DNA of 64,000 bases. It comes from Runella sp. CRIBMP (GTDB lineage Bacteria; Bacteroidota; Bacteroidia; Cytophagales; Spirosomataceae). The stretch spans positions 372,001 through 436,000 of the forward strand of contig NZ_JAAAKZ010000003.1 of assembly GCF_009905605.1 (NCBI RefSeq). Direction: 5' to 3'. The notes below the pieces were generated by a model, which was not told where the DNA came from, did no database searches, and saw nothing but the letters and a program-made list of their open reading frames with translations. Both the position numbers and the translations under genes were made by a program. The first letter of the stretch is position 1; each line of letters opens with the position of its first letter. Positions 1 to 64,000 of this stretch are shown here, one piece after another.

Positions 1-1272
1 CTGGCCTGTTGAGGAAGTACTCGGAACGGTTGCCGTAGTTGAACTGCTTCCTCCCGAAGACAATGTTCCGTACCAAAGTAATGAATTCCCGCCCGAAGCG
101 TTTACGTAATTGCCCAATGATGTGGCGGTTCTGTTTTGACATTCATTAATCGGTAATCCTACCGAAATAGAAGGAGGAGCGGTGTAATTGACCGTAACCG
201 TCACTTTGGTACGTGGCACAAACTCGCACCCAAACGAAGTGGCTTGCGTTACATAATATTCCGTAACCGTAGTGCTGTTGACGTTGGTATTGGGAGTGGG
301 AGCCCCGCCAAGCTGGGTTGAATTGTTGCTTGCGTACCATCTTATGGTATTGCCCGAGGTAGGGGTCGCACTTAATGCAGAACCAGACTGTCCTTGGCAA
401 TAAACAACGTTTGTGTTGGTGGCAGGGGCGGTTGCAGCCCGTTGATTTATGTTAACAGTGATGGTGGTGCGGTTACTTTCGCAACCATTTACCGTTTGAC
501 TCACGTAATAAAGTTGCGTTCCTGCTCCACCTGTATTGGGCGTGGGAGCGGTCGTATTTCCCGTACCACCCGACGAAGTGGTGTACCACTTCAAATTACT
601 ACCGTTTGCCGAAAGTGGCCCTGGCGAATCTCCCTGACAATAGTTGAGAGTACTTTGCGCAACGGTTGGGGGAGCGGTAAAAATGACATTGACGGTAATT
701 TGGGTGCGGTTGCTTTCACAACCATTGACGGTTTGACTCACGTAATAAAACTGCGTTCCTGCACTACCCGTATTTGGAGTGGGGGCGGTCGTATTTCCTG
801 TTCCTCCCGAAGCAACGGTGTACCACTTTAGGTTACTGCCAGTAGCGCTTAACTGCGAGGCGGTAGCTCCCACGCAATAATTGACCGTAGTGGAGGGAAC
901 CGTAGGGTTAGAAGGTGGGTTACCTATCTGCAATGTTTGGGCGCTAGCAGCCGACGTGACCATCCCCGAAATTACCCGAACTTTAAATCCGTTGCCCGTA
1001 ATGTTGGGGAGGGTCGCTGATACAGGACTGCTTGTGCCAGTACCTATGTTTGTTGGAGAAGCAAAACTTCCCGCCGAGTTAGATAGCTGTACCGTAAAGG
1101 TAGTAAGTGCGCTAGTAAACGCTACTCTGATGCTTGCACCGGTACAAAAATCAGACGTTGGTACGCCTGATGTATTATTCACGGTTACGGCCGTAATCTG
1201 CGCTACACCTGTAATTGCTAACCCACAAACCAGTAAAGTTGCGTAGCTAAGAATAAGTAGTTTTTTTAACAT
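1..1272 (-). CDS. Secreted Ig-like repeat surface protein, N-terminal part (runs off window)
   Basis: The reading frame is open from an ATG at 1272 to the left edge (424 codons), so the C-terminus is missing. It begins with a hydrophobic signal peptide of about 24 residues ending near GVAQ. Tandem Ig-like units of about 79 residues follow, each with a YCxG start, a LKWYT strand and a QTVNGCESNR end. Two neighbouring units are almost identical. Such proteins in Bacteroidota are usually large adhesins or T9SS cargo with a C-terminal sorting domain; that end is not visible, so export by T9SS is an inference. It lies 87 bp downstream of the GH3 gene on the same strand. Confidence 0.8.
   Translation of the reverse strand, partial: MLKKLLILSYATLLVCGLAITGVAQITAVTVNNTSGVPTSDFCTGASIRVAFTSALTTFTVQLSNSAGSFASPTNIGTGTSSPVSATLPNITGNGFKVRVISGMVTSAASAQTLQIGNPPSNPTVPSTTVNYCVGATASQLSATGSNLKWYTVASGGTGNTTAPTPNTGSAGTQFYYVSQTVNGCESNRTQITVNVIFTAPPTVAQSTLNYCQGDSPGPLSANGSNLKWYTTSSGGTGNTTAPTPNTGGAGTQLYYVSQTVNGCESNRTTITVNINQRAATAPATNTNVVYCQGQSGSALSATPTSGNTIRWYASNNSTQLGGAPTPNTNVNSTTVTEYYVTQATSFGCEFVPRTKVTVTVNYTAPPSISVGLPINECQNRTATSLGNYVNASGGNSLLWYGTLSSGGSSSTTATVPSTSSTGQ
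470..945 (-). repeat. Tandem 237-bp coding repeat (two Ig-like units)
   Basis: Two stretches, starting near 470 and near 707 and about 237 bp apart, share long near-identical DNA blocks, including the codons for YYVSQTVNGCESNR and the NTTAPTPNTG segment. They encode consecutive 79-residue Ig-like units of the surface protein. The high DNA identity suggests recent duplication or gene conversion. Confidence 0.7.
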
Positions 1273-1359
1273 AACTTAAATTAGAAATAGGTTTTTTTTG
1301 TAAAAAACGCTTAAAATTAGTGCTTTATTGAAAACAGTCCTCTTTTCTGACCACAAGAT

Positions 1360-4326
1360 TTATTTTCCGGTAATATCCATGGACTGATAAACATACTCGT
1401 GAATCCGTCGCCGAATCTTCTGCCGATTGATTTCATTGTTCTCGGCATTGGGGTGAACACGGTTGGAAAGAAACACAAAAACGAGGTCGTATTTAGGGTC
1501 TGCCCACACCATTGTGCCTGTAAAACCCGAATGGCCAAACGAGGTAGCGGAGGCCGAAGGAGCTACATAATTACTTTCTCCTTTGGTAGGAGCTTTGTCC
1601 CAGCCAAGACCCCGGTGGTGCGCCGTATCATACATTTTTGCGAATAATGGAACCGTTGCATCCTGAAAATAACGCCGGTCGCCGTAGAGCCCTTTTTGTA
1701 AATTCATCTGCATCAAAATCGCTAAATCATAGGCAGTGCTAAACAAACCCGCATGACCTGCCACGCCGCCATAGACCGCCGCCATCTGGTCATGTACCGT
1801 ACCGCGCAAGAGCTGGTTGCGGTACGAAAAATCGCTTTCGGTAGGGGCGATTTGCGTTTCTGGAAAGCGTTCTAACGATTTAAAGCCAGTTTGCATCATG
1901 CCAAGAGGTTCGTAAAAATTTTGCTGCAAAAACTCGTCAAGTGGTTGATTGGTGACACGTTCGACGATTTTCTGTAACATTAAAATGCCTAAATCACTGT
2001 AAACAAAAGAATAACGACCTCCAGGCTCCCGCTTATTGTGGAGCGGAGATTGAATCACCCATTGCCAAACCGAATCTTTTAACGCGGGTTTGGCAAATAA
2101 CTTAGGCGCGATTTGCATTGAATATACACTGTCGCGCAGTGAACTGTAATATTCGGTCATCAGGCCACCTCCTCCCGTTTTGGTGCGTTCCCAGAGTTTA
2201 GGATAAAAAGCCACCATCCCTGAGCGGTGCAGTAGCAAGTCCTCCAAAGTGATCTGAGATTTGTTTGTCCCCACTAACTCAGGCAAATAGTGTGCCGATT
2301 TTTGTTTTAGGTCAAGTACATTTTGTTCTTGCAGGTACATCACGGCCTGAAGGGTAGCCGCTACCTTGGTGACCGAGGCTACATCATAAAGTGATTCATT
2401 CTGAACTTTTTCCGTGATTTTGTCATAACTGAGGGTTCCATAATTTTTTTGGTAAACAATCCGCCCCTTTCTCGCCACCACCACCTGACACCCCGGAAAG
2501 ATGCGCGCATTGATAGAGTTCTGAATCAGGGTATCCATGCGGTTGAGCAGTAAACTACTCATGCCTACTTGCTCGGGCAAACCCAGCGTCATGCGGTTGA
2601 GGGTGGTGGTTTCATACCCCGTTCCTATTTCGTATTGGCCTTCAATAGAGACGGGCAATTTTCCTTTGAAAGGCAGCGCCCCGAAGATTTGCTGCGCGGC
2701 GGTTACTTCCAAATCAGCCAGATTTTCGTACGCACACACCACCGCCGAGGTGGCAGGAAGCTGCTTAAGGGCGTAAGGTGTGGCAAACAAACTGACAATT
2801 ACTTTGGCTTTTTGCTGTAATCTCGTAATCAATTCAATCGTAGCGGGGGTAATTAAAAACGGTCGGTTAAAGTTCCGCCGTGTTTCGTGCAGACTTACAA
2901 TAACAACGTTGGCATCGCCGACCTGCGTGAGCAAACTCTCCACTTCTTCGTTGGTGGTGGGTTTGTCGGCGTACATGATGTGTTTGAAGGGAGCGTAGCG
3001 ACTTAGGGTTTGCTGAAACTGATTGATACCGCCACCGCCGATGGCAATAGATGCAAACGCGCAGGTATCAACGGCGCTGATGGGCAGAAGTTGGTTATCG
3101 TTGCGAACCAGCGTAACGGCTTGCTCGCACAATTCGCGCGAAAGCGCCCGCACTTCGGCTTTTTGGATATCATCGTTCAAATGCTTCATCACCACGGGCC
3201 GAGATTTATGCAAGCCCATCCAGTATTTGGCCCGAAGTATTTTGTGTACTTTTTCGTCAATGACATCTTTGGGAATGCGCCCTTTTTCTACTTCTATTTT
3301 AATTCTTTTAATGGACTCGGCGACGTGCTCGGGGTACAATAAAATATCATTTCCTGCCAGTAGGGCTTTTATGTTGGCATCAACAGCCGTGCGTCCCCGC
3401 ATCACCCCTTGCATATTCATGGCGTCGGTGAAAACCAGTCCTTGAAAACCCAGTTTATTTTTAAGTAAATCAGTGACTATTTTTTCGGAAAGAGAGGAAG
3501 CGAGAAAGGGCGTATTGTCAAGAACGGGTACGTACAGATGCCCCGTAATGATGCCCGTCAGGCTGTCGGCGATGAGCTTACGGAACGGATAAAGGTCGGT
3601 CTCCACCAAGCGGTCGCTTGAATGCGAGAGAACAGGTAAAGTATAGTGTGAGTCGGAATCTGTATCACCGTGCCCCGGAAAATGCTTGGCGGTGGCGATG
3701 ATGCGTTGATGCTGGAGGCCTTTCATGTAGGCGGCGGCTTTGTTGGTCACATTGTCGCGGTCTTCTCCAAACGAGCGCAGACCAATCACGGGATTACGAG
3801 GGTTGCTGTTAATATCGGCAACGGGTGCAAAGTTCACGTTTACCCCTAATCGTTGGCACTGGCGGGCTATTTCTAGGCCCATTTTATAAATGTATTGATT
3901 GTCCTGAATGGCCCCCAAAGTCATTTGTTTGGGAAAATCTTCAATGCTATCAAGCCGCATTCCTAAGCCCCATTCGCCATCAATGCCAATCATCAACGGC
4001 ACGTTTGAGAGCGCCTGATAACGATTAATCAGGCTTGCCTGTCGCGAAGGGCCCCCTTTAAAGAAGATAAGCCCCCCAACCTGCTGATTTTTAATCAATA
4101 CATCGAAATGGCGATAGTAAGACTCGCTGCGGTCAGAATGCGTGGCGAGCATAAAAAACTGACCTATTTTTTGTTCGAGCGTAAGTGATTTAAAAACACT
4201 ATCGACCCATTTACTTTCAGCAAATATAAAAGTGCCCCTCGGTGTGTCATTTTTAAAACTTGTCACGCCCAGTAGGCAAGCAAGAGTACACCCCAAAAAG
4301 GAGGTGCTAATCAATATTTTTTTCAT
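1360..4326 (-). CDS. GH3 beta-N-acetylglucosaminidase fused to serine beta-lactamase-like domain
   Basis: This 988-residue exported protein has an N-terminal signal segment (about residues 1-24) and a NagZ-type GH3 domain. The GH3 domain shows the KHFPGHGDTDSDSH signature at about 214-227 and a likely nucleophile Asp near 301 (FTDAMNMQG). A GH3 C-terminal-like region follows, then a class C beta-lactamase/esterase domain from about 590. That domain has SxxK at about 651-654 (SVTK), a YSD motif near 776 and HSG near 932. The family is expected to act on muropeptides or other amino sugars in the periplasm. A role in wall recycling with a D-ala peptidase- or esterase-like second activity is inferred. 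The divergent TonB operon lies on its other side. Confidence 0.9.
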   Translation of the reverse strand: MKKILISTSFLGCTLACLLGVTSFKNDTPRGTFIFAESKWVDSVFKSLTLEQKIGQFFMLATHSDRSESYYRHFDVLIKNQQVGGLIFFKGGPSRQASLINRYQALSNVPLMIGIDGEWGLGMRLDSIEDFPKQMTLGAIQDNQYIYKMGLEIARQCQRLGVNVNFAPVADINSNPRNPVIGLRSFGEDRDNVTNKAAAYMKGLQHQRIIATAKHFPGHGDTDSDSHYTLPVLSHSSDRLVETDLYPFRKLIADSLTGIITGHLYVPVLDNTPFLASSLSEKIVTDLLKNKLGFQGLVFTDAMNMQGVMRGRTAVDANIKALLAGNDILLYPEHVAESIKRIKIEVEKGRIPKDVIDEKVHKILRAKYWMGLHKSRPVVMKHLNDDIQKAEVRALSRELCEQAVTLVRNDNQLLPISAVDTCAFASIAIGGGGINQFQQTLSRYAPFKHIMYADKPTTNEEVESLLTQVGDANVVIVSLHETRRNFNRPFLITPATIELITRLQQKAKVIVSLFATPYALKQLPATSAVVCAYENLADLEVTAAQQIFGALPFKGKLPVSIEGQYEIGTGYETTTLNRMTLGLPEQVGMSSLLLNRMDTLIQNSINARIFPGCQVVVARKGRIVYQKNYGTLSYDKITEKVQNESLYDVASVTKVAATLQAVMYLQEQNVLDLKQKSAHYLPELVGTNKSQITLEDLLLHRSGMVAFYPKLWERTKTGGGGLMTEYYSSLRDSVYSMQIAPKLFAKPALKDSVWQWVIQSPLHNKREPGGRYSFVYSDLGILMLQKIVERVTNQPLDEFLQQNFYEPLGMMQTGFKSLERFPETQIAPTESDFSYRNQLLRGTVHDQMAAVYGGVAGHAGLFSTAYDLAILMQMNLQKGLYGDRRYFQDATVPLFAKMYDTAHHRGLGWDKAPTKGESNYVAPSASATSFGHSGFTGTMVWADPKYDLVFVFLSNRVHPNAENNEINRQKIRRRIHEYVYQSMDITGK

Positions 4327-4346
4327 TAGGTGTTGGTAAATACTGA

Positions 4347-4354
4347 CAAAAATA
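4347..4354 (-). promoter_or_regulatory. Candidate -7 element for the GH3 gene
   Basis: The minus strand reads TATTTTTG, which fits the Bacteroidota -7 consensus TAnnTTTG, 20 bp before the GH3 start codon. No TTG lies at the right distance upstream, so this is only a half match. Confidence 0.35.
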
Positions 4355-4540
4355 ATAAAAAATAAAGTTATGACATCCTAAAAAAATAGTACAAAACTCA
4401 TTTCAAGAGTGAAAGAGGTTTGGGGGCGAATTATCCTGTGTCGGTATTAGTATGTAGTTGGTTTTGTGTGTAAATATTTGATATTCAATTGTTTGTTCTT
4501 TGGGTTTTAATGGTAATCTACTCTTAATGTTGGCTTAACA

Positions 4541-4568
4541 TTGGCATAATATTGTACCCGTACTTTTG
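4541..4568 (+). promoter_or_regulatory. Bacteroidota-type promoter of the TonB receptor operon
   Basis: TTG at 4541-4543 and TACTTTTG at 4561-4568, separated by 17 bp, match the -33/-7 consensus (TTG, TAnnTTTG). Transcription would start near 4573. This rules out the TTG codon at 4552 as a start, because it lies inside the promoter, and supports ATG 4588. Confidence 0.75.
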
Positions 4569-4587
4569 CACCCGACAAAACACTGAT

Positions 4588-7413
4588 ATGAAAGTTAAAT
4601 TTAAACATTACAAATCCATGAGCAGATTACTGATATTTGCTGCCATTATTTTTGCTTCGATTCAGTCCTTTGCCCAGTCGGGCACCGTTCGAGGCACCAT
4701 TACCGATGCTAAGAATAAAGAAACGCTCATTGGGGCTACTGTAAAACTTACTGGAACCCAACTTGGGGCCGCCACCGATATTAACGGTTTCTTTTCCATT
4801 GCCAAAGTCCCTGCGGGTAAGTATACATTAGAAATCACCTACGTTTCCTATAAAACGGAAATCATTGAAAATGTGTCTATTGAGGCCGACAAAGTAACCG
4901 AAGTCAATACGGCCCTTTTGGAAGCCGCCGCTACCTTGCAAGAAGTGAGAGTAGTAGCTACCCGCCAAACCAACACGGAGGTTTCGGTCATCAGCGAAAT
5001 CAAAGCCTCCCAAAATATCGTCAGCGGGATTTCGTCTCAACAAATTGCGCGTACCCTTGACCGCGATGCGGCGCAGGTGGTGAAACGTGTACCTGGAATC
5101 ACCATCGTTGGCGACCGTTTTATAAATATTAGAGGATTAAATCAGCGTTATAACAACGTAATGCTGCACAATGCCTTCACGCCTTCGATGGAAACGGACG
5201 TGAAGTCGTTCTCATTTGACATCATCCCGAGTTCACAAATCGACCGTTTGTTGGTATTTAAAAGCCCAGCGGCGGAGTTGCCGGGCGAGTTTGCGGGTGG
5301 AGTCGTGAAGATTTTTACCAAAAACATTCCTGACCAGACGAGCATTACGTTTGATTACAGCACGAGTTTCCGCCAAGGCACGACTTTCGGGGACTTCGAC
5401 CAACCTGAGCAGGGCAAAAACTACTGGACGGGTTTCAACAACGGCTACCAGAGTATTCCGAGCAGTTTTCCTAATAAGAACCTGAATTTCGCCACGCCCG
5501 CTGAGTTAGAACTGGCTGGCCGCGCCTTACGTAATAACTGGACCGCACAGCGGACTTCGGCGATTCCTGACCAACGTTACTCTTTGACTGGTAACTTCAA
5601 ATTACAGGCAGGAAACGTGAGAATCGGAAACGTAACGGCGCTTACATACAGTGATAGCCGGACGGCTTTTGAAATAACGCGCAAAGACTTCAACGAGAGC
5701 AACAACAACGTACAGTCGGTCATTTATAACTACAACGATGCCCAGTCTAACCGCAATATTCGGGTGGGTATTTTGCACAATTGGTCTGTAAGATTTAACG
5801 AAAATCACTCCATTGATTTTAAGAATTTGTACAATCAACTGAGCAATTCGAGCACCGTAAACCGTACAGGACGCAATCTTGAATCCAACTTCTCGCCCGA
5901 CAGCTACTCTTTTGACCAAGTGTATCGTGGAATTTATACGGGGCAATTGTTGGGAAAACACGAGTTTAACAACGATAAAACGGTGGTTGACTGGGTTGTA
6001 GGATATAACAACGCCTACCGCGACCAACCCGACTATCGTCGTTACCGGTCCGATTTGGATGAATCAAACGGCCAAAGAACTCTTTATGTGCCCCTCGGCA
6101 CGGCGGCGGCCTTTTTCTTAGGTCGTTTTTCTTCAAAAATGAATGAGAGTGCGGTAACGGGCGGTGTAAACCTGACGCATAAACTGGCCACCAAAAACGG
6201 TTCGGATATTGAGCTGAAAGTTGGCGGTTATTATGAAGATAAAAGCCGTGAATTTAAAGCCCGCAACTTAGGCTATGTGCGCACCAGCCGTACCAATCCC
6301 GATATTTTGAGTGGCTCAATTACGCAATTGTTTCAGCCTCAAAACATTAACAATACCGACGGAATTCGGATTGACGAACAAACCAACAATAGTGACTCTT
6401 ACGATGCTGACAATAGCTTAATTGCCTTTTACGGTTCGGCGAACATTCCTCTGTCGAAAAAATTCAACATGATTGCTGGGGTACGTTATGAAGCCAACAC
6501 GCAACAATTAAAATCAGCAACCATTAACGGAGACCCTATCAACGTAAGTTTTCCAGTCAATAAGCTGTTGCCGTCGCTGAATCTAACGTATAATTTCTCC
6601 GAAAAAACATTGATTCGGGCTGCCTACGGACGTACCCTCAACCGCCCCGAATTCCGTGAATTAGCGCCGTTTGCCTTCTATGATTTTGATTATAACATTG
6701 TTTACAAAGGAAATCCAGATGTTCAAACGGCCAATGTTGACAATTTTGACCTGCGCTACGAGTGGTATCCTACGCCCAATGAAGTGGTGAGTATTGCGGG
6801 TTTTTACAAGTATTTTACCAATCCAATTGAAGTAATCGTGGTGCCGGGCGCTGGTTCGGGAGGGGCAAAGACGTTTACGTTTGCCAACGCCAAAAGCTCT
6901 GTAAGCTCAGGTTTAGAATTAGAAATTCGCAAAGGACTAGGCTCGCTTGCTCCCTCTCCCATCTTGCAAAACATGAGTTTGTTGTTCAACGCAGCCTTGA
7001 TTTTTAGCCGCATCAAGTTAGGTACGTTGGGTTTAGGCCAGTCTGACGACCGCCCATTGCAGGGTCAATCGCCATACATCGTCAATGTTGGCTTGAACTA
7101 CAACAATCCTAAGTCTGATTTTCAGGTAAACGTGCTCTATAACGTCATTGGGCGCCGAATCTTCGCCGCAGGTTTTGAAGGTTACCCTGATATTTATGAA
7201 ATGCCCCGCAACGTATTGGACCTTACATTCTCTAAAGCAATCGGAGCGCGTTGGACGGTGAAAGGGGGGGTGACTGATATTCTGAACCAAACCAACGTAT
7301 TGTTGCAGAATGGCAACGGCGACAAAAAATTTGACCGTAACAACGACCAATTAATCCAAACGTATCGTCCGGGACGAATGCTGCAACTGGGCTTCTCTTT
7401 CCGCATTTTGTAA
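4588..7413 (+). CDS. TonB-dependent outer membrane receptor with carboxypeptidase-like regulatory domain
   Basis: About 941 residues. A signal peptide ends near IQSFAQS. A CarboxypepD_reg-like beta-sandwich follows (GTVRGTITDAK to the SIEADKVTEV strand), then a plug domain with a VPGITIVGDRFINIRGL stretch and a long beta-barrel to the C-terminus. It should import a substrate across the outer membrane using TonB energy. It is not a typical SusC, since no SusD partner follows. Instead two lipoproteins are encoded directly downstream (gaps of 40 and 45 bp). ATG 4588 is preferred because of the upstream promoter; ATG 4618 is also possible. The substrate cannot be read from sequence. Confidence 0.88.
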   Translation: MKVKFKHYKSMSRLLIFAAIIFASIQSFAQSGTVRGTITDAKNKETLIGATVKLTGTQLGAATDINGFFSIAKVPAGKYTLEITYVSYKTEIIENVSIEADKVTEVNTALLEAAATLQEVRVVATRQTNTEVSVISEIKASQNIVSGISSQQIARTLDRDAAQVVKRVPGITIVGDRFINIRGLNQRYNNVMLHNAFTPSMETDVKSFSFDIIPSSQIDRLLVFKSPAAELPGEFAGGVVKIFTKNIPDQTSITFDYSTSFRQGTTFGDFDQPEQGKNYWTGFNNGYQSIPSSFPNKNLNFATPAELELAGRALRNNWTAQRTSAIPDQRYSLTGNFKLQAGNVRIGNVTALTYSDSRTAFEITRKDFNESNNNVQSVIYNYNDAQSNRNIRVGILHNWSVRFNENHSIDFKNLYNQLSNSSTVNRTGRNLESNFSPDSYSFDQVYRGIYTGQLLGKHEFNNDKTVVDWVVGYNNAYRDQPDYRRYRSDLDESNGQRTLYVPLGTAAAFFLGRFSSKMNESAVTGGVNLTHKLATKNGSDIELKVGGYYEDKSREFKARNLGYVRTSRTNPDILSGSITQLFQPQNINNTDGIRIDEQTNNSDSYDADNSLIAFYGSANIPLSKKFNMIAGVRYEANTQQLKSATINGDPINVSFPVNKLLPSLNLTYNFSEKTLIRAAYGRTLNRPEFRELAPFAFYDFDYNIVYKGNPDVQTANVDNFDLRYEWYPTPNEVVSIAGFYKYFTNPIEVIVVPGAGSGGAKTFTFANAKSSVSSGLELEIRKGLGSLAPSPILQNMSLLFNAALIFSRIKLGTLGLGQSDDRPLQGQSPYIVNVGLNYNNPKSDFQVNVLYNVIGRRIFAAGFEGYPDIYEMPRNVLDLTFSKAIGARWTVKGGVTDILNQTNVLLQNGNGDKKFDRNNDQLIQTYRPGRMLQLGFSFRIL

Positions 7414-7453
7414 GTTTTGCTTTAACCATCAAGTAAGTCAATTATCCCAAACT

Positions 7454-9232
7454 ATGAATATGTTTAAATCCATCAAAATGTTGCGAACGATAGCGCTTTT
7501 GCTGTCAACCGCAGTAATCTTCAATGCCTGTAAAGAAGAGGAAGAAGTTTTTCCTGCACCGACCATCGCTGCGGGTGCCGCTGCAAACGCCAAAACAGGT
7601 GATGTTGTAAAAATTACGGCCACGCTTAACGCTCCTGGCGGTTTGAAAACATTGACCGTTTTGAAAAATGGTCAAACATTTGAAAGCAAAGCACTTACGG
7701 GTGAAACAACGCTTTCTTATACCAAAGATTATACGGTAGAAAGCCTGCCAGTAGGGTCTACGGTTGTGTTTACATTTCAAGCAACTGATAGCAAAGACCA
7801 AGCTTCTACGATTGCTACGCAAATCGTTACGGTTTCGGCCGTTCCGAGCAAGCCCATCGTGGATGTAAGCGGTACTTTAGAAGGAAACATCAGCTGGACA
7901 AAAGGGAATATCTACCGTCTGAAAGGATTCGTTCGGGTGGGTGAAGATGCCAAAATTGACGGAACCCCCACTAAAACGGGTACGCTGACCATTGAAGCAG
8001 GTACTGTGATTATCGGTGAGCGCTCTTCAAAAGCAACGTTGATTATACAGCGTGGTAGCAAAATCATCGCCAACGGAACCGCCGATGCTCCGATTGTATT
8101 TACCTCTGAGCGCGCCATTGGCGAACGCGAAGCGGGCGACTGGGGTGGTTTGGTTATCTGCGGTAGAGGATTGAACAACTTGACTACGGGTGGTGTAAAA
8201 GGAGTCGCTGAATTGGAAGGCCAATACGGCGCATTCCACGGCGGAACCGACAATGCCGACAATTCAGGTTCATTGAAATACGTTCGCGTAGAATACGCTG
8301 GTATACCCATCAACCCCAATCAAGAAGTAAACTCGTTTACGTTTGGTTCGGTCGGAAGTGGCACTACCATGGAATACTTGCAGGCATCTTACGGCGGCGA
8401 CGACTCTTTTGAGTGGTTTGGTGGCGCCGTAAATGGCAAATATTTGATTGCTTACCGTGGTTTGGACGATGATTTCGACATCGACAACGGTTTCAGCGGA
8501 AATTTACAGTACGGAATCGGTCTTCGTGGTGCGGCAGTTGCTGACCAGTCTGGTTCAAACGGTTTTGAAATCGACAACGACGGAAGCGGTACAGCCAACA
8601 CGCCAGTGACATCGGCTACTTTATCGAACTTCTCGCTGATTGGACCAAAATTGGACAATACAACCGCTATCAGCGTTCAGTACCAAAACGGTATGCACTT
8701 GCGTCGTAATGCCCAGGTGAAAATTCATAATACCGTTGTGACGGGCTTCCCTAATGGTATTTTCATCGACCCAAGTGGCGCAGTTTCTACGTTACAAAAT
8801 GCCGCTGATGGAAAATTGGTGTTGAATCGCGTAGTGGTTTCTGGCGTAAAAAGCTGGGGTTCAAACAGCTTCGGTGCTGGTGCAGGCAACCCTAACGGTT
8901 TTGCGGTTCGTGATGTAAATACCGCTACTACGCCAGTAGCCCTTGCCAACATTGGCACGCAAAAACCATCAGAGTGGTTTGCGGCGCAGCCAGGCAATAA
9001 AATCTTAACGGATTGGACGCTTACTGGTCTGAGCAATACCCTATTTGTGGCGGGTACACCTACCTTTACCGTTGGTGCTTCTGCTGCGGAAACTTTAACC
9101 AAAGGTGGTCAAGCTCCTGCGGGTGCTTTCTTTACAGCTACTGATTTTATCGGCGCGTTTAAAGACATGGACTGGACTGCTAAATGGGCTAACTTTAATT
9201 CGGGCACGACGGATTATACCAAAGTGCAATAA
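7454..9232 (+). CDS. Surface or periplasmic lipoprotein with beta-helix-like body
   Basis: 592 residues with a lipoprotein signal (hydrophobic segment then FNAC and an acidic KEEEE stretch). An acidic tail after the lipid Cys is a known surface-export signal in Bacteroidota, so surface exposure is inferred. Residues of about 30-125 look like an Ig/CARDB-type fold. The rest is rich in Gly, Asn and Asp, with repeating strands such as GTLTIEAGTVIIGE and GADWGG-like turns, typical of a right-handed beta-helix. Homologues commonly follow TonB receptors in Bacteroidota, but I do not know a defined function. It is probably the partner of the receptor encoded upstream. Confidence 0.75.
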   Translation: MNMFKSIKMLRTIALLLSTAVIFNACKEEEEVFPAPTIAAGAAANAKTGDVVKITATLNAPGGLKTLTVLKNGQTFESKALTGETTLSYTKDYTVESLPVGSTVVFTFQATDSKDQASTIATQIVTVSAVPSKPIVDVSGTLEGNISWTKGNIYRLKGFVRVGEDAKIDGTPTKTGTLTIEAGTVIIGERSSKATLIIQRGSKIIANGTADAPIVFTSERAIGEREAGDWGGLVICGRGLNNLTTGGVKGVAELEGQYGAFHGGTDNADNSGSLKYVRVEYAGIPINPNQEVNSFTFGSVGSGTTMEYLQASYGGDDSFEWFGGAVNGKYLIAYRGLDDDFDIDNGFSGNLQYGIGLRGAAVADQSGSNGFEIDNDGSGTANTPVTSATLSNFSLIGPKLDNTTAISVQYQNGMHLRRNAQVKIHNTVVTGFPNGIFIDPSGAVSTLQNAADGKLVLNRVVVSGVKSWGSNSFGAGAGNPNGFAVRDVNTATTPVALANIGTQKPSEWFAAQPGNKILTDWTLTGLSNTLFVAGTPTFTVGASAAETLTKGGQAPAGAFFTATDFIGAFKDMDWTAKWANFNSGTTDYTKVQ

Positions 9233-9240
9233 TTAGTATA

Positions 9241-9274
9241 TTTCGGGAAGTCATTTAAATTCGACTTCCCGAAA
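9241..9274 (+). promoter_or_regulatory. Perfect 12-bp stem-loop between the two lipoprotein genes
   Basis: TTTCGGGAAGTC and GACTTCCCGAAA form a perfect 12-bp stem with a 10-nt AT-rich loop. It starts 9 bp after the upstream stop and ends 3 bp before the downstream ATG. No U-tract follows. A role in translation control or mRNA stability is more likely than termination. Confidence 0.6.
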
Positions 9275-9277
9275 CTT

Positions 9278-9856
9278 ATGAAAACACAATTTTCAACCGC
9301 GTTCTTTATTTTATTTATTGCTTTTGGGATAACTGCTGGCGTTGTGAGTTGCAAAGACGGTGACCCTTATGATGTAAGTGCGTATTTTTCTGAAAATGAA
9401 AAAGATACGCTGCTCGCCAACATCATTACTTACACCAGTCAGTATGCCAAAGGAGCTACCAACACTACCCGTTTTGAACCACGTTTTCGCAAAGAATACG
9501 TGAGTCGCTTGGGGCAGTATAAGTTTGAAGGTTACTTTGTTGCGCCTGATTCCACGCACTACTTTTTCATCAACCGCCCTGTGGGCAGTGGCTATTACAA
9601 GCGTGGGGTGGGAGGTAAGTTTAAGATGGGCAAAAATCTAATGCCTATGCAGTACGAAGAACTATGGTGTACACCTCATTTTAAGAGTGACAGTTTGGTG
9701 TTGGAACGAGGTGAGTTTTTGTTTAAAGCAATGATAAAAGAAGGAAACATTGACAAGTATGTGACCATGAAGCATTACGTGGAGTGGCCAGATTCGACTT
9801 TGGTTTATGATAAAAAGATAAATGAATGGGTTGTGCCAGCCAAAGTACAGCCTTAA
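9278..9856 (+). CDS. Hypothetical lipoprotein of the TonB operon
   Basis: 192 residues. The N-terminus has a hydrophobic segment and a lipobox-like VVSC near residue 26, followed by KDGDPYD, so it is probably a lipoprotein. The rest is soluble, with several aromatic-rich beta strands (YFFINRPVGSGYYKRG). I recognise no family. It is the last gene of the receptor operon before a terminator, so it probably helps with the same substrate. Its start codon lies just behind a strong stem-loop that may limit its translation. Confidence 0.65.
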   Translation: MKTQFSTAFFILFIAFGITAGVVSCKDGDPYDVSAYFSENEKDTLLANIITYTSQYAKGATNTTRFEPRFRKEYVSRLGQYKFEGYFVAPDSTHYFFINRPVGSGYYKRGVGGKFKMGKNLMPMQYEELWCTPHFKSDSLVLERGEFLFKAMIKEGNIDKYVTMKHYVEWPDSTLVYDKKINEWVVPAKVQP

Positions 9857-9884
9857 CATAAAGAATTCATATTGGTGTCAGATT

Positions 9885-9921
9885 ATAAAAAAAGCCGAGG
9901 ACGACTGTTCTCGGTTTTTTT
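9885..9921 (+). terminator. Rho-independent terminator of the TonB/lipoprotein operon
   Basis: CCGAG and CTCGG pair around a 10-nt loop, preceded by an A-run and followed by TTTTTTT. It begins about 30 bp after the stop of the last lipoprotein gene. Confidence 0.8.
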
Positions 9922-9931
9922 ATGGAGTAGA

Positions 9932-9971
9932 TTTAAGGAATGTCGTCATTTTCAGAGTGTTATTCCTTAAA
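9932..9971. promoter_or_regulatory. 10-bp inverted repeat upstream of the DUF3500 gene
   Basis: TTTAAGGAAT (9932-9941) and ATTCCTTAAA (9962-9971) are perfect reverse complements 20 bp apart. The repeat covers the upstream candidate ATG at 9940 and ends 13 bp before the second candidate ATG at 9985. It could be an operator or an mRNA hairpin. Confidence 0.45.
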
Positions 9972-9984
9972 TCCTGCCCCGATT

Positions 9985-11064
9985 ATGCAAACCTGCTCTT
10001 TTGTTTCTCGAAGAATCTCTGACAGCGCAAAAATTATCGCGCTTTTATTCCTCTATCTCTACGTTGTTACGGTGGAGCTACACGCGCAAAAAAAGCTCAG
10101 TAGTGACTTAAAATCAGCTTCTGAGCAATTTTTAGGAACCCTTACAGCTGAACAAAAAGCATTGGCTACGTTGCCTTTTGACTCGGAGTGGCGTTACGAT
10201 TGGAACTACACGCCGCGTCAACGCAAAGGATTGCCTCTCAAACAAATGAATGAATCCCAACGTAAAGCCGCCATGAATTTGTTGAAAGTGGCTTTAAGTG
10301 ACCAAGGGTTAGCCAAAGCCGAGGCGATTATTAGCTTGGAATACGTATTGCGTCAGGTGGAAAAACGCCCCGAAAATGACACTTACCGCGACCCTGAAAA
10401 TTACGCTTTTGCCGTTTTTGGTAGTCCCGATGCCAAGCAGCCCTGGGGCTGGAGTGTGGAAGGCCATCATTTGTCGTTGCATTTTACGATTGTGGATAAC
10501 AAAGTGGAATTTATGCCGAGCTTTTTCGGTAGCAACCCGGGTATTGTACTGCCAGGTTACATTCAGGAAGGAAAACAGGTGTTGAAAGAAGAAACCGATG
10601 CCGCTTTTCGCTTATTGGGCTCTTTTGACGAGCAACAACTGAAAAAAGTAATGCTTGCCAACAAAGCGCCCAATGATTTACTAACCACCAATTCTCGAAA
10701 GGTAAATCTCGAAAATCGGGAAGGATTGGCACTGGGCGATATGACCCCTGCACAACAAAAAATGTTTCAAGAATTGATAAATATCTATTTAAGCCGCTAC
10801 CACGTAACGCTTAAAAATCAGGAATTGGACCGCCTGCGCCAAGCGGATATGAACAAAATTTATTTTGCTTGGATGGGCGACCGCGAGCCGATTCGGGGGG
10901 TAGGGCATGGGCATTATTTCCGCGTACACGGCCCCACGTTTTTGATTGAGTACGATAATACCCAAAACGGCGGCAACCACGTTCATTCCGTGGTGCGAGA
11001 TTTAACCAACGATTGGGGTGAAGATTTATTAAAAGCGCATTACGAGGCAGCCCATAAAAAGTAG
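9985..11064 (+). CDS. DUF3500 family secreted protein
   Basis: About 359 residues from ATG 9985; an in-frame ATG at 9940 would add 15. The N-terminus has a hydrophobic segment (IIALLFLYLYVVTVELHAQ) consistent with a signal peptide. The body matches my memory of DUF3500, with a LPFDSEWRYDWNYTPRQRKG block, a WGWSVEGHHLSLHFT block and a C-terminal GHGHYFRVHGPTFLIEYDN block rich in His. The biochemical role is unknown; the conserved His and Asp residues suggest metal binding. It is transcribed towards the beta-helix gene, with one base between the two stops. Confidence 0.8.
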   Translation: MQTCSFVSRRISDSAKIIALLFLYLYVVTVELHAQKKLSSDLKSASEQFLGTLTAEQKALATLPFDSEWRYDWNYTPRQRKGLPLKQMNESQRKAAMNLLKVALSDQGLAKAEAIISLEYVLRQVEKRPENDTYRDPENYAFAVFGSPDAKQPWGWSVEGHHLSLHFTIVDNKVEFMPSFFGSNPGIVLPGYIQEGKQVLKEETDAAFRLLGSFDEQQLKKVMLANKAPNDLLTTNSRKVNLENREGLALGDMTPAQQKMFQELINIYLSRYHVTLKNQELDRLRQADMNKIYFAWMGDREPIRGVGHGHYFRVHGPTFLIEYDNTQNGGNHVHSVVRDLTNDWGEDLLKAHYEAAHKK

Positions 11065-11065
11065 G

Positions 11066-12271
11066 TTATTTCATGCTGACCGCCGCTTGTTTTAGCGGCG
11101 AATGGGAACAGTCGTAGGCAGCGGCATCGCGCGAAACATTTTTGAAATTATTGGCTGCGTCAATATTTACAAAGGTTGCGTTTTGATTATTACGAACACA
11201 AATGCGGCTTTCCGCTTTAATTTGGCCATTTTCTAAAGTGTTGGCGTCTACGATTCCGTCGTAAATGATATGGGGGACTTTTTTACCAAACCGTAATTTA
11301 TAACGAAACAACTGGCCCATGCGGCCCTTGCCCTGATAGCGCACGCGGTCGCGCTCATAGACGTTGTCGTGGATATATATGCCCGTAGGATAAGGGTAAT
11401 AGTCTTTATCTTTGATGCGATTTTCGGTCAGAAAATAGCTGATAATACTTGTGCCGAGGCTATTGTTGCCAATGATTTTATTGTTGAAAATCTCCACTTG
11501 GTTGGTTGCCAAAATCATGACTCCTGTACCTTGCGGCACGCCAGCTACGATGTTTCCTTTTGGGGCAAAATTGGGGAAATTATTGTGGTGAATATGATTG
11601 TTGTACACCCGCACATTTCCGCCTTTTTTCTGAACCAAATCAGGCAAGTCAAACACTAAAATGCCTCCCGTATTTTCGGTGGATTCGTTGTCGTAGACGT
11701 CGGCTACCAGTGAGTTTTCGATTTCAATGCCCGCTACATTGTGGTAAGCACGGGAATTGCGTACGATGATATTTTTGGATTGCCCTACGTAAATCCCTGC
11801 GTCAGAAGCGCCAATGGCCACGCAGCCCTCAATCAATACGTTTTGACACATAACTGGGTACAATCCGTAAGCGCCGTTGGTGGCTTTGGGCTCGCCTGTC
11901 CATTCGGTTTTGACGTTTCTGAACGTTATGCCATTGACATTCATGGTTTTGATGGCATCGCCCTTGGCATCTTGGACGGTGAAATTTTCTAGCATTATAT
12001 TTTCGGCGTTGCTCACCCGTAATCCTTCCGCACCATCTGTTTGGCCTTTAAAACTCAGAATGGTTTTTTCCATTCCAGCTCCGCGAACGATAATGTTTTT
12101 TTTGCCTTCGAGCGACAAACTTCCACTCAATGTATAAGTGCCAGCCTCAAGGGTAATGGTGGCACCGTCTTCGGCCATAATGAGCTGACGCTGAAGTTTT
12201 TTTTGAAAATCAGCCTGCGCAAGGGCCGTAAAAGAAGCCAAACTGAGGGCAACAAATGATAAAAAACGCAT
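11066..12271 (-). CDS. Secreted right-handed parallel beta-helix protein
   Basis: 401 residues with a clear signal peptide (cleavage near TALAQA). The body is made of repeated short strands such as NIIVRGAGMEKTILSF, NIMLENFTVQDAKGDAIKT and NIIVRNSRAYHNVAGIEIEN, the pattern of pectate-lyase-like beta-helix (NosD/PbH1) proteins. The family binds or cleaves polysaccharides, or serves as a periplasmic scaffold. No catalytic set can be assigned. Related proteins are often annotated 'parallel beta-helix domain-containing' in Bacteroidota and Proteobacteria. The gene's 3' end holds a hairpin that may also stop transcription from the convergent DUF3500 gene. Confidence 0.8.
   Translation of the reverse strand: MRFLSFVALSLASFTALAQADFQKKLQRQLIMAEDGATITLEAGTYTLSGSLSLEGKKNIIVRGAGMEKTILSFKGQTDGAEGLRVSNAENIMLENFTVQDAKGDAIKTMNVNGITFRNVKTEWTGEPKATNGAYGLYPVMCQNVLIEGCVAIGASDAGIYVGQSKNIIVRNSRAYHNVAGIEIENSLVADVYDNESTENTGGILVFDLPDLVQKKGGNVRVYNNHIHHNNFPNFAPKGNIVAGVPQGTGVMILATNQVEIFNNKIIGNNSLGTSIISYFLTENRIKDKDYYPYPTGIYIHDNVYERDRVRYQGKGRMGQLFRYKLRFGKKVPHIIYDGIVDANTLENGQIKAESRICVRNNQNATFVNIDAANNFKNVSRDAAAYDCSHSPLKQAAVSMK
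11081..11100. terminator. Hairpin inside the 3' end of the beta-helix gene
   Basis: CGCCGCT and AGCGGCG form a perfect 7-bp stem with a 6-nt TGTTTT loop, 17 bp past the DUF3500 stop codon. No U-tract follows on the plus strand. It may protect or define the DUF3500 mRNA end. Confidence 0.4.
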
Positions 12272-12332
12272 AATTTCGAAAGGTTTAGGAAAGACGAAAG
12301 TACGAAAAAATAGAAACTTCGCAGCAATACCC

Positions 12333-12340
12333 TAATTTTG
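12333..12340 (+). promoter_or_regulatory. Candidate -7 element of ribH
   Basis: TAATTTTG matches TAnnTTTG and lies 52 bp before the ribH start. No TTG is seen at the -33 position, so support is partial. Confidence 0.4.
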
Positions 12341-12392
12341 TGATTCGCTGTTGTAAAACTATAGACTATTAACCGTAAACGGACTGCTAAGA

Positions 12393-12872
12393 ATGTCATC
12401 TGCTCACAAAAACCTGAGTGTATTCAACACGGAAGGTTTGCCCGATATAAGTGCTAAAAAATTTGTCATTGTTGTGGCCGAATGGAACGACGAGGTCACT
12501 GGTGCGCTCTACGAAGGAGCCCATAAAACGTTGCTCGAATACGGTGCCAAACCCGAGAATATTCGGAGAGTGAATGTTCCTGGAAGCTTTGAATTAAGTT
12601 TTGGCTCACAGGTATACGCCCAAAAGCCCGACGTTGATGCCATTATTGCCATCGGCTGCGTGATTCAGGGCGAAACCAAGCACAACGATTATATCAACCA
12701 CGCGGTTGCTCATGGCCTCACCGACGTAGCGTTGAAGTACAACAAACCCGTTATTTTTGGGGTCTTAACGCCCAATACGCTGCAACAGGCCCTCGACCGA
12801 GCAGGAGGTATCCACGGCAATAAAGGCGACGAAGCTGCCATGACAGCCATAAAAATGTTGGGCCTTCAATAA
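12393..12872 (+). CDS. ribH: 6,7-dimethyl-8-ribityllumazine synthase
   Basis: 159 residues, the usual length. It condenses 5-amino-6-ribitylamino-uracil with 3,4-dihydroxy-2-butanone 4-phosphate in riboflavin synthesis and normally forms cytosolic pentamers or 60-mers. Visible motifs are the substrate loop VPGSFEL (about 62-68), IAIGCVIQGETKHNDYI with the likely catalytic His at about 97, and GVLTPNTLQQAL near the C-terminus. hisH starts 5 bp after its stop, so the two are likely co-transcribed, although their pathways differ. Confidence 0.96.
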   Translation: MSSAHKNLSVFNTEGLPDISAKKFVIVVAEWNDEVTGALYEGAHKTLLEYGAKPENIRRVNVPGSFELSFGSQVYAQKPDVDAIIAIGCVIQGETKHNDYINHAVAHGLTDVALKYNKPVIFGVLTPNTLQQALDRAGGIHGNKGDEAAMTAIKMLGLQ

Positions 12873-12877
12873 AAACG

Positions 12878-13465
12878 ATGAAAACAGTTATTATCAAATA
12901 CAACGCCGGCAATGTGCAGTCTGTGATGTACGCCTTGGACCGAATCGGCGCGGCTTACGAATGGACCGACGACCCAGATACGATTCGTTCGGCCGATAAA
13001 GTAATTTTTCCAGGCGTGGGAGAAGCGAGTACCGCCATGGCATATTTGCGAGAGCGCGGGCTTGATAAATTGATACCCTCGCTCAAACAGCCGCTGTTGG
13101 GTACGTGCGTAGGAATGCAGCTTATGTGCCGTTATTCGGAAGAAAACGATACTATTTGCATGGGAATTTTTGACGTGGATGTGTTGCGTTTTCCGCGTAC
13201 AAATGGCTTTAAGGTGCCTCAAACGGGTTGGAATGACATTTATTCGCTCAATAACCCACTTTGTGCGGGCTTGAATGAGCACGATTATGTGTATTATAAT
13301 CACGGCTATTATGCACCGCTTTGTGACCAAACGGCAGCCAAGACCAACTACATCGTTGAATACTCAGCGATGTTACAAAAGGACAACTTTTTTGCGGCTC
13401 AGTTTCACTCCGAAATCAGTGGGAATGTGGGGCAGCGCATCTTTGAAAATTTTCTAAATCTGTAA
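12878..13465 (+). CDS. hisH: Imidazole glycerol phosphate synthase, glutaminase subunit HisH
   Basis: 195 residues of a class I glutamine amidotransferase. The nucleophile Cys lies at about 77 (GTCVGMQL), and the His-Glu pair is in FHSEISG near 177-179. It supplies ammonia to HisF for histidine and AICAR formation. hisF is not in this window and hisA lies 10 kb away, so the histidine genes are dispersed here. It follows ribH by 5 bp. Confidence 0.95.
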   Translation: MKTVIIKYNAGNVQSVMYALDRIGAAYEWTDDPDTIRSADKVIFPGVGEASTAMAYLRERGLDKLIPSLKQPLLGTCVGMQLMCRYSEENDTICMGIFDVDVLRFPRTNGFKVPQTGWNDIYSLNNPLCAGLNEHDYVYYNHGYYAPLCDQTAAKTNYIVEYSAMLQKDNFFAAQFHSEISGNVGQRIFENFLNL

Positions 13466-13486
13466 ACTCTTTCAACCGCTTTCCCC

Positions 13487-14221
13487 TTGCATCGCTTCTT
13501 GTTCCTGTTTGCAGTTGGAGTATGGCCTTTCATTTCAGAGGCGCAAAAGCAATATTATCCTCACCTGACGCTTTGGTCACGGGTGCAAGTAGCCAAAGAA
13601 CCGAATCCGAACTGGAATCTTGTAGGGACGCTCATGTGGAGACGTCAGAATAATTATCAAGAGAATCCTCATAATCCCACTGCTAGTCCGTTGATGATGG
13701 GAGGGCAAGCGCTGATTACGCATCGTAATACCCAAAATACGGTATGGGTACATATTGCTCAAATGAGTTACATGGTTTCCAATCAGCTGTTGGGAAAAGA
13801 GGAAGATTTTAATGCTCCCATTGGCAAGGAGTTTCGTTATGCAGGCGGGGTTGAGTTTAACCAAGAAGTAAACGAAAAACTCACGTTTCGGCAGCGGTTC
13901 ATGCAAGAGTTACGGTTTTTTAAAGCCAATAATTTTCATCCCGTTGGCCGGGTACGCGGTAGGGCCAATATTCGTTATCAATTCACCCCTTTTGTAAGTG
14001 TGAATGGCGTTACGGAGATTCTTTTTCATGACCCACCGCTGTTGAGCGGTCAAAAGCCTTTGCGTTTTCACCAATTTTGGTTTGGAGGAAGCTTGTTGTG
14101 GAGTTTAAGCGAACGTGTCAACCTCGAAACGGGTTATACATTTATTCATGGTCGTCGCGCTACATTAGTGGAGTTTGACGAACAAAATGTATTGAATCTC
14201 CATTTAGCGTTCGAAATCTAA
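13487..14221 (+). CDS. DUF2490 family outer membrane protein
   Basis: About 244 residues with a signal peptide ending near SEAQK and many alternating beta strands (TLWSRVQVAKEPNPNWNLVG, TVWVHIAQMSYMV), consistent with a small outer-membrane barrel of the DUF2490 family. The only start that keeps the signal peptide is TTG at 13487. The frame is closed by the hisH stop 24 bp upstream, and the next ATG would remove the signal. It sits 21 bp after hisH and its stop overlaps the next ATG by one base, so translation is probably coupled. Function is unknown. Confidence 0.78.
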   Translation: MHRFLFLFAVGVWPFISEAQKQYYPHLTLWSRVQVAKEPNPNWNLVGTLMWRRQNNYQENPHNPTASPLMMGGQALITHRNTQNTVWVHIAQMSYMVSNQLLGKEEDFNAPIGKEFRYAGGVEFNQEVNEKLTFRQRFMQELRFFKANNFHPVGRVRGRANIRYQFTPFVSVNGVTEILFHDPPLLSGQKPLRFHQFWFGGSLLWSLSERVNLETGYTFIHGRRATLVEFDEQNVLNLHLAFEI

Positions 14222-14718
14222 TGCGAAAGCTCCTTTTGTTACTGATGTTATTTTCATGGTTTAAACCCAACGCCCAGACCAAAAGTCGAGCTTATAAAAT
14301 GATGTTGGAGGGAATGTACAAGCATACCGTTCCGACGGTAAGTTGTAAGGAATTGAAAAAGGAACAGTCTCAGGTTGTTCTGCTGGATACCCGCACCAAA
14401 CGCGAATTTGAAGTGAGCCATTTGCCCGAAGCTAGATGGGTTGGGTATGAAGAATTTGACCTAAAAAAAGTAGAAAACCTTCCCAAAAATACGCCAATCG
14501 TGGTGTATTGTACCGTAGGCGTTCGTTCAGAGCGCATTGGCGAAAGACTTAAAGCGGCAGGGTTTCAAAATGTCCGAAATCTTTATGGTAGTATTTTTGA
14601 ATGGGTAAATCAGGAAAATTCCGTGGTAGATACGCAGGGAAAACCTACCCAAAAAGTCCACGCTTATTCGCGGTCTTGGGGGATTTGGCTCAATAAAGGT
14701 GAAAAAGTGTATGAGTAA
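14221..14718 (+). CDS. Secreted rhodanese-like protein
   Basis: 165 residues with a signal peptide (KLLLLLMLFSWFKPNAQT). A single rhodanese domain follows, with the LLDTRTKREFEVSHLPEA block and active-site loop YCTVGVRSERIG, catalytic Cys at about 97. Family members transfer sulfane sulfur or bind thiols; here the protein should be periplasmic. Its ATG overlaps the previous stop by one base (TAATG), and it overlaps the methyltransferase start by 8 bp, so this is a tight operon. Confidence 0.87.
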   Translation: MRKLLLLLMLFSWFKPNAQTKSRAYKMMLEGMYKHTVPTVSCKELKKEQSQVVLLDTRTKREFEVSHLPEARWVGYEEFDLKKVENLPKNTPIVVYCTVGVRSERIGERLKAAGFQNVRNLYGSIFEWVNQENSVVDTQGKPTQKVHAYSRSWGIWLNKGEKVYE

Positions 14719-15295
14719 TTTAGATCAAAATTTCTGGGATGAACGCTACCGCGCTGGTCAAACGGGTTGGGATATTGGCTATGTATCGCCGCCTTTGAAA
14801 GATTACATTGACCAATTAACTGATAAGAACCTTCGCATCCTTATTCCTGGCGGTGGCAATAGCTATGAGGCAGAATATCTTCTTCAGCAGGGGTTTACGG
14901 ACGTGACCGTGGTGGATATATCGGCCGAAATTGTTAAAAAACTTCAAGATAAACATGCTTCAAAAGGCTTCAAAGCTATTTGTGAAGATTTCTTTGAGCA
15001 CGAGGGGCAGTATGACTTAGTTTTGGAACAAACGTTTTTCTGCGCAATCGACCCGTCGCTGCGGCCGCGTTATGTGCACAAAATGCATGAATTACTGACT
15101 CCAAGCGGAAGGTTGGCGGGGCTTTTGTTTAATCGGCCTTTTGAAGGTGGTCCTCCTTTCGGCGGAACGGTCGAAGAGTATAAAGGTTTATTTGAGGAAA
15201 CTTTTGACCTAAAACGCATGAGTCCCGCCGCCAATTCCATTCTTCCTCGGCAGGGTTTTGAGGTCTTTTTTGTGGCTTCTCCCAAGGTTAATTAA
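14711..15295 (+). CDS. TPMT-family SAM-dependent methyltransferase
   Basis: 194 residues from ATG 14711; a GTG at 14699 would add four. It has the thiopurine methyltransferase-type N-terminus (FWDERYRAGQTGWDIG), a SAM-binding motif I variant (ILIPGGGNSYEAEYL) and a LEQTFFCAIDPSLR block. Bacterial members methylate thiol, selenium or tellurium compounds. A link with the upstream sulfur-handling rhodanese is attractive but inferred. It is the last gene of the ribH-led unit. Confidence 0.85.
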   Translation: MSNLDQNFWDERYRAGQTGWDIGYVSPPLKDYIDQLTDKNLRILIPGGGNSYEAEYLLQQGFTDVTVVDISAEIVKKLQDKHASKGFKAICEDFFEHEGQYDLVLEQTFFCAIDPSLRPRYVHKMHELLTPSGRLAGLLFNRPFEGGPPFGGTVEEYKGLFEETFDLKRMSPAANSILPRQGFEVFFVASPKVN

Positions 15296-15299
15296 AAAA

Positions 15300-15327
15300 C
15301 AAACGCCACCCAACCGAGCAGCGTTTG
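15300..15327. terminator. Hairpin between methyltransferase and small secreted protein genes
   Basis: CAAACGC (15300-15306) and GCGTTTG (15321-15327) pair around a 14-nt loop. Read on the minus strand it is followed by TTTTTT. It can serve as a terminator for the minus-strand gene and probably a bidirectional end. Confidence 0.6.
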
Positions 15328-15426
15328 TCCCTTTTCCTAAACCCTAACTACAATAATTTTTTTACTTCTGAATGTTTTTGTGGAGTGCTTTTGTCATTGG
15401 GCTGAGACCTGCTGACGGTGGAAGTA

Positions 15427-15687
15427 CTAGTGCGTAATTTTGATAATGAAGCTTACAATACGCCCAACGGTAGAAACAGCTTGGCGAGTTTCCTCCACGC
15501 CGTCCTGTGCTCGTTGCGTAACGTTCTTGAGAATAGAACCTTGCGGAATCACAGTCTTTTGGGGTTGAGAAACAACCGTACGCTCGGTCAAGGCTTTGTG
15601 GGTCGCAAAAATATTGTGCGGCCGGCCAATTGAAAAAGCGGCGGTACTCAACAAACACAGGGCGACGACGAGGGTGATAGCTTTCAT
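15427..15687 (-). CDS. Small secreted protein of unknown function
   Basis: 86 residues from ATG 15687. A signal peptide (ITLVVALCLLSTAAFS) is followed by a short basic, Gln/Thr-rich region and a hydrophobic C-terminal stretch (VGRIVSFIIK). I recognise no family. A textbook promoter 80 bp upstream and a terminator behind it support a real, monocistronic gene. ATG 15687 is chosen because the longer frame would cross the promoter. Confidence 0.6.
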   Translation of the reverse strand: MKAITLVVALCLLSTAAFSIGRPHNIFATHKALTERTVVSQPQKTVIPQGSILKNVTQRAQDGVEETRQAVSTVGRIVSFIIKITH

Positions 15688-15766
15688 GACTGTATGAGTT
15701 TTTAAATGGATTCGTAACGAGTATTTATTTTTGATGGCTGAATTCGGACCGACGATTCGGATGAAA

Positions 15767-15798
15767 CAAAGATATGGGTTTGGGATGGTATTATGCAA
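15767..15798 (-). promoter_or_regulatory. Bacteroidota-type promoter of the small secreted protein gene
   Basis: On the minus strand, TTG (15798-15796) and TATCTTTG (15774-15767) are separated by 21 bp and match -33/-7. Predicted transcription starts near 15760, giving a leader of about 70 nt. Confidence 0.7.
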
Positions 15799-15966
15799 TA
15801 CAAAGTACCTTGTTTTTGGTTAAAAAGTGTTAATCGGCAAATTTAGAGGATGAGTGGTAAGCAATTTTTCTTGTCGTTGAAAACTTCCTTTCATCACATA
15901 ACCATTGACCACCAAACCTCTACAACTATATGATGTAAAGGTGGGTGAAAAGGTTGCACGTTGCCC

Positions 15967-15991
15967 AAAAAAAAAGACAAACCTGTGGTTT
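15967..15991 (-). terminator. Likely terminator of pyrC
   Basis: Read on the minus strand, AAACC-ACA-GGTTT is followed by GTC and a run of nine T. The stem is short, so confidence is moderate. It lies about 65 bp past the pyrC stop. Confidence 0.5.
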
Positions 15992-16033
15992 CGCCTGATG
16001 AAACCGATAAAATAAGGAGTGAACTGAAATGCG

Positions 16034-16059
16034 TAGAGACGCAACACCGTGCGTCTCTA
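16034..16059. repeat. REP-like palindrome overlapping the pyrC stop codon
   Basis: TAGAGACGCA and TGCGTCTCTA form a perfect 10-bp stem with a 6-nt loop (ACACCG). The outermost three bases on the minus strand are the TAG stop of pyrC. The GTAGAGACGC...GCGTCTCTAC type is, as I recall, a widely dispersed repetitive palindrome in several bacterial genomes; only one copy is seen in this window. Confidence 0.65.
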
Positions 16060-17427
16060 AACTGTACGTCTAAAATATAATCGTTTTCCTCTTTCAGACT
16101 CATCAAAAACTCCGTTGGCATACACCAAATGTCCCGAAACAATCGTGTGCGTAATGCCTGATTGAAAGGTAGTTCCTTCCAAAGGAGACCAACCGCATTT
16201 GAATAAAATATTTTCTTTAGTTACGGTGGTAGGTTGGTTTAAATCTACCAATACTAAGTCGGCCCAGTAGCCTTCCCGGATATAGCCACGGCGGTCTATC
16301 TGAAATACGTCGGCTACGGCGTGGCTCATTTTCTCTACTACTCGTTCTATCGAAATCTTACCTTGCTGCACAAATTCTAACATGATATTGAGCGAATGCT
16401 GCACTAAAGGCAAACCAGAAGGGGCCGCCCAATAACCTTTTGATTTTTCTTCCCAAGTGTGTGGAGCGTGGTCGGTAGCGATGACGTCGATGCGGTTGTC
16501 AAGCAGTGCCTGAAAGATTTTTTCTTTGTGATGAGGCGCTTTGATGGCAGGGTTACACTTGATTTGGGCACCCAATCGATGATAATCTTCGGCGTCAAAC
16601 CATAGATGATGTACGCATGCTTCTGAGGTGATGCGTTTTTGTCGTTTATCGTTTTCGCTTATGGCACTGTTTCCATAGCTACCAACTTCAAATAATTCGG
16701 TTTCCTCACCCGTCGAAATGTGGAGGATATGCAGCCGTGTACCGTGTTTTTTTGCCAGCGCCATCGCCATCGAAGACGATTTATAACAAGCTTCTTCGTT
16801 GCGAATGAGCGCGTGAATATCATACGGAACGTTGTCACCGTATTGTTGTTTAAACATTTCTGTACGCTGCCGAACCGTGGGCTCATCTTCGCAATGCGTG
16901 GCAATCAAGCAAGGAGCATTGGCAAATAGTTTTTCCAGCACTTCTGGCGCATCTACGAGCATATTGCCCGTGGAAGAGCCCATAAAAATCTTGATGCCGC
17001 ACACATCAGGGCAAATCGTTTGCATAACCTCATCATAATTATCGTTGGAAGCCCCCATAAAAAAAGAGTAATTTGCCAACGAGGTCTGCGAAGCAATTTG
17101 ATATTTATCTTCCAATAAGCTTTGAGTTAGTGCATTGGGTACGGTATTGGGCATCTCCATGAAAGAAGTTACCCCGCCCGCCACGGCTGCTTTAGCTTCC
17201 GAATAAATAGTAGCTTTGTGCGTCAGACCTGGCTCACGAAAGTGAACTTGGTCGTCTATCACCCCTGGCAGTAGGTATTGGCCAGCGGCATCGATGATTT
17301 TATCGGCATCAAGATGTTTTAAATCACCCCCGATTTTTTCAATCAAACCGTTTTTTACCAGAACGTCCTGTTCCAAAATATGCCCTTCGTTGACTACGCG
17401 GGCGTTAATGATAAGAATAGATGACAT
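16057..17427 (-). CDS. pyrC: Dihydroorotase (class I type)
   Basis: 456 residues of the amidohydrolase superfamily; it cyclises carbamoyl-aspartate to dihydroorotate in pyrimidine synthesis. Visible elements are the metal motif DDQVHFREPG (about 58-67), the lysine to be carboxylated at about 146 (GIKIFMGS), metal His at about 178 (THCED) and 236 (LHIS), and Asp at about 319 (ATDHAPH). The usual HxH is QxH here, with Gln at 60. I recall this variant from other Bacteroidota dihydroorotases. The stop codon lies in a REP-like palindrome. It is transcribed away from the TonB receptor gene. Confidence 0.92.
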   Translation of the reverse strand: MSSILIINARVVNEGHILEQDVLVKNGLIEKIGGDLKHLDADKIIDAAGQYLLPGVIDDQVHFREPGLTHKATIYSEAKAAVAGGVTSFMEMPNTVPNALTQSLLEDKYQIASQTSLANYSFFMGASNDNYDEVMQTICPDVCGIKIFMGSSTGNMLVDAPEVLEKLFANAPCLIATHCEDEPTVRQRTEMFKQQYGDNVPYDIHALIRNEEACYKSSSMAMALAKKHGTRLHILHISTGEETELFEVGSYGNSAISENDKRQKRITSEACVHHLWFDAEDYHRLGAQIKCNPAIKAPHHKEKIFQALLDNRIDVIATDHAPHTWEEKSKGYWAAPSGLPLVQHSLNIMLEFVQQGKISIERVVEKMSHAVADVFQIDRRGYIREGYWADLVLVDLNQPTTVTKENILFKCGWSPLEGTTFQSGITHTIVSGHLVYANGVFDESERGKRLYFRRTV

Positions 17428-17543
17428 AATTATTTTTTAAGTTGGTTCCAACCCTTTTGGCTACTTAACAGACTATGTATTAAAAAGGAAACGTTATACA
17501 TTAAACCGCCAAACTTACAACTCATTACCTGAACAGCCATATC

Positions 17544-19976
17544 ATGCGTTTAATTTTATTTTTTATTCTGCTTACATTTTCGGTCTATGCCCAATCACGT
17601 TTTACGGTTAGTGGTTATATCCGCGAAAGCGGAAGCCAGGAGCAATTAATCGGCGTAAACGTTTATTTGCCCAATACCACCACAGGCACGACTTCCAATA
17701 CCTACGGCTTTTATTCTATTACCCTTCCCGCGGCCGATTCTGTTACGTTGGCTTTTTCCTTTGTTGGTTATGGCACAGAAATCCGTACCGTAAAGCTGCG
17801 CAGCAATCTCCAACTTAACGTGCAGTTGGCGGCTATAGGACGAGAGCTGAATGAAGTGGTCGTATCGGGGCGGCGTGAGGCCGACAAAGTCAGCCAAATG
17901 GCACAAATGAGCCAGATTGATATTCCGGTGCAACAAATCAAGAAAATTCCCGCTTTTTTGGGTGAAAAGGACGTGTTGCGCGTGCTGCAACTCATGCCTG
18001 GAGTTCAAAAAGGCTCGGAAGGCCAAACGGGTATTTATGTACGTGGCGGTGGACCCGACCAAAATTTGGTGATTCTCGACGATGCGCCCGTGTATAATGT
18101 AAGTCACCTGTTTGGATTTTTCTCCGTTTTCAACGGCGATGCTCTCAAAAGTGTCGAACTGACCAAAGGAGGCTTCCCCGCACGATTTGGCGGGCGGTTG
18201 TCGTCGGTGGTGGAGTTGAATATGAAAGAAGGCAACAAAGAAAAGCTGCACGGTGAAGGTGGCGGCGGACTAATTGCCAGTCGTTTAACGCTCGAAGGGC
18301 CCATCAAAAAGAAAGGAGTTGCCGTGGCCAAGTCATCTTTTTTAATTTCTGGGCGACGTACGTATTTGGACTTACTGGCGCGGCCGCTCATTGCCGCCCA
18401 AACAGACGACAATACGATGGGAGGCTATTATTTCTACGACCTCAATGCTAAATTCAATTATGATTTTGGACAAAAGAATAAAATATACGCCAGTGGCTAT
18501 TTTGGAAAAGATCGTTTTTTCTTTCGCGAAAAAAACGCATCTTCTGGCAGTGAAGGGGGATTGAATTGGGGCAATGCGACTGGTACGCTGCGCTGGAACC
18601 ACCTATTTAGTGAGAAACTGTTTTCCAACGCTTCGTTGATTTTTAGCAACTACAAATTTCAGATTTACGCCAAAGAAAGTGAAAGGTTTAATAATACAGA
18701 AAACGAGTTTGAGTTGCGCTATACCTCAGGGGTAAGGGATTGGGGGCTAAAGTATGACGTTGATTACTTCCCCAACCCTCAACATGCCTTACGTTTTGGC
18801 GTGGTGACCACATTGCACCGTTTTACACCGAGCGCCGTAGTGGTCAAAAATTCAGATATTAATCAATTCAAAACTGAAGTAGAGGCCCTAAACAACGTTG
18901 AATCTGGAATCTATGCCGAAGATACTTGGAAGCCTAATCGTTGGCTCAAAATGAATGCTGGCTTAAGATTGAGCCATTTCAGCGCAGAAAATCAAAATTA
19001 TTTTCGGCCAGAGCCCCGCATTTCGACCGCCCTGATGTTGCGTCCCGATTTGTCGTTTAAGGCGTCGTATGCCCGTATGAATCAGTACATTCACTTACTT
19101 TCTAACACTGGTATCGGCCTGCCCACGGATTTGTGGGTGCCGAGTACGGCCAAAATTGCACCGCAGCAATCGAGTCAAGTGGCGGCGGGTTTTGCCAAAG
19201 ATTTTGAAAAACAGGGTTTGGCGCTGACGTTTGAAGGGTATTACAAAACCATGAACAATATCGTCAATTATAAAGAAGGTTCTAGCTTTTTGTTGATTGA
19301 TGACCCCTCAAGTGCTGAAAAGGTTCGTTGGGATGAAAATATCACCAGCGGGCGTGGTTGGTCGTATGGGGCAGAAGTGTTATTACAGAAAAAAACGGGC
19401 AAACTTTCGGGTTGGATTGGCTACACCCTTTCATGGACGCAATGGAAATTTGCTGAACTAAATTTCGGACAAACATTTTATCCCCGTTATGACCGCCGGC
19501 ATGATTTGTCCGTTGTAGGAATTTATGAATTTAGCCCTCGTATTACGCTTTCTGGTACGTGGGTGTATGGCACTGGCAATGCCCTCACATTGCCCCAGAG
19601 CAATTATCTAGCTTATCCGCATAATCTAAATCCACAAGTGCAATACGGTCAAAATGCTAATGCTCCATCGATTGTCTATAGGTCGTTTGGTGGTGGATGG
19701 AGTGTGAGTGATTATGGGCCAAAAAACAGTTTTCGCGCCGAGCCTTACCACCGCTTTGATTTAAGTTTACAGTTTCACAAGAAAAAAAGGCATCACGAAC
19801 GAACCTGGGAATTGAGCGTTTATAACCTCTACAATCGTCGAAATCCTTTTTTCTACAACCTCACTTCCCGTCAGGTGTTTGATGCCAACGGAAAATATGT
19901 GAAAACAGAGACGGTGCTACAACGTATTTCTATTTTCCCGATTGTACCCACGTTGAGTTATAATTTCAAATTTTAA
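17544..19976 (+). CDS. TonB-dependent receptor with carboxypeptidase-like regulatory domain
   Basis: 810 residues: signal peptide (to about VYAQS), a CarboxypepD_reg-like domain (FTVSGYIRESGS...IGVNVYLPNT), a plug with the conserved LPGVQKGSEGQTGIYVRGGGPDQN-type block, and a 22-strand type barrel. It is shorter than SusC proteins. The DUF4249 lipoprotein gene starts 5 bp after its stop, a pairing common in Bacteroidota. The import substrate is unknown. No clear promoter motif was found in the 116-bp gap to pyrC. Confidence 0.9.
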   Translation: MRLILFFILLTFSVYAQSRFTVSGYIRESGSQEQLIGVNVYLPNTTTGTTSNTYGFYSITLPAADSVTLAFSFVGYGTEIRTVKLRSNLQLNVQLAAIGRELNEVVVSGRREADKVSQMAQMSQIDIPVQQIKKIPAFLGEKDVLRVLQLMPGVQKGSEGQTGIYVRGGGPDQNLVILDDAPVYNVSHLFGFFSVFNGDALKSVELTKGGFPARFGGRLSSVVELNMKEGNKEKLHGEGGGGLIASRLTLEGPIKKKGVAVAKSSFLISGRRTYLDLLARPLIAAQTDDNTMGGYYFYDLNAKFNYDFGQKNKIYASGYFGKDRFFFREKNASSGSEGGLNWGNATGTLRWNHLFSEKLFSNASLIFSNYKFQIYAKESERFNNTENEFELRYTSGVRDWGLKYDVDYFPNPQHALRFGVVTTLHRFTPSAVVVKNSDINQFKTEVEALNNVESGIYAEDTWKPNRWLKMNAGLRLSHFSAENQNYFRPEPRISTALMLRPDLSFKASYARMNQYIHLLSNTGIGLPTDLWVPSTAKIAPQQSSQVAAGFAKDFEKQGLALTFEGYYKTMNNIVNYKEGSSFLLIDDPSSAEKVRWDENITSGRGWSYGAEVLLQKKTGKLSGWIGYTLSWTQWKFAELNFGQTFYPRYDRRHDLSVVGIYEFSPRITLSGTWVYGTGNALTLPQSNYLAYPHNLNPQVQYGQNANAPSIVYRSFGGGWSVSDYGPKNSFRAEPYHRFDLSLQFHKKKRHHERTWELSVYNLYNRRNPFFYNLTSRQVFDANGKYVKTETVLQRISIFPIVPTLSYNFKF

Positions 19977-19981
19977 ACGCC

Positions 19982-20920
19982 ATGAAAAATACCATTCTAG
20001 CCCTCTTGGCGATTTGCTCAATCAGCCTTTTTTCTTGCGAAACCCTCGTCAATGACGTAGACCCTGACCGCCTACCGCGCAGTGACAGCAAGTTGGTGGT
20101 TCATGGTTATCTATCACCGCAGGATACCACGATAAGCATCAACGTTTATTACAGCAGTCAATTGATTGGGGGCAATAATTCACCTTATTGGCTGAATGGG
20201 TCGCCAATATCATTAAACGACGCAGTTGTCACGCTCTCAAACCAAGGGAATAGCGTGACGTTGCCATTTGAGTCCAAAACAGGTACGTATAGTATTAAAG
20301 CTACTACAATGCCGATTTTGGAAGGACAAACGTATGAACTAAAAGTAGAAAGAGGCGGCCAAACCGCCGAAGCCCAATGTACAGTTCCCAAAGCCGTAGC
20401 TATTCAGGAAATTAAACAAGATTCTGTAGATTCAAAGATGATGGATCCAAGTAACCCTAACTATGTCCCACCCAAAGAATATCTTTATCGTATTGTTTGG
20501 CTCGACATTGCGGGGCAAGAAAATTATTATCGGGTAGGTGGGTATGTATTTCAAAACCAGACCGTTCAAACAAGCCCCAATGTGTTTACTGTCATTCCAT
20601 CCATTCAAGACCTGAGTTTTGGGGAGAATAATCGTTTGGGGGCATTTTCGACGGATGCCAGTACCGACGGCAAAGAAATGGTATCCAATACTGCGCGCAC
20701 TAGGCTGTATAATTATCCCGGCTCAATGTTGGTTTTTAAGGTCAAGTATGTCGAGTTGACGCTGCTTAATTGTGAGAAAACCTATTATGATTATCATCGT
20801 GCGGTGCAAGCGTTTGACCGAGATAACCCCTTTGCAGAGCCGTCATTGATTCCTTCAAACATCAAAAACGGATTGGGTTGCTTTGCCGCATTCAATCGAA
20901 GCTCTTTTGTGTTAAAGTAA
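19982..20920 (+). CDS. DUF4249 family lipoprotein
   Basis: 312 residues with a lipobox (ISLFSC, Cys near 19). A beta-rich N-terminal domain follows (KLVVHGYLSPQDTTISINVY, then VVTLSNQGNSVTL and YELKVERGG), matching DUF4249, together with a longer C-terminal part. It sits directly after its TonB receptor and is likely the extracellular or periplasmic partner that captures the substrate. The two are almost certainly co-transcribed. A strong bidirectional terminator follows. Confidence 0.85.
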   Translation: MKNTILALLAICSISLFSCETLVNDVDPDRLPRSDSKLVVHGYLSPQDTTISINVYYSSQLIGGNNSPYWLNGSPISLNDAVVTLSNQGNSVTLPFESKTGTYSIKATTMPILEGQTYELKVERGGQTAEAQCTVPKAVAIQEIKQDSVDSKMMDPSNPNYVPPKEYLYRIVWLDIAGQENYYRVGGYVFQNQTVQTSPNVFTVIPSIQDLSFGENNRLGAFSTDASTDGKEMVSNTARTRLYNYPGSMLVFKVKYVELTLLNCEKTYYDYHRAVQAFDRDNPFAEPSLIPSNIKNGLGCFAAFNRSSFVLK

Positions 20921-20925
20921 AAATC

Positions 20926-20965
20926 GTCCCTGTCAGAGTAACAAAATACACCCTCTGACAGGGAC
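20926..20965. terminator. Bidirectional terminator
   Basis: GTCCCTGTCAGAG and CTCTGACAGGGAC make a perfect 13-bp stem around a 14-nt loop, between two convergent stops. The minus-strand side is followed by a T-rich stretch (ATTTTTA). Confidence 0.85.
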
Positions 20966-20972
20966 TGTTTGC

Positions 20973-21944
20973 TTACGGCTTCAAAAGCACTTTCCCCCAT
21001 CGGCCCGGAGCATCTGCATGGGTAACGGCGGCTTTGATTTCGTCCAGACTATAAATAGCCTCAATCGGCATTTTCACCTGTCCGGTAGATAACAAAGTAA
21101 TGACTTCCTGCGATACCTTTTGGCGCGTACTCCCATCTACCCGTCGCATCCAATCCGTAAGCCAGAAGCCTTTCAGGGTCAGCTCGCGGAAAATCATCAG
21201 GCCGATATTTATTTTAGGGTCTTGAAGGCTTAAAACGCCATAAATGAGCATGATAGCGCCGCGCCCCATGCATTTTACTGCTTCGCTCGCGGTGTCGCCT
21301 CCCACACATTCCAAGACCGCCCGTACGCCTTCGTAGTTGGTGATGTGCTGTACGCGTTTAGGGAGGTTTTCTTCGGCGGTATTGATAATTTCATCCACAC
21401 CAAGTGCTTTCAGTTCGTCATTATGGTCATTTCGACGTACCGTACCAATGGTTTTAATGCCGCGCATTTTACAGATTTGGATAACCATTTTTCCTAAGGC
21501 CGAAGTACAGGCCGTAATCATGAGCCATTCGCCTTTTTTGACGCCCGAGTCTTCTACCATGGCTACGGCCGTAAATGGGTTCACGAACAATTGGGCGGCA
21601 GTCTCATCGTTCATGGCCTCTGGAACAGGAATTAACGTTCGATGGTTGGTGACGATGTACTCACTCCAAGCCCCAATCCCCGTAAAACTTACGCGTGTAC
21701 CAACGGCAATTTTGGCATTGCTGCCCACGGCTTCCACAATTCCTACCCCTTCAAATCCTGCTCCTGACGGCAAATGCGGACGAATCCCATACAGGTTTTG
21801 TACAAACATAATATCGGAAGGGTTGATGGGGCTGGCCAAAACTTTGATGAGGACTTCATCAGGTCCGGGTGTTGGGGTTTCTGCATTTTCAGCGTTTAAA
21901 ATATCCGCTGGTTTACCGAAGTGATGGAATACGACTTTTTTCAT
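20973..21944 (-). CDS. Medium-chain dehydrogenase/reductase (quinone or enoyl reductase type)
   Basis: 323 residues of the zinc-independent MDR superfamily. Features are the GroES-like N-terminus (EVLIKVLASPINPSDIM), a GAGFEGVGIVEAVG block and a Rossmann region (TACTSALGKMVIQICKMRG). The zinc-binding residues of alcohol dehydrogenases are absent. The INPSDI pattern recalls quinone oxidoreductase and MECR/ETR enoyl reductases. The substrate cannot be assigned. It ends at the shared terminator with the DUF4249 gene and is divergent from plsC. Confidence 0.85.
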   Translation of the reverse strand: MKKVVFHHFGKPADILNAENAETPTPGPDEVLIKVLASPINPSDIMFVQNLYGIRPHLPSGAGFEGVGIVEAVGSNAKIAVGTRVSFTGIGAWSEYIVTNHRTLIPVPEAMNDETAAQLFVNPFTAVAMVEDSGVKKGEWLMITACTSALGKMVIQICKMRGIKTIGTVRRNDHNDELKALGVDEIINTAEENLPKRVQHITNYEGVRAVLECVGGDTASEAVKCMGRGAIMLIYGVLSLQDPKINIGLMIFRELTLKGFWLTDWMRRVDGSTRQKVSQEVITLLSTGQVKMPIEAIYSLDEIKAAVTHADAPGRWGKVLLKP

Positions 21945-22041
21945 GATTATAAAGAGATTAACTTATTTATATCAGTGTTTGTCAAATTGAATACAATGTT
22001 CAATATTCGGCAAATACTTTTACATTTTTCGTTTTTATGCA

Positions 22042-22791
22042 ATGAAAGTTATTTATACAATCTGGTGTTTTTTTTGGTTGATTCTCATTTTTTTGCTTCT
22101 GTTTCCATTCACGTATATCTGCTTACAACGAAAAGAATGGAAGCCGTACGCGCATCGGATAAACCGACTCTGGGGACAATTGTTTTTTCCATTGGCAGGG
22201 ATTAGGTTTGAGATAGAATACAGGGGTCAGCTTGCTCCAAAACAGGCCTACGTTTTTTGTGCCAATCATTTTTCGTATTTGGATATTGCAGTAATGGGCG
22301 TTATTGTAGAACATTATTTTGCATTTGTTGGCAAAGCCGATGTTAAGGATATTCCACTTTTTGGGTATATGTTCCAGCATTTGCACATTCAGGTCAAGCG
22401 CGAAAGTACCCAGAGCCGGGTGTCGTCGCTGAATCGGGCCATCAAAACCTTGGCGCAGGGAAGAAGTATTGTGGTTTTTCCTGAAGGGGGGATTAAAGCA
22501 AAGCAGCCACCTCAAATGCATCAACCTTTTATGGATGGCGCATTTAAGATGGCTATTCAGCAGCAAGTACCGATTGTTCCGATCAGTCTGCTGACAAACT
22601 ACAAAATTTTACCAGACGTACATCCTATCCGAATGCATCGTTATCCAATGCAGGCGATAGTACACGAAGCGATTCCTACGGTCGGCTTAACCCCTCAAGA
22701 TGTTGTATCATTAAGAGACAAATGTTTCGGGGTCATCGACGACGAACTCAAAAAGCATGCTTTCCCTCAAAAGGAGGGAAGTAAAGAGTAA
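22042..22791 (+). CDS. plsC: 1-acyl-sn-glycerol-3-phosphate acyltransferase
   Basis: 249 residues. An N-terminal membrane segment (TIWCFFWLILIFLLLFPFTYICL) is followed by the PlsC domain, with the HX4D motif NHFSYLD at about 75-81 and the FPEGG block near 148-152 (Gly-Gly in place of the usual GTR). It should acylate lysophosphatidate at the inner membrane in phospholipid synthesis. A role in ornithine or other lipid acylation cannot be excluded. It converges on the sigma-factor unit, and a hairpin separates them. Confidence 0.85.
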   Translation: MKVIYTIWCFFWLILIFLLLFPFTYICLQRKEWKPYAHRINRLWGQLFFPLAGIRFEIEYRGQLAPKQAYVFCANHFSYLDIAVMGVIVEHYFAFVGKADVKDIPLFGYMFQHLHIQVKRESTQSRVSSLNRAIKTLAQGRSIVVFPEGGIKAKQPPQMHQPFMDGAFKMAIQQQVPIVPISLLTNYKILPDVHPIRMHRYPMQAIVHEAIPTVGLTPQDVVSLRDKCFGVIDDELKKHAFPQKEGSKE

Positions 22792-22805
22792 TCCGCAAAC
22801 AAAAA

Positions 22806-22843
22806 GCAGTCAATCCGCAGCAATTATGCCACTGATTGACTGC
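22806..22843. terminator. Bidirectional terminator overlapping the 3' end of the 79-aa gene
   Basis: GCAGTCAATC and GATTGACTGC form a perfect 10-bp stem around an 18-nt loop. On the minus strand it is followed by TTTTTG. The stop codon of the minus-strand gene (22824) lies in the loop, so the last codons form one arm. Confidence 0.75.
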
Positions 22844-23063
22844 CTGTATAGTTTTGCGAATACTCCAGAATGTTTGAAACTGCGCGGTTTGAGGGCGCAC
22901 GTTCAATCTTGGTCATTAGGCTTTTTATCTCAAGCGTATCGAGATAAAATTCCAATAGCTCCTGGTCGCCGATTAAGGCATCTTCAATGAGCGTGTTTTC
23001 TTCATCGGTTGTTTCTTCATAAACATACCGAATGACATCATCTGGGGTAAACGTTTGTATCAT
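22824..23063 (-). CDS. Small acidic protein coupled to an ECF sigma factor
   Basis: 79 residues, acidic and helical (DDVIRYVYEETTDEENTLIEDAL), no membrane segment and no cysteine pair. It overlaps the end of the sigma-factor gene by 26 bp, so translation is coupled. Its size and position suggest a regulator or anti-sigma-like partner, but it lacks the membrane span and the zinc anti-sigma motif. The function is inferred from context only. Confidence 0.7.
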   Translation of the reverse strand: MIQTFTPDDVIRYVYEETTDEENTLIEDALIGDQELLEFYLDTLEIKSLMTKIERAPSNRAVSNILEYSQNYTGSQSVA

Positions 23064-23637
23064 ATATAGGAACGCGTTTGCTGAGTTGCTTTCGCAAATT
23101 AATCAGCGCGTAACGCATTCTCCCCAAAGCCGTGTTGATACTCACTCCTGTGGCATCTGCAATTTCCTGAAAACTCATGTCTTCGTAGTGCCGCATAATG
23201 AGCACTTCCCGCTGAGGGTCAGGCAATCGTTGAATCAGTTCGCGTAGGTGTTCATGCGTTTCTTGACGAATCTGGAGCGACTCAATCGAGTCTTCCGAAA
23301 AGTCTAACGTATTAAACACGTTGCTTCCGTCTTCAAACACTATCTCGGGGTAGCGTTTGTCGCGCCGAAAATGGTCAATAGCCAAATTGTGAGCAATTCT
23401 CAGTATCCACGGCAAAAACTTGCCCTCATCGTTATACTTACCAGATTTAAGCGTTTCAACAGCTTTAACGAAGCTGTCCTGCATTAAATCCTCAGCTACG
23501 TACTGATCTTTAACAATCAAATAAATAGTGGTGTAAATCTTGGACTTGTGACGCTGAACGAGTTTTTCAAAGGCTTTTTCGTTGCCATGAACGTACAATG
23601 AAACCAGATCACTGTCGCTAACTTGGTACTTTTCCAT
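23038..23637 (-). CDS. ECF-type RNA polymerase sigma factor
   Basis: 199 residues. Sigma region 2 (DLMQDSFVKAVETL, LPWILRIAHNLAIDHFRRDKR) and region 4 with a helix-turn-helix (REVLIMRHYEDMSFQEIADATGVSINTALGRMR) are clear. A conserved Bacteroidota promoter precedes it. The target regulon is unknown. The downstream 79-aa gene overlaps it and probably modulates it. hisA lies upstream on the same strand, but a 301-bp gap with its own promoter separates the two. Confidence 0.93.
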   Translation of the reverse strand: MEKYQVSDSDLVSLYVHGNEKAFEKLVQRHKSKIYTTIYLIVKDQYVAEDLMQDSFVKAVETLKSGKYNDEGKFLPWILRIAHNLAIDHFRRDKRYPEIVFEDGSNVFNTLDFSEDSIESLQIRQETHEHLRELIQRLPDPQREVLIMRHYEDMSFQEIADATGVSINTALGRMRYALINLRKQLSKRVPIYDTNVYPR

Positions 23638-23938
23638 TTCAGTATGTACAATTAGTTAACGTAAATCTTTGTTTCGATATTGTAGCCCCTCGTTGTTTTG
23701 GTTGAAGAAAATTATTTTGCGTCTTAACTTTATGACCCAAAGATAAAACAATAAAAATTTATTGTGCAAGCGTTTGCCAAATTTTTTTTAAAGTGTAAAG
23801 GAAACACCAAATATAATTCCGAGTATTCTTTGGAATCCAGAATTATTGTCTGTATTACACTTAACCAAGAAAAAATTGTACAACCAAATTGTTTTTCATA
23901 AACAGAATTTATTTTTTAAGTAATTTATACATGAAAAA
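23638..23938. other. Intergenic region between hisA and the sigma factor gene
   Basis: 301 bp, very AT-rich, with no gene seen. It holds the sigma-factor promoter at 23738-23769. No convincing hisA terminator was found. Confidence 0.5.
23738..23769 (-). promoter_or_regulatory. Bacteroidota-type promoter of the ECF sigma factor
   Basis: On the minus strand TTG (23769-23767) and TATCTTTG (23745-23738) are 21 bp apart, matching -33/-7. The leader would be about 95 nt. The form is that of the housekeeping sigma, so the gene is not obviously autoregulated. Confidence 0.7.
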
Positions 23939-24664
23939 TTACTTAATAGACCAGCGTTGCAGCTCTGCCAGAGTCACTTTGCCTTCATAAATGGCTTTCC
24001 CAACAATTACGCCAAAAAGATTCATTTCGGCCAACATTTCGATATCGTCTAAGTTGCTTACGCCTCCGCTGGCAATGATTTGTATGCCAGGGCATTGGTC
24101 CTGCATATTTCTATACAATTCAAAAGAAGGTCCCTGAAGCAATCCGTCTTTGGCAACATCTGTACTTATAGTATACTGTGCGCCTTTATCAATCCATTTT
24201 TGTACAAAATCATAGACCCATAGTTCGGTACCTTCCTCCCAACCGCTGACGGCTACGCGCTCATTGCGGGCATCGGCACCTAGAATGATTTTTTCGCCGC
24301 CGTAATTTGAAAGCCATTTTTCAAATAAATCTGGATTTTTTACGGCAATACTCCCGCCCGTCACCTGTTTAGCTCCTGATTCAAATACCACCCGCAAATC
24401 GTCTTCTGACTGAACGCCTCCGCCAAAATCGACATGAAGTTTGGTTTTGGTCGCGATGGTTTCCAAAACTTTCCAATTGATTACTTTTTTAGCCTTCGCA
24501 CCGTCCAAATCAACAAGGTGTAGGCGAGTGAGTCCCGCATCCTCAAACTGCATAGCAACTTCTAACGGATGCTCATTGTAGATTTTTTTTTGTTCGTAAT
24601 CGCCTTGGGTTAGGCGTACACACTTGCCTTCAATAAGGTCTATGGCGGGAATGATATGAAACAT
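23939..24664 (-). CDS. hisA: ProFAR isomerase HisA
   Basis: 241 residues, a (beta/alpha)8 barrel. Motifs are IPAIDLIEGKCVRLTQGDY at the N-terminus with the first catalytic Asp, HLVDLDGA, the GGGVQ phosphate loop, and the second half with DVAKDGLLQGPS and ASGGVSN. It isomerises the ProFAR ribose in histidine synthesis. It stands alone, apart from hisH at 12878. It is divergent from mutS2. Confidence 0.96.
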   Translation of the reverse strand: MFHIIPAIDLIEGKCVRLTQGDYEQKKIYNEHPLEVAMQFEDAGLTRLHLVDLDGAKAKKVINWKVLETIATKTKLHVDFGGGVQSEDDLRVVFESGAKQVTGGSIAVKNPDLFEKWLSNYGGEKIILGADARNERVAVSGWEEGTELWVYDFVQKWIDKGAQYTISTDVAKDGLLQGPSFELYRNMQDQCPGIQIIASGGVSNLDDIEMLAEMNLFGVIVGKAIYEGKVTLAELQRWSIK

Positions 24665-24852
24665 GAATTTAGTGAGTAATCCACCGTCAAAAGTGGAGTC
24701 TGTGGGTGAGTTTTGGTCGTAAAATTAAGTACTAACCGTGGGTTTAACAATACTTCATTGTATAGTGACTACCTTTGTGGGAACTTTTCCTTGAACATTT
24801 GTCATTTAGCATTGGCTATACATTTTGATAAATGTTCAATGCCTTATGTTGA

Positions 24853-27276
24853 ATGACAATGTTATACCCGCAAGATTTAGAACAAAAATTAGGATTTGAC
24901 CGCATTCGCGAACAATTGAGTGAGTTGTGCCTGAGCCCACTCGGGCGGGCCTTTGTGCAGAAGATTCGCTTTTCGGATAATTTCGCCGTGATTGATAAAT
25001 TGACTCGTCAAACTGCCGAGATGAAAGCTATTCTCGAAGAATCGACGGGCGAGTTTCCTTCCCAAAACTATTTGGATGCTACCCCCGCTTTGGATAAAAT
25101 GCGGGTGGAAGGCATGGTTTTGTCGTTGGATGAGTTTTTTGATTTGAAACTTTCGCTCCGCACCATTCGCCAGGTGCTGAAGTTTCTGGCCGAGCAGGAA
25201 GAAGGACGATTCCCTTTTTTAACTGAATTGGCAGGCAACGTCAAAGTGGAAAAATCGGTCAGTGATGCCATCGACCGCATCATTGACGACCGCGGACAGA
25301 TCCGTGACAACGCCTCGCCCGAGTTGGCGGATATCCGTCGTCGATTGATTTCGGAAGCAGCGGGGGTGCGTAAAAAGCTGGATTCAATGCTCAAGCACGC
25401 CAAAAGTAGCGGTTGGGTAGGAGATGATGTATCCTTAACGGTACGTAATGGCCGAATGGTAATTCCGATTTCTGCCGAACACAAGCGGAAATTGAAAGGG
25501 TTTGTGCACGACGAATCATCGACGGGGCAAACGCTGTTTATTGAGCCGGCCGACGTATTGGATGCCAACAATGAAATCAAAGAGTTAGAATACGCCGAAC
25601 GACGGGAGATTAATCGTATTTTGATTCAACTGGCCAACCAAATACGGCCGCATTTGCCTGAGTTGCAAAAAGCTTGTCAGTTTTTGGGGATGGTAGATTT
25701 TATTCGTGCCAAAGCAAAATTCGCGTCACTATTAGGAGCCGTCAATCCCGCTTTTGTGAATCAACCCGTGATTGACTGGCGCATGGCACGGCATCCATTA
25801 TTGTATTTGTCTTTTCAGAAACAGGGCCGAAAAGTGGTTCCTTTGGGCATTGAACTGCGTCAAAATCAGCGTATTTTGGTGATTTCGGGACCAAACGCTG
25901 GAGGGAAATCCGTGGCATTGAAAACAATAGGATTGGTGCAATATATGCTTCAATGCGGTTTGCTCGTGCCCATGCGTGAAGATTCTACGGTGGGGTTGTT
26001 TCAGAATTTATTTATTGACATCGGCGATGAGCAAAGCCTAGACAATGATTTGAGTACGTACAGCAGCCACCTGACCAACATGCGTCATTTCTTGCAATTT
26101 GCCAATAAACGTACGCTATTTTTGATTGATGAATTTGGAACAGGAACTGAGCCAAGCTTAGGCGGTGCGGTTGCGGAAGCCATATTGGAAGATTTGACCA
26201 AGTCGGGCGCATTTGGCGTAATCAATACGCACTATACCAACCTCAAAACCTACGCTGATAAAACGCAGGGATTGGTAAATGGTGCTATGCGCTACGATGG
26301 AGAACATCTGGAGCCGCTGTATCAACTCGAAATCGGCAAACCGGGCAGTAGTTTTGCTTTTGAAATTGCGACCAAAATCGGTTTGCCGAAGGCTGTTATT
26401 GAACGGGCTAAGGGTAAATTAGGTACGCAGCAGGTCAATTTCGAAAAATTGTTGAAAGAGCTGGATATTGAGAAAAAAGTGTTTTCGGAAAAGAACATTG
26501 AAATAGGAATCAAGGAGCGAAAACTGGCCCAGCAACTGGTCGAAACGACAGCGTTGCAGACGCGTTTGGACAATGACCAAAAGAAAATCATCAACGATGC
26601 CAAGCAAAAAGCCAAGCAACTGTTGGCTACGGCCAATCAGCGCATCGAAAGTACCATTCGGGAAATAAAGGAAAACAAAGCCGAACGCGATACCACAAAA
26701 CTGATACGGCAGGAACTGGAGCAGTTTGAAAAGCAGGAGTTGAAAATTGAAGCGGTTGCTGAACCCGAGCGCGAGGAATTTATTCCCGAAGGGGGAGAAG
26801 TTACCATTGGGAGTTTTGTACGTATCAAAGGACAGGCTACCGTGGGTGAAGTGCTGGCCATGAAAGGCAAAGATGTGGAGATTCGAATCGGCGATTTAAA
26901 GTCCAATGTAAAATTGAATCGGTTGGAAAAGGTCTCCAAAAAAGCGTACAAAGAAGCAACGGGGGAAAAAGGAGCGGGCGCAGGCATAAGAACGGGCGTG
27001 GGCGGAATTGATATCAATGAAAAGATGATGAATTTTAGCTTCAATCTTGATATTAGAGGCAAGCGCGGAGAAGAAGCAATTGTTGAATTAGACGACTTTT
27101 TGAGCAATGCCCTGATGCTTGGTTTTAATGAGTTGCGGATTGTGCATGGAAAAGGCGACGGTATTTTGCGTCAATTGGTTCGTAATCACTTAAAATCGTA
27201 CAAGCAGGTAGGAAAAATGCAGGATGAACACCCAGATCGTGGAGGAGCGGGGGTTACGATAGTGCAAATGCAATAA
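24853..27276 (+). CDS. mutS2: Endonuclease MutS2
   Basis: 807 residues. It has the MutS-family core and clamp, an ATPase with Walker A GPNAGGKS at about 346-353, Walker B LFLIDEFGTGTEP, then a coiled coil rich in Lys/Glu/Gln and a C-terminal Smr domain (LDIRGKRGEEAI..., HGKGDGILR; about 730-807). No mismatch-recognition domain I is visible, as expected of MutS2. The family acts on recombination intermediates and, in some bacteria, on collided ribosomes. The start may be 24853 or the ATG two codons later. Confidence 0.95.
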   Translation: MTMLYPQDLEQKLGFDRIREQLSELCLSPLGRAFVQKIRFSDNFAVIDKLTRQTAEMKAILEESTGEFPSQNYLDATPALDKMRVEGMVLSLDEFFDLKLSLRTIRQVLKFLAEQEEGRFPFLTELAGNVKVEKSVSDAIDRIIDDRGQIRDNASPELADIRRRLISEAAGVRKKLDSMLKHAKSSGWVGDDVSLTVRNGRMVIPISAEHKRKLKGFVHDESSTGQTLFIEPADVLDANNEIKELEYAERREINRILIQLANQIRPHLPELQKACQFLGMVDFIRAKAKFASLLGAVNPAFVNQPVIDWRMARHPLLYLSFQKQGRKVVPLGIELRQNQRILVISGPNAGGKSVALKTIGLVQYMLQCGLLVPMREDSTVGLFQNLFIDIGDEQSLDNDLSTYSSHLTNMRHFLQFANKRTLFLIDEFGTGTEPSLGGAVAEAILEDLTKSGAFGVINTHYTNLKTYADKTQGLVNGAMRYDGEHLEPLYQLEIGKPGSSFAFEIATKIGLPKAVIERAKGKLGTQQVNFEKLLKELDIEKKVFSEKNIEIGIKERKLAQQLVETTALQTRLDNDQKKIINDAKQKAKQLLATANQRIESTIREIKENKAERDTTKLIRQELEQFEKQELKIEAVAEPEREEFIPEGGEVTIGSFVRIKGQATVGEVLAMKGKDVEIRIGDLKSNVKLNRLEKVSKKAYKEATGEKGAGAGIRTGVGGIDINEKMMNFSFNLDIRGKRGEEAIVELDDFLSNALMLGFNELRIVHGKGDGILRQLVRNHLKSYKQVGKMQDEHPDRGGAGVTIVQMQ

Positions 27277-27321
27277 GAAATGATAAATTGCATCAGCTAT
27301 TTACCCATTCCTTAACCTGCT

Positions 27322-28500
27322 ATGCCTTTATTTCAAGATTCATTGCCTATTCTGGCGGTATTGATGGTCAATATCATCATTTCCGAACGATTGGCACGAC
27401 TGCCGTACCTGCGTCATATGGGTACGGCGCTCATCGTCATTATATTGACCGCAATTACGTCCAATCTAGGCTTAATACCAGCTTCAACCAATTCACCGCC
27501 GATTTACGACGGCATTTTTATTTATCTCGCGCCGATTTCGATATTCTATTTACTACTGACTGTTAATCTGAAAGGGTTGAAAAAGGCTGGTACACCCATG
27601 ATTCTGAGTTTTTTTCTGGGAACAGCTGGAACAATGTTGGGCGTTATTGCTGGTATTTGGGCTATTTCAGGCCCCAAAGGTTTTGGGGAGTTTTATTATG
27701 CGTTGGGAGGAATGTTTACGGGTACGTACATTGGTGGCAGTACAAATTTCAACGCATTGGCGCTGCATTACGAAGTCAATAAAGAAGGAAATGTGTATGC
27801 CGCAGCGGTGGCGGTGGATAATATCCTGACGGCTTTATGGATGGTGGCGACATTACTATTACCTCAGCTCCTCAATCGTTATTTACCCAGACGCATCGAA
27901 TACAATCATACCGCCGAACAGGCGCAACAGTTTGAAAAAGAGGCTTCGGCGCAAGTGAGTGATGTTGAAACCTTCAGCCCACAAGATTTGGCCATTTTGG
28001 TGGGGATGGGGGCGGCAGGGCTGTATGTATCTAAACAATTGGCGGTGATGATACCGCAGGTACCTCAAATCCTTATTTTAACCACGTTGGCGTTGGCATT
28101 GGCCCAACTTCCAGTAGTACAGCGTTTACGGGGAATGAAGGTGTTGGCGATGTTTTTTATTTATTTATTTTTGGCCGTCATCGGCGCTTTTTGCGATATT
28201 GAGGCCTTGCTTAAAGACGGGCCTTTGGCCATTAGCATGATGGTTTTTGTAAGCACATTGATTGTGATTCATGCGTTGGTCATCTTCGGAATTGGGGCGC
28301 TTTTAAAACAGGATTGGGATGTTTTATCTATCGCTTCACAAGCCAATATCGGAGGTTCTGCGTCGGCGCTGGCCTTGTCCAAAAGTCTGAATCGTCCAGA
28401 TTTGTACTTGCCAGGAATTTTGGTGGGTGCTTTGGGAAATGCCATTGGCACGTATTGCGGGCTGTTTGTGGCGGAGTTTTTAAAAACAGTATCTTGGTAA
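27322..28500 (+). CDS. DUF819 family membrane protein
   Basis: 392 residues with about 10 hydrophobic segments and conserved small-residue loops (GGMFTGTYIGGSTNFNALA, ANIGGSASALALSKSL) typical of DUF819. The family is thought to be a transporter but the substrate is unknown. The gene lies 45 bp after mutS2 and 19 bp before murI, so the three may be co-transcribed. Confidence 0.85.
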   Translation: MPLFQDSLPILAVLMVNIIISERLARLPYLRHMGTALIVIILTAITSNLGLIPASTNSPPIYDGIFIYLAPISIFYLLLTVNLKGLKKAGTPMILSFFLGTAGTMLGVIAGIWAISGPKGFGEFYYALGGMFTGTYIGGSTNFNALALHYEVNKEGNVYAAAVAVDNILTALWMVATLLLPQLLNRYLPRRIEYNHTAEQAQQFEKEASAQVSDVETFSPQDLAILVGMGAAGLYVSKQLAVMIPQVPQILILTTLALALAQLPVVQRLRGMKVLAMFFIYLFLAVIGAFCDIEALLKDGPLAISMMVFVSTLIVIHALVIFGIGALLKQDWDVLSIASQANIGGSASALALSKSLNRPDLYLPGILVGALGNAIGTYCGLFVAEFLKTVSW

Positions 28501-28519
28501 TCACTTTAAATGAACATCA

Positions 28520-29353
28520 ATGCAGGGGCCGATTGGCGTATTTGATTCGGGTTACGGCGGCTTAACAATTTTAAGAGAGTTGGTGAAGCAATTGCCCCAG
28601 TACGATTACTTGTACTTGGGTGATAATGCCCGTGCTCCCTACGGCACGCGCTCGTTTGATACAGTGTATCATTATACGCTCGAATGCGTCAAACATCTTT
28701 TTTCTAAAGGCTGTCATTTGGTGATTCTGGCGTGTAATACGGCTTCGGCCAAAGCCTTACGTAATATTCAGCAACTGGATTTGCCGCATATTGCTCCTGA
28801 TAGGCGGGTTTTAGGCGTTATTCGACCTACCACCGAAGTGATTGGGACATTTACCGATACGCAGCATATCGGGATTTTTGCCACGGCAGGTACGGTCTTG
28901 TCGAAATCGTATTTGGTTGAAATAAAGAAATTTTTCCCAGACATACACGTCGTGCAGGAAGCTTGCCCAATGTGGGTGCCATTGATTGAAAATGGGGAAT
29001 TTGACAGCGATGGAGCAGATTATTTTGTCAAAAAGCACGTTGATCATTTGCTGGCGCAGTCCCCTGATATTGATGCTGTTTTGTTGGGATGTACGCATTA
29101 TCCGTTGCTAATCAAGAAGATACGACAGTTTTTGCCAGCTTCTATTCGCATCATCAATCAAGCCGAAATTGTGGCGCACAGTTTGACGGATTATCTTCAG
29201 CGCCATCCCGAACTGGAAGCTAAATGCAGTAAAAATGGCAAACGGACATTTTATACCACGGACTCGACCGAGGCATTTGACCGTCAGTCAGCCGTGTTTT
29301 TCGGGCAAGAAGTAAAGAGCTTGCATCAGGATTTAGGAAGTTCTGTTAAATGA
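28520..29353 (+). CDS. murI: Glutamate racemase
   Basis: 277 residues. It makes D-glutamate for peptidoglycan. The catalytic pair is clear: Cys at about 72 (LACNTAS) and Cys at about 191 (LLGCTHYP), together with the N-terminal GVFDSGYGGLTI block. It follows the DUF819 gene closely. It converges on the FtsX-type permease with a hairpin between. Confidence 0.95.
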   Translation: MQGPIGVFDSGYGGLTILRELVKQLPQYDYLYLGDNARAPYGTRSFDTVYHYTLECVKHLFSKGCHLVILACNTASAKALRNIQQLDLPHIAPDRRVLGVIRPTTEVIGTFTDTQHIGIFATAGTVLSKSYLVEIKKFFPDIHVVQEACPMWVPLIENGEFDSDGADYFVKKHVDHLLAQSPDIDAVLLGCTHYPLLIKKIRQFLPASIRIINQAEIVAHSLTDYLQRHPELEAKCSKNGKRTFYTTDSTEAFDRQSAVFFGQEVKSLHQDLGSSVK

Positions 29354-29359
29354 AAGGAA

Positions 29360-29390
29360 ACCGCTGATGGGCATTTTACCAACCAGCGGT
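29360..29390. terminator. Bidirectional hairpin between murI and the permease
   Basis: ACCGCTG and CAGCGGT pair, extended inward by TGG/CCA, between the two convergent stop codons. T-tracts are weak on both sides. Confidence 0.55.
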
Positions 29391-29405
29391 CTTAAGTGTA
29401 ATGCT

Positions 29406-30641
29406 TTATTCTTCGGCCAATGTCCGCGACAAATTGATGCGATAGATGCCCAATGAAGGAATGGCCGCCGCTAAAATTCCAATCAATATGGCTCCGCCTA
29501 GAAGCATAATTTCTTCGGGTAGAAGACTAAAATCGGCAAAAGAATAGTGATAATCCGACTCAGCCGCCCGACTGAATAGCCATAGCCCCACGCGACTGAG
29601 CAAAACTCCTGCGCCATAGCCTACCAGTGCCAACATAATTCCTTCGAGTAATAACATCACAAAAAGTTTGGTGCGGGTGGCACCCATCGAAAGCATCAGG
29701 GCCATTTCGTATTTACGTTCTTTCAGTGAATTATAGAGCGAAATAAAAACACTCACGCCCGCAATGAGAATGATAATCAGCGCAATAGCGCGTAGGGTAT
29801 CAATACCGATGCCCAATAATGAAAACAAACGATTGATTTCAAAAGCCACCGAAGCGGCCTGCATTTTGGTGTTTTCATTAATAAATCGTGGTAAGGCTAC
29901 CATGCCCATTGGATTCCTAAATTTTACCAACAGGCTAGTGATTTCTTGACTTGGCTCGTCGGTTTGGGTAGAATCGCCTCCCGTGAGCATATCGGTTACG
30001 TTGGCGCCTTTGCCGGGCTCATCGGCGTGCTCGTGAATAGACCATACGCTCGAAATATCGGTTAAAATAAGCTGATCAATGACGGAATTATTGGTTTCGA
30101 AAATACCAACTACTTTGTATTTTTTGTTGCCATGGACATCATCCATGTTGTCAAAACCGTGTGCTCCCGAAAAAGTATCGCCGATTTTTAAGCCTGTCAC
30201 ACTTGCGGCTTTGGCCCCCAAGGTTGCCTCCATCGTGGTCGAAAAAAGCCGTCCTTCTTTTACTTTGGCTTCAAAATGATTGGGGTATTTTGGGTTTGTT
30301 CCCACAATCCGGTACGACATATAGTTATCCCCCATCGCCAACGGAATGGCCGTTTTGACCAGTGGGTTTTTCATCACCCGTTGAGCTTCGTCGAGCGACA
30401 CATTGCCCGTAGGGGAGTCGATTTGATAAATACTAGATAGAATCAGTTGCAGTGGGCTGCCTTTGGCCCCCACGACCATATCAATCCCTTTGATGTTGCG
30501 GCGAAACTGCTCATCCAACTGCTTGTTGAGCAACAATAACATCGAAATAATACCGATTCCGAGCGTCATCAGGAGTGCGCTTAGAAAACTGTTCAGCTTT
30601 TTATCTTTGAGATTGGCCCAACTTATTTTGAAAAGGTTCAT
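29406..30641 (-). CDS. FtsX/MacB-type ABC transporter permease
   Basis: 411 residues from ATG 30641; a TTG at 30674 would give 11 more. One N-terminal membrane helix, a long periplasmic MacB_PCD domain (residues about 45-270) and three C-terminal helices with an FtsX core (ALIIILIAGVSVFISLYNSLKER, ALMLSMGATR). Such permeases work with an ATPase in lipoprotein or peptide export. No ATPase gene is next to it here, so its partner must be elsewhere. Confidence 0.87.
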   Translation of the reverse strand: MNLFKISWANLKDKKLNSFLSALLMTLGIGIISMLLLLNKQLDEQFRRNIKGIDMVVGAKGSPLQLILSSIYQIDSPTGNVSLDEAQRVMKNPLVKTAIPLAMGDNYMSYRIVGTNPKYPNHFEAKVKEGRLFSTTMEATLGAKAASVTGLKIGDTFSGAHGFDNMDDVHGNKKYKVVGIFETNNSVIDQLILTDISSVWSIHEHADEPGKGANVTDMLTGGDSTQTDEPSQEITSLLVKFRNPMGMVALPRFINENTKMQAASVAFEINRLFSLLGIGIDTLRAIALIIILIAGVSVFISLYNSLKERKYEMALMLSMGATRTKLFVMLLLEGIMLALVGYGAGVLLSRVGLWLFSRAAESDYHYSFADFSLLPEEIMLLGGAILIGILAAAIPSLGIYRINLSRTLAEE

Positions 30642-30837
30642 CGATGGTTTTGTTAAATGAATATTGGTTACCAAAATTAAGCAGAGATTGATTGATAGAC
30701 ATCAGGTTGGTGACATATTTTCCGATGAAAAGTGATTAGTTGATGGAAATCAGTCAGTTGTCTTGATTTTTGTCAGCATTTGAACTTCGTGGTAAATGTA
30801 CATTTACTATCATTTTTAAATCAACCGATGTACTGCA

Positions 30838-31680
30838 ATGAAAAAGATATTAGTTCCTACTGACTTCTCAGGTTTTGCGCACAATGCCCTTGAAGTGGCG
30901 GCCGATATAGCCTTTAAAACAAATGCCGAAATAATGTTGCTCCATGCCAACGAAAAAATGGTGACGGCAACGCCGTTGGCGGAGTACTATCTCTACGATA
31001 AAGCTATTGAGGATGAGTATTTGGACATGGTCACGGAGAGCTTGAAAAAAACATTGGCCGAAATTGCCGAGAGTGGAAAGTTTGCGAGGGTAAAAGTTAA
31101 GACGGCCGTTATTGGGGGGCCGATGGTAAGTGTTATCGAAGATTTTGTGAAAGACCACGCCATTGACTTAGTCGTGATGGGAACGCGCGGTGTGTCGGGA
31201 ATGGAAGAAATTATCGTAGGGTCAAATACTGAGAAAGTGATTCGTCGGGTAAAATGCCCCGTTTTGGCCGTGCCTTCCCCAGTAGTATCGTTTGGTAAAA
31301 TTGTTTTTCCCACTACGCTCAAAGAAAGTCAACTTCCAGCTTTTAAGGCTTTTGCGGCTTTGCAGAAAATTTTTAGCGGAGAGGTGTCTTTGCTTTACAT
31401 CAATGATCCAGGCCATTTTAAAAACACGGCGGCGATGGAAGCCCAAAAAGATTTTTTGGTGAAAGAATCAGGTTTAAAAAATGCAACCTTGTTTGTGTCT
31501 GACACTGAAGTATTCAATGAAGAAGATGCTATTCTTGACTTTGCGCACCAGAACCATGCGGATTTGATTGTGATGGGTACGCATCAACGTCGAGGACTAG
31601 CCCACTTTTTCATGGGTAGCATGACCGAAGATACCGTCAATCATTCGGATATTCCAGTGCTTAGTTTGAGCATTAAATAA
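30838..31680 (+). CDS. Tandem universal stress protein
   Basis: 280 residues with two Usp domains. The first has the ATP-binding motif GTRGVSGMEEIIVGSNTEKV and the second GTHQRRGLAHFFMGSMTEDTV. It is a cytosolic stress protein of unknown target. Its last 8 bp overlap the 3' end of the convergent histidine kinase gene. It is divergent from the permease. Confidence 0.92.
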   Translation: MKKILVPTDFSGFAHNALEVAADIAFKTNAEIMLLHANEKMVTATPLAEYYLYDKAIEDEYLDMVTESLKKTLAEIAESGKFARVKVKTAVIGGPMVSVIEDFVKDHAIDLVVMGTRGVSGMEEIIVGSNTEKVIRRVKCPVLAVPSPVVSFGKIVFPTTLKESQLPAFKAFAALQKIFSGEVSLLYINDPGHFKNTAAMEAQKDFLVKESGLKNATLFVSDTEVFNEEDAILDFAHQNHADLIVMGTHQRRGLAHFFMGSMTEDTVNHSDIPVLSLSIK

Positions 31681-34600
31681 GATTATTACTTACTTCAGCA
31701 GTACGGTCGCTGTGCTTCAAGGGGAGGGATAGGAAAAATGTAGTTCCTGTTCCTTCTTCTGTTTCAAACCAGATGGAGCCTCCGGCATGTTCCACCCCTC
31801 GCTTGGCAATGGCCAGTCCTAAGCCTGAACCATCTTGCTTGGTACTGAAGTTAGGCAAGAATACTTTTGGACGGATGGCTTCTGGAATACCATTTCCGTT
31901 GTCTTGTACTTCGATGTAAACATTGCCTTCATCAATCCGTAATCGAAGGAATATTTCTGGCCGACGCCCCGTTGGAACAGACTGTATTCCATTGATAATC
32001 AGATTGGTGATGATACGACCAATGAGTTGTCGGTCACCGATTACGTTCACTCTTCGGTTTTGAATATCTCGGTGAAGGATAATTTTGGTGTCGTCGGCAT
32101 ACAGATCAGCGGCCTTATTCAGTACGGATGAAATCTCAAATAGCTCATTTTTGGGAAGTGGCATTTTGGCGAAATCTGAAAACGACGTGGCAATGTCACT
32201 GATATTGTCTATCTGGTCAATCAACGATTCGAAGGTGCGTTTTATGCGCTCATTTTGGGGTAAATTAGGCGGCAAATCACGCAGCATCGTTCGCTGAAGC
32301 TGTTGAATCGTCAGCTTCATCGGTGTTAGAGGGTTCTTGATTTCGTGCGCTACCTGCTTGGCCATCTCGCGCCATGCCGACTGTTTTTCATTTTTGGCGA
32401 GTTCTTCTTTGCTCTCATCTAGTTTCTTCAACATTTGGTTATAAGAACCTACCAACAAGCCAATCTCATCGTCTGATTTCCAATTGACGGGCTCGTTAAG
32501 TTGGTGCAGGTTGATTCGTCTGATTTTCTGCGTCAGGATGCGTAGCGGAATAGTCAATAGGTTGGAAGCCCAGTAAGAAATGGCTAAAAACAATAGAAAC
32601 ATAATGGCAAACACGCTCAAAATCGTTGAAATTACTTCAATGATTTGCCGATCAAGTTCTGGTTTTGAATCAAAATATGGAATGCTCAAAATACCCAATG
32701 GCTTGCTGGTGTTGCGAGCCCGAACAATCACGTATGCGGTGCGATACTGCTTTTTTCCCAGCGATTCGTCCAATAATACTTCGTTTTCCCGGTCTTGAAT
32801 CAGGTGAATATAAGCATCAGGGTTGAGCCATTTGGATAAAAGTTTGATTTCATAAATCAGGGGCTCGGTGGTGATGCTGAGGTTGCCTTCTTCATTAAAG
32901 AAATTAATGTCAACGTTGGCATCCCGGGCAATTTTCCCAAGTTCTTCTTCCATTGCGTCTCGGCTTCTTTTTCCACTAAGGTACTCTTCCAGATAAGGGG
33001 CAAAGTTGTTGCCGATGTTTTTGGTACTGGTGAGATAGGTATTTTCTTGATTGCTGTTGTAGTTGGCCGTAATAACTTGTAGGGTAATAAGTACAATGAG
33101 TAATAATGGCGTGAAAAAAGCAACATTGAGCAAAATCTGAATTTTGGTTGTATAGCTGATTTTCAGCCGTCGTAAGCCATATTTTAGGGCATATACGCCA
33201 ATAATACCAATGACGTATAATACCAATATGAGGTACAAAAATGAGAAATTGGAAATAATACTTTTATAAGGATACGATTTAGACGATACAATCATGTATC
33301 GGTTGTTTTTATCGCGATTGCCTATATGTTTGTAATCATAGAGTTGGATGCCCCGTGTGTATAAAACTGGATTGTCCAACTCAACATGCGGCATTTTTCG
33401 GTCGTAGTTGTAGCTGCCTGAGCTATAAATAAGGTTTTTGGCCGTATCATAGACGGCATAGCTGTACTGACGTGTTTCGGGAGCCTGCACAAACTTTTTA
33501 TCCATCAATAACTCTGGATATACATTTCTGGACTGCTCTTCGCGGGGGTTTAGGTTGAGTACTACCCGCCCAACTAAGGTTGAGCCTTTGCGAATATCAA
33601 TCAAACTCAAGTACTGTTTCTTGAAATTGTTGACAAGATCATTAATAAAATAAAGGGAAGGGTACTTGGTTTGGTATTTGGACAGCTGGTAAAACTTAGT
33701 ATAGTTGTCAAATGTTTCATCCGAAATGGACGTATCTAAAGGCTGCCCATCGGCCCGAAACGACACTACTTCAATATCATACTTATCAAAGTATTTATCC
33801 AAGTGAATACTCTTCACGATTTGCTGAATACGCTCTCGGGACAAAACTGTATCACTGACAAATGAATTTTGGATTTCGGGGTCTTTACTGATTGACTCTT
33901 TGGCGCGGTCCAACAAAAATTCACCCAAACCATCATTTTCAGAAAAAATTTGCTCTCCAAATTCTTTTTTGTTGGCAATGTCTTTTTGTTCTTCTTCATT
34001 GTAGACCACGTAGGTCGTAACGATGGCCCAGAAAAAAGCCCCCAGAAAATAATAAATGGTGGTTCGATAACGAAATGTGTATAAAACACGTGGAAACCGG
34101 GCGAAGTATAACAATAAAAAATAAAGAGCATGAACACCCAAAATCCATTTAAGGTCGCCTCCCAAAATAATCGCCAGAAGTAGAAAGATAAGGGCGCCAA
34201 TCGCAAATATCAGCACACCATATATTTTTTTTGGGTTGAGTCGAATAAATAATCCTACTAATAAGTGAGTACACAGAAAATAGATGCTCGAAATAAGAAT
34301 AAAGATAATGAGGCAGGCTATTTTAAGGACAGAGAACGAGATGCTTAACGTGATGTCGAGCGTAAATTGTGATTTTTCGTAGATGTTATTAAGTTCTAAC
34401 AGACTTAGGTAAAATACCCCAAAACTAAGAATGATAAATAGAACTGATAAAATAGGTTGTACTTTTTGGGAGATATTTACTAAGAATAGGTAAGCCTTTG
34501 AACGGAAATAAAAATCAGCTACGTAAAGCGATAATATAAAGCAAACTATGCAATTGAGCAAAAAGTCGCCGAGGGAAGGGGCAATAGGTGAGGAAGCATA

Positions 34601-35428
34601 AAATTTGGGGTTAAATAAATCGTTTTCGGAGAATAAAAAAGGAATTCCAAAATAAAGCATCCCTGCCCGAAGGAGTACCAAATATATCATCAATAGCAAA
34701 AATGCCATTTCATAACGCTTCTGTTTGCTTAATGTAATGACCCATTGGATAATGTATATCCCGAACAAAACTGCCGCTAATATTCCCCATGTGATGGTGT
34801 TGACGGGGGCTGTTTGATTATGGTAGGAGTCAAATTTGGGGGGGATGATAGAAAACAAAAATCGATTTTGGTTGTCCAGAATGTTTTGATACGCTGGCCC
34901 AAAATTGGTTGAAATTAGCTCGGGGTCTACCGTAAAAAGAGTTGTGTTGTAGCCCGATTGTAAGTAGTTATTTTCGTTCTTATAGTATCGGTACAAATTA
35001 ATGACTGAAACTACATCAATACGTGCATTGGGTCGTGTAAACTGCCGACGACTGACTAAATACTTGCTTTGGTCAAAGGTAACAAGTTGAGTTTGAGATA
35101 TTTTATAAATAGCTTCATAGTCTGGAATAAATCGATAATCGGACCAAAAAATCAAACGCCCGTTTTGGTAAACGTAGTAAGGGTATTTGGTGGGCAGACG
35201 AAGGTCCGAGAACTGCGGATTTGTGGTTTGGGAAACCAGCATGGTAATGCGTTCAATCTCCTCCTGCGAAACCGAAAGTTCATGCTTGATTCGTTCTTTG
35301 ACAGCCGAGAAATAAGTCTCCTCTGCCGCACCCAAAGCCCCTCTTTCAAAGAAAAAGAAAGACAATAATGCTACCAGTAACGAACATGTAGCCAGAATGG
35401 CTGGTATATGTTTCCTAATTTTTCGCAC
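31673..35428 (-). CDS. Giant NtrY-like sensor histidine kinase
   Basis: 1251 residues. Several membrane segments form two sensory blocks, one near residues 10-30 plus a seven-helix-like cluster around 200-460, and one near 730-800. A HAMP domain follows, then HisKA (phosphorylated His at about 1028, VAHEIKNPLTPMKLTIQQLQ) and HATPase_c (DNGNGIPEAI, GSGLGLAIAKR). The H-box type is NtrY-like. It starts with GTG at 35428, since an in-frame TAG lies upstream and no ATG keeps the signal segment. No response regulator is next to it. The signal sensed is unknown. Confidence 0.9.
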   Translation of the reverse strand: MRKIRKHIPAILATCSLLVALLSFFFFERGALGAAEETYFSAVKERIKHELSVSQEEIERITMLVSQTTNPQFSDLRLPTKYPYYVYQNGRLIFWSDYRFIPDYEAIYKISQTQLVTFDQSKYLVSRRQFTRPNARIDVVSVINLYRYYKNENNYLQSGYNTTLFTVDPELISTNFGPAYQNILDNQNRFLFSIIPPKFDSYHNQTAPVNTITWGILAAVLFGIYIIQWVITLSKQKRYEMAFLLLMIYLVLLRAGMLYFGIPFLFSENDLFNPKFYASSPIAPSLGDFLLNCIVCFILSLYVADFYFRSKAYLFLVNISQKVQPILSVLFIILSFGVFYLSLLELNNIYEKSQFTLDITLSISFSVLKIACLIIFILISSIYFLCTHLLVGLFIRLNPKKIYGVLIFAIGALIFLLLAIILGGDLKWILGVHALYFLLLYFARFPRVLYTFRYRTTIYYFLGAFFWAIVTTYVVYNEEEQKDIANKKEFGEQIFSENDGLGEFLLDRAKESISKDPEIQNSFVSDTVLSRERIQQIVKSIHLDKYFDKYDIEVVSFRADGQPLDTSISDETFDNYTKFYQLSKYQTKYPSLYFINDLVNNFKKQYLSLIDIRKGSTLVGRVVLNLNPREEQSRNVYPELLMDKKFVQAPETRQYSYAVYDTAKNLIYSSGSYNYDRKMPHVELDNPVLYTRGIQLYDYKHIGNRDKNNRYMIVSSKSYPYKSIISNFSFLYLILVLYVIGIIGVYALKYGLRRLKISYTTKIQILLNVAFFTPLLLIVLITLQVITANYNSNQENTYLTSTKNIGNNFAPYLEEYLSGKRSRDAMEEELGKIARDANVDINFFNEEGNLSITTEPLIYEIKLLSKWLNPDAYIHLIQDRENEVLLDESLGKKQYRTAYVIVRARNTSKPLGILSIPYFDSKPELDRQIIEVISTILSVFAIMFLLFLAISYWASNLLTIPLRILTQKIRRINLHQLNEPVNWKSDDEIGLLVGSYNQMLKKLDESKEELAKNEKQSAWREMAKQVAHEIKNPLTPMKLTIQQLQRTMLRDLPPNLPQNERIKRTFESLIDQIDNISDIATSFSDFAKMPLPKNELFEISSVLNKAADLYADDTKIILHRDIQNRRVNVIGDRQLIGRIITNLIINGIQSVPTGRRPEIFLRLRIDEGNVYIEVQDNGNGIPEAIRPKVFLPNFSTKQDGSGLGLAIAKRGVEHAGGSIWFETEEGTGTTFFLSLPLKHSDRTAEVSNNLI

Positions 35429-35568
35429 GAAGTTCCAAAAATTGGTTTTGCCGGTTTTTATGTATTCAGTCTATTTCAGACCTAAAATCGTGCCAAAAGT
35501 TACCATTGCTTATATAAGTATTGATTGAAATAACTGAAAGTGCGGTGCGGTTAGCTATCAAGGTGAGG

Positions 35569-35859
35569 TTATTTTACCAATGTAAATCCCGCCCCCTCCT
35601 TTGTTTCTTCAAAATCTACCTCTGTGCCGATTACGTACATTAAGTGGCGTTTGTCGATAATGACTTTGATGGTATCTACCATGTACACGTGGTCGTTTTC
35701 GGTGGGTAGATCAAAACCCAACAAGAACTGGGCGCCGCACCCTCCGCCTTTCATTCCGACCCTTAATCCGTACGTGTCTGGAATCTTGTTGATGCGTAAA
35801 GTATCCACTATTTCTTGGTGGGCAATGGGGGAGATTCTAATAGGATTTTTGGTAATCAT
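35569..35859 (-). CDS. IscA/HesB-family protein lacking the C-terminal CxC
   Basis: 96 residues with the HesB/IscA fold (LRVGMKGGGCGAQFLLGF). A-type Fe-S carriers have one Cys near the middle and two near the C-terminus. Here only the middle Cys (GGGCGA) is left and the end reads EETKEGAGFTLVK. It may therefore not carry a cluster alone, or may do so as a dimer with other ligands. The absence is read directly from sequence; the consequence is inferred. Confidence 0.8.
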   Translation of the reverse strand: MITKNPIRISPIAHQEIVDTLRINKIPDTYGLRVGMKGGGCGAQFLLGFDLPTENDHVYMVDTIKVIIDKRHLMYVIGTEVDFEETKEGAGFTLVK

Positions 35860-35881
35860 GGGAGTTTTATGCGTTAATCCG

Positions 35882-35889
35882 CAAAAATA
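35882..35889 (-). promoter_or_regulatory. Candidate -7 element of the IscA-like gene
   Basis: TATTTTTG on the minus strand, 22 bp before the start codon, fits TAnnTTTG. No -33 TTG was seen. Confidence 0.35.
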
Positions 35890-35956
35890 CGCACTATTTT
35901 GCCGACAGTTTGCGTTCTTTGCGGAGACTCTTTACTGGTAAACAAACAATAAACGA

Positions 35957-36481
35957 ATGGAAATTGTCACCGACCTTTTGAAAATAGTACTTCCTGCCGC
36001 TTTGGTGTTATATGCGGTGTATTTGACCGTAACTGCCTTTTTGAAAAAACAATTTGTGGAAAAACAGCTGGAAAACCGAAGTAAAAAGTTGGAAATAACC
36101 CTGCCGATTCGGCTTCAGGCTTACGAGCGGATGTGCCTTTTTTTGGAACGAATCAGCCCCAATAATCTTATAGTTCGTTTAAATGGTTCGGCTACTCAAG
36201 CCATTGAATTTCAGCAGATTTTAATGCATGAAGTACGCGAAGAATTCAATCATAATCTTTCGCAACAAGTTTATATGAGCCATGAGGCATGGGAGAAAAT
36301 ACGGGGCGCCCAGCAGGAAGTGATTACGCTTATCAATCAAGCCGCCTCAGAGGTGGCCCCCGACGCGCCTCCGCTTGATTTAGCCAAGAAGATTTTCGAG
36401 AAAATCATTCAGGAAAACCGCAACCCTACGGCTTCAGCGCTCAAGTTTGTTAAGGAAGAAATTCAGCAAGAGTTTATATAA
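35957..36481 (+). CDS. Membrane-anchored protein of unknown function
   Basis: 174 residues with one N-terminal membrane helix (VLPAALVLYAVYLTVTAFL) and a cytoplasmic helical domain (LPIRLQAYERMCLFLERISPNNLIVRLN, then EFQQILMHEVREEFNHNLSQQ). The organisation recalls a conserved Bacteroidota family of unknown role that I cannot name reliably. It is divergent from the IscA-like gene and converges on the T9SS protein gene. Confidence 0.75.
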   Translation: MEIVTDLLKIVLPAALVLYAVYLTVTAFLKKQFVEKQLENRSKKLEITLPIRLQAYERMCLFLERISPNNLIVRLNGSATQAIEFQQILMHEVREEFNHNLSQQVYMSHEAWEKIRGAQQEVITLINQAASEVAPDAPPLDLAKKIFEKIIQENRNPTASALKFVKEEIQQEFI

Positions 36482-36517
36482 TTACTCAATATTTTCTGTC
36501 GACTCCTTTTCTAGCCC

Positions 36518-37729
36518 TTATTTATTCACCCACAGCTTTTGGGTCAATCTTCCTCGTCCCATTGCGTCGGCATAGGTGATGAAATACAGCCCCGTTTGTA
36601 GTTCGCGCAGCGGTTTAATGGTCAAACTGTTGGTATTGCTGGCCTGAATCTCAAAAGGGATTTCCTGACCAAGTAAAGTCGACAAACGTAGACCATCTAG
36701 TTCAAGGTTATCAAATTGCAGTTTTATGTTTTGCCCATCGGAAGGGTTTGGATAAATAACAAACCGTGAGGAGGCAGTTTGAGGGCTGACTGCAATGATT
36801 TTTGAATATTCTGAAGCACGGTCTTTGTCCACTTGTTTCAGTCGATAATAATTCACTCCTGGCAAGGGCGCTTCATCCAAAAAGCTGTACTCGACGCGTT
36901 GCTTCGAATCTCCCTTCGATGAAATGCGCCCTATTGACGTAAATTCCTTTAAGTCTGTACTGCGCTCTACCTGAAAATAGTCACTGTTGGATTCGTTGGC
37001 GGTGGCCCAATTCAGGCGTACGCGGTCGTTTTCTGCTTTTCCACGAAAATAAATAAGTTCAACAGGTACAATACTGGCCCATGATAGGTCGGTCAGGAAG
37101 ATACTTTGCGCAGTAGTGGCTCCGCTGCGGATATTATCACCGCTATTGAACGCAATGGTCACTTTTTTTACACCAGTGCCTGGAAAAGTAACCGTCGAGC
37201 GGGTACTGTCTAAGGGATCGGAATTGAAACCAGATAGAATTCTTACAAAAGGCTCTATTCCGTTGGTTAAAAAGGCAAAATTAGGATTATAAGAAATGGC
37301 CGGTGTGACGCCTATATCGTTGTCGTCATAACCCGCAATAAGTACACGATCTTGATAGTTACTAAAGCTTAATTCGCGGTCGATTCCCAGAATTCCAAAT
37401 GATAAATTGGTTACGGGCTCACTAAATGTGAACGTAACACTGATGCCTTCGGTACGGTTTCCTAACGCGATGTTTAACCACAATCCCCGGGAGTCATTAC
37501 GGGGGGTTTGGTTACGAAGTCGATTGGTGTTCCCCTGAACGGTGGCCGTGACGGTCACCTGTGGAGTGCCAATGTTACTGAATGTCTGCAATAAAGCGCC
37601 ATCGGGTCTCCACGGCGTCACCTCTGTATTTGAAGAAAGGTCAATATAACCCTGTCCAAATGCGAGTGTGGAATAAAAAATGGTCAGTAGTGTAAAAAGT
37701 TTCCTCATACCGTGAAAACGATTATGCAT
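36518..37729 (-). CDS. Secreted protein with T9SS type A sorting domain
   Basis: 404 residues from ATG 37729 (37708 also possible). A signal peptide ends near LAFGQG. A beta-sandwich domain of about 180 residues follows, then a linker with the VELIYFRGKAENDRVRLNWAT block typical of T9SS cargo, and a C-terminal sorting domain (YPNPSDG, LSTLLGQEI, LQTGLYFITY). It should be exported by the type IX secretion system and anchored at the surface or released. Its specific function is unknown. The candidate -7 element at 37775 excludes the upstream frame. Confidence 0.85.
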   Translation of the reverse strand: MHNRFHGMRKLFTLLTIFYSTLAFGQGYIDLSSNTEVTPWRPDGALLQTFSNIGTPQVTVTATVQGNTNRLRNQTPRNDSRGLWLNIALGNRTEGISVTFTFSEPVTNLSFGILGIDRELSFSNYQDRVLIAGYDDNDIGVTPAISYNPNFAFLTNGIEPFVRILSGFNSDPLDSTRSTVTFPGTGVKKVTIAFNSGDNIRSGATTAQSIFLTDLSWASIVPVELIYFRGKAENDRVRLNWATANESNSDYFQVERSTDLKEFTSIGRISSKGDSKQRVEYSFLDEAPLPGVNYYRLKQVDKDRASEYSKIIAVSPQTASSRFVIYPNPSDGQNIKLQFDNLELDGLRLSTLLGQEIPFEIQASNTNSLTIKPLRELQTGLYFITYADAMGRGRLTQKLWVNK

Positions 37730-37774
37730 TATACTTTCTTGTTTGATTACAGAATATATACGCAATAAACGAAA

Positions 37775-37782
37775 CAAAGATA
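37775..37782 (-). promoter_or_regulatory. Candidate -7 element of the T9SS cargo gene
   Basis: TATCTTTG on the minus strand, 46 bp before ATG 37729, fits TAnnTTTG. No TTG at the right spacing was found. Confidence 0.45.
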
Positions 37783-37842
37783 GACAAACTTTGGAAAAAA
37801 ATCAGTTTCGAATTACGGACGATTTTGTGTTTTGGTGCTTTA

Positions 37843-39288
37843 TTACAATTCATTAGCCATTTCAATGGCGTTGCGGAGCGCGGCGAGCTTATTATGCACC
37901 TCCTGCATCTCAGAAGCAATGTTCGATTTGGCCACTACGCCCATTCCTGCTTGATAAAACAACGTATTGTTTTTACTCAAAAAAGTACGAATCGTAATGC
38001 AGTGATTGAAGTCTCCGCTAAAACTGATATGACCCAATGCACCGCCGTAAATACTACGATTGGTGGTTTCAAGACGATTTATGATGGTCATCGCATTGTG
38101 TTTGGGGGCGCCTGAGAGCGTTCCAGCGGGAAATGTATCGGCAACCAATTGGAGTGGATTAACCCCCGCGCTCATTTTTCCTGTTACCTTAGAAACCAAG
38201 TGAATCACGTGTGAGAAAAACTGTGCCTCTTTGTAGGTTTCTACTTTGACCACGTCGCAGCTCCGACTTAAATCATTACGGGCTAAGTCTACCAACATCA
38301 CGTGTTCGGCTGTTTCTTTGGGGTCGGCGGCTAGTTGACGCGCCAGTTCAGCATCTTTTTCATCATCGCCCGTACGTCGGAAAGTGCCAGCAATGGGGTG
38401 AATTTCGGCGTGCCCGTTTTTGATGTAAATTTGTTTTTCGGGCGACGAACCGAACACTTTGTAATTGCCAAAATCAAAGTAAAAAAGATACGGAGAAGGA
38501 TTGATGGAGCGTAAAGCCCGGTAGACATTGAATTCATCGCCTTCAAATTTTTTGCTGAAACGGCGCGAAGGTACAATCTGAAATACATCGCCGCGCAAGC
38601 AATGATTGATGCATTGCTGAATCGTCCCCGCCATTTGTTCATCGGTCACGTTGCTTTCTTCGCTGGCATTGGCTTTAAAGCGGAACGTCGCCATTTTGGG
38701 TGCTTTAACAATCATCTCCAACGAATCCAAATCCATGCCCATACTTCGGCTGTGGCTGGAATCATGTCTTGCCACCCCATAATCATGCTCAAACAAATAC
38801 ACTTCATCTTTGAAATGATTGAACGCAATCACAAAACGATACACGCGATACACCATCTGTGGAATGGCGTTGTCGGGTGTTTTTGGCTGAATTTCAATAT
38901 CTTCAAAGTATTCCACCGAGTCGTAGGTAATATGCCCAAACAAACCACCATTGATGAAAGGGTAATCATTTTTTGGAGTGTCAAAGCGCTGGATAAAATC
39001 CCGTAGGGTTTGCATAGCGTGTTTGCGATGAGGCAAACCAAACGTATCTTCGGAGCCGTCAGGAAAGGTTTGCGTTACCACGTCTTCGTCCAACACAAAT
39101 GAGGCTACGGGGTCGCAGGCAATGACGCTGAAGCCGTGCTCCATGCCGTGATATTCGGCACTTTCGAGCATGACGGTGTAGGGGAATTTATCGCGGAGTT
39201 TGAGGTAAACGCCAACGGGCGTAAGCATATCTCCTAATAATTTACGGCTTTGAGTGCTGATTTTGAAGGTAGTATCGGTCGTTGTCAT
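37843..39288 (-). CDS. trpE: Anthranilate synthase component I
   Basis: 481 residues. It makes anthranilate from chorismate with the glutaminase TrpG. Chorismate-binding signatures are clear (RGDVFQIVPSRRF, IHPIAGTFRRTG, HVMLVDLARNDL, FPAGTLSGAPK, IYGGALGHISF). The N-terminal tryptophan-binding region is present (LLESAEYHG). No other trp gene is seen next to it; the window shows trpE alone. A Trp-rich leader peptide and a terminator lie upstream, so attenuation is predicted. Confidence 0.96.
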   Translation of the reverse strand: MTTTDTTFKISTQSRKLLGDMLTPVGVYLKLRDKFPYTVMLESAEYHGMEHGFSVIACDPVASFVLDEDVVTQTFPDGSEDTFGLPHRKHAMQTLRDFIQRFDTPKNDYPFINGGLFGHITYDSVEYFEDIEIQPKTPDNAIPQMVYRVYRFVIAFNHFKDEVYLFEHDYGVARHDSSHSRSMGMDLDSLEMIVKAPKMATFRFKANASEESNVTDEQMAGTIQQCINHCLRGDVFQIVPSRRFSKKFEGDEFNVYRALRSINPSPYLFYFDFGNYKVFGSSPEKQIYIKNGHAEIHPIAGTFRRTGDDEKDAELARQLAADPKETAEHVMLVDLARNDLSRSCDVVKVETYKEAQFFSHVIHLVSKVTGKMSAGVNPLQLVADTFPAGTLSGAPKHNAMTIINRLETTNRSIYGGALGHISFSGDFNHCITIRTFLSKNNTLFYQAGMGVVAKSNIASEMQEVHNKLAALRNAIEMANEL

Positions 39289-39336
39289 TACCTATATCGG
39301 TTGAATTTGTTAGTTATCAAGTTTGGGAATTGAAAA

Positions 39337-39374
39337 TAAAAAAAGCTCGCTGTGCGATGAACAGCGAGCTTTTT
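39337..39374 (-). terminator. Attenuator terminator of trpE
   Basis: Minus strand: a 14-bp stem AAAAAGCTCGCTGT / ACAGCGAGCTTTTT around a 7-nt loop, followed by a T-run, 22 bp after the leader stop and about 50 bp before trpE. It can end transcription when the leader is translated without stalling. Confidence 0.85.
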
Positions 39375-39395
39375 GGGTTAAAAATAAGCATAGCA

Positions 39396-39461
39396 TTACG
39401 TGTTCATCTTTTTGTAAGAAGAACGCCACCACCATGCGCTATTTTTTACGTTTAAAATCAT
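39396..39461 (-). CDS. trpL: trp leader peptide with three tandem Trp codons
   Basis: A 21-residue reading frame, ATG at 39461 and TAA at 39396-39398, contains three consecutive Trp codons (residues 10-12, after NSA). It is followed by the attenuator hairpin and then trpE. This is the classic layout of ribosome-mediated attenuation. It fits the Bacteroid-trp leader motif described in Bacteroidota, in which an upstream frame with several Trp codons precedes trpE. The promoter's -7 element ends 4 bp before the ATG, so the leader is likely leaderless or nearly so. Confidence 0.85.
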   Translation of the reverse strand: MILNVKNSAWWWRSSYKKMNT

Positions 39462-39465
39462 GTTG

Positions 39466-39495
39466 CAAAATTACAATCGGGATTTATAAATCCAA
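39466..39495 (-). promoter_or_regulatory. Bacteroidota-type promoter of the trpL-trpE unit
   Basis: On the minus strand TTG (39495-39493) and TAATTTTG (39473-39466) are 19 bp apart, a full -33/-7 match. Transcription would begin at about 39459-39462, at the leader ATG. Confidence 0.78.
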
Positions 39496-39540
39496 ATTTT
39501 ATTTATTCTTCCTCAAAAAACCCTTTGTGGATTGCCTGAG

Positions 39541-40122
39541 CTACTTCTTTTTGTACAAATTGTAAATGACCGAAACCTGTAACGTACGATTGTAAAGCGA
39601 TTCAGTTTTGGAAGTTGACAAATTGGTGAACCCGTGAATGTAACGAAGGTTCAGGCTGAAATCTTCCGCCATATCCATAAAGTCAAACCGTAGCCCTGTA
39701 CCCATGCTGAATTCGTTTTTACGAAGGGGAACCACGCTTCGGAGGTTATTGACGGCGTAGCTAAACTCTGGCGCAACCTCAAAAGTTAAGCCTTCGGTGA
39801 GAATGTATCCTACCACTGGTACAAAGCTGGCGTAGTTGAAATTGTTGCGTACTACTTCAAGTTCTCCCTTAAATGTACCGCCGCGTACCGAAAGTTGTAC
39901 TTCTGGTTGAAAAACCCATTTTTGATTTCGTATACGGTAGAAAACACCTAAATTAGGGTGAGACTGGCGTTTGAGGCTGTAAATAAAGTTGGGAGAATAG
40001 GTACTGCTGGAAATATTTAATCCTGCGCGCAAACCCAGATGGGGTTTCATGTAAACAGTCTGGGCCTGTGCTCCAATGGACACAATCACCAAAAGTAGAA
40101 GTAATCTAAGGTTCAAATTCAT
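39541..40122 (-). CDS. Outer membrane beta-barrel protein, PorT-like
   Basis: 193 residues from ATG 40122, with a signal peptide (LRLLLLLVIVSIGAQAQ) and eight or so amphipathic strands (HLGLRAGLNISSSTY, WVFQPEVQLSVRGG). It looks like a PorT/OmpW-type small barrel. Function is unknown. The trp promoter lies just past its 3' end. Confidence 0.8.
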   Translation of the reverse strand: MNLNLRLLLLLVIVSIGAQAQTVYMKPHLGLRAGLNISSSTYSPNFIYSLKRQSHPNLGVFYRIRNQKWVFQPEVQLSVRGGTFKGELEVVRNNFNYASFVPVVGYILTEGLTFEVAPEFSYAVNNLRSVVPLRKNEFSMGTGLRFDFMDMAEDFSLNLRYIHGFTNLSTSKTESLYNRTLQVSVIYNLYKKK

Positions 40123-40224
40123 GATACAATTCAAAAAGTTAGTTTATGGTGGTTTTCAAACCACTTGGCTGTGTTAGTGACAACCTCACTATTGTTTATG
40201 TGATTGATTATTAATTGTTTGTCT

Positions 40225-40779
40225 TTAATTTAGCCGTGGGTCGGTGGGATAATGCGATTTGACCCGGTACTCTCCGCCCATTTTTCGTAAAACTGCCCTC
40301 CAAAATTGATCAACTGGGGTGTCAAAGATAAAGCTAGCATCCGTGTCGGATACAATCCAGGCGTTTTTGCTGAGTTCTTCGTCCAACTGTCCCGCTGACC
40401 ATCCTGAATATCCAATGAAAAAACGCAAATCTCGTTCGGTTATTTTTCCGACGTTGAGCATGCTCATAATTTGTTCAAAATCGCCACTCCAATATAAATT
40501 ATCACCTACGGGCACGGCATCTTCAATAAATGACAACCGATGAAGAAAATGCAATGTGTTCTGTTCGACTGGGCCGCCCAGATAAAGTGGCAAATTGGTC
40601 ACCACGGGCTCTTTCAGAACGTCGTTAAGGTGTAAATTGGTGGTTTGATTAAAGACCAATCCAAAGGTTCCATGTTCGTTGTGTTCGCACAAAAACACCA
40701 CGCTCCGTTCAAAATTGGGGTCACCCAAAGTTGGTTCGGCAATTAATAATTTTCCTTGGGCAGGTTTTAGCGGCGGCAT
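40225..40779 (-). CDS. YqgE/AlgH family protein
   Basis: 184 residues. Signatures are GKLLIAEPTLGDPNFERSVV, HGTFGLVFNQ, the LPLYLGGPV block and FFIGYSGWSAGQLDEEL. The family is widespread but its role is unknown; AlgH-like members were linked to alginate regulation. It lies 89 bp downstream of bioB on the same strand. Confidence 0.93.
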   Translation of the reverse strand: MPPLKPAQGKLLIAEPTLGDPNFERSVVFLCEHNEHGTFGLVFNQTTNLHLNDVLKEPVVTNLPLYLGGPVEQNTLHFLHRLSFIEDAVPVGDNLYWSGDFEQIMSMLNVGKITERDLRFFIGYSGWSAGQLDEELSKNAWIVSDTDASFIFDTPVDQFWRAVLRKMGGEYRVKSHYPTDPRLN

Positions 40780-40867
40780 TTGGTCCTGGTTCAGTGTCTC
40801 TTTTAGTGAGATAACGAAATAAAAGTCAAAAATAGTGGATTTTCAAGAACAAATGAGCACGTTGCGA

Positions 40868-41839
40868 CTAAACCGCTTCCAGTTTTTGTGCTTTGAAGGC
40901 AGGACGCGGCCTTATATTCAGGGTTTGAAACATCTCTTGGTCGGCATCCACATCAGGATTGGGGGTTGTTAGCAGCTTTTCTCCCGCAAAAATAGAATTC
41001 GCCCCTGCCATAAAACAAAGTGCCTGTTCTTCCATCGTCATATTGACACGGCCCGCCGAGAGACGAACCATGGCTTTGGGCATCAGAATGCGGGCCGTGG
41101 CTATCATCCGAATCATATCCCAGACCGATACGCGTTTTTGATGCTCCAGCGGCGTGCCTTCTACGGCCACCAGGGCATTGACAGGCACCGATTCAGGAGC
41201 CTCTGGAAGCGACGCCAGGGTATGAAGCATTCCGATGCGGTCGTCGTGGCTCTCGCCCATGCCGATGATACCGCCTGAGCAGGCTGAAATTCCCACTTTC
41301 TGCACGTGATTGATGGTTTGGAGGCGGTCGTCGTAGGTACGGGTCGAAATAATATCGCCGTAAAACTCCTCGCTCGTGTCGAGGTTATGGTTGTAGGCAT
41401 AAAGCCCAGCTTCTTTCAGTTTTTGAGCTTGGGTTTCGGTCAGCATTCCCAACGTGCAGCATACTTCCATTTCGAGTTGATTCACGCCTTTGACCATTTC
41501 CAATACTTTATCAAAATCGCGATTATCACGGACTTCGCGCCAGGCGGCACCCATGCAGAAGCGCGTGCTGCCCGCTTGTTTGGCGCGTTGGGCGGCACTT
41601 AATACTTCATCCACTTCCATCAATTTATGGGCTTGTACTCCCGTGTGGTACCGCGCAGCCTGTGGGCAATAGGCGCAATCTTCGGGACAGCCCCCCGTTT
41701 TGACAGACAGCAAAGTGCAGACCTGTACTTCTTGGGGGTCGTGGTGTTGGCGGTGAACGGTGGCGGCTCGGTAAATCAACTCCAAAATAGGAGATTCGTA
41801 AATTTCGCGTACCGCGTCTTTCGATAACGTAGGATTCAT
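40868..41839 (-). CDS. bioB: Biotin synthase
   Basis: 323 residues from ATG 41839; a TTG nine bases earlier is less likely. It is a radical SAM enzyme with the CxxxCxxC motif at residues 51, 55 and 58, which binds the [4Fe-4S] cluster, and the remaining family Cys and Arg residues around the second [2Fe-2S] site. It inserts sulfur into dethiobiotin. No other bio genes are present. It starts 14 bp after the PP-loop gene, in a unit headed by a cobalamin riboswitch. Confidence 0.93.
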
Positions 41840-41853
41840 CTTGCGCAATAACT

Positions 41854-42555
41854 TTAAATGGGCAACAAATCTGTAAAAAAATAAGTGGAAGTCAAGTCTT
41901 CTCCTTCGGTATTTTGGAAGTGATAGGTCTTCTCGACGGTTTCTCCTTTTTGAAAATCAATGGGTTGGGAGAAATAAGGAGCTTCAAAAACAAAGGTGTG
42001 AAATTCGCCGTTTTCGCCGCAGGGGTCGATATTGGCGGGCAATTCGCTGACAAAATCGCGGTCTAGCACGCGGCCACAAAAGGATCGGTCCAACACATTT
42101 CCGTTTACGCTGACGACGATGGTTTTGAATCCTAAGCCCCAAAATTCTTCCAGCAATTCCATCGAAGGACGTTTCCAGAGGGGAAATATTCCTTGCATTC
42201 CAACGGTCGCCAGTTGATTTTCGCGGTAAAGGCGCAAATCTTCCAGAAAAATATCGCCAAAAATGGATTTTGTGATGCCCGCGTCGGCTAGGGGTTGGAG
42301 AATTTGAGCCATACGGAGTTGATATTCTTCCATAGACGTAGTTTCGGGCAGGCGCAGCTTGAGCAGTTCGATGCCGAGCCGTTGGGCCTGTTGGTCGAGC
42401 AACTCTTCGCGCACGCCGTGCATCGAGATTCGTCGGAAGGAGTCGTTCAGTGAAGTCAGGAGGTAACGAACGTCGCAGGCTTTGTTTTGCAAACTATGAT
42501 ACAATGCCAGCGCCGAGTCTTTTCCTCCCGACCAATTCATGAGAGCCGTCTGCAT
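41854..42555 (-). CDS. PP-loop ATPase of the Dph6/MJ0570 type
   Basis: 233 residues. The N-terminal PP-loop SGGKDS (residues 9-14) and the [17 protein letters not shown] and [10 protein letters not shown] blocks match the ATP-pyrophosphatase family that includes diphthine-ammonia ligase. Bacteria make no diphthamide, so the name is misleading. The enzyme probably adenylates or amidates another substrate. It overlaps the upstream membrane-protein stop by one base (TAATG) and precedes bioB, all under a cobalamin riboswitch. Confidence 0.87.
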
Positions 42556-43145
42556 TATTCAGCAACGGCCAGTTTGGGAAAACGCATTTTCAGAACTTCA
42601 AAGCCGCCAAAAAGCAAGGCGCTATAGGCCAACGTACCCGCCAGAAAATTACGCATAAACGGCGCGCCCTGCGTGAGGCATTGTACAAACCCAGCCCCAT
42701 CGCGGGTAAGTGGCAGACCCGTGCGCACATCAATGCCACCGCTCAGCCACACGCTACCATCCGACAAGACCCAATGCGACAACGTGGCAATGACGGCGGC
42801 CAAAACGACGTTTTTGACGTTGATTTTTTGTAGTAACACTTTTCCGTAAAAAACAATCAGCGCAAAAATGCCGTATACCCAATACCAGCCCTCGTAGATG
42901 ATACCGTAGCGGCCTTGGTAAATGACGGCGTTGATGAGTAAATCGCTGATAAAAAGGGTGATGAGCGGAAAAGCAAAGGCTTTCCAACGGGTGGTGAAAT
43001 ACGCACCGCTAAACAGCGCCATCGCGCCAAGCGGTGTAAAATTGGAAACGGGCGAGAGCTGCGCCACGTTCAGAATACGAATCAGCGCGGCGGCCAGCAT
43101 AAAGCATAGCAACGTCAGCAGACGGGGGTTGAGGGTGTTTTTCAT
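42555..43145 (-). CDS. DUF6580-like membrane protein under cobalamin riboswitch control
   Basis: 196 residues with about five to six hydrophobic segments (LTLLCFMLAAALIRILN, WKAFAFPLITLFISDLLIN, YWVYGIFALIVFYGKVLL, VVLAAVIATLSHWVLS, FLAGTLAYSALLFGGFEVL) and a SNFTPLGAMALFSGAYF loop. I match it to DUF6580, a putative transport family. The riboswitch directly upstream makes it a candidate cobalamin-related importer, perhaps an ECF S-component-like protein. No ECF ATPase is seen nearby. Confidence 0.75.
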   Translation of the reverse strand: MKNTLNPRLLTLLCFMLAAALIRILNVAQLSPVSNFTPLGAMALFSGAYFTTRWKAFAFPLITLFISDLLINAVIYQGRYGIIYEGWYWVYGIFALIVFYGKVLLQKINVKNVVLAAVIATLSHWVLSDGSVWLSGGIDVRTGLPLTRDGAGFVQCLTQGAPFMRNFLAGTLAYSALLFGGFEVLKMRFPKLAVAE

Positions 43146-43168
43146 ACTATTTAAAAGAATAAAATCGG

Positions 43169-43202
43169 TTTAGCTGCGCATCCTCCGTGCGCGGCGACTA
43201 AA
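43169..43202 (-). terminator. Possible expression-platform hairpin of the riboswitch
   Basis: An imperfect stem, TTTAG...TGCG on one side and CGCA...CTAAA on the other, around a GAGGA-containing loop. It lies between the aptamer and the ATG and is followed on the minus strand by a T-rich stretch. It may be the terminator or ribosome-site sequester that the riboswitch controls. Confidence 0.5.
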
Positions 43203-43206
43203 TAGT

Positions 43207-43411
43207 TCATTGGGCAGGTCTCCTGACTTGTTTCATCGCCCTTGCACCTTCCCGATTTACGTTTGAAAATCAGTGGTTTATGCAGTTGTTAAGAGCGACC
43301 TTGGATGAAACTTACAGTTGCGGGGACAGTTTCCGTTTTGCACGGAATTCCCTTTTAAGCCGTCAAAGCCTGCCACGAAGCAGGCATGAGGCACCCAAGA
43401 CGAATACAAAA
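43207..43411 (-). promoter_or_regulatory. Cobalamin (B12) riboswitch
   Basis: The minus strand contains the B12-box type elements in the expected order: a GGGTGCC block, AAAAGGGAA, ACTGTCCCCGCAACTGTAAG, CCACTG, GGGAAGG, and finally AAGTCAGGAGACCTGCC next to the coding side. All conserved junction elements are present. It lies about 60 bp upstream of the DUF6580-like gene. High cobalamin is predicted to switch the unit off. Confidence 0.93.
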
Positions 43412-43414
43412 GTA
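43407..43414 (-). promoter_or_regulatory. Candidate -7 element of the riboswitch transcript
   Basis: TACTTTTG on the minus strand, at the 5' end of the aptamer, fits TAnnTTTG. No TTG at the -33 position is seen. Confidence 0.5.
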
Positions 43415-43499
43415 GGGAGAAGTCGGGAGTGAGGGGTAGGAAAGGCGGATTTATTTTTTGGGGAGGGGACTTAGTGTTTTTGAAAAAGCCCTTCTTCAA

Positions 43500-44165
43500 T
43501 TACTTTATGGGAGTTTCCTGGTCATAAAATTCAAGGATTTTTATTAAATCACTTTCGACGGAATAATCCAAACGGTTGGATTTAACAAACTCCGTAATCA
43601 TCGAGGCTTTGTCGCTTAATGCCTCCAAAATCGCCGATTTTTTTCGTTTGATACGACTTATTTGTCCCTCTTTTACGAGGTATAGCTCTTCTTCCTGGAC
43701 AAATTTTGATGATTTTACGACTGACCCAAATTCAGTTTCGGAGATCTTTTTGGTATGAATATTTTTCAACAACTTCGTGTGCTGATCATACAGAACTTGG
43801 TAGAAATGACGCGGACCTTGCTCGCCGATTGGGGGGAATCCGCACCGAAAAGTAGCTTGATTGAGTTTAAATTCAGAAATTTGTGCGGCATCCAATCGGA
43901 GTAGTTTGGCCGTAGAAGGTTGCTCGTACTCAAACTCATTTTTGTAGGTATCAAATCTTGCTTTGGGATACCGATACCACTTCCCATTTTGCCGTGATTT
44001 GGTTTCTCCTTCCACAAAGGAATCATTCCAGTAAGGTGTTCCTTCAACGCCCGAAAATTTTGTTTCTAACGCCGGTTGCCCATCCCCTTTGCTGACAAAA
44101 CGGCCCTGGGTATACCCGTTATGTAAACTACACACCACTAGGACCGCTAAAATATAAAGTCTCAT
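43500..44165 (-). CDS. Secreted protein of unknown function
   Basis: 221 residues from ATG 44165, with a signal peptide (LYILAVLVVCSLHNGYTQG). The mature part is mixed alpha/beta with charged helices near the C-terminus. I recognise no family. It starts one base after the stop of the small membrane protein gene, so the two form an operon. The riboswitch unit lies downstream. Confidence 0.65.
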   Translation of the reverse strand: MRLYILAVLVVCSLHNGYTQGRFVSKGDGQPALETKFSGVEGTPYWNDSFVEGETKSRQNGKWYRYPKARFDTYKNEFEYEQPSTAKLLRLDAAQISEFKLNQATFRCGFPPIGEQGPRHFYQVLYDQHTKLLKNIHTKKISETEFGSVVKSSKFVQEEELYLVKEGQISRIKRKKSAILEALSDKASMITEFVKSNRLDYSVESDLIKILEFYDQETPIK

Positions 44166-44166
44166 C

Positions 44167-44445
44167 CTATTTGTCGCTAAGTACGTAATAAAGTATAGAC
44201 GCATAAAAAGGTAGCAAAATTACAAGAATCCAAATAACTGTTTTTTTTACAAGGGGTGTATATGTTAACCAATTAAGGTATTCCAAAAATACTCCCATTA
44301 AAACACTGGCTATGCCTATAAATAAGACAAAATATCTCAAATAAGAATTATTGAACGAATTAGGATTGGTTAGACAAACAAAAGTCAACACTCCACCGGT
44401 ACATAAAAAAACAAGCGTTATTATTGGGTGAATTGTGGGTTTCAT
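44167..44445 (-). CDS. Small integral membrane protein of unknown function
   Basis: 92 residues with three hydrophobic segments (IITLVFLCTGGVLTFVCL, YLRYFVLFIGIASVLMGVFL, VIWILVILLPFYASILYYVL). It is the first gene of a two-gene unit with the secreted unknown. No family is recognised. Confidence 0.6.
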   Translation of the reverse strand: MKPTIHPIITLVFLCTGGVLTFVCLTNPNSFNNSYLRYFVLFIGIASVLMGVFLEYLNWLTYTPLVKKTVIWILVILLPFYASILYYVLSDK

Positions 44446-44494
44446 AATCAGGAACTTTTGTCAATTGATATGGTAAGTTTGCCTTTATTTGAAA

Positions 44495-44662
44495 TTACAA
44501 AATCTTATCGGCCAGCTCGGCGGCGGTGAGGTCGTCGGCTAAGTGAATCAGAACAATGACCTCTTGTGAAGTAAGACAAGCCAATGTTTGAACGTTTTCA
44601 GGCTTGATGTTGGGCTGTTGGTACGCAAGTGCCAACAGTTTTTGAGAGAGAATTAAAGACAT
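44495..44662 (-). CDS. Small ORF, 55 residues, hypothetical
   Basis: ATG 44662 to TAA 44495, 55 codons plus stop, helical and hydrophobic (MSLILSQKLLALAYQQ, LIHLADDLTAAELADKIL). It is below common length cut-offs. The amino-acid composition and helix pattern look protein-like, and it lies on the same strand as its neighbours. No promoter or clear ribosome-binding site is seen, so this is a candidate only. Confidence 0.45.
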   Translation of the reverse strand: MSLILSQKLLALAYQQPNIKPENVQTLACLTSQEVIVLIHLADDLTAAELADKIL

Positions 44663-44999
44663 GTTTTATGGCTTTGGGTTCTATAAATGTAACTTTATCT
44701 ATAGTTTCCCATAACGTAGCACTGTGCCATAAAACTAGAACAGAAAATAGTGATTCCAAAATAAAATAATTGAAAAAGTAGCCAAATAAGGGTGAAACCT
44801 AACTATTTGACCGTGAAATGACACAACCATGGCCAATTGTCAGATGTTTCGCGAATTAGATATTTTTTGTTTTCGTTACAAAAAATGCCGACTTAAAAGA
44901 CATATTTTGTGTGTTTTTTGCTTCTTGCCTTCTTCGCAAAAGCTAAGGTAATGTCAACACAAAATCCCTATTTTTGCTTTTTCGTAATCAATCTCCCGT
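44663..44999. other. Intergenic region before the EamA transporter
   Basis: 337 bp, AT-rich, no gene seen. It holds a TATTTTTG (44969-44976) that may be the -7 element of the EamA gene, without a -33 partner. Confidence 0.4.
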
Positions 45000-45899
45000 A
45001 TGAATTCTCCGCTGCACAAACCCACTTTTGTCGATTACCTGCATTTGCATTTTTTAGTACTTATCTGGGGCTTTACGGCCATTTTGGGGAAACTGATTAA
45101 TCCGCAACTTTCGCGTATTAGTCTCACGTTTTTTCGAACCTTATTGGCGGCCGTTGGTTTGGCCGTGGTGCTGTGGCTTTGGAAAGAATGGAAGCGCGTA
45201 CCAGCCAACGATCGTTGGGCCATGCTCGGGGTGGGGGCTATCATGGGGCTGCATTGGCTGACGTTCTTTGGCTCAGCGCACGTATCGAGTGCGTCGGTGT
45301 GTTTGGCGGGAATGTCTACTACGTCGCTTTTTACTTCATTGTTGGAGCCGTTGTTTGCGCGGCGGCGGGTGCGGCCGCTGGAAATTTTGCTGAGCTTGCT
45401 GGTGATTGTAGGGCTTTACCTCATTTTTCGGTTTGAGGTAGACCAATCGTTAGGCTTGGGTTTAGCGCTGGTTTCGGCGTTTTTGGCGGCTCTTTTTACC
45501 ATTGCCAACAGCCGTTTTGCGCGCCGACACAATGCGCTTCTGATTACCTTTTATGAAATGAACGGCGCCACTATGGCCATGTTGATAGGTTTGGCGGGCG
45601 TGGCTTTTACGAGCGGGCTGACTGACGAGGAAATGATTCCGCAATCAACGGATTGGCTCTGGCTAGGTATTTTGGCTTTCGTTTGTACGGTGTACGCGTA
45701 TTCGGCAAGCGTGCATTTATTGCGAAAAGTCTCTCCTTTTACGCTCAATCTAACCATCAATCTGGAGCCGGTCTACGGCATGGCACTGGCGTATTTTATC
45801 CTCAATGAGCGCATGACGGCGGGTTTTTATGCTGGCTCGGTGGTGATATTGCTGTCGGTGATTATATACCCGATGCTCAACGCGCGTTTTGCCAAGTAA
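45000..45899 (+). CDS. EamA/DMT family transporter
   Basis: 299 residues with ten predicted membrane helices in two EamA halves (HFLVLIWGFTAILGKLI, GVGAIMGLHWLTFFGSAHVS; LGILAFVCTVYAYSASVHLL, VYGMALAYFILNERMTAG). It is a drug/metabolite exporter-type permease of unknown substrate. It converges on the TlpA-like gene with two bases between stops. Confidence 0.9.
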   Translation: MNSPLHKPTFVDYLHLHFLVLIWGFTAILGKLINPQLSRISLTFFRTLLAAVGLAVVLWLWKEWKRVPANDRWAMLGVGAIMGLHWLTFFGSAHVSSASVCLAGMSTTSLFTSLLEPLFARRRVRPLEILLSLLVIVGLYLIFRFEVDQSLGLGLALVSAFLAALFTIANSRFARRHNALLITFYEMNGATMAMLIGLAGVAFTSGLTDEEMIPQSTDWLWLGILAFVCTVYAYSASVHLLRKVSPFTLNLTINLEPVYGMALAYFILNERMTAGFYAGSVVILLSVIIYPMLNARFAK

Positions 45900-45901
45900 G
45901 A

Positions 45902-47602
45902 TCAGTTAAAAACCTTATTCCAAATTTTATTCCAGCCTTCACGGTCGGCGGGCAGGGGCGCATTGCGACGGATATATTTGCCTTTGGCGTCAAGAAGTGC
46001 ACAGTGAGGCACGCTGTCAATTTCCCATTCTGTTACAAAATTGACATCTTGAGTTTCGCTTAGTTTGATATGTAAACCTCTACTTTTGTTTTTTATCACC
46101 GACTGAATCCAAAGCTCATTAGTAGTTTGATGCTCACATAGATAGACAAAGGCTATTTTGTTTTCGGGTAATCGCTCTCGCAACGCTCTTGCTTCCTCTA
46201 AAGCAGCACGCCCTACATCGTCATTGGTCCAAAAAATCAGGTAGATATTTCTCCCTAAATATTTTTTCTTGATTTGCTCCCAAATAGTAATAGCACTTGT
46301 AAATTCACTGTATTTAGCCAGAAATACGCCCGACTTGACTTCCAACGGGTCATCGACCGTTGCTGTCTCTATTTTTGATTTGGCGTTACGAATCACCGCT
46401 GAATCAAGGTTCTCAATGTGGTGAAGTTCATCCAATGAGCGGACATAAAAAGAATTTTTGAGCGAAGGTCGAAGGTGATCATACCACAGCGTCAGGTTCT
46501 TTAAGGTAACGTTGTTGATGTTTTCTGCATAAAACGCCGCCTTCAGGTAATCCAGTTTATTGGCAGAATGGGCTGTACCGAATTTACGAATGAACAATTC
46601 GTAGGCTGCGATCCGTCTGAGTGTATCCTCTTTTCGGTTAAAGAGGTTGCTCAACCATTTCAACTCCCGCATTTTGGCTGTTTCGCCCTGCGCATATCTC
46701 GCCAATTTTAAGCTGTCGTCGGGTGAAATATCAGGAACGTATTGTAAAATCAAACGGGCTAGTGTATTGACAGGAAGCGACGACTCGGGAAGATCGGGCG
46801 TGGTTGTCAAGGCGTAATTGGTAAATTGTCGGTAACTGTCGGCTTTGGCAAACGTAAAAAAGCGATTGGTGTCCAATTCGGCCGTTGCAGACAAAGCCAA
46901 CGGTAGTATTTCCTGCTGTTGGATCAGATAATTATATAATTTTGCTTTGGCCGCTTCATTCAGCGATGAAGTTACCCATTGGTCCAGTAAGGCATCTTTG
47001 CCTTTGGCATAGGAGCGATAAAAGTCCAGCTTACGTTGGCGTTCCGACGCAGATTTTTCCCAAAAGAGCAGTGTGCTGGCGGCTTTAATAGGTTTTTCGG
47101 GATTGGCTTTGAGCCATTTGTTAAAGTCAACATAAAATTGGGCATGTAGGTTATTGGTGGCGGCATGAACGCCTTCAAAACGCAGAGGTACGTCACTCCG
47201 CGTCAGTGAATCACCATTGATCGTGACTTTTACCGTTCCGTTTTCCCCCAAAAAAGGCATCACTAGGTTGGCGTAGGTCAGATAACATTCTTCCAACGGA
47301 TAAACCAACGGCATCTTTAGCTCAAAGCTGCCGTCGGGTTGGAGTTGAGCGACCCGCACAATTTCTCGGTTCGCCTGTAAGATATTTACCCGTGCCACCG
47401 TGATCTCGGGGGCCTGACGGTACAGCCTTACCGTGAGATTTTCTATTTTTCCACGCACCGTTAGGGTGTCGGTTTGGGCGTATGACGAAGGAATGAACAA
47501 TGCGCTGAAGACGATGAGCCAAAGCAATAATAAAAGACGTTGGAGGCGTGGTCGAAAAAAAACGATTTCCCGCAGAAAGATACGATGCAGAAGTAGATTC
47601 AT
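45902..47602 (-). CDS. Large TlpA/thioredoxin-fold protein without CxxC
   Basis: 566 residues from ATG 47602; ATG 47638 would add 12. A signal segment (RLLLLLWLIVFSALFIPSSYAQ) is followed by a DUF4369-like beta domain (TVRGKIENLTV...PDGSFELKM), a helical middle and a C-terminal thioredoxin fold. In that fold, the position where WCxxC is expected reads FWTNDDVG (about residue 459), so no redox pair exists, while the cis-Pro segment SVPHCALLDAKGKY is kept. It is likely a periplasmic binding or folding factor, not a disulfide reductase. Family assignment is moderate. Confidence 0.78.
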   Translation of the reverse strand: MNLLLHRIFLREIVFFRPRLQRLLLLLWLIVFSALFIPSSYAQTDTLTVRGKIENLTVRLYRQAPEITVARVNILQANREIVRVAQLQPDGSFELKMPLVYPLEECYLTYANLVMPFLGENGTVKVTINGDSLTRSDVPLRFEGVHAATNNLHAQFYVDFNKWLKANPEKPIKAASTLLFWEKSASERQRKLDFYRSYAKGKDALLDQWVTSSLNEAAKAKLYNYLIQQQEILPLALSATAELDTNRFFTFAKADSYRQFTNYALTTTPDLPESSLPVNTLARLILQYVPDISPDDSLKLARYAQGETAKMRELKWLSNLFNRKEDTLRRIAAYELFIRKFGTAHSANKLDYLKAAFYAENINNVTLKNLTLWYDHLRPSLKNSFYVRSLDELHHIENLDSAVIRNAKSKIETATVDDPLEVKSGVFLAKYSEFTSAITIWEQIKKKYLGRNIYLIFWTNDDVGRAALEEARALRERLPENKIAFVYLCEHQTTNELWIQSVIKNKSRGLHIKLSETQDVNFVTEWEIDSVPHCALLDAKGKYIRRNAPLPADREGWNKIWNKVFN

Positions 47603-47611
47603 ACAGAGTGA

Positions 47612-47619
47612 CAAAGTTA
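47612..47619 (-). promoter_or_regulatory. Candidate -7 element of the TlpA-like gene
   Basis: TAACTTTG on the minus strand fits TAnnTTTG and ends 10 bp before ATG 47602. It lies inside the longer reading frame, which favours the shorter start. No -33 TTG was seen. Confidence 0.35.
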
Positions 47620-47701
47620 CTTTATTTCGCTTGATCATTGCTTTGACTTTTGGATGTACAAAATTAATAATTGCCCATGCTCACTTGGCATTCCTCGCTC
47701 C

Positions 47702-48892
47702 TTACTTCTGATTGTTGCCTCGACTTAGCTCAAACACGTGCTTTAAAATCTCTTCCTCTATTTCTCCGAAGGCTTCGCCCCGTCGGCTAACGGTCTCATA
47801 AGCTACTTTGAGGGCCTTTTCGATTCGGTATTCCGTGAAGCCTTCGGCCGCGCCGCCCCACGAAAAAGACGTAATATGCTTGGGTTGAAAGCCTGCGCCG
47901 AAAACGTTGGTGTTCACGCCCACCACCGTACCCGTATTAAACAAAGTACTGATGCCCGCTTTGGTAAAATCGCCCATAAAGAGGCCACAAAACAGACGGT
48001 TTGTGTCTTCCAAGGTTTCGGTGGCGTAGCTGTAAAGCTTCACGTTGGTATAATCATTTTTGAGGTTGGAATTGTTGCAATTCGCCCCTAAGTTACACCA
48101 CTCTCCCAAAACAGAATTCCCCAAAAAACCGTCGTGACCTTTGTTGCTGAAACCAAAAAGTACCGAGTTGCTGACCTCGCCGCCAATTTTGCAATGCGGC
48201 CCAACGCTAGTATTCATGCGCATTTTAGCGCCCCAATTGACGGTAGAGCCCTCGCCCAACGCAAACGGCCCCATAATAACGCTGCCTTCGTTGACGGTCG
48301 CATTCTTTCCGATGTAAATCGGACCATTTTCGGCATTCAGAATGGAAGCTCGTACGCTGGCTCCTTCTTCCAAAAATACATTTTCTGGGGCGTAGACGTG
48401 CGTAAAAGGGTCTGCCAAGGGCTCACTGACTCTGCCTTGGGTAAGAGCCACAAAATCTGCTTTGATTTGTGGACCGTTTTCGCCATAAATATCCCAAAGA
48501 CGTTTAATGGTAACAATAGGTTCGGAAAAACGAACTGTTTTCAACTCACTCACGGGGTTTACTACTTCAAACGGTGAACGGTAGGCAATGACTTGGTCGT
48601 TTGCGAGGGCAATCAATGCTTCCCCCGCTTTTAATTGGCCAACGGCCGTTGCGACTGAATCAGTTGCGCAGACGGCACCGTTGAGGAAAATATTATCGTT
48701 GGTGGCAACAAACGGGAATTTATGCTGAAGATAAGGCTCGGTCAAAAAAGAGGGTTGGGCATGAAGAAAATGCGCCCACTTTTCGGTCAATGTCAGGATG
48801 CCGCAGCGGATTTCTGACACGGGACGCGTGAAAGTAAACGGCAACAGATGCGGACGGACGGCGGCATCGTCATAAAGGATGTAATTGTTCAT
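47702..48892 (-). CDS. GlmU-family sugar nucleotidyl/acyltransferase-like protein
   Basis: 396 residues. The N-terminus (YILYDDAAVRPHLLPFTFTRPVSEIRCG) is a short nucleotidyltransferase-like part without the usual LxxGxGTRM loop. The C-terminal half is a left-handed beta-helix with hexapeptides (ASVRASILNAENGPIYIG, VNEGSVIMGPFALGEGS, CKIGGEVSNSV). It matches the Bacteroidota GlmU-like family with the activity not fully known. It may act in amino-sugar nucleotide or cell-envelope synthesis. Confidence 0.88.
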   Translation of the reverse strand: MNNYILYDDAAVRPHLLPFTFTRPVSEIRCGILTLTEKWAHFLHAQPSFLTEPYLQHKFPFVATNDNIFLNGAVCATDSVATAVGQLKAGEALIALANDQVIAYRSPFEVVNPVSELKTVRFSEPIVTIKRLWDIYGENGPQIKADFVALTQGRVSEPLADPFTHVYAPENVFLEEGASVRASILNAENGPIYIGKNATVNEGSVIMGPFALGEGSTVNWGAKMRMNTSVGPHCKIGGEVSNSVLFGFSNKGHDGFLGNSVLGEWCNLGANCNNSNLKNDYTNVKLYSYATETLEDTNRLFCGLFMGDFTKAGISTLFNTGTVVGVNTNVFGAGFQPKHITSFSWGGAAEGFTEYRIEKALKVAYETVSRRGEAFGEIEEEILKHVFELSRGNNQK

Positions 48893-49083
48893 AAGAATGA
48901 TTTTAGCGGTTCGATTCTACGAAATTTAGACTGGACTAGATGGCCTAAAATCCACGGAATGAATAAAATCTATTAGAGTTTTGACGGCTTTGGTCGCTAC
49001 AAAGATAAGTTTTGCGCAAAATTTATTAGGTTTGCCAATACAAACATTTTTGACCTGCCAAACTGTTAAATATACCATTAGCT

Positions 49084-50574
49084 ATGCCGAAATTATCTAA
49101 ACAAGTCATTGATAGCGAAACTCAATATACCTTTGATTTGCCCGTAAAAGTATTACAATTTGGAACAGGAGTGCTTCTGAGAGGGCTTTGCGACTACCTG
49201 ATTGATAAAGCAAACAAGCAACATATTTTCAATGGACGAATTGTAGTGGTAAAATCTACTGCAGGTTCGGCCGATGATTTTGCCGAGCAGGATGGCCTCT
49301 ATACGGTTTGCGTACGTGGGGTGGACAATGAAGGCCAAACCATCGACGAGGCCACGGCCGTTACGTCTATCAGCCGGGTCATTTCGGCGCAGGACAGTTG
49401 GCAGAGCATCCTACAGGTGGCGCGCAATCCGCATTTGGAAGTGATTATTTCAAATACTACTGAGGTAGGCATTCAGTACGTAGAGGAGAGCATTTTCCAG
49501 AGCCCGCCGCAATCATTTCCTGCCAAGTTGACCGCGTTTTTGTATGAGCGTTTTCGTACTTACGGAGGCAAAAAGGACAAGGGGTTGGTGGTAGTTCCTA
49601 CTGAATTGATTACCGATAACGGCCTCAAACTCCGTGAGTGCGTAGAAAAAATTTCCGTATATAATGAGTTAGGCAAGCTGTTTAATAAATGGCTTAAATA
49701 CCATGTTAAGTTCTGTAACTCGTTGGTAGACAGGATTGTGCCAGGTAAGCCCGACGCGGCCACACTTGCGGCGTTGCAAGAGAAAATCGGCTATGAAGAT
49801 GCGCTTTTGACGGTAGCTGAGCCTTATCTGTTGTGGGCGATTGAAGGAGATGAGCGCGTGAAGAAAGCCCTTTCTTTTGAGCAAATCAGCGAAAATGTCA
49901 TTGTCGACGAAGATATTTCTTATTACCGCGAACGCAAATTACGTATTCTGAACGGAAGCCACAGCGCGGCGGCTCCTTTGGGTTATTTAAGCGGGTTTGA
50001 CATCACGTTTCAGTGCATGAACGACCCCGCTATGTCGAAATATTACGAAAAGATTATCTACGACGAAATAGTCCCGACGCTGCCGTTTGAGGAGCAAATG
50101 GACGAGCTGAAAGTATTTGCGGGGGATATTCTGAATCGTTACCGTAACCCATTTATTCAGCAAAAACTCATCGGGATTACGCTTCAGCAATCGTCGAAAA
50201 TGAACGCGCGCAATGTAGCCACCATTCGTCGTTATTATCAACAATTCAATAAAGCGCCTAAGTTGTTTACGATTGGCTTTGCTGCCTATTTGCTGTTTAT
50301 GCGGGCTGTTAAGCAACAAAATGAGCATTATTTCGGTCAACGTGGGGAGGAGTTTTACGTTATCAATGACGAACAAGCGGCGTATTTCTACGAGCAATGG
50401 CAGGGCGTGACGGTCGAAACCGTACCTGCATTTGTGCAAGCGGTATTGAGCAATACCAAACTTTGGGATACCGATTTGACCAAGCTCCCTGGTTTTGCCG
50501 AAACCGTGACGGAGTATTTGGCGGAAATGATGAACACTAGCGTAAAAACTACCTTGGAAAAAGCAATTCTATAA
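49084..50574 (+). CDS. uxaB: Tagaturonate reductase
   Basis: 496 residues of the mannitol/tagaturonate dehydrogenase family. An NAD-binding region lies near the N-terminus (VLQFGTGVLLRGLCDYLIDKA), with ISNTTEVGIQ, a substrate block with VVPTELITDNG, and the conserved KxxxxNGxHS-type RKLRILNGSHSAAA near 285. It reduces tagaturonate to altronate in galacturonate catabolism. No other uxa genes are in the window. A hairpin follows its stop. Confidence 0.9.
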   Translation: MPKLSKQVIDSETQYTFDLPVKVLQFGTGVLLRGLCDYLIDKANKQHIFNGRIVVVKSTAGSADDFAEQDGLYTVCVRGVDNEGQTIDEATAVTSISRVISAQDSWQSILQVARNPHLEVIISNTTEVGIQYVEESIFQSPPQSFPAKLTAFLYERFRTYGGKKDKGLVVVPTELITDNGLKLRECVEKISVYNELGKLFNKWLKYHVKFCNSLVDRIVPGKPDAATLAALQEKIGYEDALLTVAEPYLLWAIEGDERVKKALSFEQISENVIVDEDISYYRERKLRILNGSHSAAAPLGYLSGFDITFQCMNDPAMSKYYEKIIYDEIVPTLPFEEQMDELKVFAGDILNRYRNPFIQQKLIGITLQQSSKMNARNVATIRRYYQQFNKAPKLFTIGFAAYLLFMRAVKQQNEHYFGQRGEEFYVINDEQAAYFYEQWQGVTVETVPAFVQAVLSNTKLWDTDLTKLPGFAETVTEYLAEMMNTSVKTTLEKAIL

Positions 50575-50591
50575 TCATAAATGTAAGCGTA

Positions 50592-50633
50592 AAGGGGTTA
50601 GGTGTTAGGTATTGACTTAACTTCTAACCCCTT
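50592..50633 (+). terminator. Likely terminator of uxaB
   Basis: AAGGGGTTAG and CTAACCCCTT form a perfect 10-bp stem around a 22-nt loop, beginning 18 bp after the stop. A short T-tract follows. Confidence 0.65.
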
Positions 50634-50660
50634 CACTTTTAGCACTAAATCTGGAAAGCT

Positions 50661-51302
50661 ATGTTGAAAAATAAATTTTTACAATTGCTGATTGCCATCG
50701 TTATCATCGGGGTGATTGGCTATACTTTTTTTGGGGAAGAAACAACGGTTTCGGACGCCGACTATGTGGCGCAGTTGGAGAAAGACCGCAAAGAAAAAGA
50801 TAAGTTTTACCAAGATTCCGATACCTCTCCGATTGGCGACAAAGCGGCTTTTAAAGGTCTTAATTATTTCGCACCCAACCCTGCCTACAAAGTGGTGGCT
50901 ACTATTATCCCTTACCACGCTCAAGATAAGCAAGTAGCCGTACCCATGACCGACGGCAGCACCACCACCTACGAAAAATACGGTTTTGCGGAATTTACAT
51001 TGCCTGATGCAAGCAAGGCGGCCGAGCTGAACGTGTATCGCCTGCTCATTTATAAACATGAGAAAGGCCTTTCTATTCTGTTTCGCGATGCCACAGCCCC
51101 GCAGGAAACCTATGGCGGCGGGCGTTATTTAGATTTTAAAACCGACGATATAACCGACGGCAAACTCACCCTCGACTTCAACGTCGCCTATAATCCCTAC
51201 TGCGCTTACAACCCTACTTACGCCTGCCCCATTCCGCCCAAAGAGAATAACTTGCCCGTACGGGTGGAAGCGGGAGAGAAGATTTATGAGAAGCATGAGT
51301 AA
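50661..51302 (+). CDS. DUF1684 family protein
   Basis: 213 residues with an N-terminal membrane anchor (LQLLIAIVIIGVIGYTFFG) and the DUF1684 domain, including the YNPYCAYNPTYACPIPPKENNLPV block near the C-terminus with two Cys residues. Function is unknown. The gene stands alone between uxaB and pheT. Confidence 0.87.
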   Translation: MLKNKFLQLLIAIVIIGVIGYTFFGEETTVSDADYVAQLEKDRKEKDKFYQDSDTSPIGDKAAFKGLNYFAPNPAYKVVATIIPYHAQDKQVAVPMTDGSTTTYEKYGFAEFTLPDASKAAELNVYRLLIYKHEKGLSILFRDATAPQETYGGGRYLDFKTDDITDGKLTLDFNVAYNPYCAYNPTYACPIPPKENNLPVRVEAGEKIYEKHE

Positions 51303-51401
51303 AGTTGAAGAATGAGACCGCTGTCCTGAAGATCTTCTGGATTTGGAAAAACTTACCTCCATTGGAAGCGTAGTATTTCAATGCTTTTCCCTAAAATCCC
51401 C

Positions 51402-51409
51402 TAATTTTG
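51402..51409 (+). promoter_or_regulatory. Candidate -7 element of pheT
   Basis: TAATTTTG fits TAnnTTTG, about 100 bp before the pheT start. No clear TTG was seen upstream. Confidence 0.4.
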
Positions 51410-51507
51410 CGGTGCCTTTGGGCAAAAGTTGCTGGTTATTGGTTGGACGTTGGTTGAAAAACGTTGCCCGATAACGGCAGACTAGTATAACGATTAACAA
51501 ATTCTCA

Positions 51508-53943
51508 ATGAAAATTTCCTATAACTGGCTTAAAGAACTAATTGATATTCAGGAGTCTGCCGAAGAAGTCGGTAAATTGTTGACCGCCACGGGTCTCGAA
51601 GTGGAAGGCATCGACCCGGTCCAACGCGTGGAAGGAGGATTGGAGGGCATCGTGATTGGAAAGGTGCTTACGTGCGAACCTTTTACCGTCAAAGAAAAAA
51701 CATTGCACCTTACTACGGTAGATATTGGCGCGGATGTGCCATCCAATATCGTGTGTGGGGCGGCCAACGTAGCTGTTGGGCAGAAAGTAGTCGTAGCCAC
51801 TGTGGGAGCCACGATTCATCCGACTGACGGGGAGCCTTTTACCATTGCGAAGCGCAAAGTGTATGGCCACCCTTCCGAAGGAATGATTTGTGCTGAAGAC
51901 GAAATCGGCTTGGGTACATCACACGCGGGCATCATGGTATTGGATACTGATTTACCCAATGGCACGTCGGCGGCGGAATACTTCGGCTTGTTGCCCGATT
52001 ACGTCATTGAAATCGGGCTGACGCCCAACCGCGCCGATGCGGCCTCTCACCTCGGCGTGGCTCGCGACTTGAAAGCGGTGCTGAACCGAGAACTGAAAAT
52101 GCCCGCAGTTGAAAACTTTACCGTTTCAACTACAACCTCGCCTATCGAAGTAAGTGTTGAAAACTCCGAAGCCTGTCCGCGTTATGCAGGGCTGACGATT
52201 TCGGGCTTGACCGTAACTGAGTCGCCCGATTGGTTGAAAGAAAAATTGCAGGCGGTAGGTGTGCGGCCGATTAACAACGTAGTGGATATCACCAACTACA
52301 TTTGCCACGAACTCGGCCAACCGTTGCACGCTTTTGATGCGGCCAAAATCATCGGCAACAAAGTAATCGTAAAAACGCTTCCTGCTGGTACGCCTTTCGT
52401 GACCCTTGACGGCGTAGAGCGCAAGCTGTCAGACCGAGATTTGATGATTTGTAACGCCGAAGAACCCATGTGTATCGGGGGCGTTTTTGGCGGCACTAAG
52501 TCAGGTGTTTCGGAGCAAACGACGGATATTTTTCTGGAAGCTGCTTATTTTTCTCCCGCTTCAATTCGCAAGACGGGTACTTTTCACGGCCTGAAAACCG
52601 ACGCCTCTTTCCGCTTCGAGCGCGGAACCGACCCCAATATGCCCGTCTATGCACTCAAGCGTGCGGCGTTGTTGATTCAGGAGGTAGCTGGCGGACAAGT
52701 ATCGTCGGAAATTGTGGATATTTATCCCAATCCGATTCCCAATCATGAAGTGAAAGTTAAGTACAAAAATGTCGATAGACTCATTGGCAAAGTACTAGAC
52801 CGCGCGCTGATTAAGCAGATCTTAACCAGCCTCGACATCGAAATTCAAGACGAAACACCCGAAGGGTTTTTGGCTTCTGTGGCCCCTTATCGCGTGGATG
52901 TGACGCGCGAAGCGGACGTCATTGAAGAAATCCTGCGGATTTATGGATTCGACAACATAGAGCTTTCCGAAAACTTAGCCACTGATTTCCTGTCGGGCTT
53001 CCCAATTGTCGACCCTGACAAACAGAAATTGCGCATTGCTAACCTTTTAGCCGCCAATGGATTTAACGAAACCATGTCAAATTCGTTGACAAAACCCATG
53101 TACAACGACGCAGTTCGGGCGAGTTTGCCTGGAGAAGATGTGGTAATGCTCAACCCTTTGAGCGAAGACCTCTCGGTGATGCGGCAGACGATGTTGTTTT
53201 CGGGATTGGAGTCATTGGCTTATAACCTGAACCGCCGTCAGCGTGATTTAAGAATATGTGAATTTGGAAAAACGTATCATAAGATTGGCGGAACGCCGCT
53301 CGAATCGAAATACAAGGAACTTTCGCACTTGGTTTTATTGATGGCGGGGCATCAACGGGCCGAAAGCTGGTTGGCCAAAGACCAAAAACTGGCTTTTCAC
53401 GACTTGGCAGGGATGGTACATTTGGTTTTGAATGCCTTTCGGGTGGCGCAGGTAGAGAAGCAGGAAATTCAAGACAAAACAATTTTTGAGTATGGCCTGT
53501 CTTATACCATTAAAAAGAAGCCCGTCGTTAGTTTTGGACAGGTAAAAGCGAAGCTGACCAAAATCGCCGATATCAAACAACCTGTTTTTTACGCCGATTT
53601 TGATTGGGCCTATTTGTTGAAACAATACAACGATAAGGTGCGTTTTACGGAAGTTTCTAAGTTTCCAGAAGTACGTCGTGATTTGTCGTTGGTGTTGGAT
53701 AAAGCCGTCACTTTTGAACAAATTCGTCAGACAGCCCATAAATATGAGCGAGAGTTGTTGACCAACATCAACGTGTTTGACGTATATGAAGGAGAAAATA
53801 TCGGAGCAGATAAAAAGTCGTATTCGGTAAGCTTCACGCTTCAGGATGAGACCCAAACCCTGACCGACAAAGTCATTGACAAAACCATGCAAAAATTAAT
53901 GATGGCCTTTGAAAAAGACTTAAATGCAGTAATACGTAAATAA
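51508..53943 (+). CDS. pheT: Phenylalanine-tRNA ligase beta subunit
   Basis: 811 residues, the usual length. N-terminal tRNA-binding (EMAP-type) domain (VIGKVLTCEPFTVKEKTLHLTTVDIG), B3/B4 domains (LGVARDLKAVLNRELK...), B5 domain, the catalytic-core-like domain, and the C-terminal ferredoxin-fold anticodon-binding domain (FPEVRRDLSLVLDK...). It pairs with PheS, not seen here. A small coiled-coil gene and zapA follow. Confidence 0.96.
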   Translation: MKISYNWLKELIDIQESAEEVGKLLTATGLEVEGIDPVQRVEGGLEGIVIGKVLTCEPFTVKEKTLHLTTVDIGADVPSNIVCGAANVAVGQKVVVATVGATIHPTDGEPFTIAKRKVYGHPSEGMICAEDEIGLGTSHAGIMVLDTDLPNGTSAAEYFGLLPDYVIEIGLTPNRADAASHLGVARDLKAVLNRELKMPAVENFTVSTTTSPIEVSVENSEACPRYAGLTISGLTVTESPDWLKEKLQAVGVRPINNVVDITNYICHELGQPLHAFDAAKIIGNKVIVKTLPAGTPFVTLDGVERKLSDRDLMICNAEEPMCIGGVFGGTKSGVSEQTTDIFLEAAYFSPASIRKTGTFHGLKTDASFRFERGTDPNMPVYALKRAALLIQEVAGGQVSSEIVDIYPNPIPNHEVKVKYKNVDRLIGKVLDRALIKQILTSLDIEIQDETPEGFLASVAPYRVDVTREADVIEEILRIYGFDNIELSENLATDFLSGFPIVDPDKQKLRIANLLAANGFNETMSNSLTKPMYNDAVRASLPGEDVVMLNPLSEDLSVMRQTMLFSGLESLAYNLNRRQRDLRICEFGKTYHKIGGTPLESKYKELSHLVLLMAGHQRAESWLAKDQKLAFHDLAGMVHLVLNAFRVAQVEKQEIQDKTIFEYGLSYTIKKKPVVSFGQVKAKLTKIADIKQPVFYADFDWAYLLKQYNDKVRFTEVSKFPEVRRDLSLVLDKAVTFEQIRQTAHKYERELLTNINVFDVYEGENIGADKKSYSVSFTLQDETQTLTDKVIDKTMQKLMMAFEKDLNAVIRK

Positions 53944-53961
53944 CAAATACCAGATGGATGA

Positions 53962-54001
53962 CCTTGGACGTTAGAAGAGTGTTCGTTTTTAATGTCCAAG
54001 G
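53962..54001 (+). terminator. Hairpin after pheT
   Basis: CCTTGGAC and GTCCAAGG form an 8-bp stem with a 24-nt loop, 19 bp after the pheT stop. There is no U-tract, so it may not terminate efficiently and the downstream genes may be co-transcribed. Confidence 0.4.
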
Positions 54002-54031
54002 TTGAAGTTTTACAGGATAACATAACTCGGC

Positions 54032-54430
54032 ATGAAACTTGTAACCTTCGAAGACGATAGACTTTTAGATGAGCTGAATTTTCAATTTCTGTTTGTGGAA
54101 AGAAGTGTCAGTGCGTTGCAAGCGGCTTACGCCCACGAAAAGGCGGCGCATAGCGAGCTAAAATCACGCTTTGAAGTCCTTCAAAAGCGTTATGACAAAC
54201 AAAACGAAGAGTTAAAATTTGAACGCCAAGAAATTAAAATCTTAAAAACGGAAAATAAACAATTGCGAGAAAAAGAACTTTCTTTGAAAGAAAAGTTAAA
54301 TAATTTCAAACAATTGTCTATAATTGTAAAAAACCCGAAAAACGTAGACGCGATTACGGAACTGAACACCAAATTGGACGAATACATTCGATACGTAGAA
54401 GAAACCATCAATTTGTTACACACGTTGTGA
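54032..54430 (+). CDS. Small coiled-coil protein next to zapA
   Basis: 132 residues, almost wholly helical with heptad patterns (about residues 30-100: KSRFEVLQKRYDKQNEELKF, EIKILKTENKQLREKELSLK). It starts with a short conserved N-terminus (MKLVTFEDDRLLDELNFQF) and ends in a short helix. It directly precedes zapA (10 bp) and may be a ZapB-like partner in divisome assembly; this is an inference from position and coiled-coil structure. Confidence 0.75.
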   Translation: MKLVTFEDDRLLDELNFQFLFVERSVSALQAAYAHEKAAHSELKSRFEVLQKRYDKQNEELKFERQEIKILKTENKQLREKELSLKEKLNNFKQLSIIVKNPKNVDAITELNTKLDEYIRYVEETINLLHTL

Positions 54431-54440
54431 CCCAGACGCA

Positions 54441-54740
54441 ATGGAAACCATAAAAAAAAGGCGAATCGTAAGAGTAAAGATTGCCGATAAATCTTACGAA
54501 GTCTGGGCTGACTCAGACGAAGATGAGTCTTTTATGAGAGAAGCAGCCAAGAAAGTTGATGCACAGGTAGAACTTCGAATGAAAAAAGAAGGGGATATTC
54601 AGAAGGTTTTGGCAATGGTTTGCCTTGACTCGATGGTAGCTCGCCTAAAAGGAGATAACGATTTAGAAGTCATACAGTCAACAGTATTTAAACACTTAGA
54701 CTACCTACAAAGACACTTCAATCCATCGGGCCAAAACTAA
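54441..54740 (+). CDS. zapA: Cell division protein ZapA
   Basis: 99 residues with a ZapA-type N-terminal domain (VRVKIADKSYEVWADSDEDESFMREAAKKVDAQVE) and a C-terminal helix. ZapA promotes FtsZ bundling at the Z-ring. It is shorter in its coiled coil than in E. coli, as common here. It lies between the coiled-coil gene and rny. Confidence 0.9.
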   Translation: METIKKRRIVRVKIADKSYEVWADSDEDESFMREAAKKVDAQVELRMKKEGDIQKVLAMVCLDSMVARLKGDNDLEVIQSTVFKHLDYLQRHFNPSGQN

Positions 54741-54839
54741 TCCTTTTGGTCTCTTCCAATACGTTCAAAAAGGGATAGGTTCGGTACACTCAAGGCTGCG
54801 TTTAGGGAATATATGTTGAACCTATAAACACAGACACAG

Positions 54840-56405
54840 ATGCCCGATATATTATTGTTTTTACTCGACGCTGCCGTTTCGGCGGTTGTGGGTGCAGTAA
54901 TTGTCTACTTCGTTATTAAAAAGACAACCAAGAAAACCGAAGAAGACGCCCAACAGCGCGCCGCCGAAATCCTTAAAAATGCGGAAATTACCGCCGAAAA
55001 TATTAAGAAAGACCGCATTCTTGAAGCAAAAGAAAAATATTTGAGGTTGAAATCAGAGTTTGAAGACGACACAAATAAAAAGAAGCAGATTATTCTTCAA
55101 AACGAGCAGAAAATCAAGCAACGTGAGCAGCAACTCAACCAAATGACGGAACAAAACAAACGTCGTGAGAACGAGTTGGAAGCTCTTAAGAAAAACCTCG
55201 AACAACAAACCGAGGTGGCTACAAAACGCCGTGATGAAGCCGAAAAAATGCATCGCTCACAAGTCGAACAATTGGAGCGAATCGCCAATCTGACCGCCGA
55301 GCAGGCCAAGCAGCAATTGGTGGAAGCCCTTCAGGCCGATGCCCAGTCGCAAGCTTCGGCATACATTAAAAATACCATTGATGAGGCTAAATTAACGGCT
55401 ACCAAAGAAGCCAAGAAAATCGTTATCGAAACCATTCAACGCACCGCTTCTGAGCACGCCATCGAAAATACCGTTTCGGTATTCAACATTGAAAGCGATG
55501 ACGTCAAAGGAAAAATCATTGGCCGGGAAGGACGCAATATTCGGGCGCTGGAAGCGGCTACTGGTTGTGAAATCATCGTTGATGATACTCCTGAAGCAAT
55601 CGTTATTTCAGGTTTTGACCCCGTTCGTCGCGAAATAGCCCGCTTGTCGCTGCACCGTTTGGTGCAGGATGGACGTATTCACCCGGCGCGTATTGAAGAA
55701 GTTGTTTCAAAAACAAAGAAAAATATTGACGACGAAATTGTCGAGATCGGCGAGCGTACCGTCATCGATTTGGGGGTTCATGGTTTGCACCCTGAATTGG
55801 TAAAAATGATTGGACGGATGCGCTTCCGTTCGTCGTATGGCCAAAACCTCCTCCAACACTCGCGCGAAGTAGCGCGGCTTTGTGCTACGATGGCATCAGA
55901 GTTGGGATTAAATGCCAAACTCGCCAAACGTGCTGGGTTACTGCACGATATTGGAAAAGTATGGCCCGAAGAATCAGAGCTGCCGCACGCAATTCTGGGG
56001 ATGGAGTTGGCGAAAAAATACAAAGAGAATCCAGAAGTATGCAACGCCATCGGTGCTCACCACGATGAAATTGAGATGACGAGTATGATGTCGCCCATTA
56101 TTCAGGTGTGTGATGCTATTTCGGGGTCGCGCCCAGGCGCTCGTCGCGAGATGATGGAGTCATATATTCAGCGTTTGAAGGATTTGGAAGCGTTAGCTAC
56201 CAACTTCCCAGGCGTTGATAAATGTTATGCCATTCAAGCGGGGCGTGAGTTGCGCGTTATTGTCAATTCCGATACCGTCAATGACGATACCGCGGGTAAG
56301 CTTTCGTTTGATATTTCGCAAAAAATTGAGAAAGAAATGCAGTACCCGGGCCAAATCAAAGTAACGGTAATCCGTGAAATGCGCTCCGTAGCCTACGCAA
56401 AATAA
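54840..56405 (+). CDS. rny: Ribonuclease Y
   Basis: 521 residues. An N-terminal membrane helix ([22 protein letters not shown]), a long coiled coil to about 200, a KH domain ([19 protein letters not shown], near 230) and an HD domain (LLHDIGKVW, near 368). It is an endoribonuclease that starts mRNA decay at the membrane. It lies 99 bp after zapA and ends at a strong terminator. Confidence 0.96.
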
Positions 56406-56456
56406 ACAGGCTGGGTTCTGGTTAGTTTATCAAACAGAACTCGTTTTAAGCATAAG

Positions 56457-56494
56457 AAAACCCGTCGTTATCAGCGACGGGTTTCTTGTTTTTA
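56457..56494 (+). terminator. Terminator of rny
   Basis: AAACCCGTCG and CGACGGGTTT form a perfect 10-bp stem with a 7-nt loop, followed by a T-rich tail (TTGTTTTT). It lies between convergent genes. Confidence 0.85.
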
Positions 56495-56566
56495 GCCTAA
56501 AGAGAAATAGGCGAGAAAAAATCAAAAAAGCTTCGGAATGGCCTTTGTAGATTGAGATGCGCGAGT

Positions 56567-57127
56567 TTATGAACTTTGAGCCTCGTGGTTAACAATACAT
56601 CGCTCATTTTTGAGCAGATGCAAATTCTCCTCCAATTTCATCCGCGTTTTCTCATTGTCGAATTCACCCGCGTAGGTGGTTTTCAATTCTTTGCGTTTGA
56701 TGGCTTCCAGAAACCGACGCGTATCTTCTTTGGTTTCGAGGCTGAGCGGAGGTACTTCGGTGGGCTTTCCTTCGTCGTCCTTGGCAACCATGGTAAAATA
56801 GGAGGTATTGGTATGTTTCTGAACCCCTGTTCTAACATCTTCCGCAATCACCCTGATACCCACTACCATCGAACTACGACCTACGTAATTGATGGAAGCA
56901 TGGAGTGATACCAATTGCCCGACTTCGATGGGTTGGAGAAAGTTTACGCCTTCGACCGACACCGTCACTACGTACGTGCCTGCGTGCTTGGAGGCGCACA
57001 CATAAGCCACTTTGTCCATGAGTGATAACAAAATTCCTCCGTGGATTTTACCCCCGAAATTGGCGTATGAAGGAATCATTAATTCCGTAATGGTTGTGCG
57101 GGAAAAGTTGACAGATTTGGCGAGCAT
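56567..57127 (-). CDS. Hotdog-fold acyl-CoA thioesterase
   Basis: 186 residues from ATG 57127. It has the YciA-type hotdog core (NFGGKIHGGILLSLMDKVAYVCA, VEGVNFLQPIEVGQLVSLHA) and a C-terminal extension with helices. The usual substrate is acyl-CoA; the exact specificity is unknown. It starts 10 bp after the end of the CtpA terminator. Confidence 0.88.
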   Translation of the reverse strand: MLAKSVNFSRTTITELMIPSYANFGGKIHGGILLSLMDKVAYVCASKHAGTYVVTVSVEGVNFLQPIEVGQLVSLHASINYVGRSSMVVGIRVIAEDVRTGVQKHTNTSYFTMVAKDDEGKPTEVPPLSLETKEDTRRFLEAIKRKELKTTYAGEFDNEKTRMKLEENLHLLKNERCIVNHEAQSS

Positions 57128-57130
57128 GGG

Positions 57131-57191
57131 CAAAAAAATAGGTTATTGCAGACTTTATTAGAGAACTTCTAACAAAAATCTACAATAACCT
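57131..57191 (-). terminator. Terminator between the S41 protease and the thioesterase
   Basis: Minus strand: AGGTTATTG and CAATAACCT form a 9-bp stem enclosing a smaller TTAGA/TCTAA hairpin, followed by a run of seven T. It begins 15 bp past the protease stop and ends just before the thioesterase ATG, so it may also regulate the thioesterase. Confidence 0.7.
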
Positions 57192-57205
57192 GAGGATTCG
57201 CAAAC

Positions 57206-58885
57206 TTACTTTTTGCCGTCTTTTAAGCTTACACTCATGCGCGACAGTTTTTCGGCTTCATCAAAAAGGGTCACTGCTTTTTTGTAGCCTTCGTCTAAGT
57301 CGGACATTACTTGGTAAAATTCATTATTTAAGCCCGCTTTATCGCGTTTTTGGTAGGCATAACGACCAATCATCGCTTTCAAATAAGTACGGATATAAGG
57401 CTTTGAGCGTTTGTATTGCTGCTCGTTAAACTTAATGTCGTCGTTATTGGCATTGCGAAGAATAATCTCCATGTCTGCCTCGCTTGGGGTGAAGGTTTTG
57501 AGGTAGTCGGCAAAAGTAAGTTTTTCCAACTGTTTTTTATTTTCGCCCACGTATCGTACGGCATAATCGCGAACGATGTTTTTGCCAAACAACTCGTACA
57601 AATAGGGCGTCATCATGCTGGTATCGCGGGGAACAAACACATCAGGAGTAATTCCGCCGCCGCCATAAACGACCCGCCCTGCATCCGTACGAAACTGGAG
57701 TTTGGGGTTGTTTTTGATACTATCCGCCACGAAAAGTTCTCCGTGTGAAAAACGATTTTTAATGTCTTTTTCGTAACTTTCTACATCCCCATGGGTGTAA
57801 GGTTTTTGGATACTGCGACCACTCGGGGTGAAATAACGGGAAATGGTCAAACGCAACTCCGAGCCATCCGATAAATTGACCGGCATTTGCACCAACCCTT
57901 TTCCAAACGAGCGTCGACCCACAATCAAGGCGCGGTCGTGGTCCTGCAATGCCCCCGCCACAATTTCAGAGGCCGAAGCACTTCCTTCGTCGATGAGGAC
58001 TACCACGCTTCCGTTTTCAAACATGCCCACGTTTTTGGTGCGGGTTTGGCGGTCATACCGGTCATCTTTGCCGTCGGTATAAACAATCATTTTGTCGCCC
58101 GCAATCAATTCATCCACCATGTTGGTGGCACGGTCCATGTAGCCGCCTGGATTGCCTCTCAAATCCAACAGTAGTTTTTTCATTCCCTGGTTCTTGAGGC
58201 TGCTTATGGCGTTTTTAAACTCGTCGTAGGTGGATTCAGAAAAACGGGTCACTTTAACATATCCTATTTCTTTATCAATCATATAGGAAGCGTCTACCGA
58301 ATAAGTGGGAATTCGGTCTCGTTTCAGTTGAAAAGCCAATGGTTTAGGAACACCTCTGCGTAAAATCTCGATTTTAACTTCGCTGCCGCGTGGTCCGCGC
58401 AGCTTAGAAAAAATAAAAGCATTATCAACCTTAGTTCCCGTAAAGACTTCGTTATTGACTTTCAAAATCTTATCGCCACTTTGAATACCCGCCGCTTCAG
58501 AAGGGCCGCCTACGAGTGGAGAAACCACATAAACGGTGTCTTTGTACAAGTTGAACTCAATACCGATTCCGTCAAACCCGCTTTCTAGCTGAGAACGAGC
58601 CGCAACGGCATCTTTGGGGTTAAAATAATAGGTGTGCGGGTCGAGCTTTTCGAGCATTTTAGTGATAGAATAATCCACCAACTCGTCGGTGTTGACCGTA
58701 TCAACGTAGTTATTGTCAATCAGTTGAAGCACTTCTTTAAATTTGGTATAGCCTCGGGCCACGTCAGTGATTCCCTTGCTTCCCCCAAAAAACGTAGCCC
58801 CCAGAAATACCCCAGCGGCTAACGTAATACTCAATAAAATCGGCAACCGTACGGTGCGGCGATCATTTTGGATTGGATTTTCCAT
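57206..58885 (-). CDS. S41 carboxyl-terminal processing peptidase
   Basis: 559 residues: signal anchor (SITLAAGVFLGATFFGGS), helical domain, PDZ (SGDKILKVNNEVFTG...) and S41 protease. The catalytic Ser is in GSASASEIVAGA and the general-base Lys in FGKGLVQ. It trims periplasmic or membrane protein C-termini. Divergent from polA. Confidence 0.93.
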   Translation of the reverse strand: MENPIQNDRRTVRLPILLSITLAAGVFLGATFFGGSKGITDVARGYTKFKEVLQLIDNNYVDTVNTDELVDYSITKMLEKLDPHTYYFNPKDAVAARSQLESGFDGIGIEFNLYKDTVYVVSPLVGGPSEAAGIQSGDKILKVNNEVFTGTKVDNAFIFSKLRGPRGSEVKIEILRRGVPKPLAFQLKRDRIPTYSVDASYMIDKEIGYVKVTRFSESTYDEFKNAISSLKNQGMKKLLLDLRGNPGGYMDRATNMVDELIAGDKMIVYTDGKDDRYDRQTRTKNVGMFENGSVVVLIDEGSASASEIVAGALQDHDRALIVGRRSFGKGLVQMPVNLSDGSELRLTISRYFTPSGRSIQKPYTHGDVESYEKDIKNRFSHGELFVADSIKNNPKLQFRTDAGRVVYGGGGITPDVFVPRDTSMMTPYLYELFGKNIVRDYAVRYVGENKKQLEKLTFADYLKTFTPSEADMEIILRNANNDDIKFNEQQYKRSKPYIRTYLKAMIGRYAYQKRDKAGLNNEFYQVMSDLDEGYKKAVTLFDEAEKLSRMSVSLKDGKK

Positions 58886-59032
58886 GTTACTTTTACAGAA
58901 TGCGAGTCGTAATGTACAGATAGTGCATAAAAATAACGCACAAACGCCATAGGTAGTTTAACAACTCGTTAGAAAAATCAAAAATCCCGTTAAACTTTCC
59001 TTTCTTTGCATCATTTACTCATTAAATGACCC

Positions 59033-61900
59033 ATGAAGCCCGACAAAAAACTGTTTCTTTTAGATGCTTTTGCGCTGATTTATCGTGCCCACTTCGCCTT
59101 TCTTAAAACTCCCAGAATTACTTCTAAAGGGTTGAATACAAGTGCCGTATTTGGTTTTGTGAACACCTTGCGGGAAGTTTTGAAAAACGAAAAACCAACG
59201 CACTTGGGGGTAGCATTTGATACGCCCAAGCCTACATTTCGTCATGTACAGTTTGAGGCCTACAAAGCCCAGCGGCAGCAGCAACCCGAAGACATTACTA
59301 TCGCGGTTCCGTACGTGAAACGATTGCTGAAGGCTATGTGTATTCCTGTGTTGGAGGTAGATGGCTATGAAGCAGATGATGTGGTGGGAACGCTTGCCAA
59401 AAAGGCCGCTCGCTCAGGATTTGAGGTGTTTATGATGACGCCCGACAAAGACTACGGTCAATTGGTTGAGGAACATATTTATCTTTATAAACCCGCCATC
59501 ATGGGCAAAGGCGTTGAAATAATGGGGCCTGCCGAAGTGTGTGCGCGTTGGGGGGTCAAAGATATTAGTCAGGTGGTGGATATGCTGGGTTTGCAGGGCG
59601 ATGCGGTGGATAATATTCCAGGGATTCCAGGTGTGGGAGAGAAGACCGCTCAAAAACTAATTGAAGAGTTTGGCTCTATCGAAAACCTGTTGGTCAATAC
59701 TCACAAACTAGCGGGAAAACTCAAAGAAAAAGTCATCGAAGGTGCCGATAAAGCCATTTTGTCAAAGCATTTGGCAACCATTGATATAAATGTACCGATT
59801 GAATTTCACGAAGAAGACCTCCTCATGTGTGAACCCGATCGTGATATGCTGTCGGCATTGCTGGATGAGTTGGAGTTTCGCACGTTGCGTAAAAGTATGC
59901 TGGGCGAAGATGCCGCCGACGTAAAACCAACAAACTTGTCGGCCGCGGCTTCTTCGGCTGATAAAAAAGGCCAACTTAGTTTGTTTGGAGAAAGTGCTCC
60001 TACCCCCGAAAGCAACGCTCAACACAAACCAGCAGTATCTTCTGAAAGCGAGTTGCCGTTTCAAACGCCCGAATTTTCTTCGGAGCGCCGTACGGTAGCC
60101 AATACGCTCCACCGCTATCATTTGGTTGATACCCCCGAGTTGCGGCAGTCGTTGGCGCATTATCTGAGTTTGCAAGAGGCTTTTTGCTTTGATACCGAGA
60201 CCAACTCCTTGGATGCCATTGATGCCGAATTGGTAGGAATGTCGTTTGCCTACCAAAAAGGAGAGGCGTTTTACGTGAGCGTTCCAGCTGACCGCGAAGA
60301 AGCTCAAAAGGTAGTGGAAGATTTTAGGGCGGTGTTGGAAGATGAAAAGATTGAGAAAATCGCCCAAAACCTTAAATACGATTTGCTCGTGCTCCAAAAC
60401 TACGGCATTGAGATTCGGGGACCCATTTATGATACCATGCTGGCGCATTACCTGATTGAACCAGATAAGCGCCATAATATGGATATTTTGGCCAATTCGT
60501 ACCTGAATTATGAGCCCGTTTCGATTGAGGCATTGATTGGTAAAAAAGGCCCGAAACAGCTCACGATGCGGGATGTAGACATCGAAAAGTTGGTGGAATA
60601 CGCCGCCGAAGATGCCGATGTGACGCTACAATTGAAAGAAAAACTGAATCCCATATTGATTGAAAATCAGGCGGATAAACTTTTCAGAGGAGTGGAAGTG
60701 CGGCTGGTACCAGTGTTGGCAGGGATGGAACGCGAAGGTATTAAAGTAGATATGAACGCCCTAAAAGAAATGTCGGGTGTGCTAGAGACGGATATGAAAT
60801 TGGTAGAAAAAGACATCTATCAATTGGCGGGAGAGGAGTTCAATATTTCTTCGCCGAAGCAATTGGGCGTGGTGTTGTTTGAAAAAATGCAATTGATTAA
60901 AAAGCCTAAAAAAACGGCAACGGGTCAATATGCTACGGGCGAAGATATTCTGTCGGACTTGGAAGCGGAGCACGAAATAGCGCGTAAAATCCTGGATTAT
61001 CGGGAGTTACAAAAACTGAAGTCTACCTATGTGGATGCCTTGCCATTATTGATTAATGCCAAAACGGGTCGGATTCACACCTCCTTTAATCAAGCTGTAG
61101 CGGCTACAGGGCGTTTGAGTAGTACCAATCCCAACCTCCAAAATATTCCGATAAGAACGCCCAGAGGGCGGGAAATTCGCAAAGCGTTCGTACCGCATAG
61201 CGACGAGTTTGTGATTCTTTCGGCCGATTATTCCCAAATCGAATTGCGAATTATGGCGGCTTTCAGTCAGGATGCTACCATGTTGGAGGCGTTTAATCAG
61301 GGCTTAGACATTCATGCCAGTACCGCAAGTAAGGTATTTAAAGTGGATCTTGCTGACGTTACTTCTGACATGCGACGCAAGGCAAAAATGGTCAATTTTG
61401 GTATTATCTACGGTATCTCAGCATTTGGATTAGCTCAACGGTTGGGGATTCCGCGTGGTGAAGCTGGCGAAATTATCCGTGCCTATTTTGAAGAATTCCC
61501 CGCCGTAAAAACATTCATGGATTTATCAATAAACAAAGCCCGGGAAAACAAATATGTAGAAACCATTCTGGGGCGCCGGCGGTATTTGGCCGATATTGAT
61601 TCTCAGAACCAAACAACGCGGAGTTTTGCCGAGCGAAACGCTATCAATGCCCCCATCCAAGGCTCAGCGGCCGATATGATAAAAGTGGCCATGATTAATA
61701 TTCACGATTTTCTGAAGAAAGAGAAACTCCGCTCTAAGATGATTCTTCAGGTACACGATGAATTGGTGTTTGATGCCCACCGCGACGAGGTAGAGCTATT
61801 GAGCCAGCACGTAAAAGAATTAATGGTCAACGCTATTCCGCTTCCCGTGAAAATGGATACGGGGATTGGACTGGGGAATAACTGGCTAGAAGCGCATTAA
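59033..61900 (+). CDS. polA: DNA polymerase I
   Basis: 955 residues. 5' nuclease domain (PIN/H3TH, about 1-290), 3'-5' exonuclease with intact acidic residues (DTET near 387-390, YAAEDADVT later), and the polymerase domain with motif A DYSQIELR near 732, motif B (RRKAKMVNFGIIYG) and motif C HDELVF near 909. It acts in Okazaki fragment maturation and repair. Proofreading is predicted active, unlike in some Bacteroidota or thermophile enzymes. A long hairpin follows. Confidence 0.97.
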   Translation: MKPDKKLFLLDAFALIYRAHFAFLKTPRITSKGLNTSAVFGFVNTLREVLKNEKPTHLGVAFDTPKPTFRHVQFEAYKAQRQQQPEDITIAVPYVKRLLKAMCIPVLEVDGYEADDVVGTLAKKAARSGFEVFMMTPDKDYGQLVEEHIYLYKPAIMGKGVEIMGPAEVCARWGVKDISQVVDMLGLQGDAVDNIPGIPGVGEKTAQKLIEEFGSIENLLVNTHKLAGKLKEKVIEGADKAILSKHLATIDINVPIEFHEEDLLMCEPDRDMLSALLDELEFRTLRKSMLGEDAADVKPTNLSAAASSADKKGQLSLFGESAPTPESNAQHKPAVSSESELPFQTPEFSSERRTVANTLHRYHLVDTPELRQSLAHYLSLQEAFCFDTETNSLDAIDAELVGMSFAYQKGEAFYVSVPADREEAQKVVEDFRAVLEDEKIEKIAQNLKYDLLVLQNYGIEIRGPIYDTMLAHYLIEPDKRHNMDILANSYLNYEPVSIEALIGKKGPKQLTMRDVDIEKLVEYAAEDADVTLQLKEKLNPILIENQADKLFRGVEVRLVPVLAGMEREGIKVDMNALKEMSGVLETDMKLVEKDIYQLAGEEFNISSPKQLGVVLFEKMQLIKKPKKTATGQYATGEDILSDLEAEHEIARKILDYRELQKLKSTYVDALPLLINAKTGRIHTSFNQAVAATGRLSSTNPNLQNIPIRTPRGREIRKAFVPHSDEFVILSADYSQIELRIMAAFSQDATMLEAFNQGLDIHASTASKVFKVDLADVTSDMRRKAKMVNFGIIYGISAFGLAQRLGIPRGEAGEIIRAYFEEFPAVKTFMDLSINKARENKYVETILGRRRYLADIDSQNQTTRSFAERNAINAPIQGSAADMIKVAMINIHDFLKKEKLRSKMILQVHDELVFDAHRDEVELLSQHVKELMVNAIPLPVKMDTGIGLGNNWLEAH

Positions 61901-61917
61901 AAATGATATAAATAAAT

Positions 61918-62025
61918 GGGGTTGTTAGTAACCGTTTGGTTGGTTTTGAGAAACACGGAGGTGAAGCAGAATGGATCGCCGCCGTGTTTCTCAAAACCCT
62001 CCCAGAAAAGCTTTAACACAACCCC
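61918..62025. terminator. Large nested hairpin between polA and a lipoprotein gene
   Basis: An inner perfect 17-bp stem (GGTTTTGAGAAACACGG at 61942-61958 with CCGTGTTTCTCAAAACC at 61982-61998) sits inside an outer 8-bp stem GGGGTTGT/ACAACCCC (61918 and 62018). It lies between two convergent stop codons. No strong T-tract is seen, so it may be more than a simple terminator. Confidence 0.65.
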
Positions 62026-62442
62026 TTACTGATTTCCGTACTTCACCGCCGTGCCTGTCATGACAAAACCCTGATAATCTTTGGCGGTATAGTATTGATA
62101 TTTAACGTTGACGAGCGCGTGGGCGCCCATGCCTACACCCTGCAAGATAAGTTGGTCAAGCAATGCCCGTTTTTGATCTTCGTCGTTTCCTCTGAAAAGC
62201 ATTCGCCCCTCCTTGGTTTGTCGCTCACTCAGGGGGACTTCCTTCTCAACTTTGACAGGACCAATGGGGGTATAAAGACGGGTGGTAGGTTGGTTTTCGT
62301 AAAATACATCAATGGGGTAATCTGCTTTGGCGAGTTTGATGGGGATGCCTAAGCCACCGTCGGATGTAGTGACGGGGCGTGCGCACGAAAACAAAAAGGT
62401 GAAAGTAAAAACACAAAATATAAAGGAGGTAATTGGCTTCAT
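62026..62442 (-). CDS. Small lipoprotein with YbjQ-like C-terminal region
   Basis: 138 residues from ATG 62442 (62451 possible), with a lipobox (FLFSC) after a hydrophobic segment. The C-terminal part (GVGMGAHALVNVKYQYYTAK...GFVMTGTAVKY) resembles the YbjQ/DUF74 type of small metal-binding-like domain, though this match is weak. Function unknown. Confidence 0.65.
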   Translation of the reverse strand: MKPITSFIFCVFTFTFLFSCARPVTTSDGGLGIPIKLAKADYPIDVFYENQPTTRLYTPIGPVKVEKEVPLSERQTKEGRMLFRGNDEDQKRALLDQLILQGVGMGAHALVNVKYQYYTAKDYQGFVMTGTAVKYGNQ

Positions 62443-62814
62443 CAGATTCATAGCATTCTTTTTTATGTGTTCTCGTTATACACCGCAAACGAAAACAATG
62501 TTTCAGTAAAACGAAAATTTTTGATGTCGTATTGTCGGTTCAAAGCAAAGGATTAATATTCAATAAAGGCATACATAGCCAACAAAGTGCCTCGGTACGT
62601 GCGTTTTTTGTGCGCATTTAAAAAAAATAACGAGGGTGATTGTATGAAAATAGGGGTGTATTTTGAGTTTGTATGATATTTCAGAGAAATAGCTAGACAA
62701 AATTGATAATCTAAAACGAAGGGACTATTGTTTTGCAAAAAAAATGGTACGAACTTTGCGAGCCCTTTAAAACCGTAGACCATTATGGGTCGAAACGGTG
62801 CTTAAACCAAAGAA
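62443..62814. other. Intergenic region upstream of the small secreted gene
   Basis: About 370 bp, AT-rich. No gene is seen. It contains a GAACTTTG near 62751 that weakly resembles a -7 element, and a short stem-loop (ACCGT/ACGGT enclosing GACC/GGTC) at 62769-62796, just before the start of the small secreted protein gene. Confidence 0.4.
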
Positions 62815-63183
62815 ATGAAACAACGCAGGTTTTTTACGCAACTGACTTCCGCTGCCTTGGCGCTGCTGCTATTAATAACAGCTACCGCAGGTAAGTCGTT
62901 GTTGTTGCCCAAAGCCGCTGTCAAAAAGCCTGTTTCTGAAGAAACTTCCAAAAGCAAAAAAGCCAACCAAGAACGGCCTGTGGTGCAGGAAATGTCGTTG
63001 GTGGCAGTCGTGGCTCCCGCGGTTTCGTTTGATTTTGAGCAATCCTTTTATTTTTTACCTACTATTTTCAGTATTGAACTGCCTGGCACCAATGCCCTTC
63101 CGAAGCGGTTTGACATCTTTTATTACTTCTTCTCCTTCTTCCGAAATGTATTCGGACATTTTATTGCGATTAATGCGCCTTAG
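62815..63183 (+). CDS. Small secreted protein of unknown function
   Basis: 122 residues. A signal peptide (LTSAALALLLLITATAGKS) is followed by a Lys/Ser-rich stretch and a hydrophobic, Phe-rich C-terminus (FYYFFSFFRNVFGHFIAI). I recognise no family. It lies 165 bp before secDF on the same strand. Confidence 0.5.
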   Translation: MKQRRFFTQLTSAALALLLLITATAGKSLLLPKAAVKKPVSEETSKSKKANQERPVVQEMSLVAVVAPAVSFDFEQSFYFLPTIFSIELPGTNALPKRFDIFYYFFSFFRNVFGHFIAINAP

Positions 63184-63348
63184 TTGAGGCGAAAATGACG
63201 GTGATTTTGTCACTTCGATTCCGTGTGCAGTTGTGAAAGCACATTGTATTTTCTTTTTGAGGCATGTCATAAGGCCTTTTAGGGGGATAAAACCCCTCTC
63301 TCGTTTCACAAATATTTATTTCAATCATTTATTTACTTCAATAAAACA

Positions 63349-64000
63349 ATGCAAAACAGACTTGGCATTTGGATTTTGACCGTAGTTGTTGCGGTATTGA
63401 GTATCTATTATCTGTCCTTCACGTTTGTAGCGCGCGGGATTCGTAAAGATGCTGAAACCTACGCTACGGGAAAAGATGGTCTTGTAGACCAAAAGAAAAA
63501 AGAGCGTTATCTCGACTCACTTCGTCGCGAGCCCGTTTATTTGGGCAGTACGTATCAGGAAGTTACCCAACGTGAGTTAGGATTAGGTCTTGATTTACAA
63601 GGAGGTATGCACGTGGTGCTAGAAGTGGCTCCCACCGATATTTTGAGAGGACTAGCGGGTGGAAATGCGCGCAACAGTCAATTTAACGAAGCACTCAAAC
63701 AGGCCACTGAGGCGCAGAAATCGAGCCAGTCTAATTATGTAGACTTGTTTGTAAGTTCTTACAAAAAGGTGGCTCCAAGCGCAACTTTGGCGCAAATTTT
63801 CTCTAATAGCACCAATCGCGGAAAAATCAGCAACAGCTCATCGGACAGCGAAGTAACGAAGTTTTTGAAAGAAGAAGTGGACGGTGCTACGAGCCGTGCG
63901 TTCCAAATCATTCAACAACGCGTGGATAAATTTGGGGTAGCCAACCCTAACATTCAACGTTTGCCAGGTTCAGGCCGTATTTTGATTGAGTTGCCAGGCG
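63349..64000 (+). CDS. secDF: SecDF protein translocase subunit, N-terminal part
   Basis: The frame is open from ATG 63349 to the right edge (217 codons), so the gene is incomplete. It begins with a membrane helix (LGIWILTVVVAVLSIYYLSFTF) and the SecD-specific LGLGLDLQGGMHVVLEV block, then the periplasmic region (QIIQQRVDKFGVANPNIQRLPG). In Bacteroidota SecD and SecF are usually fused; this gene likely follows that, but the rest is outside the window. It drives Sec export with the proton gradient. Confidence 0.93.
   Translation, partial: MQNRLGIWILTVVVAVLSIYYLSFTFVARGIRKDAETYATGKDGLVDQKKKERYLDSLRREPVYLGSTYQEVTQRELGLGLDLQGGMHVVLEVAPTDILRGLAGGNARNSQFNEALKQATEAQKSSQSNYVDLFVSSYKKVAPSATLAQIFSNSTNRGKISNSSSDSEVTKFLKEEVDGATSRAFQIIQQRVDKFGVANPNIQRLPGSGRILIELPG

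Follow-up and report, generated by a model that had tools for sequence, protein, structure and literature searches.

A minus-strand locus in the window analyzed here (the whole stretch of 64,000 nucleotides from Runella sp. CRIBMP) contains a cobalamin riboswitch, three closely spaced genes, and a fourth gene downstream; the first-pass annotation had given no strand for it. From upstream to downstream, the features are as follows.

43407..43414, minus strand: TACTTTTG, a -7-like promoter match to the consensus TAnnTTTG, at the 5' edge and flank of the aptamer
43196..43411, minus strand: cobalamin riboswitch aptamer (RF00174, full length, by covariance score)
43176..43192, minus strand: GCGCACGGAGGATGCGC hairpin between the aptamer and the DUF6580 ATG, from the leader alignment
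42555..43145, minus strand: DUF6580 membrane protein, 196 aa (PF20221, 173.2 bits; cut-off, 27)
41854..42555, minus strand: PP-loop ATP pyrophosphatase, 233 aa, type PPA, motif CGENGEFHT (PF01902, 133 bits; cut-off, 23.2)
40868..41839, minus strand: bioB, biotin synthase (TIGR00433, 407.8 bits; cut-off, 225), with the ATG at 41839 and a possible TTG start at 41848
40225..40779, minus strand: AlgH/YqgE gene, next after bioB and 88 bp downstream of it (profile match)

Open reading frames (ORFs) were called with a simple script, and gene labels were assigned by BLAST to reference genes, for each of which a single member was verified with Pfam or NCBIfam. The RF00174 match (43411 to 43196, minus strand) reached 104.3 bits against a gathering score of 31.5 (E = 4.9e-25), spanned positions 1 to 189 of the 189-position model, and was the sole Rfam match above the gathering score in the whole 64-kb window, which bears out the complete B12 aptamer that the first-pass annotation placed before the DUF6580 gene. 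The one-base overlap of the DUF6580 and PP-loop genes (TAATG) described there was confirmed, and the distance of 14 bp that it gave from the PP-loop stop to bioB holds for the ATG at 41839 and becomes 5 bp with the TTG at 41848. The motif TAnnTTTG, the consensus of the Bacteroidota -7 promoter element by which TACTTTTG was assigned, is common to all seven aligned Runella leaders. The B12 box is also present in all seven, with one change in HJF.20 (a 4.9-Mb genome that is probably incomplete), and the ACGGAGGA segment 3' of the aptamer is kept in 7/7. Under the general model of cobalamin riboswitches, the GCGCACGGAGGATGCGC hairpin is a possible L13 partner of the aptamer L5 loop; the predicted fold of the 121 nt from inside the aptamer to the ATG was no more stable than shuffled sequences (z = -0.42). 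Three minus-strand terminator matches between 40100 and 43600 lie inside the AlgH, bioB, and DUF6580 genes, and since the overall number (6 versus 5.0 in shuffles) did not exceed the background either, an intergenic terminator within the operon was rejected. The AlgH gene has its own -7-like element, TATTTTTG, at 40834 and is probably outside the riboswitch operon.

The same gene order, riboswitch-DUF6580-PP-loop-bioB, is found in R. aurantiaca (the closest of the named relatives in the PP-loop scan, at 95% in the PP-loop protein), in G168, in R. zeae, where the PP-loop and bioB genes overlap by 4 bases, and in Runella MFBS21, as well as in a Runella MAG (L105) on B12 box evidence only, which indicates that the arrangement is not due to chance. 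The first-pass annotation had held that homologous pairs lacking a B12 riboswitch would speak against its reading; such DUF6580-PP-loop pairs do occur in R. defluvii and R. limosa, with no riboswitch in front, and speak in part against it and also against our own reading below.

The window genome (G000; 7.13 Mb, 99.99% complete) contains three RF00174 elements in a whole-genome search, with the other two preceding a TonB receptor gene together with a DUF5074 lipoprotein gene and metE, respectively. It also encodes the adenosyltransferase PduO, which should allow an imported cobamide to be converted to adenosylcobalamin (AdoCbl). CobS, the one cobamide assembly gene for which Runella was checked, was found in none of three Runella genomes and in 70 of the 194 genomes of the order. 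Because Runella lacks CobS, neither cobinamide salvage nor CbiZ-style remodeling should end in a cobamide there. Precursor assembly or remodeling in Runella is thus unlikely, and the DUF6580 and PP-loop pair most likely serves intact cobamides. The same absence tells against the uptake and amidation or activation of cobalamin precursors that had been suggested for this locus, a route for which the ATP-dependent amidation chemistry of the Dph6 family and the B12 switch would otherwise speak and which we now regard as highly improbable. The FecCD family, to which BtuC belongs, was absent from all eight Runella genomes and from 11 of the 18 genomes tested, in a search for B12 importers that was limited to this family. 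The FecCD-less genomes (the eight Runella, Arcicella aurantiaca, Pseudarcicella, and G045) all have both RF00174 and DUF6580 (11/11), and FecCD-bearing genomes can also carry DUF6580.

The window PP-loop protein did not reach the cut-off of the Dph6 equivalog TIGR03679 (91.1 versus 197.3), and its motif CGENGEFHT has ENGEFH in place of the Dph6 EGGE/D-x-E; a role in diphthamide synthesis was rejected on these two grounds. A substitute corrinoid adenosyltransferase role was likewise rejected, since PduO is present in the genome. The ENGEF/YH signature marks the DUF71-B12 subgroup of PP-loop ATPases, for which a B12 link has been predicted and no reaction had been proven as of 2012 (de Crecy-Lagard 2012, PMC3541065). 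The window protein carries ENGEFH, and its link to B12 was therefore already predicted in 2012. ENGE[FY]H was found in 115 of 118 PP-loop rows, and the other three differ only at the N. Two types were recognized among these rows, PPA, to which the window protein belongs, and the shorter PPB, and they separated at 100/99 in a thinned tree of 56 of the 118 rows (42 PPA, 13 PPB, and 1 other).

In the window itself, the B12 context of the PP-loop gene consists of the riboswitch and DUF6580 only. A scan of named genomes gave 456 relatives, and the loci of the best 80 were examined. Nineteen of these PP-loop loci have DUF6580, Cob genes, or metE led by a riboswitch in their vicinity, and a further 16 have IcmF; riboswitches were assessed by Rfam scan at 4 of the 80 (including L113 and L115, within an eight-locus scan of L112, L113, L114, L115, L117, L120, L122, and L123) and by B12 box only at the others, and L170, L179, and L180, whose BtuB- or BtuF-like matches are weak, were not credited with a B12 context on that account. 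Arcicella aurantiaca and Pseudarcicella have adjacent PPA and PPB genes behind a B12 box. A PPA gene adjoins CobU in Flectobacillus, Spirosoma, and Roseivirga; in Flectobacillus and Roseivirga spongicola, CobT and CobS are next to it as well. In Emticicia aquatilis (L115), the PPA gene comes after a riboswitch-metE unit. In 16/17 Chryseobacterium loci, the PP-loop gene is preceded, on the same strand and at a distance of 0.3 to 5.1 kb, by a gene that clusters with IcmF, a fused mutase; one of these IcmF-like genes is split into three ORFs, and the one member scored, from L131, exceeded its NCBIfam equivalog cut-off (1738.7 versus 1500). The link is looser in Hymenobacter, where a BtuF-like or FecCD-like gene lies 4 to 8 kb downstream in 10/19 loci; the one BtuF-like protein tested was below the BtuF cut-off, and the FecCD-like label, like a PAS/LOV label, is an assignment of our own. 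No comparable B12 context was seen at the 16 Flavobacterium-titled loci looked at. Counted per genome, PduO is present in 72/75 genomes with the PP-loop gene and in 86/119 others (P = 1.7e-5), an association confounded by kinship and by small genomes, and CobS is indifferent to the PP-loop gene (30/75 versus 40/119; P = 0.44). Together, the published prediction and the B12 gene contexts in relatives support, on the basis of sequence, the earlier view that the enzyme has a job other than diphthamide synthesis, and one linked to B12.

It has been proposed in print that such enzymes are CbiZ-like amidohydrolases or have some other role in pseudo-B12 remodeling. The signature motif and the B12 gene clusters, including the CobU, CobT, and CobS genes beside the PP-loop gene in Flectobacillus and Roseivirga, agree with this proposal, but besides the three Runella genomes, 45 of the 75 PP-loop genomes of the order have no CobS, and the known route would not allow such genomes to reassemble a cleaved cobamide. 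We therefore consider a remodeling role unlikely for the window enzyme. A putative amide repair of hydrolyzed corrin side chains would fit both the chemistry of the family and the absence of CobS.

PF20221 was found in 33 of the 194 genomes of the order, at 37 places, of which 36 were examined (G120 was left out). The 34 fetched order-level loci (L040 to L073) were assessed for riboswitches by Rfam scan in nine cases and by B12 box only in the rest. B12 genes adjoin DUF6580 at 14 of the 36 places, either in riboswitch-led operons (the window, L041, L042, L053 twice, L060, L061, L064, and L069) or beside CobS, CobT, or CobC (L046, L049, L050, L052, and L058); L057, with a riboswitch approximately 7 kb from DUF6580, was left out of the 14. 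In related genera, DUF6580 and PP-loop genes belong to riboswitch-led operons that also include genes for a BtuB-like receptor, BtuF, CobU, CobT, CobS, and CobC. The DUF6580 tree of 50 rows contains a window-type group (support, 87/94) with 21 of its 22 members in B12 settings; 14 of these 22 were found via the PP-loop gene and are biased accordingly, and 7/8 are in B12 settings when they are set aside. Across the 194 genomes, the presence of DUF6580 is not associated with that of the PP-loop gene (12/33 versus 63/161; P = 0.85), PduO (26/33 versus 132/161; P = 0.63), or CobS (16/33 versus 54/161; P = 0.11), so the B12 case for DUF6580 rests on its position and on the window-type group.

The two predicted models of the DUF6580 protein have pLDDT values of 90.2 and 93.3. 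Among the 50 Foldseek matches listed for the second model, those with a probability above 0.5 were RibU (0.99), PanT (0.96 and 0.93), and ThiT (0.82), all of which are ECF S-component proteins; these matches are weak, with TM scores of 0.39 to 0.61 and E values of 0.14 to 0.70. The first model gave two such S-component matches, which are also weak (E = 0.56 and 0.64), and a sequence search against solved structures gave none up to an E value of 10. The predicted fold thus weakly resembles that of ECF S-components, a suggestive likeness. As FecCD/BtuC permeases are absent from Runella, we consider DUF6580, with this predicted fold, a good candidate for the missing B12 importer of the inner membrane. 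DUF6580 might alternatively import another vitamin or ligand, e.g., biotin or desthiobiotin, and merely be coregulated by B12. An S-component-like fold would also suit such a ligand, BioY was above its cut-off in 0/14 genomes, and the 17 kb examined at a second DUF6580 copy (G000:C12, L040) contain no B12 genes. However, window-type DUF6580 genes also occur in the B12 operons of bioA- and bioD-bearing relatives, and DUF6580 stays in Runella genomes without bioB, which makes import of another ligand improbable.

The biotin synthase gene is the unexpected member of the operon, and its position behind a B12 riboswitch, which the first-pass annotation regarded as unusual, proved to be so in the comparison. 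The TIGR00433 match is the only one above the cut-off in the window genome. In Runella, bioB was above the cut-off in 5/8 genomes, always in the riboswitch operon. It was not found above the cut-off in R. defluvii, R. limosa, and the probably incomplete HJF.20, where the DUF6580-PP-loop pair stays, and it is also missing from four genomes of another genus of the same family (G073, G127, G159, and G176), being present in 22 of the 29 genomes examined. Outside Runella, the bioB ORF was found in 16 of the 18 loci fetched, and none of these 16 has DUF6580, PP-loop, or AlgH genes within four genes of bioB; nine have within three genes upstream a gene that we take to be SppA-like. The window BioB is 79.7 to 82.8% identical to the BioB proteins of G029, G045, G059, G100, G151, and G190 and 65 to 70% identical to those of other same-family genomes (G086, G139, and G184), in which the gene is located elsewhere. 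Given these identities, a recent import of bioB by transfer is not favored by the sequences.

The rest of the biotin pathway appears to be missing. Neither bioA nor bioD was found in eight Runella genomes, and both are present in 6/6 relatives. No bioF was above the cut-off in 14 genomes, including relatives having bioF beside bioD, and bioF was therefore judged by a tree. In this tree of 15 rows, the six bioD-adjacent BioF rows from relatives grouped at 100/100, without any of the seven Runella rows (the best paralogs of three genomes). The best two paralogs of the window genome were matched by NCBIfam to serine palmitoyltransferase (736.7 versus 640) and glycine C-acetyltransferase (703.8 versus 493), and BioF was not found in the three Runella genomes checked. 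Runella thus appears to lack de novo biotin synthesis, as far as its gene content indicates, and with bioA and bioD absent and bioF not found, BioB should be limited to producing biotin from scavenged desthiobiotin. The coupling of biotin and B12 status offered by the first-pass annotation is accordingly retained in altered form, with BioB as a salvage enzyme.

The main competing explanation is that bioB was rearranged to a place behind the riboswitch operon and is a passenger there, with its own promoter or barely affected by a translational switch acting on the first gene. The different location of bioB in the 16 non-Runella loci is in line with this explanation, as are the -7-like sequences inside the PP-loop genes of R. 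zeae and MFBS21. In addition, the DUF6580-PP-loop pair is present without bioB in R. defluvii, R. limosa, and HJF.20, so the genes are not functionally inseparable. Against it, bioB is present in 6/9 Runella genomes or MAGs, with junctions of 5 to 14 bp or overlapping where looked at, and in the window the stretch from 43406 to the start of bioB is free of -7-like matches, a weak point given the background of 86 matches per 128 kb. We judge a passenger bioB possible and give it less weight than co-regulation.

The locus is best read as a B12-repressed vitamin-scavenging operon of Runella, to which we assign a probability of about 50%. When AdoCbl is scarce, the riboswitch leader would open and the operon would be expressed. 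A BtuB-like TonB receptor under the second riboswitch would serve the outer membrane, and at the inner membrane DUF6580, as a small S-component-like protein, would take up the cobamide intact. Once inside, the cobamide may become the substrate of the PP-loop ATPase of DUF71-B12 type, in a reaction that would require no nucleotide-loop assembly. BioB, left after the loss of bioF, bioA, and bioD, would have moved into the operon, where it would be cotranscribed and turn scavenged desthiobiotin into biotin. B12 in the surroundings would plausibly mark a vitamin-rich community, in which both scavenging functions could be turned down together. A bolder version combines three claims: DUF6580 would represent a novel family of B12 importers, one-component and S-component-like, that replaced BtuCD in BtuC-less Bacteroidota, the PP-loop enzyme would be a cobamide caretaker and not a precursor or remodeling enzyme, and the orphan BioB, switched on by B12 shortage, would belong to a cross-vitamin scavenging regulon. 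In the caretaker step, Dph6-like amide-forming chemistry would reamidate corrin side chains hydrolyzed in the environment and make damaged scavenged B12 usable. Taken jointly, these claims are speculative and rather doubtful.

Only 0.6% of Bacteroidota are given as B12 producers and 96% as users in PMC6461909, and how B12 passes the inner membrane in the absence of BtuCD is described as an open question for many bacteria in PMC6072759. DUF6580 is a concrete, testable candidate for such BtuCD-less import, and the occurrence of a DUF71-B12-type enzyme in CobS-less genomes narrows its possible reaction. If true, control of an orphan bioB by a B12 riboswitch would link the scavenging of two vitamins. 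The literature search found no mention of DUF6580 and no link between cobalamin riboswitches and biotin synthase in Bacteroidetes; riboswitches, vitamin B12, and bioB were mentioned together in two papers, a review on vitamin production and a Francisella genome paper. The locus is real and partly explained by published predictions, and we found no precedent in print for DUF6580 as a candidate B12 importer or for a B12 riboswitch in front of an orphan bioB. In these searches, which were aimed at the other two points, no precedent emerged either for a DUF71-B12-type enzyme in a host without CobS.

The PP-loop enzyme resembles the published DUF71-B12 proteins in its motif and, in relatives, in its neighborhood with B12 uptake and salvage genes. 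It differs in that PPA forms its own group apart from PPB, which can share the same operon, and in that PPA occurs in CobS-less genomes. DUF6580 can be compared with BtuM, a solitary S-component-like B12 transporter, as described in PMC6072759 (BtuM is not named in the passages of PMC2667541 that were consulted). Both are membrane proteins of approximately 200 aa, both accompany BtuB-like receptors in the absence of BtuC, and both have a near-invariant cysteine, but at about position 80 in BtuM and at 156 in DUF6580, and BtuM is absent among the 50 listed Foldseek matches of DUF6580. As in the riboswitch-BtuB uptake loci of Bacteroidota, RF00174 in Runella precedes a BtuB-like receptor gene and partner genes; unlike those loci, the Runella system is divided between two riboswitch loci and lacks a FecCD match. 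Finally, Runella resembles the BioB-only "desthiobiotin auxotrophs," bacteria shown experimentally to be rescued by external desthiobiotin (PMC9561691), in having kept bioB without bioA or bioD and with no bioF found. It differs from them in that its bioB lies behind a cobalamin riboswitch.

The DUF6580-PP-loop gene pair is also present in Runella defluvii and Runella limosa (loci L112 and L117), with no riboswitch upstream of the pair in either species, and bioB was not found in these two species. Two copies of bioB occur in a genome of the same family, G139; the second copy (G139:C4:29948-30871) contains one TAG within its frame, and the other is free of stop codons.

The genome of Runella sp. 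CRIBMP encodes a second DUF6580 paralog (G000:C12:168263-168757; locus L040), around which no B12 genes were found within the 17 kb fetched. Some of the kin of this paralog in related genera adjoin CobC or CobS. The BtuF-like proteins encoded in DUF6580 operons (L069:9685-10620 and L107:8034-8981) have N termini without an obvious signal peptide, as judged by eye. FecCD, the permease family of BtuC, had no match in the genome of Pseudarcicella (G200).

In genome G151, two matches to the cobalamin riboswitch family RF00174 lie in opposite orientations with 47 bases between them (G151:C13:10331-10798), forming a divergent riboswitch pair. In Emticicia aquatilis (L115:5817-9699), a riboswitch-metE unit is followed by a gene for a small protein, which from its appearance we take to be a PAS/LOV-like domain, and then by the PP-loop gene. 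Relatives of this small protein are also encoded close to PP-loop genes in three other loci (L107, L113, and L128).
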